Assembly (NCBI RefSeq): GCF_000425365.1
Contig: NZ_AUDH01000026.1
Location: 1-41,152 of the forward strand
From: Rubritepida flocculans DSM 14296
GTDB lineage: Bacteria; Pseudomonadota; Alphaproteobacteria; Acetobacterales; Acetobacteraceae
Length of the DNA stretch: 41,152 nucleotides
Direction: 5' to 3'
Shown: in pieces, positions 1-41,152 of the stretch
Layout of the letters: every line of letters starts with the position of its first letter
Position numbering within the stretch: the first letter of the stretch is position 1
Program-made: the position numbers and the translations under genes
Notes under the pieces: model-generated
The model's input: only the letters and a program-made list of their open reading frames with translations
Databases searched by the model: none
Told to the model about the DNA's origin: nothing

Positions 1-87
1 TCCGCCCGGCGCGGCTATCCGCACCGCCGCCGTCACGCTGTCCTTGTGAACATCAAGCCCCGCACAGCGGGGATGCAGCACTTCCAT
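1..87 (-). CDS. IS110-family transposase, N-terminal part (runs off left edge)
   Basis: Reading leftwards from an ATG at 87, the 29 visible codons begin MEVLHPRCAGLDVHKDSV and stay open to the edge. This is the typical start of the DEDD (RuvC-like) transposases of the IS110 family, where the Asp in 'GLDVHK' is the first catalytic acid. A strong ribosome binding site (GGAGGAGAG) lies just upstream of the ATG. The enzyme moves its element through a circular intermediate using an RNA guide. Only the first tenth or so of the protein is in view, so it cannot be judged whether the gene is intact. Confidence 0.8.
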   Translation of the reverse strand, partial: MEVLHPRCAGLDVHKDSVTAAVRIAAPGG

Positions 88-637
88 CGCTCTCTCCTCC
101 TCTGCCAAGACCGGTGGAGAAGGCCCAAGAAGGGAAGTCTAGACAGCGCGCTCCCAGGCGTCGCCGCCCTTGGCGCAAGCGAGGGTGCTCGGGGCCTTCC
201 GGGTCCAACTGATACGCGGGCTCTGGCGCACCATGACCATGCCGACCTCGCCACCAGCCAAATCACAGTGCCACAGTTTCATCCACGGCGGGTCGGGATC
301 GCCGGTGGGTAACTGATACCCTGGCTTGCTCCGAAGGGGCGCGTCGCTGCCGAGCGGGGGTGACCCGAGCGGACCGATCCGCAAGAGCTTCCCGCCACGA
401 GTTGCCCGTTGCCGGCGCGACAAGCCTTCGCCATGGTATCCGCAGGCGGTAGCGCCGGTCGCGCAAGCGGCTTCGCCGCCGCAGCACTCCGGCCTGGCAT
501 CGGGACCCGCGGCCACCCAATCGCTGTCGCCGCGAAGGACGTCGTAATGTTCATCTCGGGCGCCGTCGGCCCGGCCCCGTGGCGCCGGACGAGCGAACTC
601 GCGGGAGACCGGGGCATGCAGGCGCGGTGCGCGCCGC
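88..637. mobile_element. IS110 5' non-coding end plus gene-free spacer
   Basis: No convincing gene is present in these 550 bases; the open frames on both strands are GC-driven and resemble no family I know. The part next to the transposase start should be the non-coding left end of the IS110 element, which in the IS110 group is transcribed as a structured bridge RNA. The 9-mer AACTGATAC occurs twice, at 207-215 and 311-319, each preceded by GGGT or a similar string. It could mark element ends or paired RNA segments. The element boundary cannot be fixed from this sequence. The remainder would contain the promoter of the sodium symporter gene at 638. Confidence 0.35.
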
Positions 638-1966
638 ATGCGTGAGCAGTGGGGCAGCCAGGCTGGCTTCATCCTGGCCGCGGTCGGCTCGGCGGTCGGG
701 CTCGGGAACATCTGGCGCTTCGCCTATGCGGCCGGCGAGAACGGTGGCGGTGCGTTCCTGTTGGTCTACCTCTTCGTCGTGCTGACGCTCGGCGTGCCGC
801 TGGTCGTCGCGGAGATCGCCATCGGGAAACATGGCAGGGCGGACGGCGTCACTGCCTTCGAACGCCTTGCCCCCGACTCCGCCTGGCGCCGAGTCGGCTG
901 GCTCGGCGTGGCGGGTTCGGCGCTGATCCTGGCTTATTACTCCGTCATTGCCGGCTGGGCGCTGCGCTACTTCTTCGCCGCCGCCCGTGGCACGCTGTGG
1001 GACCGTCCGCCAGGCGGCTTCGCCGAGGGCTTCAGCGCCTTCATCGCCCATCCGATCGAACCGCTCGGCTGGCATGCGGCAATGATGGCGCTCAGCATGG
1101 CCGTCGTCGTCGCAGGCGTCGCGCGCGGGATCGAGCGGGCGTGCCTGTGGCTGATGCCCATGTTGGCGCTCATTGTCGTGGCGCTGGCTGGCTTTGCCCT
1201 GACTTTGCCGGGCTCCTCCGGAGGCGTCGCGTTCCTCTTCGGCCCGACCTGGTCGGCGCTGCTTGACCCGCGCGTCATCCTCGCCGCCATGGGCCAGGCC
1301 TTCTTCTCGATCGGCCTCGGCATGGCGGTATACATCACATATGGCGGCTATCTGCGGCCAGAGCAGCGCATCCCCGGTCCGGCCGCGGCGATCGTCGCCT
1401 GCGACACCACCTTTGCCATCATCGCGGGGCTGGCGATTTTCCCAGCCGTCTTCGCCTTCGGCGGCAACCCGGCAGCTGGTGCGGAACTCGCTTTCATCAC
1501 CCTGCCCGACATCTTCCTGGCCATGCCGGGCGGCAGGGCGGTGGCGATCGCCTTTTTCTTCCTGCTGAGCGCCGCAGCGCTCACCTCCATGATTTCGCTC
1601 ATCGAGGTCCCCGTTGCCGCCCTGATGCAGCGTGCCGGACTGCGGCGCCGCGTGGCCGTACTCGCCGTCGGCGGCGCCGCGCTGCTGGGCGGCGTGCCGC
1701 CGGCGCTCGGTTACGGGCCGCTCGCGTGGCTGAACGTGACCGGCCGGCCGCTGCTGGAGGAGGTGGACCACGTTGTCTCCAACCTCATTCTGCCGCTGGC
1801 CGGATTTGGCCTCGCGCTATTCTTCGGCTGGGTGCTGCCCGCTGGCACGGCGCTGGAACTTGCGGGGATACGCGGCGTAGCCGGGGCGCTACTGCTATGT
1901 GCGATACGCTACCTCGCGCCGGCCTTCATCCTTGGATTGATGTTGTTCCGGCTGGCCTCAGGCTGA
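638..1966 (+). CDS. Sodium-dependent transporter, NSS (SNF) family
   Basis: The 442-residue, highly hydrophobic protein has about 11 predicted membrane segments. The family signature is near the N-terminus (GSAVGLGNIWRFAY, first helix), where the unwound part of TM1 binds sodium and substrate in LeuT-type transporters. Most bacterial members read 'WRFPY', so the Pro-to-Ala change is unusual. The protein is expected to import an amino acid or related small molecule with Na+ across the inner membrane; the substrate cannot be told. Length is at the short end of the family. The ATG at 638 is the only good start before the conserved TM1, but the ribosome binding site is weak. It converges on the antiporter gene with a 10-base gap. 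Confidence 0.92.
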   Translation: MREQWGSQAGFILAAVGSAVGLGNIWRFAYAAGENGGGAFLLVYLFVVLTLGVPLVVAEIAIGKHGRADGVTAFERLAPDSAWRRVGWLGVAGSALILAYYSVIAGWALRYFFAAARGTLWDRPPGGFAEGFSAFIAHPIEPLGWHAAMMALSMAVVVAGVARGIERACLWLMPMLALIVVALAGFALTLPGSSGGVAFLFGPTWSALLDPRVILAAMGQAFFSIGLGMAVYITYGGYLRPEQRIPGPAAAIVACDTTFAIIAGLAIFPAVFAFGGNPAAGAELAFITLPDIFLAMPGGRAVAIAFFFLLSAAALTSMISLIEVPVAALMQRAGLRRRVAVLAVGGAALLGGVPPALGYGPLAWLNVTGRPLLEEVDHVVSNLILPLAGFGLALFFGWVLPAGTALELAGIRGVAGALLLCAIRYLAPAFILGLMLFRLASG

Positions 1967-1976
1967 TCCGGCCCAG

Positions 1977-3659
1977 TCACGTAGCCGGCCCGCATGTGAT
2001 GCGCTCGGCGGCGCGCGCGGCAGCGTCATGGAAGGGCAACAGCACAAGATCGGCACCGCGCCGCAGCAGCTCCTGCGCCTCCACCTCCGACTGCGCCGTG
2101 ACCGCGACACTCCCGCCGAAGCGCTCGCCGCGCAGCACAGTGATCAGGGTTAGGTTGTGGTCCTCATGGGTCAGCCCGCCGGCGCGGCTCGGTATGGCGG
2201 AGATCGCCCAGCGCGCATGCGCGAGCGGCAGCGCTGTCATGAGTTCCGGATCGGTCGCATCGCCATAGATCGCCTGATGGCCGGCGCGGCGCCACGCGCG
2301 CACCGCCTCGGGGTCGAAATCAACCCCCAGCACCGAATAGCCGCGCCGGCGCAGGTTCTCGGCGATCGCGCAGCCGAAGCGGCCGAGCCCGAACAGCACG
2401 ACGTCGGGACGCACGACCTGCCCGTGCGGCGCATCTTCCGCTGTCGCAGCTTCGCGCCACGGATGCGCGCGCTCGAAGACCCGCAGCGGCCGGTCGAACC
2501 AGGCGGCGAGACGATGCGAATGCTGGATCATGTAGGTAGAGAGCGTGATGGTGGTGATTCCGACCAGGGTGACGAGACCGAGCGCAGGCTCCGCCACATG
2601 GCTGAGCGCCACGCCCATGGCCATCAGGATCAGCGAAAACTCACTGATCTGCGCGACCGTCAGCCCGGCGAGGAAGCCGGTGCGCCGCCGGTAGCCCATC
2701 GCCCCCATGATCGCGACGACGATCAGCGGGTTGCCGATCAGCACGAAGGCCGCGAGCAGCGCTGCGGCGCCGAGCTGCCCGCCCATCTCACCGAGGTCCA
2801 GCCGCGCACCGAGCGCGATGAAGAAGAACAGCAGCAGGAAGTCCCGCAGGCTCGACAACCGGGCGGCTATCGCCTCGCGGAAGCTGGTCGAGGCGAGCGA
2901 GACGCCGGCGAGCAGCCCGCCGAGTTCCTTGCCCAGGCCCACCATGTCGCCGATGGCGGCGAGCAGCGCCGCCCAGCCGATCGCGAAGCCCGCCAGAAGC
3001 TCGGGCGAGCCGGCCAGCCGCGCCGTCAGCGGTTCCGCGACGAAGCGGATGACCAGGCCCACGAAAACCAGCATCGCGGCCCCGCCCGCCGCCACCTGGA
3101 CCAGCCCGCCGAGCGCCGCCGCCTGCCCCACCCCGACCGCCATGGCCGAGACCACCACCATGGCTAGCACCACCACAATGTCCTGAACGATCAGGAAGCC
3201 AAGCGCGATGCGGCCGTGCAGGCTGTCGATCTCTCGCTTGTCCGACAGCAGCTTGACGATGATGATCGTGCTGGAGAAGGTCAGCGCGACCGCGACGTAG
3301 AGACTGGTCACGGCATCGAGGCCGAGCAGCAGGCACAGACCGAAGCCGATCACCGCGGTGAACATCACCTGGCCGAGGCCTGTGGCGAGCGCCACGGCAC
3401 CGAGGCTGCGCACGAGGCCGATATCGAGCTTGAGGCCGACCAGGAACAGCAGCACGGCGATGCCGAGTTCGCTCAACAGCTCGATATGGACATCGGAGCG
3501 CGCGATGTTCAGCACGCCCGGCCCCGCGAGGATGCCCGCGCCGATCAACCCGACGATCAGCGGCTGGTGGAGCAGCCGCGCGACAAGGCCGGCGCCCGCG
3601 CCGAGGGCCAGCAGAGCGGCGATCTCATAAAAGACCGAGGCCGCGATCAGCTCAGTCAC
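1977..3659 (-). CDS. CPA2 monovalent cation:proton antiporter with RCK (TrkA-N) domain
   Basis: The 560-residue protein has an N-terminal Na+/H+ exchanger domain of about 12 membrane segments (roughly residues 1-390). A cytoplasmic Rossmann-type TrkA-N domain follows (about 415-540), with the nucleotide loop GLGRFGCAIAE and the acidic strand end VDFDPE. This is the KefB/YbaL/RosB-like architecture: K+ or Na+ exchange for H+, gated by a bound nucleotide. It starts with GTG at 3659, overlapping the stop of the upstream stress-protein gene by 8 bases (GTGACTGA), which suggests translational coupling. It is therefore the second gene of a stress-protein/antiporter operon. The transported ion is inferred from the family only. 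Confidence 0.92.
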   Translation of the reverse strand: MTELIAASVFYEIAALLALGAGAGLVARLLHQPLIVGLIGAGILAGPGVLNIARSDVHIELLSELGIAVLLFLVGLKLDIGLVRSLGAVALATGLGQVMFTAVIGFGLCLLLGLDAVTSLYVAVALTFSSTIIIVKLLSDKREIDSLHGRIALGFLIVQDIVVVLAMVVVSAMAVGVGQAAALGGLVQVAAGGAAMLVFVGLVIRFVAEPLTARLAGSPELLAGFAIGWAALLAAIGDMVGLGKELGGLLAGVSLASTSFREAIAARLSSLRDFLLLFFFIALGARLDLGEMGGQLGAAALLAAFVLIGNPLIVVAIMGAMGYRRRTGFLAGLTVAQISEFSLILMAMGVALSHVAEPALGLVTLVGITTITLSTYMIQHSHRLAAWFDRPLRVFERAHPWREAATAEDAPHGQVVRPDVVLFGLGRFGCAIAENLRRRGYSVLGVDFDPEAVRAWRRAGHQAIYGDATDPELMTALPLAHARWAISAIPSRAGGLTHEDHNLTLITVLRGERFGGSVAVTAQSEVEAQELLRRGADLVLLPFHDAAARAAERITCGPAT

Positions 3660-4587
3660 GACTGGCTACCGGGGGGCGCCCGCGGGCGTACTCAGGCGCC
3701 TCGGGTGGGACGGCAAGGACGTCGCAGCGCGCCGCCGCAAGCACCTCGGCCGCCACGCTTCCGAGGACGGCGCGGCGCAGGAAACCCGCGCCGGCAGTGC
3801 CGATGACGACGAGGTCGGGGCGTGACTGCTCCGCGGCCTGCACGATGGCCGCCGCCGCCCGCCCGGCCACCACGCGCTGCTCTGGCCGATACGGCAGGCC
3901 GAGCGTGGCGACGCAGGCGGCCAGCGCGGCGGCGGCCTCGCGCGCAGCATCGGCTTCGTGCGCCGCCACGGCGGCCGGCGGCGCGTCGGCCAGTGCCAGC
4001 GCGCCAAGGCCGGGCGGCTCGAAGGCGTGCAGCAGCGTCAGTCGCGCGCGGTCGAGCAATCCCAGTCGTACCGCGACATGAAGTGCCCGCGTCGCATGCT
4101 CGGAAAGGTCGGTGGCGGCGAGCACTTGGCGGTATGGACCGGCCGGCGCCCGATTGACCATCAAGACCGGGCAGCGGCCGTGGCGCATGACCCGCTCGAC
4201 CGTGGTGCCGACGAAGATGTCGCGCAGCGGTCGGCGCCGGTGCTCGCCGAGCACGATGAGTTCGGCCTTCCACGTCTCGGCAACGCGCAAGATCGCCTCG
4301 AAGGGGTCGCCTTCCTCGATCAGCGGGAGAATTGGAAGCGCCGAGGCCTGTCCGAGGGCGGCGACCTGCTCGTGAAGGATCGCCGATGCCTCGCGACGTT
4401 CGGCCTCGACGAGGCGACGCGGCTGGTCGTCGTCGACCGCGTGCAGCACGAGCAACTCCGCGCCCGTCTTGGCGGCGATGAGCGCGGCGCGGCGCAGCGC
4501 GCGGTCGGCGCGCGACGAGAGATCGGTGCCGGCGAGGATCCGCCGGGAAGCGCGCCCCTGGTCGATGTTGCCATCCAAATCCGGCAT
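3652..4587 (-). CDS. Universal stress protein, tandem UspA domains
   Basis: The 311-residue cytoplasmic protein has two UspA domains, about residues 12-145 (begins RRILAGTDLSSRADRA) and 155-305 (begins RQVLAATDLSEHATRA). The second keeps the ATP-binding pattern G-2x-G-9x-G-S (GTAGAGFLRRAVLGS), so ATP binding is expected there. The first has a degenerate version (GEHRRRP...GTT). Such tandem proteins support survival under starvation, hypoxia or membrane stress. The start at 4587 is chosen over a longer frame because of the ribosome binding site GGAGGA and because similarity begins there. Its last codons overlap the antiporter start, so the two are probably co-transcribed and act together in ion or energy stress. 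Confidence 0.92.
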   Translation of the reverse strand: MPDLDGNIDQGRASRRILAGTDLSSRADRALRRAALIAAKTGAELLVLHAVDDDQPRRLVEAERREASAILHEQVAALGQASALPILPLIEEGDPFEAILRVAETWKAELIVLGEHRRRPLRDIFVGTTVERVMRHGRCPVLMVNRAPAGPYRQVLAATDLSEHATRALHVAVRLGLLDRARLTLLHAFEPPGLGALALADAPPAAVAAHEADAAREAAAALAACVATLGLPYRPEQRVVAGRAAAAIVQAAEQSRPDLVVIGTAGAGFLRRAVLGSVAAEVLAAARCDVLAVPPEAPEYARGRPPVASRD

Positions 4588-4749
4588 CTGCCTGTTCCTC
4601 CGATTGCTTCGACGCCATTTGCGAGGCGCCGATACGGCCGCCACGCGCTTGTGCTGCGCCCGCAAGGAGGCAGGGCAACGCGCTGCCCGCCCGCCGTCGC
4701 CGCTGGTGGGCGCAGCCCTGGCGCGAGGCCGCGCCAACAGCCGCATCCG

Positions 4750-5379
4750 TCACCACCAGCCGAGCGCCACGAGTGCGAGATGCAGCGCATAGACCGTCCC
4801 TGCACTGATGGCGAGGACCCATGCCAGCGCCAGCAGGCCAAGGCAGAGGGCGACGAGCACCGCCAGGCCGTCGCGCGCGAGCAGGCCGAGACCGAGCAGG
4901 ATCAGCGCGATCCCGGGGGGCTGATTGCCGAACGGTACCGGGGGGATGAGGGCGAGCCCCAGCAGGCCGATGCTCGCCCCAATTAGCGGCCGGGCGGCCG
5001 CGCCGGTGAGCCAGCGCAGCCGCCCCGGCCGCAGCCACCGCTCGACTCGCTCCACCAGCGGCAGCGCGCGCCGGAACACGGCGGCGAGGGCGTTGTGGGG
5101 CAGGCCGATGCGCAGCAGCACCCCCGGCAGCCGGAGCCGCCTCGCGCCCAGGCCGAACTCCACGCCGATCAGTATCAGGAGCGTTCCCGCCACCGGGCCG
5201 GTAGGCAGGACGGGGATCGGCAGCAACGAGGGGAGCGCCAACAGCACCACCGCCAGCGGCACGCCTGCCGAGCCCAGCCCATCCAGCAGCATGCCGATGG
5301 TTGTCGCCTGTCCGGCCTCGGCCTGGGCCGCGACACGGCGCAGCGCCATTGATGCCGGGTGATAGGATGTCGCGGTCAT
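4750..5379 (-). CDS. exoD: ExoD-family exopolysaccharide-associated membrane protein
   Basis: The 209-residue protein has five or six hydrophobic segments and the ExoD-family pattern. A short amphipathic N-terminus (residues 1-35) precedes LALPSLLPIPVLPTGPVAG, an Arg-rich loop near 60-100, and an 'LIPPVPFGNQPPGIALILLG' repeat near 145-165. The two Pro-rich hydrophobic halves resemble each other, as is usual for this family. ExoD affects exopolysaccharide production and alkali tolerance in Rhizobium; its molecular activity is unknown. It lies upstream of the stress-protein/antiporter pair on the same strand (162-base gap), so a link to pH or ion stress is plausible. The upstream ribosome binding site is weak; an alternative start lies ten codons in. 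Confidence 0.85.
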   Translation of the reverse strand: MTATSYHPASMALRRVAAQAEAGQATTIGMLLDGLGSAGVPLAVVLLALPSLLPIPVLPTGPVAGTLLILIGVEFGLGARRLRLPGVLLRIGLPHNALAAVFRRALPLVERVERWLRPGRLRWLTGAAARPLIGASIGLLGLALIPPVPFGNQPPGIALILLGLGLLARDGLAVLVALCLGLLALAWVLAISAGTVYALHLALVALGWW

Positions 5380-5473
5380 CGCAGTGGCGCACGACGAGAT
5401 GCGCCCGCTTCGCGCCGCACAGGCGCGTGGCTAGGACTTGGCCAACGCCGCGCGGCTGCCGATTTCAGGTGGC

Positions 5474-6151
5474 ATGCTGCCACGACGCACCCTCCTCGCC
5501 TTGCTTCCCTCCGCCTGCGCCGCGACGCCCCGACAGCGCACGGGACCGCCGGCGGGGACGGGCAACTCCCTCGTTGTCATCGCCGAATCCTGGCATACTG
5601 AGATCTGCCTCCCGGCTCATGCGCTGGTCTCCACGCCGCTCGCGCCGCTGCGGGCCGGTGCCCCGGCGGCAGAGGCCTTCGGCTTCGGCTTCGGGCTCGA
5701 GAGCTGGATGCGGGCGGATCGGCCCGGCCTGAATGAGGCGCTTGAAGCGTTGGCCAGCGGCCCCGCGGTGGTCTCGATCCGCGCGCTCGATGGCTCGGTG
5801 CCGCCGGGGGCGGAGGAGATGGTTGCCCTCCGGGTCCCCGAAGCCGGCATCGCCGCCATCGCCGCCTTCATCGCCGGCCAAATCTCCGAACCTGTGCCGC
5901 CCTCCCTGCCGGCGGGCGCCGGGCTCAGGCTGGTGCCCTCCTCCATCGCCTACTCGCTGCACTTCACTTGCAACACATGGGTCATGCGCACCCTCGCCGA
6001 GGCCGGGCTGCCGGTCCCGGTCGCCGGGATCGTCCTGCGCCGCCAAGCCATGGCGGCGGTTCGGGCGGAGGCGGAGCGTCAGGCGCGCACGCCCCGGGAT
6101 GCGGGAGGACGCGCCGCGGATCACGCCGTACGAGGCCAGCCGCGGCCATGA
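5474..6151 (+). CDS. DUF2459 family protein (exported, unknown function)
   Basis: The 225-residue protein shows the DUF2459 hallmarks. 'VVIAESWHTEICLPA' carries the conserved His near residue 40, there is a Gly/Phe-rich stretch FGFGFGLESW, and a C-terminal 'YSLHFTCNTWVMRTLAEAGLPV' carries the conserved Cys-Asn. The Cys/His pattern is reminiscent of a papain-like fold, but no activity has been demonstrated. The N-terminus (MLPRRTLLALLPSACAA) looks like a short export signal; the Cys does not fit a canonical lipobox. The start at 5474 is preferred over 5438 because AGGTGG precedes it and it gives the signal peptide. It is divergent from the exoD gene and convergent with the alcohol dehydrogenase gene. 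Confidence 0.75.
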   Translation: MLPRRTLLALLPSACAATPRQRTGPPAGTGNSLVVIAESWHTEICLPAHALVSTPLAPLRAGAPAAEAFGFGFGLESWMRADRPGLNEALEALASGPAVVSIRALDGSVPPGAEEMVALRVPEAGIAAIAAFIAGQISEPVPPSLPAGAGLRLVPSSIAYSLHFTCNTWVMRTLAEAGLPVPVAGIVLRRQAMAAVRAEAERQARTPRDAGGRAADHAVRGQPRP

Positions 6152-6178
6152 CATGGCCTGATCGTCCCGGCACCGCGG

Positions 6179-7261
6179 TCACGGCACGATCGCAACTTTC
6201 ATTACCCCATCCCGCTGGTGACTGAAGAGATCGTAGGCCTCAACGACCTGGTCCAGCTTGAAGCGATGCGTGACCAGCGGCTTGAGGTCGAGCCTCCCAT
6301 TCGCGATGACCTCCATCAGCCGTCGCATGCGCTCTTTGCCGCCAGGGCAGAGCGTCGTGACGATGGTATGATCGCCGAGGCCGGCGGCGAAGGCGTCATA
6401 CGGAATTGTCAGGTCGGTCGAATAGACGCCGAGCGAGGAGAGCGTGCCGCCCGGCCGCAGGACGCGCAGCGCACCCTCGAAGGTGGATTGAGCGCCGAGC
6501 GCCTCGATCGCCACGTCGACGCCGCGCCCATCCGTCAGGCGCATGATCTCCTGCACCGGATTGACCTTGGAGAAATCCACCAGGTGGTCGGCGCCGAGGC
6601 GGCGCGCGATGGCGAGCCGCTCGGGCACGCGGTCCACGGCGATGATGGTGGTCGCGCCCATCAGCTTCGCCCCGGCAGTCGCGCACAGGCCGATCGGTCC
6701 CTGGGCGAAGACCGCCACGGTGTCGCCGATCTGCACCTTGCCGCTCTCGGCGCCCGAGAAGCCGGTGGACATGATGTCGGGGCACATCAGCACCTGCTCG
6801 TCCGTTAGATTGTCCGGCACCGCGGCGAGGTTCGTCATGGCATCGGGCACCAGCACGTACTCGGCCTGGCATCCGTCGATCGTGTTGCCGAAGCGCCAGC
6901 CGCCCATCGGGCGCCACCCGTGCTTCGTGCCTGCGCCGTCCTGGCTGCACCGCCCGCAGAGGCACGCATTCGACCAGCCGGAAGGCGTGATGGCGCCCGC
7001 GATCACCCGCTGGCCTTCGCGGTAACCCTTCACGCCCGATCCAAGGCGCTCGATCACGCCGACCGGCTCATGGCCGATCGTGAGTCCCTCGGCAACCGGA
7101 TACTCACCCTTCATGATGTGCACGTCGGTGCCACAGATCGTTGTCGTGGTGATGCGGAGCAGCGCGTCGAGCGGGCCGACCTCGGGGACGGTCTTCTCGC
7201 GCAACTCGATCTTCCCCGGTTCGACGAAGACGGCGGCCTTCATGGTCTTGGGCATCGGCAT
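6179..7261 (-). CDS. Zinc-dependent medium-chain alcohol dehydrogenase (TBADH-like)
   Basis: The 360-residue protein matches the secondary-alcohol dehydrogenase type (Thermoanaerobacter/Clostridium enzymes) of the medium-chain family. Catalytic zinc ligands are Cys43 (ICGTDVH), His64-Glu65 (IGHEPVG) and Asp162 (CPDIMSTGF). Unlike TBADH it has extra cysteines at 100-105 (ACLCGRC), near the usual structural-zinc lobe. The nucleotide loop is QGPIGL, and Asp210 ends the second strand (AVDRVPER), which favours NAD(H) over NADP(H). It interconverts an alcohol and an aldehyde or ketone in the cytoplasm. The ribosome binding site GAGGGAG precedes the ATG. It is the last gene of the HTH/CBS-BON/ADH unit (29-base gap), so a role in redox balance at low oxygen is plausible. 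Confidence 0.92.
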   Translation of the reverse strand: MPMPKTMKAAVFVEPGKIELREKTVPEVGPLDALLRITTTTICGTDVHIMKGEYPVAEGLTIGHEPVGVIERLGSGVKGYREGQRVIAGAITPSGWSNACLCGRCSQDGAGTKHGWRPMGGWRFGNTIDGCQAEYVLVPDAMTNLAAVPDNLTDEQVLMCPDIMSTGFSGAESGKVQIGDTVAVFAQGPIGLCATAGAKLMGATTIIAVDRVPERLAIARRLGADHLVDFSKVNPVQEIMRLTDGRGVDVAIEALGAQSTFEGALRVLRPGGTLSSLGVYSTDLTIPYDAFAAGLGDHTIVTTLCPGGKERMRRLMEVIANGRLDLKPLVTHRFKLDQVVEAYDLFSHQRDGVMKVAIVP

Positions 7262-7290
7262 GCTCCCTCGAAGTGGACGTCTCGGCGCGC

Positions 7291-7983
7291 CTAGCGCGCT
7301 CCGAGCAGGAAGGGTGGCGGCGCGGAGAACTCGGTCTCCACGCGCTTAACGCCGGGCAGTCCCTCGGCAAGCACCCGAAGGGCGCGGCGGATGTCCTCGG
7401 AGCCGCAGAAGCCGTGCAGGCGCACGACACCGTCGGCGACGTCGAAGAACATGAGCTGTCTGTCGAACCAGGGCTGCGCGCGCAGGGCGGTGGACAGGGC
7501 GCGCCGGATCTCGGCATCCGATCTCGCGACGGCAGTTCCACCATCGCAGATGATGAGCGCGCGCAACAGGTCTGCGCGGGAGACAATCCCCACCAGGACG
7601 CCGTCACGCAGCACGGGCACGCGGCGCACGCCGCGCGTCTCCATGATGTGCGCGACCTGCTCCGCCGTCGCATCCTCGCCCACGCTTGCCACTTCCATGG
7701 TCATGGCATCCTTCACCGTGCGGCCGTGGATGCGGGCGAAGCGCGCGGCGTCCGTTTCCGGCGCGCGGAACAGGCTGGCGAACCAGCCCGCCTTTGGCGA
7801 CGCCGAATCGGCGAGCCTTTTGATCAGGTCGCCCTCGGTGATGATCCCGACCAGCAGCCCGTCATCCCGCACCACCGGCGCGCCCGACACGCCGCGTTCG
7901 GCCATCGCGCGAGCCGCGGCTTCCAGGCCCATGTCCGGCAGGAAGGTCAGCAGGCCGGTCGACATCAGATCACGCGCGAGCAT
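7291..7983 (-). CDS. CBS-pair and BON domain protein
   Basis: The 230-residue protein has two CBS domains (about residues 5-58 and 92-146, with 'GVSGAPVVRDDGLLVGIITEGDL' and 'GVRRVPVLRDGVLVGIVSRADL') and a C-terminal BON domain (about 155-222, 'GVVRLHGFCGSEDIRRALR'). CBS pairs bind adenosyl nucleotides such as AMP or ATP; BON domains are associated with membranes or osmotic shock. The combination suggests an energy-state sensor, but its target is unknown. The ATG at 7983 has an excellent ribosome binding site (AAAGGAGAAG) and replaces an artificially longer frame reaching back over the HTH gene. It is the middle gene of the unit below the FNR/FixK box at 8395. Confidence 0.9.
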   Translation of the reverse strand: MLARDLMSTGLLTFLPDMGLEAAARAMAERGVSGAPVVRDDGLLVGIITEGDLIKRLADSASPKAGWFASLFRAPETDAARFARIHGRTVKDAMTMEVASVGEDATAEQVAHIMETRGVRRVPVLRDGVLVGIVSRADLLRALIICDGGTAVARSDAEIRRALSTALRAQPWFDRQLMFFDVADGVVRLHGFCGSEDIRRALRVLAEGLPGVKRVETEFSAPPPFLLGAR

Positions 7984-8029
7984 CTCGCTTCTCCTTTCCG
8001 TGGCCCGCGCCGTGACGGACCGCTTTCGA

Positions 8030-8329
8030 TCAATGATTGCATCGGGAGCCTCGGGGCCGTAACCCGTCACAGGGCAGATCTGATGCTGTTTCGTCGCCCA
8101 GGGCTTCGACCTGGGTTGTTCCAGTGCCGACGGCGCCAAGGGTAATCGGCTCCCGGCAGGTCTCGTGAGCGGCGAGAAAAGCCTCGAGGTCGCGTGGAAT
8201 CACGCGCCACTCGCGGCCGAGATCGATGGCGCGGAGCTCCCGGAGCCTGATCCAGTGACGGACGGTGGCCTCCGACACCTGAACCACGTCCGCGACTTCC
8301 TTCATGGTCAGGAACCGTCGCGTGAGCAT
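8030..8329 (-). CDS. Small helix-turn-helix protein (HTH_17/excisionase-like)
   Basis: The 99-residue protein has an N-terminal winged helix-turn-helix of the MerR/excisionase type (residues 5-55: FLTMKEVADVVQVSEATVRH, then LGREWRVIPRDLEAFL). An unrecognised, probably disordered tail of about 45 residues follows. Such domains bind DNA; here it stands in a metabolic context, not beside an integrase, so a transcription regulator is more likely than an excisionase. The start at 8329 has GGGAGGAG upstream. It is the first gene of a unit with the CBS-BON (46-base gap) and ADH genes. A perfect FNR/FixK box lies 66 bases upstream of its start codon. Confidence 0.82.
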   Translation of the reverse strand: MLTRRFLTMKEVADVVQVSEATVRHWIRLRELRAIDLGREWRVIPRDLEAFLAAHETCREPITLGAVGTGTTQVEALGDETASDLPCDGLRPRGSRCNH

Positions 8330-8394
8330 CGTGCTCCTCCCGGTTGCACGCTCATCAGGGTTGCAAGATTGCCCGTGAGCAACACTGGCCCACA

Positions 8395-8408
8395 TTGATG
8401 TGCATCAA
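8395..8408 (-). promoter_or_regulatory. FNR/FixK-type box upstream of the HTH-CBS-ADH unit
   Basis: TTGATGTGCATCAA matches the FNR/Anr/FixK consensus TTGAT-N4-ATCAA at all ten fixed positions. Its centre is about 72 bases upstream of the HTH start codon on the minus strand; no plus-strand gene begins nearby, so the target is the HTH/CBS-BON/ADH unit. Activator sites usually sit near -41.5, which would place transcription start near 8360. I could not identify a clear -10 element. Confidence 0.7.
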
Positions 8409-8479
8409 CGCCCTTTGGGCCGTATCGAGTGGGCTTGAGTGCCGCCCCGCCGTTGTCGCGCGGCAACGCGACCACCGGC

Positions 8480-11152
8480 TCACGCATCGGGTGCGCCGAT
8501 CGCCGCGGCGATCCGCTTCCGCAGGGCGTCCGCGATCCGCCGGGCCTCGGTGTCGCCGGTCCCTTCCGCGGCCAGGTCGGCCGGCATGCACGGAGCGAGG
8601 AACTCCACCGAGAGGCGGCGGAACCGCGGCAGCCGGCGTGATCTCGGCCAAGCCTCGAAGGTCCCGCGCAGCACGACCGGGACGACCGGCACGTTCCGTG
8701 GCGCGAGCACGACGCCGATGCCGGGCCTGAACGGCTGCAATCGCCCGTCATGGGACCGGACCCCCTCGGGGAACCAAGTGAGCGCGTGGCCGCGCAGCAG
8801 CGCCGCACTGCCGAAGGCGAGGCTCGCCGCGGTGGCGCGCCCGGCATCGACGGGAAGGATGCCGGCCATTCGGGCGAAGGCGCGCCGCACGGGCGAGGTG
8901 ACGATGAGCTCGCTCCAGCCGGCCCAGTACATCCGTTCGAGCCGCGCCGGGTCCAGCGCGGCGGCGATCGCGAAGGGATCGAGGTAACTCGCATGGTTCG
9001 GCGCGAGCACGAAGGGGCCGCCGGCGGGAAGCCGGTCGGCGCCGCGCACGGTCAGCCCGAACAGCCGGCGGAATACCACGCGGTTCACCGCCGCGAGCGC
9101 GCGCCCGACCATCAGCCGGGCGCCGCCGCGCGGGGCAAGCCAGCGCAGCTGGGCCTCGTCCAGCACGCGCTCGGGCTCGTCGAGCGGCACCCCGGGATCG
9201 GCCCCGGCATCGCCGCCCTCCGCGACCCGCACCAGCAGGTCGCGCACGGTGCGGATCTCGGCGATCGTCGCGTCGGACAGCGTGACGCCGGCCCGCTCAG
9301 AGACATCGAGGGAGAGGTCGAGCCAGCCGATCGAATCGATCCCGATGTCGAGCTGGAGGTCGCTGTCCGGTCCGATGCGGCGGTCGGCGAAGCGCTCGCC
9401 GAGCAGTCGGAAGGCCGCCATCGCCTGGTCGTTCTCGAGCAGCGCCCGGTCGTCGGCGGAGAGGCTGTCGATCGGCACGAGGCCGGGCGCGCGGCCGGGA
9501 CCCTCGCGGCCCGCCTCCGCGGCGCGCGCATAGGCCTGCGCGATGAGGTGGCGGCGCGGCTTGCCCAGCCTCGTGCGCGGGATCGGCTCGGTGGTCAGGC
9601 GGTATTCGGCGAGCCGCTGGTAGGTCGGCAGGCCGCGCGAGACCTCGCGCACGGCCTCTCGGACCGCCGCTTCGCCCCCGTCCTCGGCCCGCGCGGCGCG
9701 CGCCGGCACGATCAGCCCGGCGAGGCGGCCCTCGTGCTGGAGCACCGCGATCTCCTCGATCGCCGGATGCGCCTGGTGGGCGTCCTCGATCTCCTCGGGC
9801 TGGAGGTTCTTGCCGCCCTCGGTGACGATCACCGTCGACAGCCGCCCGGTGAGCTGCAGCCAGCCCCCTTCGTCGAGCCGGCCGAGGTCGCCGGTGCGGA
9901 ACCAGCCATCGGCGGTGAAGGCCTCTGCCGTCTTCTGCGGCAGCGCATGATAGCCGGCGAAGACGCCCGGGCCGCGCGCCAGAACCTCGCCCTCGGCGGT
10001 CCCGTCGGCCGCGCCCTCGATCCGCAATTCCGTCTCCGGGATCGCGCGGCCGACGGTCTCGAAGCGCATCGCGCCCGGCGGGTGGATGGTGAGCATGGGC
10101 GCGGTCTCGGTGAGCCCGTAGCCGCTCGCCACCTTCCAGCCAAGCGCCTCCATCGCCCAGGCGGTCTCGGGCCGCAGCGCGGCGCCGCCCGAGACGACGA
10201 TGCGCAGCGTGGGTCCGAGCCGGCGGTGCAGCGGGGCGAAAAGCGTCGGCCCGATGCGCCAGCCGAGGCGCCGGCGCAGCAGGCGCGACAGCCCGAGCGC
10301 GGCACGGAACAGCGCCTGCGCGGCACCCCCGCCGCGCCGCATCCGCTCGGCCAGCGCGCCGACGAGGGCATCGAAGAGCCGAGGCACGCCGATCATGACC
10401 GTCGGCCTGCCGGATTGCAGCGCGGCGAGCACCTGCGCGCCGGTGAAGCCCGCCGGAAGCACGACGGCGAGGCCGGCGGAGAGCGGCGTGAGCACGCCGA
10501 GCACCAGCGGATAGACGTGGTGCAGCGGCAGCGGCAGCAGCACGCGGTCGTCGACGGTGACGACGCCCGTGCCGGCGAGCACGCGGAGCTGGTAGATGAG
10601 GCTTCCGTGCGTCAGCGGCACGCCCTTGGGCGGCCCCGTGGTGCCCGACGTGTAGAACAGGATGGCGCGATCCTCGAGCCCGACCGGAGCGAAGGCGGCC
10701 TCGCGGCCCTGCTCCGGCGTGTCGTCCTGGGCCAGCGGCAGCGCGCGCACGCCCTCCTGGCCGAGCGGCCTGCCCAGCCTTTGCGCCGTGGACGGCGCGA
10801 CCAGCGCGACGCGCGCCCCGCTGTCGCGCAGCACATGGCGGAAGGTCTCGGCGCCGAGCGTGGCGTCCACCGGGACCACGCAGGCGCCGCAATGCAGGAT
10901 GGCGAGGCAGGCCTGGATCCAGTCCGCGCCGCCCGGCCCGCAGAGGATGACGGGATCGCCCGGCCCGACGCCGGCATGCACGAGACGGCGCGCCCGGCGC
11001 TCCACCTCGGCGGCGAGGTCGCGGTAGCTGACCAGCCGCATCCGGCCCGGCTCGAAGGCGAGGATCGCATCGCGCGACCCGCCCCGCGCGAGGTCGTGCA
11101 CCGCAGCCTGGAGCGTCGGGGGCAAGTCGCGCGATCTATCCATGGATGTCAT
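8480..11152 (-). CDS. Three-domain lipid enzyme: acyl-activating (AMP-binding) + acyl carrier + PlsC acyltransferase
   Basis: The 890-residue protein has an ANL/AMP-binding domain (about residues 10-550) with YTSGTTGPPKGVPLTH (A3), SGYGLTETAPM (A5), WFRTGDLGRL (A7) and the lysine region RLGKPRRH (A10). A phosphopantetheine carrier domain follows (about 580-660, GIDSIGWLDL, Ser for the prosthetic arm). The C-terminal PlsC acyltransferase (about 690-880) has the HX4D motif NHASYLDPF and FPEGVRSHDG. The likely chemistry is activation of a fatty acid as acyl-AMP, loading on the internal carrier, and transfer to a lysophospholipid or other acceptor at the membrane. The order differs from E. coli Aas, in which the acyltransferase comes first. 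The start at 11152 is chosen for the AGGA upstream; 11143 is an alternative. Confidence 0.88.
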   Translation of the reverse strand: MTSMDRSRDLPPTLQAAVHDLARGGSRDAILAFEPGRMRLVSYRDLAAEVERRARRLVHAGVGPGDPVILCGPGGADWIQACLAILHCGACVVPVDATLGAETFRHVLRDSGARVALVAPSTAQRLGRPLGQEGVRALPLAQDDTPEQGREAAFAPVGLEDRAILFYTSGTTGPPKGVPLTHGSLIYQLRVLAGTGVVTVDDRVLLPLPLHHVYPLVLGVLTPLSAGLAVVLPAGFTGAQVLAALQSGRPTVMIGVPRLFDALVGALAERMRRGGGAAQALFRAALGLSRLLRRRLGWRIGPTLFAPLHRRLGPTLRIVVSGGAALRPETAWAMEALGWKVASGYGLTETAPMLTIHPPGAMRFETVGRAIPETELRIEGAADGTAEGEVLARGPGVFAGYHALPQKTAEAFTADGWFRTGDLGRLDEGGWLQLTGRLSTVIVTEGGKNLQPEEIEDAHQAHPAIEEIAVLQHEGRLAGLIVPARAARAEDGGEAAVREAVREVSRGLPTYQRLAEYRLTTEPIPRTRLGKPRRHLIAQAYARAAEAGREGPGRAPGLVPIDSLSADDRALLENDQAMAAFRLLGERFADRRIGPDSDLQLDIGIDSIGWLDLSLDVSERAGVTLSDATIAEIRTVRDLLVRVAEGGDAGADPGVPLDEPERVLDEAQLRWLAPRGGARLMVGRALAAVNRVVFRRLFGLTVRGADRLPAGGPFVLAPNHASYLDPFAIAAALDPARLERMYWAGWSELIVTSPVRRAFARMAGILPVDAGRATAASLAFGSAALLRGHALTWFPEGVRSHDGRLQPFRPGIGVVLAPRNVPVVPVVLRGTFEAWPRSRRLPRFRRLSVEFLAPCMPADLAAEGTGDTEARRIADALRKRIAAAIGAPDA

Positions 11153-11156
11153 GCCG

Positions 11157-11179
11157 TCCTGATACTCCTGATACTCCTT
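11157..11179 (-). repeat. 9-bp tandem repeat carrying repeated AGGA motifs
   Basis: On the plus strand TCCTGATAC occurs twice in tandem, followed by TCCTT. Read on the coding (minus) strand this gives three AGGA motifs at 9-base spacing, the last about 4 bases before the ATG at 11152. The array is immediately upstream of the lipid-enzyme gene and would change the number of potential ribosome binding sites if it expanded or contracted. Confidence 0.5.
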
Positions 11180-11335
11180 GCAGCGCGCCGTAATGCTCCT
11201 CGCGGCGCTGTCGGGTGCGAAAACGCACGCAGCGGCGACCGGGCCCTTCGCTCCGTCGAGCCCCGCCAATCAGTCACTCTCGCCCGGAACGGCCGCCGTT
11301 TCCAGGGAAGCGTCGGCAAATGCCGCTGGCCGGCA

Positions 11336-11349
11336 TTGATGTGCATCAA
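11336..11349. promoter_or_regulatory. FNR/FixK-type box between lipid enzyme and stress-protein genes
   Basis: The 14-mer is identical to the one at 8395 (TTGATGTGCATCAA). Its dyad extends further: the arms are GCATTGAT and ATCAATGC around GTGC. It lies 184 bases from the lipid-enzyme start (minus) and 209 bases from the stress-protein start (plus). Either or both could be controlled; both distances imply a leader of more than 140 bases if the box is an activator site. Confidence 0.65.
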
Positions 11350-11557
11350 TGCTCGTCGGGAGCCGTTGGGTGCACCTGGGCGCCGTTGGCCACGAACGGC
11401 GGCGGGCTCGGACCGACGGCGTGACTATGCGCGGAAGGACAAGCGGGGGCGAACGGAGGGCGTTCCGCCCCCCGGTCGCGTGCCATGCACTTGAAAACCC
11501 GCCTCGTGCGTGCCTCATGCGGCGGGGTCTGAATTAAACGCAAAGGAGGCCGGGATC

Positions 11558-12382
11558 GTGGCCATTACGACAATCGCGCTGCATGTGGAGCCGGACACGC
11601 TCGGTGCTGTGGATGCGTCCATCGCACTGCCTCTGGCCCTGGCGGAGGCGCACTCCGCGCATGTTGCGGCGCTTGTGTTCGCAGCCAGCCTCTATCATGC
11701 CGAGCCGGCGGGAGGCGACGCCGGCATGCCGGAGGCCGAGCAGGCGGCGCGCGAAGACGGCGTGGTGCTGCACGTCCGGTCGGCACTCGAGGCGCGAGGC
11801 CTGCGCTTCGACGTCCGCGGCCGCAGCAGCTTCGCCTACGGTGTGGGAGAGGTCCTCGCGGACCAGATGCGGGTCAGCGACCTCGGTGTCATGTCCTTCG
11901 GGTCGGGCGCCGACATGGGCAAACGCTGGGTCGCCACTGGCGGCATTTTCTCCTCCGGGCGCCCGATGCTGCTCGTTCCGCCGAGCCAAACCGCCCCGTC
12001 CGTGCCCGCGCGTATCGTTGTGGCCTGGGATGCCTCGCCTGCCGCTGTGCGCGCGGTCCACGGCGCACTGCCGTTCATGAAGCGGGCGGAGACGGTGACG
12101 GTTGTGAGTGTCACCGACGATAAGGAGTTCCGCCCGGGGCAGTCAGCGGTCGAACTGACCCATCTGCTGGCGCGGCACGGCGCGAAGGCCGAGTTCCAGC
12201 CGGTGCAGCGCGGCAACGGCGGGGTGATGCCCGCAATCCTGGACGTTGCGCGGAACATCCAGGCGGACATGATGGTGATGGGGGCCGTCCGCCACGCGCC
12301 CCTGCACAATCTTCTGTTCGGCAGCGCGACGATGGACTTGCTCGACCGGGGGCCGGCGATGGCTACGTTGCTCGCGGCCTAG
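11558..12382 (+). CDS. Universal stress protein family protein
   Basis: The 274-residue protein consists of two UspA-like halves. The N-terminal half is divergent (ITTIALHVEPDTLGAVDASI). The C-terminal half is clearer: ARIVVAWDASPAAVRAVHGA near residue 155, and MVMGAVRHAPLHNLLFGSAT near the end, which keeps the terminal G-S of the ATP loop but has Arg for the second Gly. Nucleotide binding is therefore uncertain. The start is GTG at 11558, with AAAGGAGG correctly placed; longer frames lack such a site. It is followed after 90 bases, with a strong hairpin between, by the P-type ATPase gene on the same strand. The upstream FNR/FixK box suggests oxygen-dependent expression, as known for several alphaproteobacterial Usp genes. 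Confidence 0.88.
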   Translation: MAITTIALHVEPDTLGAVDASIALPLALAEAHSAHVAALVFAASLYHAEPAGGDAGMPEAEQAAREDGVVLHVRSALEARGLRFDVRGRSSFAYGVGEVLADQMRVSDLGVMSFGSGADMGKRWVATGGIFSSGRPMLLVPPSQTAPSVPARIVVAWDASPAAVRAVHGALPFMKRAETVTVVSVTDDKEFRPGQSAVELTHLLARHGAKAEFQPVQRGNGGVMPAILDVARNIQADMMVMGAVRHAPLHNLLFGSATMDLLDRGPAMATLLAA

Positions 12383-12413
12383 ATCGGCGCACGACCCGAA
12401 CCGCGGAGGCTTG

Positions 12414-12439
12414 GCGTCCGGTGCCGCGCCGCCGGACGC
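12414..12439 (+). promoter_or_regulatory. Perfect 8-bp hairpin between usp and ATPase genes
   Basis: GCGTCCGG and CCGGACGC form a perfect stem around a 10-base loop. It lies 31 bases after the stress-protein stop and ends 33 bases before the ATPase start. There is no U-run, so it is not a classical terminator. It may partially terminate, protect the 3' end of the usp message, or set differential expression within the operon. Confidence 0.45.
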
Positions 12440-12472
12440 AGCTTGGTCTCTCGACTTCAGAGGAGATGCGAC

Positions 12473-15220
12473 ATGTCACTTCCGCCGGCCGCGGAACGGG
12501 GACGCGGACCGACCGCGGATGGCCCCACCTGGCACAGCCTCGAGACGGAGGAGGCGCTGGGCCGTCTTGGTACGGGGTCTGCGGGCCTCACACGCGGTGA
12601 GGCCGCCCGGCGCCTCGCCGAGCACGGCCCGAACACCCTTCCGGCGGCAGCCGCGCGCAGCGCCCTCCTTCGCTTCCTGTCGCATTTCAACAACCTGCTG
12701 ATCCAGGTCCTGCTCTGCGCGGCGGCGATCACCGCCGCGCTCGGCTACTTCAAGGACGCCATCGTCATCCTTTGCGTCGTGCTGGTGAACGCGACCGTCG
12801 CCTTCATCCAGGAGGGCCGGGCGGAGCAGGCGCTCAACGCGATCCGTGATATGCTCAGTCCACACGCCTCGGTCCTGCGCGATGGCACGCGCGTGACGGT
12901 CAGCGCGGCTGAGCTTGTGCCGGGCGACGTAGTACTGCTCGAGCCGGGCGACCGCGTTCCCGCCGATCTGCGGTTGCTGCGCGCCCGCGGCCTGCGTGTC
13001 GAGGAAGCGGCTCTGACTGGCGAATCCGTACCCGTAGACAAGACGACCGATCCCGTGACCTCGGGCGCGCCGCTCGCCGACAGGACGTCTATGGCATTCT
13101 CAGGCACGCTGGTCGCCGCGGGGCAGGGAATGGGCATTGTCGTCGCCACGGGCGCCGCAACGGAGATCGGCCGCATCAGCGGCATGCTCGGCAGCGTTCA
13201 GACGCTGATGACGCCACTGCTCCGCCAGATGAATGCCTTCGCGAAGCGCCTGACCGTCGTTATCCTCGGGTTGGCAGTCCTGATCTTCGCCTTCGCGTGG
13301 CAGATGCGCGGTTTCGGCTTCGAGGAAGCCTTCATGGCCGTGGTCGGTATTGCGGTCGCCTCCATCCCCGAGGGGCTGCCGGCGGTGATGACCATCACGC
13401 TCGCGATCGGTGTGCGGCGCATGGCTGCGCGAAACGCCATTGTGCGGCAGTTGCCGGCGGTCGAGACGCTCGGTGCGGTCTCGGTCATCTGTTCCGACAA
13501 GACTGGCACGCTGACGCGCAACGAGATGGCGGTCGCGGTGGTTGACGCCGGGTTCGGGCGGTTCGAGGCCTCGGGTTCCGGCTACGCCCCGGAAGGCACG
13601 GTGACCCATGCGGGCGAGACCCCGGGGCCGGCCGCGAGAAGCCTGCTCCAGGAGCTCGCCCAGGCCGCCGCGCTGTGCAACGATGCCGCGTTGCGCGAGG
13701 GCCCGGATGCCGGCTGGATCGTCGCGGGGGACCCGATGGAGGGAGCCATGCTCGCCTTCGCCGCCCGCGCCGGATTGGCGCCGGAGGCGACGCGTCTGCG
13801 ACATCCGCGCCGCGACGAAATCCCCTTCGACAGCCGCCATCGCTACATGGCGACGCTGCATGCCGGCCATGAAGCGGCCTTCGTCTGCGTCAAGGGCGCG
13901 CCGGAACGCGTGCTCGACATGTGCGCCGCCGTCCGGCGCGAGGACGGCGCCGCGCCGCTCGACGCGGCAGCTTGGCGCCTCCGGGCCGAGAACCTCGCGG
14001 CCGAGGGCATGCGCGTGATCGCCGTGGCGACGAGGACCGACCTGCCGCACGGTACCGACACGCTGTCGCCCGCCGACATCGAGGGAAAGCTGGTGCTTCT
14101 GGGCCTCCTCGGGCTGATCGACCCCCCGCGTGAGGAGGCGGTCGCGGCGGTGGCGGAGTGCCAGGCCGCCGGCATCCGGGTGAAGATGATCACCGGCGAC
14201 CACGCCGCGACCGCAAGCGCGATCGCGCGCCAAGTCGGCCTGCTGGGGGCCGACAAGGTCGTCACCGGCGCGGAACTCGACACGATGGACGACGCGACAT
14301 TGCGCACGCGCGCAAGAGAGAGCGACGTCTTCGCCCGCACCAGCCCCGAGCACAAGCTGCGCCTGGTCGAGGCGCTGCAGTCAACAGGTGCCGTCGTCGC
14401 CATGACCGGCGACGGCGTGAACGACGCTCCAGCGCTCAAGCGCGCCGATGTCGGGGTGGCGATGGGCCGCAAGGGCACGGAGGCCGCCAAGGAGGCGGCC
14501 GAGATGGTACTGGCCGACGACAATTTCGCGACCATCGCCGCGGCCGTGCGCGCCGGGCGCACTGTCTACGACAACCTGACCAAGACCGTCACCTTCCTGC
14601 TGCCGGTCAACGGTGGCGAGGCCATGAGCATCGTGTTGGCGATCCTGCTGGGCACGCAGCTGCCGATCACGCCGACGCAGATCCTGTGGGTGAACATGGT
14701 GAGTTCGGTCGCGCTGGCGCTCACGCTTGCTTTCGAGCCGACTGAGCCCGGCACGATGCGTCTGCCGCCGCGCCCGGCCGGCCAGCCGCTGCTGACGGGC
14801 TTCGTGGTCTGGCGCATCGTCTTCGTCTCGCTGCTGTTCTTCGGTTGTGTCTTCGGCATGTTCAAATACGCCACGGCGCAGGGCATGTCGGTCGAGGCGG
14901 CGCGGACCATGGCCGTGAACACGCTGATCGCGGCCGAGGTCGCCTACCTGTTCAGCGTGCGCTACCGGCACGGCGTATCGCTGACCTGGCGCGGCGCGCT
15001 CGGAACGCCTGCGGTGCTGATCGGCGTCGCTGCGGTGGTGGTGCTGCAACTGCTTTTCACCTACGCCGCGCCCATGCAGGCGCTGTTCGCATCACGGCCG
15101 CTCGACCCGCTGACGGAGGGGTTGCCGGTGCTTGCCGTCGCTGTTCTGGTCCTGCTTCTGCTCGAAGCCGAGAAGGCGCTGATGCGTCAATGGGGCCGCG
15201 CCAAGCGCGGGCGCGATTGA
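12473..15220 (+). CDS. P-type cation-transporting ATPase (P2-like, CtpF/PacL type)
   Basis: The 915-residue inner-membrane pump has an N-terminal cation-ATPase domain (about residues 18-85), the TGES actuator motif (LTGESVPVDK, about 182), PEGLPAVMT in the fourth membrane segment (about 305), the phosphorylated Asp342 in CSDKTGTLT, and the hinge TGDGVNDAPALK (about 645). Some ten membrane segments are expected. The sixth segment reads ILWVNMVSSVALALTLAFEP: the Asn is present, but the Asp of Ca2+-ATPases (N-x3-D) is replaced, as in mycobacterial CtpF-like pumps. The ion (Ca2+, Na+ or other) is therefore open. The ATG at 12473 has AGAGGAG upstream. A stem-loop terminator follows at 15252. Confidence 0.93.
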   Translation: MSLPPAAERGRGPTADGPTWHSLETEEALGRLGTGSAGLTRGEAARRLAEHGPNTLPAAAARSALLRFLSHFNNLLIQVLLCAAAITAALGYFKDAIVILCVVLVNATVAFIQEGRAEQALNAIRDMLSPHASVLRDGTRVTVSAAELVPGDVVLLEPGDRVPADLRLLRARGLRVEEAALTGESVPVDKTTDPVTSGAPLADRTSMAFSGTLVAAGQGMGIVVATGAATEIGRISGMLGSVQTLMTPLLRQMNAFAKRLTVVILGLAVLIFAFAWQMRGFGFEEAFMAVVGIAVASIPEGLPAVMTITLAIGVRRMAARNAIVRQLPAVETLGAVSVICSDKTGTLTRNEMAVAVVDAGFGRFEASGSGYAPEGTVTHAGETPGPAARSLLQELAQAAALCNDAALREGPDAGWIVAGDPMEGAMLAFAARAGLAPEATRLRHPRRDEIPFDSRHRYMATLHAGHEAAFVCVKGAPERVLDMCAAVRREDGAAPLDAAAWRLRAENLAAEGMRVIAVATRTDLPHGTDTLSPADIEGKLVLLGLLGLIDPPREEAVAAVAECQAAGIRVKMITGDHAATASAIARQVGLLGADKVVTGAELDTMDDATLRTRARESDVFARTSPEHKLRLVEALQSTGAVVAMTGDGVNDAPALKRADVGVAMGRKGTEAAKEAAEMVLADDNFATIAAAVRAGRTVYDNLTKTVTFLLPVNGGEAMSIVLAILLGTQLPITPTQILWVNMVSSVALALTLAFEPTEPGTMRLPPRPAGQPLLTGFVVWRIVFVSLLFFGCVFGMFKYATAQGMSVEAARTMAVNTLIAAEVAYLFSVRYRHGVSLTWRGALGTPAVLIGVAAVVVLQLLFTYAAPMQALFASRPLDPLTEGLPVLAVAVLVLLLLEAEKALMRQWGRAKRGRD

Positions 15221-15251
15221 ATCACGAATCGCGAAAGCTGTGATGCTTGCG

Positions 15252-15268
15252 CGCCTCCGAGGCGTTTT
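15252..15268 (+). terminator. Rho-independent terminator after the P-type ATPase gene
   Basis: CGCCT and AGGCG pair around a 3-base loop (CCG), followed directly by TTTT. It lies 31 bases downstream of the ATPase stop codon. The stem is short but GC-only at its base, and the U-run is rare in this GC-rich sequence. Confidence 0.55.
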
Positions 15269-15465
15269 GACCGCTGCGCTTGGACCCCAGGACTCGCGCT
15301 CCGCGCAAGCTGCCTCGATCGCGTATCCCCGTGTCGGGATTTATCATTGCTGGTCGTCCGGATCGCACCAGCCGGACGCCACGGGTGCCGATGCACGCGC
15401 TGCCGATCGCTGGTAGTGTCGCGGTGGGCGCAGGGCGCCCATGGCCTGGCGCGGAAGGACACTTC

Positions 15466-15972
15466 GTGAACTCGGAGAATAAGCCCGTCGACGAGGCGCT
15501 CATCCGGCACCTTCAATTCGTCATTCGCAGTTGCGTGCGCGCACTGGCGATATTGATGGTATTTGTCATCGTGATGGGCGTTGTCGATGTCGGCTGGACG
15601 ATCTGGCAAATGCTGATCTCGCCGCCGCGTTTCATCATGACCATCTCGGATATTCTGCTCACCTTCGGCGCCTTCATGGTCGTGCTCATCGCCATAGAGA
15701 TCTTCGTCAACGTAAGGATCTATCTGCGCGATGACATCTTCCACGTGAAGATTGTCATCGACACCGCCCTGATGGCGGTGGCGCGAAAGGTCATCGTTCT
15801 TGACATGGAGAAGACGGAGCCGCTCGCTGTCCTGGCTCTTGGCGGTCTCGTCGTCGCATCCGGCGTCTGCTACTGGCTCGTCCATAGGACGGCGGGACGC
15901 AGCTTGCGTATCGGGCAGGACGACAGCAACGGCGATCCACCCGCCCGCCCTGGCGCCAATGCTGCCGGCTGA
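15466..15972 (+). CDS. PsiE-like phosphate-starvation-inducible membrane protein
   Basis: The 168-residue inner-membrane protein has about four hydrophobic segments (AILMVFVIVMGVVDVGWTI, ILLTFGAFMVVLIAIEIFV, a short one after the basic loop, and LAVLALGGLVVASGVCYWLV). The motif 'IEIFVNVRIYLRDD' and the following 'AVARKVIVLDMEK' are typical of the PsiE family. Its biochemical role is unknown; E. coli psiE responds to phosphate starvation. The start is GTG at 15466, preceded by GGAAGGA; upstream in-frame codons lack hydrophobic or conserved sequence. It overlaps the patatin gene by 14 bases, indicating a joint transcript beginning after the ATPase terminator. Confidence 0.82.
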   Translation: MNSENKPVDEALIRHLQFVIRSCVRALAILMVFVIVMGVVDVGWTIWQMLISPPRFIMTISDILLTFGAFMVVLIAIEIFVNVRIYLRDDIFHVKIVIDTALMAVARKVIVLDMEKTEPLAVLALGGLVVASGVCYWLVHRTAGRSLRIGQDDSNGDPPARPGANAAG

Positions 15973-17071
15973 CCGTCCGGACCGAGCGCCCGCGCTGGTC
16001 AGTCTTGAACTCGCTCTGCAGGGTGGCGGCGCGCATGGCGCCTTCACCTGGGGCGCGCTGGACCGACTGCTCGACGAGGACGGCATCGAGATCGTCGCGA
16101 TCAGCGGCGCCAGCGCGGGCGCCGTCAACGCCGTTCTTCTGGCCCACGGGCTGATGCAGGGCGGTCGCGCGGCGGGTCAGCGCGCCCTGTGGCAGTTCTG
16201 GAAGAACGTCGGCCGCGCGGCGCATGCGGCGCGGCTCTCCGCCGGCCCTTTCGCCCCCTTGTTCGCGGCGTCCGGACCGGCGCAGACCGAATGGGCGCCC
16301 TTCGCGCTGTGGTCGGCGACCCAGGCCGCCTGGCGAGCCTTCGCCGAGACGGCGGTCGGCGGCTTCGGCGGCCCGGCCGCCCTGTCCAACGACCTCAATC
16401 CGCTGCGCCGCCTGCTGGCCGAGGCGGTGGATTTCGACCGGCTGCGCGCCGCCGACGCGCCGCGGCTGTTCCTCTCGGCGACCGATGTCGCGACCGGCGC
16501 GCTGCGCGTCTTCCGCAACGCCGACCTGACGCCCGAGGCAGTGCTGGCATCGGCCTGCCTGCCGCAGCTGTTCCGCGCCGTCGAGATCGAGGGCCGCGCC
16601 TACTGGGATGGCGGCTACCTCGCCAACCCGCCGCTGGCGCCGCTGATCGCGGAGGCGGACGCACACGACCTGCTGATCATCCAGCTCACCCCGCCCGAGC
16701 GTCGCGAGGCGCCGCGCGGCGCCGTGGATATCGCGGCGCGACTGAACGAGATCGTCTTCAACGCGAGCCTGGTCAACGAATTGCGCGCGATCGGCGCGCT
16801 CCAGCGTGCGCTGGCGGCCGGTGCTGGGGTGGGTGGTGGCACCGAGCCCCTGTTCACCCGCCTCGCCGGACTGCGCCTGCACCGGATCAGCGCCGACGAG
16901 ACGGTCTTCGCGCTTGGAGACCGCGGGCAGCTCTATCCGGAATGGTCGTATCTGCAGCGGCTGCACCAGCAGGGCGCCGATGCCGCCGCAATCTGGCTCG
17001 GGCGCCACCGCGCCGATCTCGGCCGGCGCGCCACGCTGAAATTCCCACCCGATGCGGGGGCGCTGCCGTGA
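15959..17071 (+). CDS. Patatin-like phospholipase
   Basis: The 370-residue protein has the complete patatin catalytic set: oxyanion loop LQGGGAHGAF (residues 20-29), nucleophile elbow GASAG with Ser52, and the catalytic Asp217 in WDGGYLANPPL. This Ser-Asp dyad hydrolyses acyl esters of phospholipids or other lipids. There is no signal peptide or membrane helix, so it is cytoplasmic or peripheral to the inner membrane. It resembles PhaZ-like/RssA-type bacterial patatins in size. The ATG at 15959 is inside the end of the psiE-like gene, and the stop overlaps the GntP permease start by 4 bases (GTGA), so the three genes form one operon. Confidence 0.9.
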   Translation: MLPADRPDRAPALVSLELALQGGGAHGAFTWGALDRLLDEDGIEIVAISGASAGAVNAVLLAHGLMQGGRAAGQRALWQFWKNVGRAAHAARLSAGPFAPLFAASGPAQTEWAPFALWSATQAAWRAFAETAVGGFGGPAALSNDLNPLRRLLAEAVDFDRLRAADAPRLFLSATDVATGALRVFRNADLTPEAVLASACLPQLFRAVEIEGRAYWDGGYLANPPLAPLIAEADAHDLLIIQLTPPERREAPRGAVDIAARLNEIVFNASLVNELRAIGALQRALAAGAGVGGGTEPLFTRLAGLRLHRISADETVFALGDRGQLYPEWSYLQRLHQQGADAAAIWLGRHRADLGRRATLKFPPDAGALP

Positions 17072-18481
17072 GCGGCGTCCTCGGCATCCTCGCCGCTCTG
17101 ACGGTGCTGATCCTGCTCGCCTATCGCGGGGTCAGCGTGCTGATCGCCGCGCCCCTCGGCGCCGCGCTCGCGGTGCTGGCGGCGGGCGGGCCGCCGCTCG
17201 CCGCGCTGCTGCAGACCATGATGCCCGCCCTCGGCGGATTCCTCGCGCAATTCCTGGCGCTGTTCGTGCTGGGCGCGATCTTCGGCAAGCTGATGGAGGA
17301 CACCGGCTCGGCGCGCGCGCTGGCGCAGGCGCTGGCGGACCGGCTTGGTCCGGCCAACGCGATCCCCGCGGTGGTTCTGGCCTGCGCCGCGCTGACCTAT
17401 GGCGGCGTGTCGCTGTTCGTCGTCGCCTTCGCGGTCCAGCCGCTGGCCGCCGAACTGTTCGCCCGCGCCCGCCTGCCGCGCGCGCTGATCCCGGCGACCA
17501 TCGCGCTCGGGGCCTTCACCTTCACCATGACGGCGCTGCCCGGCACGCCGGCGATCCAGAACGCGATCCCGATGCCCTTCTTCGGCACTACGGCCTTCGC
17601 GGCGCCGGGGCTCGGGCTGGTCGGCGGCGCGGTGATGCTGGGCTTCGGCCTGGCATGGCTGCTGTGGCGGGCGCGTCGTGGCCGGACCGCCCGATCCGGC
17701 CCGCCTGCGCGAGATGGCGCAGGGGGAAGGCTTCGACATCGCCGAGGCCCGGCGCGGCGACGACGCTGTCGCCCTGCCGCCGCCCCTGCTGCTCGCGGTC
17801 GCGCCGATCGTGCTGGTGGTTGCGCTGAACGGGCTCTTCGCGGGCCTTGTGCTGCCGGCGATCGACGGCGCAGGCCTGGCCGATTCCGGCCCTGCCGCCG
17901 CGGACCCCGCGAAGTCGAGGGGGCTCCGCGCGATCCTGCTCGCGCTCGCCGTCACCATCGTCCTGATGGTCCTCGCTAATCGGCGCCGGCTTCCCGGGCT
18001 GATCGCGACGCTCGGCGCCGGCGCCAATGCCGCCGCGATCCCGGCGCTCAACACGGCGGTGCTGGTGGGTTTCGGCGCGGTCGTCGCCTCGCTGCCAGCC
18101 TTCGGCGTGGTGCGCGACGCGGTGCTCGGCATCGCGCCGGGCAATCCGCTGATCTCGCTGTCGATCGCGGTGAATATCCTGGCCGGAATCACCGGCTCGG
18201 CCTCGGGCGGGATGAGCATCGCGCTCGCCACCATGGGGGACACGTATCTCGCCCGCGGGCTCGCCGCCGGCATCGCGCCGGAGGCCCTGCACCGTGTGAC
18301 CGCCATCGCCACCGGCGGGCTGGATGCGCTGCCGCACAACGGCGCTGTCGTCACGCTGCTGGCGGTCTGCCGGCTGACCCACCGCGAGTCCTATGCCGAC
18401 ATCTTCGCTGTCGCCTGCGCCGGACCAATCCTCGCGCTGCTGGTCGTGCTCGTCCTCGCGGCTCGGTTCGGCGCCTTCTGA
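17068..18481 (+). pseudogene. GntP-family permease, interrupted by a frameshift
   Basis: Two overlapping frames together encode one GntP-type (gluconate:H+ symporter) protein of about 465 residues. The first (GTG at 17068) carries SVLIAAPLGAALAVLA, LTYGGVSLFVVAFAVQPLA and FTMTALPGTPAIQNAIPMPF. The second, one frame over from about 17678, carries AREMAQGEGFD-like linker sequence, GSASGGMSIALATMG and the family hallmark GGLDALPHNGAVVTLLAV. The switch occurs near 17660-17685, in the cytoplasmic loop between halves. Family members are a single chain, so this is a real frameshift or an assembly error. The first frame runs open to 17979, and the second could start at GTG 17678, so two half-proteins could in principle be made. 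The substrate is unknown (gluconate or another organic acid). Confidence 0.8.
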
Positions 18482-18493
18482 CGCGCCTTCGCC

Positions 18494-19495
18494 TCACGCC
18501 GCCGGCCAGATGGACCAGACATAAGCGACATAGAGCGCCAGCAGCGCCGCGCCCTCGCGTCGGCCGATCCGCCAGCCGGTGCGCCCGAGCAGCAGGAGCA
18601 GCGCAGAGGCGCCGACCATCACCCAGACGTCGTAGGCGACGATCGCTTCGGGCACCGTCGTCGGCGCGAGCAGCGCGGTCGCGCCCCCGATGCCGAGGAT
18701 GTTGTAGATGTTGGAGCCGAGAACGTTGCCCAGCGCCACGTCGGCGTGGCGGCGCATCGCGGCTATCACCGAGGTCACCAGTTCCGGCATCGAGGTGCCG
18801 ACCGCGACGATGGTCAGCCCGATCACCGTCTCCGAGACGCCGAGCCCGCGCGCGAGCGCCACCGCGCCATCGACCAGCAGGCCGCCGCCGAGCACCACCA
18901 GCGCAAGCCCGCCGAAGGCGAAGCCAACGGAGAGGGCAACCCCCTTCCAGCCTGCCCCCGGCGCCGAGGCGTTGGTCGCGTGCAGGCCGCTCGGATGGAC
19001 TTCCTCGAAGGCGAGCGCCTTCTCGAAGGCGGCGGTGTGGCCGAACTCGCCGCGGCTCTCCTCGCGCCAGGCGTAGGCGATGTAGGCGACCAGCCCGGCC
19101 AGGAACAGCGTGCCCACGGCGCGGTCGAGCATGCCGAAGATGCCGACGCCGGCGAAGGCCAGCGCGACCGCCGCGCCGATGGTGCCGTCCCGCCGCAGCG
19201 CGCCCCGCCCAACAGCGATCGGCGTGATCAGCGCGGCGAGCCCCAGGATCACCAGGATGTTGGCGATGTTGGAGCCGACGATGTTGCCCACCGCGATCCC
19301 CGGCGAGCCAGCCAGCGACGCCTTCACGCTGGTCACGAGCTCGGGCGTCGAGGTGCCGAAGCCCACCAGGGTGAGGCCGATCAGCAGCGGCGACACGCCC
19401 ATCCGCTCGGCGATCTGCACCGCGCCGCGCACGAACAACTCGCCGCCCAATATCAGCAGGGCGAGCCCACCGATCAGCGGCAGGGCGGTTTCCAT
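18494..19495 (-). CDS. Calcium/sodium antiporter (CaCA family, YrbG-like)
   Basis: The 333-residue membrane protein has the two inverted alpha repeats of the CaCA family. GFGTSTPELVTS with GNIVGSNIANI (about residues 40-80) and GTSMPELVTS with GNVLGSNIYNI (about 210-255) carry the acidic residues that bind Ca2+ and Na+. About ten membrane segments are expected. It should export Ca2+ (or another divalent ion) in exchange for Na+ or H+. The ATG at 19495 has GAGGAG upstream. The region before it (19496-19867) contains an inverted-repeat RNA candidate. It is convergent with the GntP permease gene (12-base gap) and downstream of the mrp operon on the same strand. Confidence 0.93.
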   Translation of the reverse strand: METALPLIGGLALLILGGELFVRGAVQIAERMGVSPLLIGLTLVGFGTSTPELVTSVKASLAGSPGIAVGNIVGSNIANILVILGLAALITPIAVGRGALRRDGTIGAAVALAFAGVGIFGMLDRAVGTLFLAGLVAYIAYAWREESRGEFGHTAAFEKALAFEEVHPSGLHATNASAPGAGWKGVALSVGFAFGGLALVVLGGGLLVDGAVALARGLGVSETVIGLTIVAVGTSMPELVTSVIAAMRRHADVALGNVLGSNIYNILGIGGATALLAPTTVPEAIVAYDVWVMVGASALLLLLGRTGWRIGRREGAALLALYVAYVWSIWPAA

Positions 19496-19867
19496 ATACG
19501 ATCTCCTCGGTCCTCGTGCAGGCGGTTGTATTCCGGCTCCCGTCGAATGCGCACAGCGCGGCGCCGATCGCCCTCGGAGTATGTGCAGCAATCGAAGTTG
19601 TGCCTGAATGCCCGTTGATACTGGTCACCTCTTTCGGCCTGTCGCCAGCCCGAGGGGCATTCATTCACCAACGCTCGGGCGAGCAGGACGCTCGCCGACC
19701 CCTCGCGCAGTTGCCTGCGCCGCGGCGCCGGCGCGCACTCCGGCCATGCGCTTCCCGGCTTGGTGTCCGGCATTATTGCGCCCCGCCGAACGGCCAGGGC
19801 CCGGTGCCGGTCAGACTCGGCGCGCAGAGCAGGCCAAGCAGCTCCACTTTGGCCGCGGGGTGACCGC
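19496..19867. other. 372-base spacer between the CaCA antiporter and mrpG
   Basis: No credible gene was found: a 115-codon plus-strand frame here has no recognisable domain and is compositionally a shadow. The spacer should hold the end of the mrp transcript and the promoter and leader of the antiporter gene. The only clear structure is the nested inverted repeat at 19606-19662. Confidence 0.5.
19606..19662 (-). ncRNA. Candidate structured leader of the CaCA antiporter gene
   Basis: On the minus strand GAATGCCC and GGGCATTC form a perfect 8-bp outer stem. Inside it, CTC pairs with GAG, and GGGCTG pairs with CAGGCC (one bulge) around a GCGA loop, a GNRA-type tetraloop. A single-stranded 15-mer (GTGACCAGTATCAAC) remains on the 3' side. 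It lies 111-167 bases upstream of the antiporter start. I do not recognise it as yybP-ykoY or another known riboswitch class. It may be a leader structure or a chance inverted repeat. Confidence 0.35.
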
Positions 19868-20233
19868 TCACAGCGCGCCCGGGGGCCGCGGCGGACTGTC
19901 GATGGATTGGCGCGGCAGCACGCCGGCGAGCGCGTCCGTGCTCCCGGGCCACAGCGGCGCGCCGCCGATATAGGCGGCGCGGCCTAGCGCGTGGGAAGAG
20001 ATCGGCACCGTGACGAGCAGGAACAGCACGATCAGGCCGACCCGCAGCCAAGCCTCGCCGCCGCCGAAGGCGAGCCCGGCCCCGACCAGCATCAGCCCGG
20101 CGCCGACCACGCCCGCCTTGGTGGCGGCGTGCATCCGCAGGAAGGCGTCGGGCAGCCGTGCCACGCCGATCGCCGCGATCAGCGCGATGGCGGCGCCAAG
20201 CACCAGAAACAGGGCGGCCAGGGCCTCAGTCAT
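19868..20233 (-). CDS. mrpG: Mrp-type Na+/H+ antiporter subunit G
   Basis: The 121-residue protein has three membrane segments and the MrpG/PhaG/MnhG pattern (GVARLPDAFLRMHAATKAGVVG, then LLVTVPISSHALGRAA). It is the last subunit of the hetero-oligomeric antiporter of the inner membrane. The C-terminal 30 residues beyond the last helix are Pro-rich. The start overlaps the end of mrpF by 8 bases. Order and overlaps place it at the 3' end of the mrpABCDEFG transcript. Confidence 0.93.
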   Translation of the reverse strand: MTEALAALFLVLGAAIALIAAIGVARLPDAFLRMHAATKAGVVGAGLMLVGAGLAFGGGEAWLRVGLIVLFLLVTVPISSHALGRAAYIGGAPLWPGSTDALAGVLPRQSIDSPPRPPGAL

Positions 20234-20516
20234 CGCGCGCCTCCGGCGAGCGCGAGGCGCGGGTGATGAAGGCGGCCACGCCGACGGCGCCGACGAAGCC
20301 CACCAGCCCGAGGCCGAGCGCGATGTCGAGCAGCGCGAGGTGCCCGCCGGCCACCGCCGCCAGCGTGGTGGCGCCGACCGCGAGCAGGCCGAGCAGGTCC
20401 ATCGCCACCGCCCGGTCGGCGATGCCCGGGCCGCGCAGCATCCGCCAGGCGGTGAGCGCCACCGCGGCGGCGAGCAGCAGCGCCGAGAGCGCGAGGGCCG
20501 CGCCCATAAGGGTCAT
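20226..20516 (-). CDS. mrpF: Mrp-type Na+/H+ antiporter subunit F
   Basis: The 96-residue protein has three membrane segments. The family signature WRMLRGPGIADRAVAMDLL contains the conserved Asp between the first two helices. The Mrp complex needs this small subunit for assembly or ion passage. The start ATG is in an ATGA overlap with the mrpE stop, and its own stop overlaps mrpG. The start was chosen at 20516; a much longer frame upstream is the mrpE gene read out of frame. Confidence 0.92.
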   Translation of the reverse strand: MTLMGAALALSALLLAAAVALTAWRMLRGPGIADRAVAMDLLGLLAVGATTLAAVAGGHLALLDIALGLGLVGFVGAVGVAAFITRASRSPEARDD

Positions 20517-20854
20517 GGCAGCACGCGCATCGCTGGCGCCTCCAGCCGCTCGGCGATGGAAGCCCGCACCGCGTCGGGGTCGGCCGCGTCCATCGCGTGG
20601 ACATACATCACCTTGCGGTCGCGCGAGACATGCAGCGCCGTGGTGCCGGGGGTGAGCGTCACCATGTGGGCGAGCAGCGTGACGCCGCCCGCCGAGCGCA
20701 GCCTGAGCGGCACCGCGACGATCCCGGGCCGCAGCTCGAGGCGGGGCGAGAGCGTGGCGCGCATCACCGCGGCGGCCGAGAGCAGCAGCTCGCGCAGGAA
20801 CAGCGCCGCGAGCCACAGCCAGGCGATGAGATTCCAGGGGCGCGGCCGGCTCAC
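20513..20854 (-). CDS. mrpE: Mrp-type Na+/H+ antiporter subunit E
   Basis: The 113-residue protein has one or two N-terminal membrane segments (IAWLWLAALFLRELLLSAA) and a soluble C-terminal domain typical of MrpE: 'LSPRLELRPGIVAVPLRLRS' and 'LLAHMVTLTPGTTALHV'. At 113 residues it is shorter than many MrpE proteins (about 160), lacking the first hydrophobic part. The start is GTG at 20854 within the GTGA overlap with the mrpD stop. It contributes to complex assembly. Confidence 0.88.
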   Translation of the reverse strand: MSRPRPWNLIAWLWLAALFLRELLLSAAAVMRATLSPRLELRPGIVAVPLRLRSAGGVTLLAHMVTLTPGTTALHVSRDRKVMYVHAMDAADPDAVRASIAERLEAPAMRVLP

Positions 20855-22362
20855 GGGCGGGCTCCGAGCACGGCGGCGATATAGGCCTCGCGCCCCGCGA
20901 GCTGTTCGCCGGCGGCCAGCGCATAGGCGGCGAAGGGCTCGGCCCACAGCCCGATGCCGAGGGTGACCAGCGCCAGCGCGGCGACGGGGCCGAGCAGCAG
21001 CCAGCGCTCGCGCCCGGCCAGCGCGACCACCGCGGCGCCCTCCGGCGGCTCCTTCCAGAACGCCTCGATCCAGATCTTGAGCATCGAGTAGAGGGTGAGG
21101 ATGCCGGTGCCGAGCGCCACCGCGGCGAGCGCGTACCAGCCCGCGTCGAAGCCCGACTTCACCACCATGAACTTGGCCCAGAAGCCCGACAGCGGCGGCA
21201 GCCCGGCGAGCGACAGGGCCGCGATCGCGAACAGGATGCCGAGCCAGGGGTCGCGCCGCCACAGCCCGCCGAGCGCGGCCAGCGAGAAGCTGCCGCCGGC
21301 GCGCCGGATCGCGCCCGCCACCAGGAACAGGTTCGCCTTCACCATGATGTGGTGGATGATGTAGAGCACCGCGCCGGCGATCGCGAAGGGTGTAGCCACC
21401 GCCAGGCCCACGATCATGTAGCCGATCTGGCTGATGATGTGGAAGGACAGGATGCGCCGGATGTCCCAGTGCGCCGCCGCGCCCAGCACGCCCACCACCA
21501 TGGTGCCGGCAGCCACCGCCCACAGCAGCGGCGCCATCCAGTCCTGCCCGGCCGGGAAGACCAGCGTCACCAGCCGGATCATCGCATAAACGCCGACTTT
21601 GGTGAGCAGCCCGGCGAAGATGGCGGCGACCGGCGCGATCGCCGTGTGGTAGGAGGCCGGCAGCCAGAAGAACAGCGGGAACACCGCCGCCTTGGCGCCG
21701 AAGGCCGCCAGCAGCAGGAAGGCGACGGCGGCGGCGGCGCCCTGGTTGGGCACCTGGGGCATCCGCCGCGCCATGTCGGCGAGGTTGAGCGTGCCGGTCA
21801 GCCCATAGACGAGGCCGACGGCGATCAGGAAGACCGTCGTGGCCATCAGGTTCAGCACCGCGTATTTCACCGCCGCGTCAAGCTGCTCGCGCCCGCCGCC
21901 CAGCACCAGCAGGCCGAAGGAGGCGATCAGCATCACCTCGAACCAGACATAGAGGTTGAACAGATCGCCGGCCAGGAAGGCGCCCGCCACGCCGAGCACC
22001 AGGGCCGCCAGCAGCGGATGCCACAGCGCCTCCTGCGCGCGCATCCCCGCATCGGCCGGGGCATAGGCAGCGGTGGCGGCGTAGATCAGCGCGGTGATGG
22101 CGACCATGGCGGCGGCGAACAGGTCGGCCACCATGGTGATGCCGAAGGGCGCGGGCCAGTCGCCCATCTGCGAGGCGATGACGCCGCGCCCCAGCACCTC
22201 GGCCACCAGGGCCGCGCCGCTGACCAGCATGGCCGCCGCCGCGGTGGCGGTGACGGCGCGCTGGACGAGGGGCCGCCCGCGCAGCGCGGCCGAGAGCGCG
22301 CAGGCCAGCAGCGGGATCAGCACCGGCAGGGCCAGCAGCCAGTCGGCACGCGCGGCGATCAT
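20851..22362 (-). CDS. mrpD: Mrp-type Na+/H+ antiporter subunit D
   Basis: The 503-residue protein has about 14 membrane segments and is homologous to complex I NuoN/NuoM. Conserved features are the acidic residue in FNLYVWFEVMLIASFGLL (about 130-150) and the lysine region SYHTAIAPVAAIFAGLLTKVGVYAMIRL (about 235-260), thought to form the proton path. It is the larger antiporter-like partner of MrpA. It overlaps mrpC (ATGA) and mrpE (GTGA), consistent with tight co-translation. Confidence 0.95.
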   Translation of the reverse strand: MIAARADWLLALPVLIPLLACALSAALRGRPLVQRAVTATAAAAMLVSGAALVAEVLGRGVIASQMGDWPAPFGITMVADLFAAAMVAITALIYAATAAYAPADAGMRAQEALWHPLLAALVLGVAGAFLAGDLFNLYVWFEVMLIASFGLLVLGGGREQLDAAVKYAVLNLMATTVFLIAVGLVYGLTGTLNLADMARRMPQVPNQGAAAAVAFLLLAAFGAKAAVFPLFFWLPASYHTAIAPVAAIFAGLLTKVGVYAMIRLVTLVFPAGQDWMAPLLWAVAAGTMVVGVLGAAAHWDIRRILSFHIISQIGYMIVGLAVATPFAIAGAVLYIIHHIMVKANLFLVAGAIRRAGGSFSLAALGGLWRRDPWLGILFAIAALSLAGLPPLSGFWAKFMVVKSGFDAGWYALAAVALGTGILTLYSMLKIWIEAFWKEPPEGAAVVALAGRERWLLLGPVAALALVTLGIGLWAEPFAAYALAAGEQLAGREAYIAAVLGARP

Positions 22363-22760
22363 GGCCGCGCCTCGGCCTCGGCGGCCTCCTGCTTGTCGGT
22401 GCTGGGCAACGCCGCCGGCTCGGCGCGGCGCAGCGCCTCGGGGTCAAGCGTGGCCTCGCTCCGCCAGGTCGCCCAGGCCAGCACCATGACGAAGGCGGTG
22501 AGGGCGAAGGAGATCACGATGGCGGTCAGCACCAGCGCCTGCGGCAACGGGTTGGAGGCGCCGGCGGCCAGCGCCTGCGCGCCCCGCTCAACCAGCGGCG
22601 GCGCCGTGCCGGCCACGCGCCCGGCGGCGATGATGGCGAGGTTGGCGGCGTTGCCGAGCAGCAGCAGCCCGATGATCACCCGCGGCAGCGAGCGCGCCAG
22701 CAGCAGGTAGCAGGCCGCCGCCAGCAGCAGGCCGAACAGCAGCGCGAGCAGGGTCTCCAT
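22359..22760 (-). CDS. mrpC: Mrp-type Na+/H+ antiporter subunit C
   Basis: The 133-residue protein has three membrane segments, homologous to complex I NuoK. Typical stretches are LPRVIIGLLLLGNAANLAII and PLPQALVLTAIVISFALTAF. The C-terminal 25 residues are charged and lie beyond the last helix. It is separated from mrpB by 36 bases, the only real gap in the operon, and overlaps mrpD by 4 bases. Confidence 0.95.
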   Translation of the reverse strand: METLLALLFGLLLAAACYLLLARSLPRVIIGLLLLGNAANLAIIAAGRVAGTAPPLVERGAQALAAGASNPLPQALVLTAIVISFALTAFVMVLAWATWRSEATLDPEALRRAEPAALPSTDKQEAAEAEARP

Positions 22761-22796
22761 CTCAGCGCGGCCCTGGGCCGGGGGGCATGGCGGGGC

Positions 22797-23204
22797 TCAA
22801 GCCGACTCCTCGCCCAGGAAGGGCAGCACGAAGGCCAGCGCGAAGCCGAGCACGACGAGATAGACGCCGATGTCGAAGGGGATGGCGGTGCCGATCGGCA
22901 GGCCATCGATCCATTGGTGCGTCAGCAGCGGCTCGGCATGCAGCAGCAGCGCCGGCAGCCCCGAGGCGGTGGCCAGCAGCAGTCCGCTGCCGCCCCAGGC
23001 CAGCGGGTCGAGCCGCAGCACCCGGCGCGTCTCCGCCGGCCCGCGCGCCAGCGCGTGGAAGACGAAGCCGAGCGCGCCGATCAGACCGCCGATGAAGCCG
23101 CCGCCGGGTTCATTGTGGCCGCGCAGCAGCACGAAGACCGACAGGGCAAGGCCGGCCCAGAGCACGTAGCTCGCCGAGGCGCGCAGGATCAGGCTGTCGG
23201 GCAT
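22797..23204 (-). CDS. mrpB: Mrp-type Na+/H+ antiporter subunit B
   Basis: The 135-residue protein has about four membrane segments with the MnhB signature LRGHNEPGGGFIGGLIGALG (about 27-47), followed by 'FDIGVYLVVLGFALAFVLPF'. The start ATG shares one base with the mrpA stop (TGATG). It is a stand-alone MrpB, so the operon is the seven-gene type and not the fused six-gene type. Confidence 0.94.
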   Translation of the reverse strand: MPDSLILRASASYVLWAGLALSVFVLLRGHNEPGGGFIGGLIGALGFVFHALARGPAETRRVLRLDPLAWGGSGLLLATASGLPALLLHAEPLLTHQWIDGLPIGTAIPFDIGVYLVVLGFALAFVLPFLGEESA

Positions 23205-25480
23205 CAGGCCGGCTTCCCGGCGCGGCGCAGCAGCACGGCGGCCGACAGCGCCGCGATCAGCAGCACCGCGATCTCGCCCAGCGTGTCGAGGGCACGGAAA
23301 TCGACGATGACGACATTGACCACGTTGCGCCCCTTCGCCTCCGGCACCGCGGCCTGGCCCATCCAGTCCTGGATGGCCGGCTCGAAGGGCACCGAGAGGA
23401 CTGCGAGCAGGATGGCCGTGCCGACGGCGCCGACGCCCAACGCCAGCGCCGCATCGCGCCGGCGTTCGCCAGGGCGGCGCGCATCCAGCGCATGGAAGGG
23501 CAGCCGCGCCAGGACCGCGACCAGCAGCACGATGGCCAGGATCTCGACGGTGAACTGGGTGAAGGCGAGATCGGCGGCGCCCAGCGTCAGGAACAGGATG
23601 CCGACGCCAAAGCCGACCAGGCCGGCCGCCATCACCTGGCCGAACAGCGCGCGAATCCGGCAGGCGGCCAGCGCGCCGGCGGCGATGACGGCGGCAAGGG
23701 CCAGTTGCGCCGGCGTCGCCCACAGGCCGGGCGCAGGCAGCGCGAGCCCGCCGCGCGCCGCCAGCAGCAGCCCCGCGCCGCCGAACACCAGGACAAGGCT
23801 GGCCGCAAGGTAGCGGCGCAGGCTGCCGCCCTGCACCCGGCGAGTGAGCGCGACGGCGCCGGCCGCCAGGGCGCGCATCCCGCGGCCGTAGCCCGCGTCC
23901 GGGCCGTATGCGTCGAGCCAGCGTTGGCCGGCCAGGACCGGCTGAAGGCGCTGCCAGCCGAGAAACACCAGTGCGCCAAGCGCGAGCGCGCCAAGGGACA
24001 TGGCCAGAACCAGCGCGCCGCCCTGCTTCTCGCCGAGCGAAATGCCGGTGGGTCGTCCGAGGATGGCCGCCGCCGCGGGCTCAATGATGGTGTGGTCGAC
24101 AAGCTGCGGCGCCATGCCTAGCAGCAGCCCCAACGCTCCGAGGACGAGCGGAGCGGCAAGCATCGCCATGGAGGGATCCTGCACGGCCTTCTCGGTCTCC
24201 ATCGGCGCGCCCAGAAACGGGCGCGTTGCCACCACGCCCGCCACCACCACCATCGCGGCGTTGACCACCAGCGCGACCGACGGAAGCAGGCCCGGCAGGC
24301 CGACATGCACGGTGAACAACAGATCCTTGGCCAAGGACCCGATGAAGCCCGGCGCGCCCGCCATTGACAATCCCGCGAGCAGCGCTGCGGCGGTGGTCAG
24401 CGGCATCAGGCGGCGCAGGCCGCGCAGCTGCATCGCGTCGCGCGTGCCGGCCTTCTTGTCGACGATGCCGGCAATCAGGAACAGGCTTGCCTTGTATAGC
24501 GCGTGCACCAGCAGGAAGACGACGGCGGCGGTAGCGGCGAGCGGGTCTTCGATGCCGATCAGCGTCACCAAGGTGCCCAGCGCGACCACCGTGGACCAGG
24601 CGAGCTTGCGCTTGAGGTCGCGCTCCCGTAGCGCCAGCACCGCGCCGGCCAGCATGGTGGCCGCGCCTGCGCCGACCAAGAGACCCTGCCACAGCGCCAT
24701 GTCCTGGAATGGCGGGTTGAGTCGCGCCAGCAGATACACGCCCAGCTTCACCATAGTGGCCGAATGCAGGTAGGCCGAGACCGGTGTGGGCGCCGCCATG
24801 GCGTTGGGTAGCCAGAAGTGCAGCGGCCACTGCGCGCTCTTGGCGAAGCAGCCGGCGGCGATCAGCACGACGATCCACGGCGCCAGCGGATGGTCGGCGA
24901 GGCCGCCGCCCTGCGCGAGGATCTCGGAGATCGAGAAGCTGCCGGCGGCGCGCCCGAGCAGTAGCACGCCTGCGAGCATCGCCAGCCCGCCAGCGACCGT
25001 GACCATCAGCCCCTGCTGCGCGGCACTGCGCGCCTCCGAACGATGGGCGTCAAAGCCGATGAGCAGAAAGGAGGCGAGGCTGGTGAGCTCCCAGAACACG
25101 AACAGCAGCACCAGGTCGTCGGCGAGCACGGCGCCGAGCATGGCTGCCATGAACAGCGTCAGCGTCGCGAGGAAGCGGTGCAGCAGCGCGTGCCCCGAGA
25201 GATACGACGCCGCGTAGAGGAACACGCCGGCGCCGATGCCGGTGATGAGCAGCGCGAAGAGGCGCGACAGGCCATCAAGGCGGAAGGAGAGCTCGACGCC
25301 TAGCGAGGGGATCCAGGCCAGGCGGAAGGCGGCCCCGTCCGGGAGGGTCAGCACCAACAGGAACAACGCGGCCGGCAGCACGGCCAGCCATGGCGCCGTC
25401 CACGGCCTCCGGCGCACCGCCCAGGCGACAAGCGGGACGCAGGCCAGGGTGAGCAGGGGGATTGCGATCAGCGCGACCAT
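23204..25480 (-). CDS. mrpA: Mrp-type Na+/H+ antiporter subunit A
   Basis: The 758-residue protein is a NuoL-like antiporter core (about residues 1-560) with FVFWELTSLASFLLIGFDAH and the lysine region PTPVSAYLHSATMVKLGVYLLARL. A C-terminal MbhE/DUF4040-like extension follows (about 600-758, 'FTQFTVEILAIVLLVAVLARLP', 'VNVVIVDFRALDTLGEIAVLL'). It is the first gene of the operon and the largest subunit, moving H+ in exchange for Na+ and often needed for alkali or salt tolerance. The start at 25480 begins the first hydrophobic helix; a frame extending to 25645 adds a non-conserved leader and is rejected. No strong ribosome binding site is seen. Confidence 0.94.
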   Translation of the reverse strand: MVALIAIPLLTLACVPLVAWAVRRRPWTAPWLAVLPAALFLLVLTLPDGAAFRLAWIPSLGVELSFRLDGLSRLFALLITGIGAGVFLYAASYLSGHALLHRFLATLTLFMAAMLGAVLADDLVLLFVFWELTSLASFLLIGFDAHRSEARSAAQQGLMVTVAGGLAMLAGVLLLGRAAGSFSISEILAQGGGLADHPLAPWIVVLIAAGCFAKSAQWPLHFWLPNAMAAPTPVSAYLHSATMVKLGVYLLARLNPPFQDMALWQGLLVGAGAATMLAGAVLALRERDLKRKLAWSTVVALGTLVTLIGIEDPLAATAAVVFLLVHALYKASLFLIAGIVDKKAGTRDAMQLRGLRRLMPLTTAAALLAGLSMAGAPGFIGSLAKDLLFTVHVGLPGLLPSVALVVNAAMVVVAGVVATRPFLGAPMETEKAVQDPSMAMLAAPLVLGALGLLLGMAPQLVDHTIIEPAAAAILGRPTGISLGEKQGGALVLAMSLGALALGALVFLGWQRLQPVLAGQRWLDAYGPDAGYGRGMRALAAGAVALTRRVQGGSLRRYLAASLVLVFGGAGLLLAARGGLALPAPGLWATPAQLALAAVIAAGALAACRIRALFGQVMAAGLVGFGVGILFLTLGAADLAFTQFTVEILAIVLLVAVLARLPFHALDARRPGERRRDAALALGVGAVGTAILLAVLSVPFEPAIQDWMGQAAVPEAKGRNVVNVVIVDFRALDTLGEIAVLLIAALSAAVLLRRAGKPA

Positions 25481-25779
25481 GGGACCGTGATCGCAGGGTC
25501 CGCGCGCAGTCGCAAGCGGCGTCAATCCATACGGCCCTCGTTCACATGGCGACAGCGAGAATGCCTCTTCTGCTTGCGGCGAGATCGTCAACCTCGGCTG
25601 TGGCGGCGTTCGTGGCCGGCCAGCATGCCTCACACTCGACGCCAAGCCGCCAGACGCCGGTCATTGAGCGCTGTAGCTCTATGCCACCATCCTGGGTGTT
25701 GCATTCGCCCCAATCTGCCGCTCTCTACTCGGCCCCACCCGCGCCGGCTTTTCGGCCGCGGCCGCACCACGGGGACCGC
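25481..25779. other. Spacer upstream of mrpA, left boundary of the mobile region
   Basis: These roughly 300 bases lie between the mrpA start (minus) and the trbB relic (plus). They must include the mrp promoter, but no clear promoter was identified. Open frames on either strand are short and match no family I can name, so degraded integrative-element DNA is possible. No tRNA or att-like direct repeat was recognised. Confidence 0.4.
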
Positions 25780-26318
25780 ATGTCGCTGCATCCGCTCGAG
25801 GCCGAGACAACTGCGCGGCCCGCGCGCATGCTGCGAACCGCGTTCGGCGTCCGCATTCGCACCCTCCGCGCCTCGTCCAGCGCGGAAGCCTGGATCACTC
25901 CAGCATCGTCCATCGACATCCCTCTTTCTCTTTCTCCAGAGGGGGGCGAATTCATGTCGCCAAGGGAAGGTCATTCCATGTCGCGCGACACGAGGTGATG
26001 CTGAACCCTGACGGGCGCCTGTGGATCGACCGTCTCGCGGAAGGCCTCGCCGATACGGGCCAGCGCCTCGACTTCGCCGATGGAAGCGCATCATCCGCCT
26101 CGTCGCGCATCATGTCGGCGCCGAGGTACACGCCGATCGCTCCTGCGTCTCGGCCGAGCTGCCCAAGACGGGTGAGCGCTTCGAGGGTCTGCTGCCGCCC
26201 GTTGCCGCCGCCCCAGCCTTCGCGATCCGCAAGCCCGCCGTCGCCGTCTTCACGCCGGAGTTACTATGTCGCCGCTGGCATCATGACGGCTGAGCAGGCC
26301 GCCTCGCGGCGCACCGCC
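25780..26318 (+). pseudogene. trbB: Relic of conjugal transfer ATPase gene trbB
   Basis: The N-terminal domain of the TrbB/VirB11-type conjugation ATPase can be read in three frames. 'ARPARMLRTAFG' starts near 25810. After about 150 unrelated bases, EVMLNPDGRLWIDRLAEGLA follows (from 25992). Then comes a +1 shift to [19 protein letters not shown] and [18 protein letters not shown] (about 26080-26260), and back to [17 protein letters not shown] (26262-26312). The gene ends before the Walker A segment, where terminase-like sequence of the opposite strand begins. It is therefore inactive: at least two frameshifts plus loss of the whole catalytic domain. It marks a former integrative conjugative element or plasmid. 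No other tra/trb gene is visible. Confidence 0.75.
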
Positions 26319-26687
26319 GTCGCGCGCCCGCAAGGGCGCCACCCGCTCCCGCAGTGCCAGCGTCTCCTCCAGCAGCGGATCGATGCGCCGGCGCGAGAAG
26401 CGCTTTGCCAGCTCCACGGTCGGCTGCACCGCCAGCACCGGCGCCGGCACATGGTGCAGGATGTAGCCGAGCAAGTTGTTGCCCGCCTCCGTGCCGCCGG
26501 TCTGCGCCCCATTCATGAACACCACCCGCCGCGCCGGGTGCGGCGCGGAGAGCGCGTCCATGATGGCGCGCAGATAGGGGGCGCGCGCCGTGCGCCAGGC
26601 GCCCAGCTCGGAGCAGCCGCGGCTGCTCAGGTTCCGATGCTGCTCGGCCCAGGCGGGAACGCTGAGCTGCGGCGGCGACTGGAGCAT
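26313..26687 (-). pseudogene. Truncated terminase large subunit (GpA type), 5' fragment
   Basis: About 125 codons correspond to the N-terminus of the phage terminase large subunit and align closely with the intact copy at 28940-30859. Matching stretches include MLQSPPQLSVPAWAEQHR, HPARRVVFMNGAQTGGTEAG (Walker A region) and LLGYILHHVPAPVLAVQPT. Similarity stops after RARDGG at about 26313, where the trbB relic starts on the other strand. The open frame runs on to 26250 with unrelated residues. The ATPase and nuclease centres are missing, so the product cannot package DNA. It comes from a second prophage, related to but not identical with the one to the right. Confidence 0.82.
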
Positions 26688-26712
26688 CGCCCTGGCCCGG
26701 CGGTGCGCATGG

Positions 26713-27216
26713 TTACGGGTTCGCGCCGCGGCCTCCGCCGATGCCACCTGCGGGGTCGAAGCGATCGGCGGCCTCCGTCAGCAGATCGGTGACATGCTGC
26801 TGCAGGATGGTCTGCAGCAGATGCGGGTCGACGCCGAGTTCGGCGGCGATCAGCCCGGAGACGCGAGCAGGCCAGTTCAGCGGCGCGTCGCGCATGGTGC
26901 TGCCGATCTCGTCGAGCGCGGCATTGGCCTCGGTGACATCGACCAGGCGTCGCTTGGTCTCATCCAGCGAGAGGCGCTGCGCCTCCACCTTCAGGGCAAG
27001 CTGGGCGACCTTCAGCCGGGCGAACGGTGTGCCCTCAGCGCCGTTCGCCAGGGGCGAGCGGGCAGGGTCGGCGGTTTCGGTAAGGCGTCGGCGGGTCTTG
27101 TCGATGTCACACTGGCCGTCCGGCTTGCGGGCGATGCGGTTGGTCTGCTCCGCCTTGCGCAGCGCCGTCTCGGTGATGCCGATGCGGCGGGCGGCCTCGC
27201 GGGTCGAGGGGGTCAG
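26713..27216 (-). pseudogene. Terminase small subunit of second prophage, 5'-truncated
   Basis: From LTPSTREAARRIGITETALR onward, these about 167 codons match the intact small subunit at 30864-31397. In the last 89 comparable residues I count 11 differences. The first few codons (MPE in the intact gene) are replaced by sequence of the truncated portal gene, so no proper start remains, although the frame is open upstream to 27363. The helix-turn-helix N-terminal part is otherwise preserved. It lies directly upstream of the truncated large-subunit fragment in normal terS-terL order. Confidence 0.8.
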
Positions 27217-27734
27217 CCAAACGCCAAGATGCCCTGGATGGTCGGCGTGCCGTCCACCATGCCGTTGCGCGCCGTGTCGAGGTGATCGCTCTCCAGCACC
27301 TGCAGGCGCAGGCCGATCGGATTGGCGGGCGACGGCGGCGCCAGCAGGAAGCGGACGAAGCACTCACCGCTCTCGACCACCGCCCGCATCACCAGCGCCT
27401 GCAGGCCGTAGAGGTCGAGCCGTCCCTCGGCATCGCACGCGGTGCCCTCCGCCCAGCGTTGCCAGGCGCGGCCATGCGCGTCGTCCGGCCAGCGCGTGGT
27501 GATCCCGGCGCCGACCGCGTTGCCGGTCCAGAGGTCGACGATGCGGCTGGCGTAGGGGTCGTTGCGCACGGCGTCGCGGGCACGGCGCGCCACCGTGGCG
27601 GCGGCCATGCCGACCTCGGCATTGGCGCTGCCGCCGGCGGGCGCCCAGGCGGAGGCGCGGTGGTCCTGCGCCGCGGCGTAGCCGCGCAGCGCCGCCCAGG
27701 CATCTCGAAGGCGGCGTGTCATCCGCTCGATCAC
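27213..27734 (-). pseudogene. Phage portal protein (lambda type), C-terminally truncated
   Basis: The 173 codons match the N-terminal third of lambda-type portal proteins (family length about 500). Typical stretches are VARRARDAVRNDPYASRIVD, WTGNAVGAGITTRW, SGECFVRFLL and LQVLESDHLDTARNG. The frame ends just after 'GTPTIQGI' with LAFG and a stop, at the point where small-terminase sequence starts. The portal would normally continue. It starts with GTG at 27734, in a 4-base overlap with the gpW-like gene. A functional portal ring is not expected from this fragment. Confidence 0.83.
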
Positions 27735-27967
27735 GCGCCACCCCCGCGCGCGAAGCTGGCCAGCGTCACCGAGGGCCGCCGCGCGGCGCTGTTCTCGGCG
27801 CCATGCAGCGCGGCCAGCGCCCGGCCAAGCTCGTCGAGGCTGCGGTACTCGACCGTGCGGCCGTCGAAGGCCACGCGCGTGGTACCGCCGGTGTAGGCCG
27901 CGGCCAGCGCCGCCGCGCGGCTGCCCGGAGGCTGGGCCAGCGCCCAGGCCAGGACGGCCGGGTCCAT
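27731..27967 (-). CDS. gpW-like phage head-tail joining protein
   Basis: The 78-residue protein has the gpW layout: a short N-terminal helix, then the beta hairpin 'TTRVAFDGRTVEYRSLDELGRALAAL', then a flexible tail. Homologues sit between terminase and portal genes and close the head after DNA packaging. It overlaps the upstream gene by one base (TGATG) and the portal by four. The position in the late operon supports the call; sequence similarity alone is modest because the protein is small. Confidence 0.72.
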   Translation of the reverse strand: MDPAVLAWALAQPPGSRAAALAAAYTGGTTRVAFDGRTVEYRSLDELGRALAALHGAENSAARRPSVTLASFARGGGA

Positions 27968-28575
27968 CACGCCGCCCGGAGCGTCGGCAGCGGCGCCGCC
28001 GCGTTGACGAGGTAGGACAACCCGCTGGGCGGGTTCGGCATGATCGGCGCGCCGGCCTGGTGCGTCAGCGGCGCGAAGAAGCCGTTCTCGCTGCCCGTCG
28101 TGCCGCCACCGGCCCCGCCATCCGCCGCGGCGGAGCCGAGCAGCAGCGTGTTGCCGCCGCTGAAGGCCTGGGTGGAGGTGCCGCGCACCGAGGGCGCCCC
28201 CGAGAAGCACAGCAGCAGCCACCAGACGCCGGCCGAAATCCAGCGCGGCCGCGCGAAGGGGCAGAGCGCGTTCCCAGCGACGGAGGTGTCGGCGTCCGCC
28301 AGCGGCTCCTCGATCACCGCCCCCGGCCGGCCGGCGCCATTGTCGGCGGCGAGCGCCATACGCAGGAGGCCCGCGGCGCCGGTGGTCACGCCCACCGCCA
28401 TGGCCGCGAACAGCCCCGGCCGCGCCAGCACGTAGGGCACGCAGTACAGCCGGTTCGCCGCCATCGCCACCGCGCCGCCGGCGGCGCGCGCGTGCTGCGA
28501 GGCGTAGAAGCGCCCCGAGGCATACGGCAGCATCGCCGGCGCGGGCGGCAGGTGGTGCTGGAACAGCGCGGTCAT
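27967..28575 (-). CDS. Unknown phage protein in the packaging operon
   Basis: The 202-residue protein lies between terminase and gpW genes, overlapping both neighbours (TGATG, ATGA). No known domain is recognised. It contains a Gly-rich run near residues 150-165 (ADGGAGGGTTGSENG), a Trp/Leu-rich hydrophobic stretch (ISAGVWWLLLCFSGA, about 113-127) and a Pro/Ala-rich N-terminus. Being translated with the packaging genes, it is probably a virion or assembly protein. Function unknown. Confidence 0.65.
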   Translation of the reverse strand: MTALFQHHLPPAPAMLPYASGRFYASQHARAAGGAVAMAANRLYCVPYVLARPGLFAAMAVGVTTGAAGLLRMALAADNGAGRPGAVIEEPLADADTSVAGNALCPFARPRWISAGVWWLLLCFSGAPSVRGTSTQAFSGGNTLLLGSAAADGGAGGGTTGSENGFFAPLTHQAGAPIMPNPPSGLSYLVNAAAPLPTLRAA

Positions 28576-28925
28576 GCGAGGGGCCGGATCCCGAGGGTGA
28601 GGAGCCGCTCCGCGGCCTGGTTCACCGGCGCGGCGGCGAGGCCCGAGCGCAGCCGGAGCCAGCGCCAGCCGAGCAGCAGGGTGGGCGGCAGGGTGAGCGC
28701 GCGGCCGGCGGCGACCGTCAGCACCACCTCGTTGCCGAGATGGTCGTGGAGGTCGGCCCAGGCGGCGGGCTCGCCCTCGTCGAGCGAGCCCTGCAGGGTG
28801 AGCGGGGCGTCGGTCCAGGCGGCGGGCAGCAGCAGCAGGCAGACGCCGTAGCCGACGCTGGCGACCGGCGCGCTCAGCGCCTGGCCGGCGGCGATCGTGG
28901 TGCGCACCGGGACGATGGCGGTCAT
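28572..28925 (-). CDS. Unknown small phage protein downstream of terminase
   Basis: The 117-residue protein has no recognised domain. The sequence alternates hydrophobic and small residues, suggesting a beta-rich fold ('GNEVVLTVAAGRALTLPPTLLLGWRWLRL'). It begins 14 bases after the terminase large-subunit stop and overlaps the next gene by 4 bases. A structural or assembly role is possible from position only. Confidence 0.65.
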   Translation of the reverse strand: MTAIVPVRTTIAAGQALSAPVASVGYGVCLLLLPAAWTDAPLTLQGSLDEGEPAAWADLHDHLGNEVVLTVAAGRALTLPPTLLLGWRWLRLRSGLAAAPVNQAAERLLTLGIRPLA

Positions 28926-28939
28926 GACGGTCTCCAGGA

Positions 28940-30859
28940 TCAGCGCAGCCAGCCGCCGCGCGAGGCGAGCCAGGCGCGAGGGCGAAGGGGTTCCGATCGC
29001 ATGGGCAGGACCGGAGCCGGTGCCGGTGACCCAGCGACGGGCGCCTCAGCGAGCGTGACGGGCGCATTCGCGATGTCCTCGCGCAGCCTGGCCCAGAAGC
29101 GTTCACCGTAGCGGTCCGCGCCGAGCAGCCAGAGCGCGGCGCGAGCCAGCACCGCGCAGTCCAGCGCCTCGTTCCTCTCCCTGAGCTTGGCCCATTCCTG
29201 CCGCGCGAAGCCGCGGCGATCCTTCACCGTGCGAAGCTGCTCGGCGACGAGCTGCTTCACCCACTCGGCTTCAACGCCCTGCGGCAGGTGCACCCAGCCG
29301 GGCGGGAACTCCTCGGCATCGCCCCGGCCGAGCCAGAGCCGGCGATAAAGGTCAGCCTTCCAGGTGGAGACCGAGACGGTCCAGAGCTTCAGGCCGCGGC
29401 GGAGCTTGCGGCCATCGACCAGCGCGTCCACCGGCGTCGGGCCCTGCACCGGCTGCGCCCGGTTCCAGCCCTCTACACCCTTGGTTGGGGCGACCCGCGG
29501 ATCCCGCAGTCGGCGGAGATGGCCGTAGACCGCCGCGGTGTCCCGCCCGCCGGTGTCGACGCAGGTTTTGGCGATGCGCATCGCGCCGCCGCCCTGGCGC
29601 GGCCAGTCGCGGGCCAGCAGCGTCGCCAGCGCGTCCCAGGGCTCCCGCTCGCGCGGGCTGCCGGGGATGACCAGGTGGTCCACCAGCCAGGAGGAGAACC
29701 CCTCCGCCCAGCCCCAGACGTCGCATTCGAGGCGGTCGTCCTGCACGTCCACGCCCGCGGTCAGCACCAGCGCGCCGGCAGGCACCATGCCCATGCGGAA
29801 GTCCTCCCGCCGCTCGACCAGCCGCTCCCAGTCCGGCGCCTCGCCCTGCTCCTGCCAGGTCTCGCCGAGCACCGTGTTCTTGAAGGTCTTCAGGTCCTCG
29901 GGCTTCCCCTGCGCCGCCTCCCAGTCGCGGGCGATCTGCTCCCAGGACAGCCAGCCGACCGGCGAGTAGAGCGCCGAGATGTGGAAGCCGACCGTGTGCG
30001 GGTTCTCGGCGGTGGCGGTCGGGCGCCACTGGCCGCCGGCCAGCATGGCCGTCTTGTGGTGCTCCTCGATCCCCTCGTCGCAGGCCTCGCAGTGGTAGCG
30101 GACCGAGCGCGGGTCGCCCTTCTCCCAGCGGAGCCGCTCGAACTTCAGCCACTGTGTCTCCTGGCAGTGGGGACAGGGCACGAAGTAGCGCCGCTGGTCG
30201 GAGGCCTGGTACTCCCGCTCGATCCGGCTGCGGCCGGCGATGGTCGGGGTCGAGACCAGGAAAGCCTTGCGCCGCCAGCCGAAGGTCCGGGCCCGGGCCT
30301 CGGCGAGCGCGATCGGGTCGCCCTCGCCCTCCACGTCGCCGGGATAGGCGTCGATCTCGTCTAGGAACAGGAACCGCGCCGTCATCGAGCGCAGCCCGAC
30401 CGCGCTGTTCGCCCCGGTCAGCACCAGGATGCCGCCGGGGAATTCCTTCGACAGCAGGGTATTGCCGCTGTCCCGCGCCCGGGCCGGGGCGACGCGCTCC
30501 TTGAGGGCCGGGGTCTCCTCCAGCAGCGGGTCGATGCGCTGGCGCGAGAACCGCTTGGCCAGCTCGACGGTGGGCTGCACCGCCAGCACCGGCGCCGGCA
30601 CGTGGTGCAGGATGTAGCCGAGCCAGCAGTTGCCGCTCTCGGTGGCGCCGACCTGGGCACCCTTCATGAACACGACCCGCCGCGCCGGGTGCACCGCCGA
30701 GAGCGCGTCCATCACTTCGCGCAGATACGGGGTCCGGCTGGTCCGCCAGGGCCCCGGCTCCGAGGAGGCGCGGCTGCCCAGGATCCGGTGCCGCTCGGCC
30801 CACTGCGAGACGGTGAGCTGCGGCGGCGGGCGGAGCATGCTGCCCGCGCGCCGGCGCAC
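28940..30859 (-). CDS. terL: Phage terminase large subunit (GpA family)
   Basis: The 639-residue DNA packaging motor is complete. The N-terminal ATPase has a variant Walker A KGAQVGATESGN (about 66-77) and Walker B FLFLDEIDAYP (about 165). A Cys4 cluster follows (CPHCQE ... CEACDEG, about 228-262). The C-terminal nuclease begins near LTAGVDVQDDRLECDVWGW (about 365), with further Asp in CVDTGGRDT. It cuts concatemers and pumps DNA into proheads through the portal. The start may be GTG 30859 or ATG 30838 (MLRPPPQ); the second aligns with the start of the duplicated fragment. It follows the small-subunit gene with 4 bases between. Confidence 0.93.
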   Translation of the reverse strand: MRRRAGSMLRPPPQLTVSQWAERHRILGSRASSEPGPWRTSRTPYLREVMDALSAVHPARRVVFMKGAQVGATESGNCWLGYILHHVPAPVLAVQPTVELAKRFSRQRIDPLLEETPALKERVAPARARDSGNTLLSKEFPGGILVLTGANSAVGLRSMTARFLFLDEIDAYPGDVEGEGDPIALAEARARTFGWRRKAFLVSTPTIAGRSRIEREYQASDQRRYFVPCPHCQETQWLKFERLRWEKGDPRSVRYHCEACDEGIEEHHKTAMLAGGQWRPTATAENPHTVGFHISALYSPVGWLSWEQIARDWEAAQGKPEDLKTFKNTVLGETWQEQGEAPDWERLVERREDFRMGMVPAGALVLTAGVDVQDDRLECDVWGWAEGFSSWLVDHLVIPGSPREREPWDALATLLARDWPRQGGGAMRIAKTCVDTGGRDTAAVYGHLRRLRDPRVAPTKGVEGWNRAQPVQGPTPVDALVDGRKLRRGLKLWTVSVSTWKADLYRRLWLGRGDAEEFPPGWVHLPQGVEAEWVKQLVAEQLRTVKDRRGFARQEWAKLRERNEALDCAVLARAALWLLGADRYGERFWARLREDIANAPVTLAEAPVAGSPAPAPVLPMRSEPLRPRAWLASRGGWLR

Positions 30860-30863
30860 ATGG

Positions 30864-31397
30864 TCACGCGTGCGGGTTCGGATCTCCGCTGGCGCCGCCG
30901 AGGCCTGGAGGGTCGAAGCGATCGGCGGCCTCCGAGAGCAGGTCGGTGACGTGCTGCTGCAGGATGGTCTGCAGCAGGTGCGGGTCGACGCCGAGCTCGG
31001 CGGCGATCAGCCCGGAGACGCGGGCGGGCCAGTTCAGCAGCGCATCCCGCATCGCGCCGGCGATCTCGTCGATCGTGGCATTCGCCTCGGCGACGTCGAG
31101 CAGGCGGCGCTTGTTCTCATCCAGCGCGAGGCGCTGCGCCTCGACCTTGAGGGCGAGTTGCGCGACCTTGAGCCGGGCGTACGGCGTGTCGCGGCCGGCC
31201 GCGCCCCCGCCGCCATTCGCGAGCGGCGAGCGGTGCGGGTCGGCGGTCTGGACCAGACGGCGGCGGGTCTTGTCGATGTCCCAGCGGCCGTCCGGCTCGC
31301 GGGCGATGCGGCCGCTGCCCTCGGCCTTGCGCAGCGCCGTCTCGCTGATGCCGATGCGCCTGGCCGCCTCGCGGTTCGATGGGGTCAGCTCGGGCAT
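30864..31397 (-). CDS. terS: Phage terminase small subunit
   Basis: The 177-residue protein has an N-terminal DNA-binding helix-turn-helix (SNREAARRIGISETALRKA, about 6-25), a second basic segment 'DGRWDIDKTRRRL', a central helical oligomerisation region ('RLKVAQLALKVEAQRLALDE') and a conserved C-terminus 'ELGVDPHLLQTILQQHV' that probably contacts the large subunit. It recognises phage DNA for packaging. The ATG at 31397 has GGGAGGG upstream. A 167-base divergent region separates it from a small plus-strand gene. Confidence 0.85.
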   Translation of the reverse strand: MPELTPSNREAARRIGISETALRKAEGSGRIAREPDGRWDIDKTRRRLVQTADPHRSPLANGGGGAAGRDTPYARLKVAQLALKVEAQRLALDENKRRLLDVAEANATIDEIAGAMRDALLNWPARVSGLIAAELGVDPHLLQTILQQHVTDLLSEAADRFDPPGLGGASGDPNPHA

Positions 31398-31564
31398 GGC
31401 GGCGCCCTCCCGCCGCGCGCGACGATGATGCGGGCCTCGTCAGGTTGGACAGACGGCGCGCCGGGAGGATCGCCGGCGCATGTGATCGCGCGGCACCGCG
31501 CATTCCGCGTGCGCCTCACGGGGCACGCGGTGCATCATCGCCGCGGCGTCAGCGGAGCAGCGGG

Positions 31565-31819
31565 ATGTCGCCGAAGAATCCCGAGAAGATGGTGATGGCG
31601 ACCGCGTATGCGATGGCCATGGCGGATGGCGGTGTCGGCACGCCGCGGGTGGTTCGGCTCTACGTGGACGACGCGCGAAAGGTGCTGATCGATGTGCTGA
31701 AGGCGGCGAAGCGCCAGAAATGGGAGCTGTCGGAGCTGCTCATGGCGCTCGACCCACCGAAGCCCAGGCCGCAGCCCTGGGAGAAGTATCAGGACCCGCC
31801 GCCGCGCCGCGGGCCCTGA
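31565..31819 (+). CDS. Small unknown protein, opposite to the surrounding phage genes
   Basis: The 84-residue protein begins MSPKNPEKMVMATAYAMAMA. It contains a plausible helical region 'VVRLYVDDARKVLIDVLKAAKRQKWELSELL' and ends in a Pro/Lys-rich tail. The start at 31565 has GGAG about 7 bases upstream. It is the only plus-strand gene inside the better preserved prophage, divergent from terminase and convergent with the DUF3489 gene. No domain recognised; it could be a cargo ('moron') or a regulatory gene. The balanced residue composition argues against a chance frame. Confidence 0.5.
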   Translation: MSPKNPEKMVMATAYAMAMADGGVGTPRVVRLYVDDARKVLIDVLKAAKRQKWELSELLMALDPPKPRPQPWEKYQDPPPRRGP

Positions 31820-31835
31820 GCCGTTCTGCGGGGCG

Positions 31836-32669
31836 TCATCCGGCGATGCGATACACGGTGTAGGAGCCGCGGGCCCCCTCCTTGTTGGGCCCGACCTGAC
31901 GCACCCGCTCCAGCGCCTCGACCGCGATGCCCTGGCGCTTCTTCAGCCCGGCGAAGAACCCCCGCACCGTGTGCGGCGCCCAGCCGGTCGCCTCGGCGAT
32001 CTGCGCCACCGTCGCCCCCTCGGGACGGCGGAGCATGGCGAGCACCTGCTCCTGCTTGGTGCCCTCGCGCGGCCTGCGCGGCGCGTCCGCATCACGCGGC
32101 ATGCGGGCGGGCTTCCCAGCCAGGGCGGCGCGGAGGCGCGCCATCGGCCCGTCGAGGGCGCCGATCATGTCGGTGTCGCGGTTGGCCGCGGCGTCCCAGG
32201 CGGCGAGCACCGCGGTGGCGGCGTCGCGCAGGCTGGCCCGCCGCGCGGGGCGGGCCGCCGCGAGGACCTGGTCGAGCAGGGCGAGGTCCTCCGCGCGGGT
32301 GGCGTCGTCCGGCGCCCCGGGCGCGTCCTGGGCGGGTCCGGTTGCGCCGGCGGGGTTGTCCTGAGAGGGCGCCTCCAGCGCGCCCATCGGCGCAACGTCC
32401 GTGGCCGGTGCGGCGTCCTTCGGGTCGACGCCGATGGCGCGCAGCCCGGCGTCGGTGATCTTCAGGAGGACGCTGTCGCCCTCGACCGTCCAGAGCGCGT
32501 GCGCGTCGTAGGCGGGGCGGTGCACCGCGATCACCAGGTCGGCCTTGAGCAGCGCCTTCGCCACCGTCTGCCGCGCCGCGGCCGGCAGGCGCTCCGGCGG
32601 GTAGGCCAGGTGCTCGGGGTGCTGCGCAGCGGCGGAGAGGATCGCGCGCTGGGTGTCGGTGAGCTTCAT
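31836..32669 (-). CDS. DUF3489 domain protein (helix-turn-helix)
   Basis: The 277-residue protein has an N-terminal winged-helix-like part (residues 1-75: LTDTQRAILSAAAQHPEHLA ... ALLKADLVI), a long low-complexity Ala/Pro/Asp linker (about 80-190) and a C-terminal DUF3489 domain (about 205-277) with the helix-turn-helix 'EQVLAMLRRPEGATVAQIAE' and 'ATGWAPHTVRGFFAGLKKRQ'. DUF3489 proteins are common in alphaproteobacterial prophages and plasmids and probably bind DNA. The start at 32669 is set by conservation; the frame upstream of it reads through a hairpin. Function inferred only at the level of DNA binding. Confidence 0.8.
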   Translation of the reverse strand: MKLTDTQRAILSAAAQHPEHLAYPPERLPAAARQTVAKALLKADLVIAVHRPAYDAHALWTVEGDSVLLKITDAGLRAIGVDPKDAAPATDVAPMGALEAPSQDNPAGATGPAQDAPGAPDDATRAEDLALLDQVLAAARPARRASLRDAATAVLAAWDAAANRDTDMIGALDGPMARLRAALAGKPARMPRDADAPRRPREGTKQEQVLAMLRRPEGATVAQIAEATGWAPHTVRGFFAGLKKRQGIAVEALERVRQVGPNKEGARGSYTVYRIAG

Positions 32670-32687
32670 CCTTGGGGTCCTCGGTCC

Positions 32688-32709
32688 GGCACCCGACCAG
32701 CCGGGTGCC
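32688..32709 (-). terminator. Perfect 8-bp hairpin between phage genes
   Basis: GGCACCCG and CGGGTGCC pair around a 6-base loop. An additional imperfect GC-rich hairpin lies just to the right (about 32722-32752). They sit between the stop of the 78-residue gene (32766) and the start of the DUF3489 gene (32669). No U-run is present, so termination or attenuation is tentative. Confidence 0.4.
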
Positions 32710-32765
32710 ACCACCCCGAGCCCCGCCGGCTCGCGCCGGTCGGGGCGGTGCGGGAGCCCGCCGCG

Positions 32766-33002
32766 TCAGCCGGCGTATTCGCCCCGGCGGAAGTGCTGGT
32801 CGGCGATCTCCTTGAGCTTCGCCGTGGCGTCAGCGAGCCAGGCCGTCTCGCCCCAGAGCACCGCCTCCGGGTCCGCCCCGAAGTGGTCCGCGCTGGCCTG
32901 CTGCAGTTCCGCGAGCAGGGCGTCGAACTCGGCCTTCTTCGCCAGGAAGGCCACCAGGCTGCGCTCCTGGTTGCGGGCGGCGCGGGCTTCGCGGTCGGTC
33001 AT
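32766..33002 (-). CDS. Small unknown phage protein
   Basis: The 78-residue, acidic, largely helical protein (MTDREARAARNQERSLVAFL ... FDALLAELQQASADHFG) has no recognised domain. The start at 33002 is preferred over an upstream in-frame codon at 33080, whose extension is Arg/Pro-rich and reads into the spacer after the methyltransferase. It lies 105 bases downstream of the second methyltransferase gene on the same strand. Confidence 0.6.
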   Translation of the reverse strand: MTDREARAARNQERSLVAFLAKKAEFDALLAELQQASADHFGADPEAVLWGETAWLADATAKLKEIADQHFRRGEYAG

Positions 33003-33107
33003 CGTCGGCTCCGTCTCCCGGTGCAGGGGGCGATCCCCTGCGCGTGACGGACCATTCGCGCTGTGCCGCGCCCGAGCCAAGCGAGATGCAGCGTCAGATG
33101 ATTGCTC

Positions 33108-34376
33108 TTATTGGGCTTTCTCGATCATCCCAGCATCGCCGGCGCCGCGCGCCGCCGCGATGTCGCCGAAGGTGCGGTCCTCGCCCTCCAGCACCGCGGC
33201 CTCGCCGGTCGCCTCCTGCCAGCGTCGGACGATGACATCGGCATAGGCCGGGTCGAGCTCGAGCAGCGCCGCCCGCCGCCCGGTCCGCTCCGCCGCGATC
33301 ATGGTCGTCCCGGAGCCGCCGAACGGGTCGAGCACGGTGTCGCGCTGCTTGCTGCTGTTGCGGATCGCCCGCTCGACCAGCGCGACGGGCTTCATCGTGG
33401 GATGCAGGTCGTTCCTGGCCGGCTTGTCGAAGTGCCAGACGTTGCCCTGGTCGCGGGCGCCGCACCAGTAGTGCTGCGCGCCGGCCTTCCAGCCGTAGAG
33501 CATCGCCTCGAACTGCTGGTGGTAGTCGGCGCGGCCGAGCGCGAAGGTGTTCTTCGCCCAGATGAGGGTGCTCGACCACTTGCCGCCGGCCTCCTGCCAG
33601 GCGCGGTGCAGCGTCGGCCACTCCGAGGAGGACATGCAGACGTAGCAGGCGCCCTTGGTGACCGAGAGCAGGTTGGCCAGCGCCGGGCGGAGGAAGTCGA
33701 GGAAGCCCTCGCCGAGCGCGTCGTTGGCGATGGTCATCCTGGCCGCGGTGCCGCCGCGGTAAGCGACGTTGTAGGGTGGGTCGGTGAAGGCCATGTCGGC
33801 GAGGCGATCGGCGCCGAGGGCGCGCTGCACATCGGCCAGCTTCGTGGCGTCGCCGCAGAGCAGGCGGTGCGCGCCGCAGCGCCAGAGGTCGCCTGGGCGG
33901 GCGACCGGCAGGGCGGGCGGTGGCGGGGCGTCGTCGGCGCCGTCCTCGTCGAGCCCGGCATCCGCCGCGGCCAGCAGACGGTCGAGCTCCATCCCTGTGA
34001 AGCCGAGCACGTCGAGGTCGACCGCCGCCTCGTCGCGGATGCGGGCGATCTCGGCGGCGAGCAGCGCCTCGTCCCACCCGGAGTTGAGCGCGATCTGGTT
34101 GTCGGCCAGGCGCAGGGCCCGGGCCTGCGCCTCGGTCAGGTGGGCAAGGCGGATCGCCGGCACCGCCACCATGCCGAGGCGCTTTGCGGCCATGACCCGG
34201 CCGTGGCCGGCCACCAGCACGCCGGCGGCGTCGACCAGCACCGGGTTGACGAAGCCGAACTCGGCGATCGAGGCGGCGATCTGCGCCACCTGCGCCTCGG
34301 AGTGGGTGCGGGCGTTCTCGGCGTAGGGGACCAGCGCCGCCACCGCCACGGTGGTGACCTGAAGCTCAGGCCGCAT
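33108..34376 (-). CDS. ParB-domain/DNA methyltransferase fusion (DPPY type)
   Basis: The 422-residue protein has an N-terminal ParB/sulfiredoxin-like domain (about residues 5-95: VPYAENARTHSEAQVAQI, GHGRVMAAKRLG) and a C-terminal amino-methyltransferase (about 160-405). The catalytic motif IV TDPPYNV comes before the SAM-binding motif I DPFGGSGTT, i.e. the beta-class order. It should methylate adenine N6 or cytosine N4 at a specific DNA site. No restriction gene is nearby, so it acts as an orphan phage enzyme, for example against host restriction or in packaging control. It overlaps the upstream methyltransferase gene by 11 bases. Confidence 0.92.
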   Translation of the reverse strand: MRPELQVTTVAVAALVPYAENARTHSEAQVAQIAASIAEFGFVNPVLVDAAGVLVAGHGRVMAAKRLGMVAVPAIRLAHLTEAQARALRLADNQIALNSGWDEALLAAEIARIRDEAAVDLDVLGFTGMELDRLLAAADAGLDEDGADDAPPPPALPVARPGDLWRCGAHRLLCGDATKLADVQRALGADRLADMAFTDPPYNVAYRGGTAARMTIANDALGEGFLDFLRPALANLLSVTKGACYVCMSSSEWPTLHRAWQEAGGKWSSTLIWAKNTFALGRADYHQQFEAMLYGWKAGAQHYWCGARDQGNVWHFDKPARNDLHPTMKPVALVERAIRNSSKQRDTVLDPFGGSGTTMIAAERTGRRAALLELDPAYADVIVRRWQEATGEAAVLEGEDRTFGDIAAARGAGDAGMIEKAQ

Positions 34377-35835
34377 CGGCCAGCGCCTCCGCGCGCGCCG
34401 CCGCGACGGCGTCGTAGTCCCGGCCGTCCTCCGCCAGCGTCACGGGCAGATCAGGGTGCAGCATGCGCCAGCGGGCGATGGCCAGGTCGACATAGGCTGG
34501 GGCGAGCTCGACGGCCCGCACCCGCCGCCCGGTGCGCTGGCCGGCGAGGAGCGTGGTGCCGGAGCCGGCGAAGGGCTCGAACACCGCCTCGCCCTCGTCC
34601 GTGTAAGCGCGCACCAGGAACTCGGGCAGCGCCACCGGGAAGACCGCCGGGTGCTCGGTCTCGATGCCCCGGCCCTTGTGGCGGGTGATGCGGAGCACGC
34701 TATCCGGGATGCGGCTCTCCTGCACCGGCAGGCCGATATGGGTGTAGGCCTTCACCTCGCCGTCGGCGGCGCGCAGGCCGCTGCCCTTGTTCGGGGTGCC
34801 GGCCCACTTGCAGGGCACGATCTTGTTCGGCTGGCGCGCCTCGCGGTTGAGGTGGAACACCAGCTCGAAGGCCGGCGCGAGGCGGCCATTCCAATCCCCC
34901 GGCAGGCCCGGGCCCTGATCCCAGGCATAGAGGCCGAACCGCCGCCAGCCCTGGGCACGCATCCAGTCGAGCCAGCCGGACCAGTACGGCAGCCACTCCC
35001 CGTCGCGGTGGATCAGGCCGAGGTTCACCAGCGCCTGGCCGTCGTCCCGCAGGATCAGCGGCAGATGCTGGAACACGCCCCGCATCAGGGCATCCCAGTC
35101 GGAGACGCCACCGGTGGTGTAGTCGCGCTGGTTGCCGTAGGGCGGGCTGGTGAACAGCAGCGCCGCGCGGTCCTCGCCCATGACGCGGGCGACGGTGGCG
35201 GCGTCGGTGCTGTCGCCGCAGAGCAGGCGATGCTCGCCGAGCAGCCAGAGATCGCCGGGGCGGGTGACGGCCTGGCGCGGGGCGTCGGGTTCGGCGTCGG
35301 CGGGATCATCCGCCGGCGCCTCGTCCATCTCCGCCGCGCCGGGCGCGCCACCGCCGCCGGCCTCCGGCTGATCCGCCTCCTCGGGCGCTTCGCCATCAAC
35401 GACGGCCGCATCCGCCGCCGCGAGGATTGCGGTCAGCTCGTCCGCCGAGAAGCCGAGCATGGCCACGTCGATCTCCGCGGCGGCCTGCACACCGGCCAGG
35501 GCCTCTCGCAGCAGCGCCTGGTCCCAGGTGGCGTTCTCCGCAATGCGGTTGTCTGCGAGCCGGAGCGCGTCCTTCTGCGCCGGCGAGAGGTGGCGCAGTA
35601 CGATCACCGGCACCCGTTCGATGCCGAGCGCCATGGCCGCCTCGAGCCGGCCATGGCCGGCGATCAGCACGCCGGCCTCATCCACCAGCAGCGGGTTGGT
35701 GAAGCCGAAGGCCAGCATGCTGGCCTTGATCTGCTCGAGCTGCGCCGCACCATGCACCCGGGCATTGCCGCGGTGGGCGCGCAGATCCGCCACCGGGCGC
35801 AGCAGGATCTTCGCCGCCATCCAGGGGAGCGTCAT
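34366..35835 (-). CDS. ParB-domain/DNA methyltransferase fusion (TSPPY type)
   Basis: The 489-residue protein has the same architecture as its downstream neighbour: ParB-like domain (about 8-100, LRAHRGNARVHGAAQLEQI, GHGRLEAAMALG), an acidic Ala/Pro/Asp linker (about 145-195) and a methyltransferase (about 200-460) with motif IV LFTSPPYGNQRDY before motif I EPFAGSGTT. The TSPPY variant is common among N4-cytosine enzymes but not diagnostic. The pair probably arose by duplication and has diverged in catalytic motif, so it likely recognises different sites. The ATG at 35835 has GGATGG upstream. It is first in a transcript starting in the 359-base spacer with repeated GGTGCGAACC elements. Confidence 0.92.
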   Translation of the reverse strand: MTLPWMAAKILLRPVADLRAHRGNARVHGAAQLEQIKASMLAFGFTNPLLVDEAGVLIAGHGRLEAAMALGIERVPVIVLRHLSPAQKDALRLADNRIAENATWDQALLREALAGVQAAAEIDVAMLGFSADELTAILAAADAAVVDGEAPEEADQPEAGGGGAPGAAEMDEAPADDPADAEPDAPRQAVTRPGDLWLLGEHRLLCGDSTDAATVARVMGEDRAALLFTSPPYGNQRDYTTGGVSDWDALMRGVFQHLPLILRDDGQALVNLGLIHRDGEWLPYWSGWLDWMRAQGWRRFGLYAWDQGPGLPGDWNGRLAPAFELVFHLNREARQPNKIVPCKWAGTPNKGSGLRAADGEVKAYTHIGLPVQESRIPDSVLRITRHKGRGIETEHPAVFPVALPEFLVRAYTDEGEAVFEPFAGSGTTLLAGQRTGRRVRAVELAPAYVDLAIARWRMLHPDLPVTLAEDGRDYDAVAAARAEALADAA

Positions 35836-36194
35836 CGGGCCATCCGGGATCAGGGTGGGTGCGAACCGTGCGCGCGGCCGGTGCGAGCCTCACGCCGCCA
35901 CAGTTCGCAGCTAAACGATTGAGATCAGGGCCGTGTGGTGCGAACCGCGCACCATGTTTTCGGCCTGGCGCTAGCGAAGTCGCGCGCTTCCGCCCCCCGC
36001 ATACGCCGGGCGCAGGAAGGACCCTGCGGCTCGCGAGCCACTGTCTCGATGCGGCGACGCTGCGGCTCAGGAGCCGCGGCGCTCACGCACCTTCTCTACG
36101 TGTCCTGAGTCTAGCCGCATTGATTTCGGCGCCGCCACGGGGTGAATTGTAACAGTGCGACCGGGGCGGTGCGGGCCACCCCGGCCGCGCCGCG
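35836..36194. other. 359-base phage intergenic region with repeats and hairpins
   Basis: No gene was found. From the methyltransferase side it contains three GGTGCGA elements (35858-35953), then two related hairpins sharing TGCGGCTC at 36025 and 36061. The second of these is a perfect 7-bp stem (36062-36077, GCGGCTC-AG-GAGCCGC). On the minus strand the hairpins lie downstream of the DUF6456 gene and could end its transcript. A TACAAT on the minus strand near 36148 could be a -10 element, but no matching -35 was seen. Confidence 0.5.
35858..35953 (-). promoter_or_regulatory. Repeated GGTGCGAACC elements, possible operator cluster
   Basis: GGTGCGAACCG occurs at 35858 and 35937, with a variant GGTGCGAGCC at 35880. 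The copy at 35937-35953 is part of an inverted repeat, GGTGCG-AACCG-CGCACC. All lie 20-120 bases upstream of the methyltransferase operon start. The layout is what a phage repressor or autoregulated promoter would show; no cognate protein is identified. Confidence 0.4.
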
Positions 36195-36755
36195 TCACGC
36201 CGCCCGCTGCCGCGGCGTCAGCCCGAAGTGCTTCGCCAGCATGCCGAGGGCCGCGACGAGGATGCCCTGCGCCACGGGCCCATGCACCGTCCGTCCCGCC
36301 CAGCCCTGGCGCATCGCCCACTCGCGGACCGAGAACTCCAGCCCGATCACGAACCAGGCGCAGGAGCCGGCGGGGCTGTCGTGGCCGCCCAGCGCGTCCA
36401 GCGCCTCAGCCACGCGCCGTCGCGCGTCGAGCTGCCGGTTCGAGACGTCGCCGTTCGTCGCGCCCGCCAGTCGGATCAGCTGCGAGGTGGCGATGCCATC
36501 CAGCGCAGCGGCTCGGAACAGCGTCCGGAAGATGCAGCCTGCCTCGTGCATCTCCGGCGTGATCGTGCCGTTGGCCAGCATCAGGCCGAGGGTGTCGACA
36601 GCGCGGCGGTGCTGCACCGGCGTGCCGGTCTCGGGGTCCGCCTCGCGGACCGGCTCGGAGAAGCCGCCGTGCTGCAGCCGCCATGGCGAGGGCTTCGACA
36701 GGTCCTCGCGCGGCGGCGTGGTCCGCCTGGCCTTGCGCTTACCGGCCATGGGCAT
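36195..36755 (-). CDS. DUF6456 family protein
   Basis: The 186-residue protein has a basic N-terminus (residues 1-30) and the DUF6456 core: 'LMLANGTITPEMHEAGCIFR', then 'ALDALGGHDSPAGSCAWFVI', then the characteristic 'WAGRTVHGPVAQGILVAALG'. DUF6456 occurs in alphaproteobacterial chromosomes, often with an upstream helix-turn-helix, and is thought to be DNA- or replication-related. The phage version here probably has a regulatory or replication role, judged only from position between the nuclease and methyltransferase genes. It overlaps the upstream small gene by 17 bases. Confidence 0.78.
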   Translation of the reverse strand: MPMAGKRKARRTTPPREDLSKPSPWRLQHGGFSEPVREADPETGTPVQHRRAVDTLGLMLANGTITPEMHEAGCIFRTLFRAAALDGIATSQLIRLAGATNGDVSNRQLDARRRVAEALDALGGHDSPAGSCAWFVIGLEFSVREWAMRQGWAGRTVHGPVAQGILVAALGMLAKHFGLTPRQRAA

Positions 36756-36966
36756 GCCTTCCCTCGCGCCGCCCCCAGCGCCGGTTGGCTTCGTTGGTGA
36801 CGGCCTGGCGCAGCCAGGCGTCGGCGATGTCGTCCACCGACAGGGCGGCGACGCCGTGCCGGTGCCAGGCGGCGGCGCGCAGGGCGTCGATCTCCAGCGC
36901 GGAGGCCGGGCTGCGTGCCAGGTCCAGACACGACCGGGGCGGGCGCGGCGAACCGGCGAGCCTCAT
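36739..36966 (-). CDS. Small unknown phage protein
   Basis: The 75-residue basic protein has no domain I recognise. The core 'SALEIDALRAAAWHRHGVAALSVDDIADAWLRQAVTNEANRRWG' looks helical and is a plausible gene product. The start at 36966 is in an ATGA overlap with the RuvC-like gene, and its stop is inside the DUF6456 start region. This tight packing supports it as a real gene of the replication operon. Confidence 0.6.
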   Translation of the reverse strand: MRLAGSPRPPRSCLDLARSPASALEIDALRAAAWHRHGVAALSVDDIADAWLRQAVTNEANRRWGRREGRHAHGR

Positions 36967-37511
36967 GCCCGGCCTCCCGAGGATTCGGTGGCCCAGAGCA
37001 GCAGGGCGATGGCATCGGCCTCGTTGTCGTCGGCCGGTGTGAAGCCGCGGGCGCACATGGCGGCGACCATCGCCGCCTTGTCGGCGTTGCCCCTGCCGGT
37101 GGCAAAGCGCCTGATCGTGCCGACCGGCACGCCCTCATAGGCGATGCCGCGCTCCTCGCACCAGGCGGCGAGGTGGGCGAGGAAGCCGCCGTAGAGATGC
37201 GCCGCGTCCGTGCCGGCGTGGGCCCGTACCTCCTCGAAGGCAATACGCGCCAAGCCGCCCGAGAGGTCGGAGACCTCAGCCAGCCAGCCGCGGAAGCGCA
37301 GGAAGCGCATGCCGCCGCCTTCGAACCGGCTCGGCCTGAAGGTCACGGTGCCGGAGGTGATGCCACCGTCGCGGCGGCGCAGCGCCCAGCCGGTGGTGGT
37401 GCCGAGGTCGAGGGCGAGGACGGCGTGGCGGTCGAGCGCGAGGGCCGGCGGCGTGGCAACGGTCGGGCCGCTTGCCGGCGTGGCGGGCATGGGGGAAGTC
37501 GCAGGAGCCAT
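36963..37511 (-). CDS. RuvC-like Holliday-junction nuclease (phage)
   Basis: The 182-residue protein has the RNase H-like fold pattern of phage crossover-junction endonucleases. The first catalytic Asp is in LALDLGTTTGWAL (about residue 34), a Glu pair in IAFEEVRAH (about 90) and the terminal acidic motif in DDNEADAIALLLW (about 165). It resolves branched DNA made during phage replication or recombination. The ATG at 37511 has GGAGATC upstream; the longer frame to 37640 has a Pro/Arg-rich, non-conserved leader and is rejected. It lies 125 bases downstream of the primase-helicase gene. Confidence 0.8.
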   Translation of the reverse strand: MAPATSPMPATPASGPTVATPPALALDRHAVLALDLGTTTGWALRRRDGGITSGTVTFRPSRFEGGGMRFLRFRGWLAEVSDLSGGLARIAFEEVRAHAGTDAAHLYGGFLAHLAAWCEERGIAYEGVPVGTIRRFATGRGNADKAAMVAAMCARGFTPADDNEADAIALLLWATESSGGRA

Positions 37512-37636
37512 GGGATCTCCGAGAGGGGATCGTCGTGGTGAGGGCGGTGGCGCGGTCCTTGGCGGAACTCGCCGTCGCCGCCCGGCTGGGTGAGGCGCAT
37601 CCGCTTCGGGCGGCCCGCGGCTGTTCGGACGGCGCA

Positions 37637-40597
37637 TCACGGCACCCCGTCCAGCCAGGTGGGCTCCGTCACGGGCCTGGTGGATGTCCGTGGATGTGCG
37701 GCTTGACCCTCACCGGCACATTCACCGGCGGAAACCGGCGGATTGCCTGGGACCGGTGAATGTCGTGAATGTGGTGGATGTTGTTCCGTCTCTTCCCTCA
37801 TGGGCGCGCGCGCGTGCGCGCACGCGTGGGCATGGGAAGAACATTCACGACATTCACGAGGCCCGAGGAAGCCTCGGTTTTCCGCTGAGTTTCGCCCGTG
37901 AATGTTGGCAGACGCACATTCACCGACATTCACGGCGGGCCAAACATTCACGGGGTCAGCACCTCGCGCTGAAAGTGGTGGATGTTCGTCCGTGCCTCCG
38001 TCCTGGGACGGCTTCAGCCGCCACCGCCCGGCGCCCTGGTAGGTGCCTGCGGCCTCGACATGGAGGCTGCGCTGGCCGATGCGGAAGACGCGGTCGCGCA
38101 GCTTGCTGAGGGCCTTGCCGAGCCGGATGCGCTGCGAGCGGTCGTTGCCGGGTCCGAGCGGCAGGGGTGGCTCGACCTGGATGGCGACGCCGTAGAGGTC
38201 TGTGATGCCGACCTCGGCACTGCCGAACCGATCCCACCAGGCGGAGACAAGGCTGCGCCAGGTCGCCCCCTCGCCATCGGACGCCGTCATCGTCTCGTCC
38301 AGGTTGCCGAGAAAGCCCTCGAGCCCGGCCACCTCCAGCACGCCGCCGATGGTCTGTGCCCAGGCTTCGTAGCTGCCAATGCTCCGGCGCCCGCGCGGAC
38401 GGCCGGCGGCGACCCAGGCGCGGCAGAGGGTGAGGCAGGCGGAGACCAGCCTCGCACGGTTCGTGCGCACCCACCCCATCAGGTCGGGATGGCGGAAGCC
38501 GTCGCGCCGCCAGGGCTGGTCGGTTCGGGCGTCGAGGCGGATGCGGACGAGGCGGCGGGCGATCTCGTGCGAGACGGCCGGGTTGTTGCCGGTGGCGACC
38601 CAGGCGCAGCGCACCGGCAGGCGGACCATGTCCGAGGCGCCGAGCACGCGGTCCTCCCAGAGGGGGGCGGTCAGCGCCGCGGCGAGGGCGGAGCTGTCGA
38701 GCTCCTGGCGGAGGTTGTCGATCAGCAGCAGGGTCGGCAGCTGGCGCAGCTTGGCGGTGAGCCGCTTGCGCCACTCGTCCTCGTCGCGGCCCTCGGTCAT
38801 GACGGCAGCGCCCGAGCCGGTGAGGATGGTGGCGATGGCGTCCACCATGAGGGTGGCGCCGGTGCCGGGCGTGGGCTTCTCGATCATGTGCAGCGGCGTC
38901 GGCCCGTCGATCATCGGCCGCACGAAGCCGAGCAGCAGCAGGGCGAGGGCGTGGGCACGCTCGGCCTCTCCGGTGAAGGGGAAGTCGCCGAGCAGCTCGC
39001 CGAGCAGGAGGCTGCGCGCGGCAGCGATCTCGGCCGCCGTCGGCCGGTCCGGCACCGGCGGCAGCACGAATCCCGGCGGCGGTCGGTAGAGCAGCCGCGC
39101 GTCGGGATGGTAGCCAGGCTCGGTCAGCAGCGTGCCGGCCCGGCCGAACACCGGCGCCGTGACGATCCCCGCCAGCACCGGCAGCGCCGGATCAGGGGTG
39201 GCGACGAGGGACTTCACCAGGCCGGTGGGCGGCGGTGCCGGGACCAGGTCGCCCTTGGCGTTGAGCCTTCGCCAGTCGGCGAGCTTCGCCAGCATGTGCC
39301 GCAGGCGCTCCTCGCGCACGGTGACCGCGACGGGGCGGCCGTCATCGTCGGGCACGACCCAGGACGGCTCGCCACCGAGCCGGAACAGCCAGGGCGAGCG
39401 GTTCGCCGACAGCACGAGACCCCAGGCACGGGCGGTGGCGCGGTCGAGATTGCCCTCGTCGGCGCGAACGGTCGGCAGCGGATGCGCTGGCTCCACGAAG
39501 CCGATGGGCAGGTGGCGGCCGGTTTCCGGCTCCTCGGGCGCAACGTCGGCGCTGCTGGGCTGCCGCATCGCCGCATCGACCAGCGCCGCGATCGGCCCCG
39601 GCCCCTCGCGCAACAGCATGTCGTTGAAGTCGTCGCCCAGGGTCGGAGGCAGCGCGATCGCGACCTGCCTGCCCTCGAGGCGGAGCTTGGCGGCGGCGGC
39701 TTCGGCGGCGCGGAGCCCGGCGCCGGAGGCGTCGTGGTCGGCGAGGATGACCACGCTCCGCGCCTCCGGCGGCAGGTGCGCCTGCTCGAGGCCGCTGGTG
39801 GAGAGCGCCGCCCAGACCGGCAGGCCGGGGCAGGCCAGCATGGCGGCGAGGCCGGTCTCGATGCCCTCGCAGAGCCCGAGCACGCCGGCCGGGCCGATCG
39901 GGGCGAGGCGCACCGTGCCGCCGCCGCTCCGGCCGAGCACCATGCGCGGCTTCGGGATATCGGCCTTGCGGACGGTCCCACCGTCCTCCCGGAGGTAGGT
40001 GCGATGCACCGCCACCACCTCGCCGGCGCGGTTGCGCACCAGCCCGACCATCGCCGGATAGCCGGCGCGGGTCTCGAAATGCGCGAGGTCGGGATGGAAC
40101 AGCAGATCCGCGCCGTCCGGCACGGCGAGGCCGCGGCCCTGCAGGTAGCGCTCCGCCGCCGTGCCCTGGATCGGCTGCGCGTGCTCCAGGATGAAGGCGA
40201 TGTCGCGGGCGGCGTCGCGCTCCGGCTTCGGTGCCGGCGGTGGTTCCAGGCGCGCCGGGCCTTCGCCCGTCCAGCCGGTCATCTCGGCCGCCCGCGCGAA
40301 CAGCGCCCGGTCGGCGAGGCCGGTGCCGTGCGCGAGCGTGGACAGCGGCCCGCCGCCCTCATCACCATCGAAGTCGTGCCAGTCGCCGGCATGCTCGCCG
40401 CGCAGCATGATCACGCAGGAGCCGGAGCGGCGCGGCGGATCGCCCTGGATGTTGGCCAGCCGCCATTCGTCGCCCTGGCGCCGGCCGTTGGGGAAGAGCC
40501 CCGGCACCCAGGCATGGGCGGTGTCGCGCAGGCGCTGGACGATGGCCTCGAGGTCGTAGCGGGAAGGCGCGACCGTCGCGTCATTCAGGTCAATCAA
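37637..40597 (-). CDS. Phage primase-helicase with TOPRIM domain
   Basis: The 986-residue replication protein has an N-terminal primase-associated part (about 1-230, 'GRRQGDEWRLANIQGD', 'DWHDFDGDEGGGPLSTLAHG'), a TOPRIM domain (about 235-320) with LCEGIETGLAAML and VVILADHDASGAG, a helicase/ATPase-like region (about 540-800) and a tail (about 860-986). The expected P-loop reads KPTPGTGATLMVDA (about 575-588), with no Lys after the glycines, while LLLIDNLRQE resembles Walker B, so ATP hydrolysis needs testing. The start appears to be TTG at 40597, overlapping the helicase stop by 8 bases; the next in-frame Met lies about 60 codons in, inside conserved sequence. The tail's coding DNA holds the ACATTCAC repeats. 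Confidence 0.88.
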   Translation of the reverse strand: MIDLNDATVAPSRYDLEAIVQRLRDTAHAWVPGLFPNGRRQGDEWRLANIQGDPPRRSGSCVIMLRGEHAGDWHDFDGDEGGGPLSTLAHGTGLADRALFARAAEMTGWTGEGPARLEPPPAPKPERDAARDIAFILEHAQPIQGTAAERYLQGRGLAVPDGADLLFHPDLAHFETRAGYPAMVGLVRNRAGEVVAVHRTYLREDGGTVRKADIPKPRMVLGRSGGGTVRLAPIGPAGVLGLCEGIETGLAAMLACPGLPVWAALSTSGLEQAHLPPEARSVVILADHDASGAGLRAAEAAAAKLRLEGRQVAIALPPTLGDDFNDMLLREGPGPIAALVDAAMRQPSSADVAPEEPETGRHLPIGFVEPAHPLPTVRADEGNLDRATARAWGLVLSANRSPWLFRLGGEPSWVVPDDDGRPVAVTVREERLRHMLAKLADWRRLNAKGDLVPAPPPTGLVKSLVATPDPALPVLAGIVTAPVFGRAGTLLTEPGYHPDARLLYRPPPGFVLPPVPDRPTAAEIAAARSLLLGELLGDFPFTGEAERAHALALLLLGFVRPMIDGPTPLHMIEKPTPGTGATLMVDAIATILTGSGAAVMTEGRDEDEWRKRLTAKLRQLPTLLLIDNLRQELDSSALAAALTAPLWEDRVLGASDMVRLPVRCAWVATGNNPAVSHEIARRLVRIRLDARTDQPWRRDGFRHPDLMGWVRTNRARLVSACLTLCRAWVAAGRPRGRRSIGSYEAWAQTIGGVLEVAGLEGFLGNLDETMTASDGEGATWRSLVSAWWDRFGSAEVGITDLYGVAIQVEPPLPLGPGNDRSQRIRLGKALSKLRDRVFRIGQRSLHVEAAGTYQGAGRWRLKPSQDGGTDEHPPLSARGADPVNVWPAVNVGECASANIHGRNSAENRGFLGPRECRECSSHAHACAHARAPMREETEQHPPHSRHSPVPGNPPVSAGECAGEGQAAHPRTSTRPVTEPTWLDGVP
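37680..37985. repeat. ACATTCAC iteron-like array with central palindrome (candidate phage origin)
   Basis: Exact ACATTCAC occurs at 37718, 37841, 37850, 37916, 37926 and 37944 and its complement GTGAATGT at 37756, 37765 and 37898. One-base variants GTGGATGT are at 37680, 37690, 37774 and 37978. In the middle lies a strictly alternating purine-pyrimidine tract (37804-37828) containing a 16-bp palindrome at 37811-37826. It is flanked by inverted TCTTCCC/GGGAAGA and by iteron clusters pointing in opposite directions. The whole array is inside the 3' end of the primase-helicase gene. Function as replication origin is inferred. Confidence 0.6.
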
Positions 40598-41152
40598 GGA
40601 TCACCAGCCCGCGCTCGGCGCGCGTGATCGCGGTGTAGAGCCAGCGGGCCCGGTCCTCGGGCGTGCGCGAGAGACGGTCGTCGTAGACGATCACGTTCTC
40701 CCACTGGCTGCCCTGCGCCTTGTGGCAGGTGATGGCGTAGCCCCAGGAGGTCTCGATCAGGCCGCGCAGCGCGCGCCAGTCGCGGCGCTCGCGCTCGGGA
40801 TCGCGCCGCACATGGTCGTCATAGTGCCCCTTGTAGAAGCGATGCCGCCCGGCGATGGCGACGCCGTCCTCGGTGGTGACGCTGGCGCGGAAGCTGAGCT
40901 CGTCCTCGTCCTCGATCCCGGAGAGGCTGACGAACATGCCGTTCACCAGGCCGAGGTCGTGGCGGTTCCTGAGGCAGATGATCTTTTCCGACCGCCCCGC
41001 CGGATAGATGTCGGGAAAGCCCGCGGCCGCCTTCATGCTGGCGTTGAGCCAGAGCCGGGTGTCGTTCCGTCCGCAGATCACCTGCCCGCCGCGCAGCATC
41101 TGCGCGGGGCTGACCGCACTCCGCGGCAGCTTCCAGACGTGCTCGTCGTGCG
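40590..41152 (-). CDS. Dda/RecD-like SF1B DNA helicase, C-terminal part (runs off right edge)
   Basis: The visible 187 codons form the C-terminal half of a phage-type SF1B helicase. 'MLRGGQVICGRNDTRLWLN' and 'KIICLRNRHDLGLVNGMFV' are followed by motif V/VI-like SWGYAITCHKAQGSQWENV and WLYTAITRAERGLVIL, with the arginine finger region TRAER. The frame is open to 41152, so the Walker A/B motifs lie outside. It unwinds DNA 5' to 3' by family knowledge. Its stop overlaps the primase-helicase start by 8 bases, placing both in one replication operon. An internal Met at 41099 is not the true start. Confidence 0.88.
   Translation of the reverse strand, partial: HDEHVWKLPRSAVSPAQMLRGGQVICGRNDTRLWLNASMKAAAGFPDIYPAGRSEKIICLRNRHDLGLVNGMFVSLSGIEDEDELSFRASVTTEDGVAIAGRHRFYKGHYDDHVRRDPERERRDWRALRGLIETSWGYAITCHKAQGSQWENVIVYDDRLSRTPEDRARWLYTAITRAERGLVILD

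What the first reader, a model, noticed from the sequence alone, without database searches (positions are those of the whole stretch)
37680..37985. Iteron-like ACATTCAC array inside the primase-helicase gene: candidate phage replication origin
Nine exact octamers in both orientations plus four one-base variants lie within about 306 bases, several at exact 9- or 10-base spacing (37756/37765/37774; 37841/37850; 37916/37926). The copies fall in all three phases and both orientations relative to the gene, so protein repeats do not explain them. Known parallel: the lambda origin consists of iterons inside gene O, bound by O itself. Inference: the primase-helicase or a partner binds these octamers.
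Basis: partly seen in the sequence, partly recalled or inferred. Interest (0 to 1): 0.82.

Follow-up and report, generated by a model that had tools for sequence, protein, structure and literature searches.

The report
Prophage initiator gene carrying its origin
A phage replication gene carries, inside its own far end, the repeated DNA words that its own protein very probably recognises, and in more than a hundred relatives the words and a handful of protein letters change together so regularly that one can often be predicted from the other.

Summary
The array is real: 9 exact ACATTCAC and 4 ACATCCAC copies, all inside 37680-37985 of a primase-helicase gene (37637-40597, minus strand). All 127 loci analysed (the window's own included) have a lineage-specific octamer array at the same place: 26 octamer types, conserved spacing, a dyad of triple repeats around a 50-68 bp centre that usually holds a Z-DNA-like alternating tract. 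The octamer follows the gene's C-terminal ~100 residues, not the rest of the protein. One residue tracks each variable base: 828, 824, 820 on the predicted recognition helix track bases 2, 3, 4; 856 and 854 on the wing track bases 5 and 7. The simple rule gives the whole octamer in 41 of 57 training representatives (misses mostly at base 3) and, frozen beforehand, in 39 of 44 further loci, 17 of 20 with under 85% domain identity, 3 of 3 with octamers unseen in training. Best reading: the primase-helicase binds these octamers through a C-terminal winged helix and the array is its replication origin. It works like P4 alpha/crr and SaPI Rep/ori, but the origin lies inside the open frame, and domain plus array swap as one cassette. 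Binding and origin firing are untested. New variant of a known kind.

The parts
37637..40597 (-). Primase-helicase gene, 986 codons: DUF7146, Toprim_3, D5/SF3-like helicase part, C-terminal predicted winged helix, and a tail whose frame stays open through the array
39599..40210 (-). DUF7146 + Toprim_3 (primase) part, residues 130-333
38498..39412 (-). Helicase part, residues ~396-700; model of residues 395-861 resembles D5/SF3 primase-helicases (SaPI PriRep1, poxvirus D5, AsfvPrimPol, NrS-1)
38015..38314 (-). C-terminal domain, residues 762-861, predicted winged helix; proposed octamer-binding domain
38099..38143 (-). Predicted recognition helix, residues 819-833, with R820, I824, K828 tracking bases 4, 3, 2
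38030..38041 (-). Predicted wing tip, residues 853-856, with Q854 and A856 tracking bases 7 and 5
37680..37985 (.). Octamer array (proposed origin), inside the open tail of the gene
37841..37857 (+). Two ACATTCAC copies (37841, 37850), one arm of the dyad
37756..37781 (-). Three copies at 9-bp period (37756, 37765 exact; 37774 one mismatch), the other arm
37782..37840 (.). 59-bp centre of the dyad
37804..37828 (.). 25-bp alternating purine/pyrimidine tract (Z-DNA-like), longest in the window
37898..37933 (.). Outer copies 37898 (-), 37916 (+), 37926 (+)
37944..37951 (+). Outer copy
37718..37725 (+). Outer copy
37680..37697 (-). Two ACATCCAC variants (37680, 37690) at the 3' end in gene orientation
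37978..37985 (-). ACATCCAC variant at the 5' end in gene orientation
37635..37640 (-). Stop of the primase-helicase gene (TGA 37639-37637) overlapping a possible start (GTG 37640 or ATG 37637) of the next gene
36963..37640 (-). Next gene, RuvC-like resolvase (phrog_159)

Best explanation
The array is the replication origin of the prophage and lies inside the open 3' end of its own initiator gene. The initiator is a Toprim primase fused to a D5/SF3-like helicase. Its C-terminal winged helix reads each octamer: residues 828, 824 and 820 of the recognition helix set bases 2, 3 and 4, and residues 856 and 854 of the wing set bases 5 and 7, while A1, C6 and C8 are nearly fixed. Copies bound on the two arms of the dyad would place two helicase assemblies around the centre, melt it there (the alternating GC tract may help by flipping to Z-form), and prime. 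Shown by computation: array, layout, covariation, prediction of octamers, open frame. Inferred: direct contact, origin firing, two assemblies, role of the centre.
For: Array in 127 of 127 loci, octamer 5-15 times exactly, above all 100 shuffles in each; in-gene control 2 or 3. Conserved spacing: 52 of 57 representatives have at least 5 of the 6 core copies (up to one mismatch each) at period 9 around a 50-68 bp centre. Among alignment columns of the whole protein with at most 30% gaps, the best-associated column for each of the five informative variable bases lies in the C-terminal domain, one column per base. Octamer distance correlates 0.49 with C-terminal distance, 0.12 with residues 1-700, 0.79 with the five residues. 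In 38 disjoint nearest pairs the code residue ranks 1 of 100 for each base. Frozen code: 39 of 44 octamers exact; 17 of 20 below 85% domain identity, against 12 for nearest neighbour and mean 5.2 (max 12) for shuffled predictions; 3 of 3 loci with octamers unseen in training. Without four test loci whose array DNA had been fetched (not used) before the freeze: 36 of 40 and 16 of 19. The residues fall on the predicted recognition helix and wing. The helicase model matches AsfvPrimPol, poxvirus D5 and SaPI PriRep1.
Against: No binding or replication data. The rule is incomplete: in training it gives the whole octamer in only 41 of 57 representatives and 92 of 124 loci, base 3 being worst (47 of 57), because V824 and some I824 go with A, T or C. 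Octamer ACCTCCCC (L089, L121) breaks bases 3, 4 and 5. It fails in 5 of 44 test loci, and the test set is rich in easy types because 92 hits with arrays identical to training were removed. C-terminal model is moderate (mean pLDDT 74.9, pTM 0.53); the Foldseek rows shown (50 of 187) include many winged helices but the best E is 0.82. No profile similarity to P4 alpha. No array above 3-4 copies at Ruegeria phage RpAliso, phiCbK, a Methylobacterium plasmid or L248-L252; the remote L247 has only 4 copies. Walker A lysine is Ala in 127 of 127, so helicase activity is not assured.
Confidence: 0.8

Rival explanations
1. The primase-helicase binds the array, but the array is a copy-control, regulatory or partition site rather than the place where replication starts.
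For: All comparative evidence for binding applies equally. In P4 one octamer cluster (crr) is annotated apart from the origin, which has its own cluster. ParB-like genes lie nearby.
Against: No second cluster of the octamer in the window (but its phage part runs off the contig end), and none of the 127 loci has 3 or more exact copies outside the array within the DNA held. The dyad with a distinctive centre fits an origin.
Confidence: 0.14
2. Another phage protein binds the octamers, and the link with the C-terminal domain is hitch-hiking because the two are adjacent and swap together.
For: Domain and array are exchanged together, so linkage alone would give some correlation.
Against: Five separate residues each track one base, rank first of 100 within the domain in disjoint pairs, and predict combinations not seen in training; linkage predicts no such per-base rule.
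Confidence: 0.04
3. The repeats reflect repeated amino-acid sequence in the protein tail.
For: They lie in a frame that is kept open in 124 of 127 loci.
Against: Copies in all three phases and both orientations; spacings not multiples of three; octamer changes between lineages at conserved spacing.
Confidence: 0.01
4. Chance cluster or assembly artefact.
For: None found.
Against: 127 of 127 loci, from many separate assemblies.
Confidence: 0.005

Closest known systems
Bacteriophage P4 alpha protein with crr/ori (NC_001609)
   Same: Toprim primase plus helicase initiator (Toprim for P4: PMC4234260, passages read); octamer repeats (annotated 'ori type 1 repeat') in both orientations, some 9 bp apart, directly 3' of the alpha gene; octamer TGTTCACC, which in this register reads as bases 2-9 T-G-T-T-C-A-C-C. 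P4 alpha binds its repeats with a winged helix (same paper).
   Different: In P4 the repeats lie beyond the gene and its annotated terminator, and in a separate origin cluster. No detectable profile similarity. Here the array is inside the open frame.
SaPI Rep / ori and SCCmec Cch2
   Same: Initiator helicase that recognises, with its C-terminal domain, short iterons directly downstream of its gene (PMC7581432, passages read, citing Ubeda 2007). The helicase model matches SaPI structures 7pds (E 3e-4) and 7ola (E 1e-3).
   Different: SaPI primases are of the archaeo-eukaryotic type by that paper; here Toprim. No per-base code appears in the passages read.
Lambda O / ori (recalled)
   Same: Iterons inside the initiator gene.
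   Different: O is not a primase-helicase (recalled); not tested here.
Geminivirus Rep and its iterons
   Different: Rolling-circle Rep, a different kind of initiator (recalled and from listings only).

Membership tests
P4-type alpha/crr replicon | Toprim primase and helicase in one protein | tested here: met
   Toprim_3 E 6e-20; helicase model resembles D5/SF3
P4-type alpha/crr replicon | Sequence homology of helicase or origin-binding domain to P4 alpha | tested here: not met
   hhalign probability 0.1 and 0.3%
P4-type alpha/crr replicon | Octamer repeats directly 3' of the conserved part of the gene, both orientations | tested here: met
P4-type alpha/crr replicon | Initiator binds the repeats | not testable with these tools
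   covariation only
D5/SF3-type primase-helicase initiators (SaPI Rep and kin) | D5/SF3 helicase fold | tested here: met
   25 Foldseek matches at E <= 0.001, mostly AsfvPrimPol, D5, MPXV E5 and PriRep1 (probability 0.84-1.0), but query TM-scores only 0.29-0.38; ORC and other AAA+ proteins come at similar E with lower TM
D5/SF3-type primase-helicase initiators (SaPI Rep and kin) | Canonical Walker A lysine | tested here: not met
   Ala at residue 581 in 127 of 127; a lysine lies at 574 upstream
D5/SF3-type primase-helicase initiators (SaPI Rep and kin) | C-terminal winged helix | tested here: inconclusive
   secondary structure fits, local pLDDT 81-94; fold matches weak
Iteron replication origin | Replication starts there | not testable with these tools
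   none
Iteron replication origin | A+T-rich unwinding element | tested here: inconclusive
   mean G+C dips to 0.55-0.61 over the 300 nt of the array against 0.61-0.73 outside, but the centre carries an alternating GC-rich tract
Lambda O-type intragenic origin | Iterons inside the open frame of the initiator gene | tested here: met
   frame open in 124 of 127, other five frames in 0-41 of 127; that the tail is actually translated was not tested

The most novel reading that the evidence does not exclude
This is a natural library of mutually exclusive origin-initiator pairs, read by a near one-residue-per-base winged-helix code, carried as a swappable cassette (domain plus embedded origin) and diversified so that related prophages can share a cell without firing each other's origins; opening starts at a Z-DNA-forming centre instead of an A+T-rich one.
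Probability: 0.4. Interest if true: 0.92.

Novelty: new variant of a known kind. Interest (0 to 1): 0.82.

Why it matters
How an initiator finds only its own origin is usually studied one pair at a time. Here nature offers at least 28 octamer types with their cognate domains and a rule that often predicts the octamer from five residues, so recognition, exclusion between co-resident phages and cassette exchange become directly testable. It also gives predicted origins for a large group of alphaproteobacterial prophages, and raises the question of how a GC-rich alternating tract serves where an A+T-rich element is expected.

Tried and rejected
Rejected: protein repeats (all three phases); chance; RNA family (no Rfam match at the gathering threshold). 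No sequence homology found to P4 alpha or to a solved structure (best E 0.24 and 0.7). Led nowhere: viral scan with L122 (no match); family searches around G122, G287, G097 (no new loci). Three loci whose octamer register is uncertain (L095, L108, L122) were left out of the covariation sets; L247 (domain identity 0.49) was left out of the pooled pairs but kept in the test.

Loci dropped before counts: of 202 loci L005-L206 I took 159 with near full-length matches (partial matches and contigs already seen were left out by hand); 135 were distinct; two with a stop inside the match (L070, L101) and six with under 300 nt downstream were dropped, giving 127, the window's own copy (L005) among them. 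Of 152 domain hits in later loci, 92 had an array identical to a training locus, 6 were short, 6 duplicates, 4 lacked the domain end; 44 remained. Four of the 44 (L246, L289, L355, L370) have array DNA that lay in loci fetched before the code was frozen, though not in the training set.

A first count of stop/start overlaps (123 of 127) allowed GTG and TTG, which chance gives often; I replaced it by ATG only.
Full report
OBSERVATION. The whole-genome search for two octamers one base apart found only this place at up to one mismatch, and one further place at two. The array lies in the last 120 or so codons of a 986-codon gene (37637-40597, minus strand) with DUF7146 and Toprim_3 domains and a phage helicase part. 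The gene ends in TGA overlapping possible starts of a RuvC-like gene.

RELATIVES. Scans gave 45 viral loci, then 80 genome loci out of 93 relatives and 80 viral loci out of 185, the tool keeping the best 80. From 159 near full-length loci, 127 distinct ones without internal stop and with at least 300 nt downstream were analysed, the window's own copy included. All 127 have an octamer repeated 5 to 15 times exactly in the 450 nt after the C-terminal domain; in-gene controls had 2 or 3 (127 loci); downstream controls had 1 to 4 in 100 of 101 loci and 8 in one (another repeat, in L022); every locus exceeded its 100 shuffles. The octamer differs by lineage: 26 types after leaving out three loci of uncertain register, 28 with the test loci. 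In one register they read A1, C/G/T2, any3, T/C4, T/C5, C6, A/C7, C8, with few exceptions.

LAYOUT. Spacing is conserved although the octamer changes. The commonest order in gene orientation is < 12 < 9 > 30 < 1 < 1 < 56 > 1 > 1 > 30 < 4 < 8 > (numbers are bases between copies). Of 57 representatives, 52 have five or six of the six core copies (up to one mismatch) at exact period 9 around a centre of 50-68 bp; of all 127, 116. The window has the variant with two copies on one arm and a 59-bp centre. In 54 of 57 representatives a centre of 50-80 bp could be delimited; its longest alternating purine/pyrimidine run has median 27 bp (range 8-36), 16 or more in 43 of 54, against a median of 6 in same-length controls (maximum 7 in the gene, 14 downstream). 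In the window it is 37804-37828, the longest in 41 kb (the next is 14).

READING FRAME. In the 297 nt after the domain the gene's frame is open in 124 of 127 loci; the other five frames are open in 0, 11, 22, 23 and 41. The stop overlaps an ATG in 107 of 127, against 33% of all stop triplets in the same loci. So the array lies inside a frame that is kept open, perhaps because the next gene is translationally coupled to it (inference; the ORF starting at the overlap is 100 codons or more in 65 of 116 loci where its end is held).

SPECIFICITY. The octamer follows the C-terminal domain and not the rest of the protein. Window and L006 are 96% identical over residues 1-700 but 46% in the domain and have different octamers; window and L014 are 82% and 98% and share the octamer. 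DNA identity between the window locus and L006 is 87-100% up to about 400 nt before the domain end, 56-71% over the domain, 29-58% from the domain end through the array, and 72-89% beyond, apart from 35% in the last, cut block: domain and array are exchanged as a cassette. Mutual information over alignment columns with at most 30% gaps, in 57 representatives (same octamer and 85% domain identity merged), puts one column first for each of the five informative variable bases: base 2 residue 828, base 3 residue 824, base 4 residue 820, base 5 residue 856, base 7 residue 854 (base 8 varies in only 2 of 57). Examples: 828 K with C2 in 23 of 25, M with G2 in 12 of 12; 824 T with G3 in 32 of 33, but I with A3 in only 10 of 15 and V with C3 in 5 of 9; 820 R with T4 in 30 of 31, H with C4 in 9 of 9; 856 A with T5 in 44 of 45; 854 H with C7 in 33 of 34. 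In 38 disjoint nearest pairs drawn from 76 loci each code residue ranks first of 100 for its base, phi 0.51-0.73. Leaving out of training all loci at 60% domain identity or more, the single-residue rule was right in 41, 45, 44, 50 and 55 of 57 for bases 2, 3, 4, 5, 7 (no), against 28, 26, 43, 38 and 25 for the nearest neighbour. Within training the frozen rule gives the whole octamer in 41 of 57 representatives and 92 of 124 loci; per base 54, 47, 54, 56 and 56 of 57. Failures are mainly at base 3, in types such as AGACCCCC, AGTCCCCC and ACTCCCCC.

TEST. The code was written down before the test scans. Of 44 loci with an array not in the training set, the whole octamer was right in 39; of the 20 below 85% domain identity, 17. 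Nearest neighbour gave 36 and 12; the commonest octamer 13 and 10; shuffled predictions among the 20 averaged 5.2 with a maximum of 12 in 10,000. Four of the 44 had array DNA in loci fetched before the freeze, though not used; without them the figures are 36 of 40 and 16 of 19. Three loci had octamers absent from training (L323 ACATCCCC, L370 and L371 ACGTCCCC) and all three were predicted; L370 is one of the four. The five failures: L247 and L293 at base 2 (leucine 828), L359, L246 and L253 at base 3. L246 and L253 belong to the AGACCCCC type, in which the base-3 rule already failed in training. Test loci above 85% are close relatives of training loci and are weak evidence, and the set is rich in types the rule reads well.

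STRUCTURE. AlphaFold2 on residues 700-861 with 65 sequences gives mean pLDDT 74.9 and pTM 0.53, with blocks of 81-94 over the last 82 residues; helix 819-833 holds residues 820, 824, 828 one turn apart, 854 lies in the turn before the last strand and 856 at its start. This is the layout of a winged helix. The Foldseek rows shown (50 of 187) include forkhead, MarR-like and ORC winged helices but the best E is 0.82. The helicase model (pLDDT 76.4, with a badly modelled stretch) matches AsfvPrimPol, poxvirus D5/E5 and SaPI PriRep1 at E 1e-4 to 1e-3, query TM about 0.3; ORC and other AAA+ proteins come at similar E with lower TM.

MECHANISM. Most likely the protein binds the octamers by its C-terminal winged helix, assembles on both arms of the dyad, and opens the centre. 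Contact, assembly and opening are inferred. That the array is an origin rests on layout, on position in a primase-helicase gene, and on the likeness to P4 and SaPI. In P4 octamers lie directly 3' of the alpha gene, in both orientations; its octamer TGTTCACC reads T2 G3 T4 T5 C6 A7 C8 in the register used here, and L083 has ATGTTCAC. P4 alpha and this family show no detectable profile similarity, so this is a likeness of working, not shown membership.

WIDER OCCURRENCE. A Streptomyces plasmid relative has TCCCTGCA 8 times and a Methanosarcinales virus relative TACCCGCA 9 times just after the gene, without an alternating tract of 12 or more in the centre. Ruegeria phage RpAliso, phiCbK, a Methylobacterium plasmid and five remote genome loci (L248-L252) show no octamer above 4 copies in any 450-nt window. 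Co-resident copies: seven genomes with two or more copies were noticed among the loci; five carry all-different octamers, the window's genome among them (ACATTCAC and AGACCCCC); two carry the same, one of these with a stop inside one copy. This fits exclusion between prophages but is too few to prove it, and genomes were not searched for it systematically.

LITERATURE. Ten searches (open-access papers only) listed no paper that by title or start of abstract describes this family or such a code for an origin-binding winged helix. Of PMC7581432, PMC4234260 and PMC7145576 I read passages; of the others only listings.

Noticed in passing
window 38855-38857 (residue 581, minus strand) and 127 loci: The Walker A lysine of the helicase part is alanine in 127 of 127 loci (KPTPGTGATLM in 90), with a lysine at 574 upstream in at least 126; the Streptomyces and Methylobacterium relatives keep the usual GK.
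   Followed up: partly
L234 (G000:C51:1-2273): The window's own genome holds a second copy of the gene at a contig end, with a different octamer (AGACCCCC). Five of seven genomes noticed with several copies have all-different octamers.
   Followed up: partly
L089, L121, L019: Octamer ACCTCCCC with residues Q820, T824, A856 breaks the code at bases 3, 4 and 5; L019 ACGGTCAC is the only type with G4.
   Followed up: no
L376, L377: Octamer arrays after the gene also in an archaeal virus and a Streptomyces plasmid, both with a gap of about 90 bp within the array and no alternating tract of 12 or more there.
   Followed up: partly
window 33108-35835 (-): Two adjacent genes that each fuse a ParB-like part to a DNA methyltransferase (phrog_498, phrog_620).
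   Followed up: no
window 1-28000: Genes tested in the left part look chromosomal (Na/H exchanger, Usp, alcohol dehydrogenase, P-type ATPase, antiporter-like); phage genes seen run from the terminase at 28.9 kb to the contig end.
   Followed up: no
window 37862-37882: A short inverted repeat CCGAGG-AAG-CCTCGG followed by TTTT lies between array copies, seen by eye; could be a terminator on the plus strand.
   Followed up: no
base 9 after the octamer, 127 loci: The base after the octamer is often A, C or G in a type-specific way; its protein partner was not sought.
   Followed up: no
L022, +1500 to +1950 after the domain: A second, different repeat GGAGTCCA, 8 copies, downstream of the array.
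   Followed up: no
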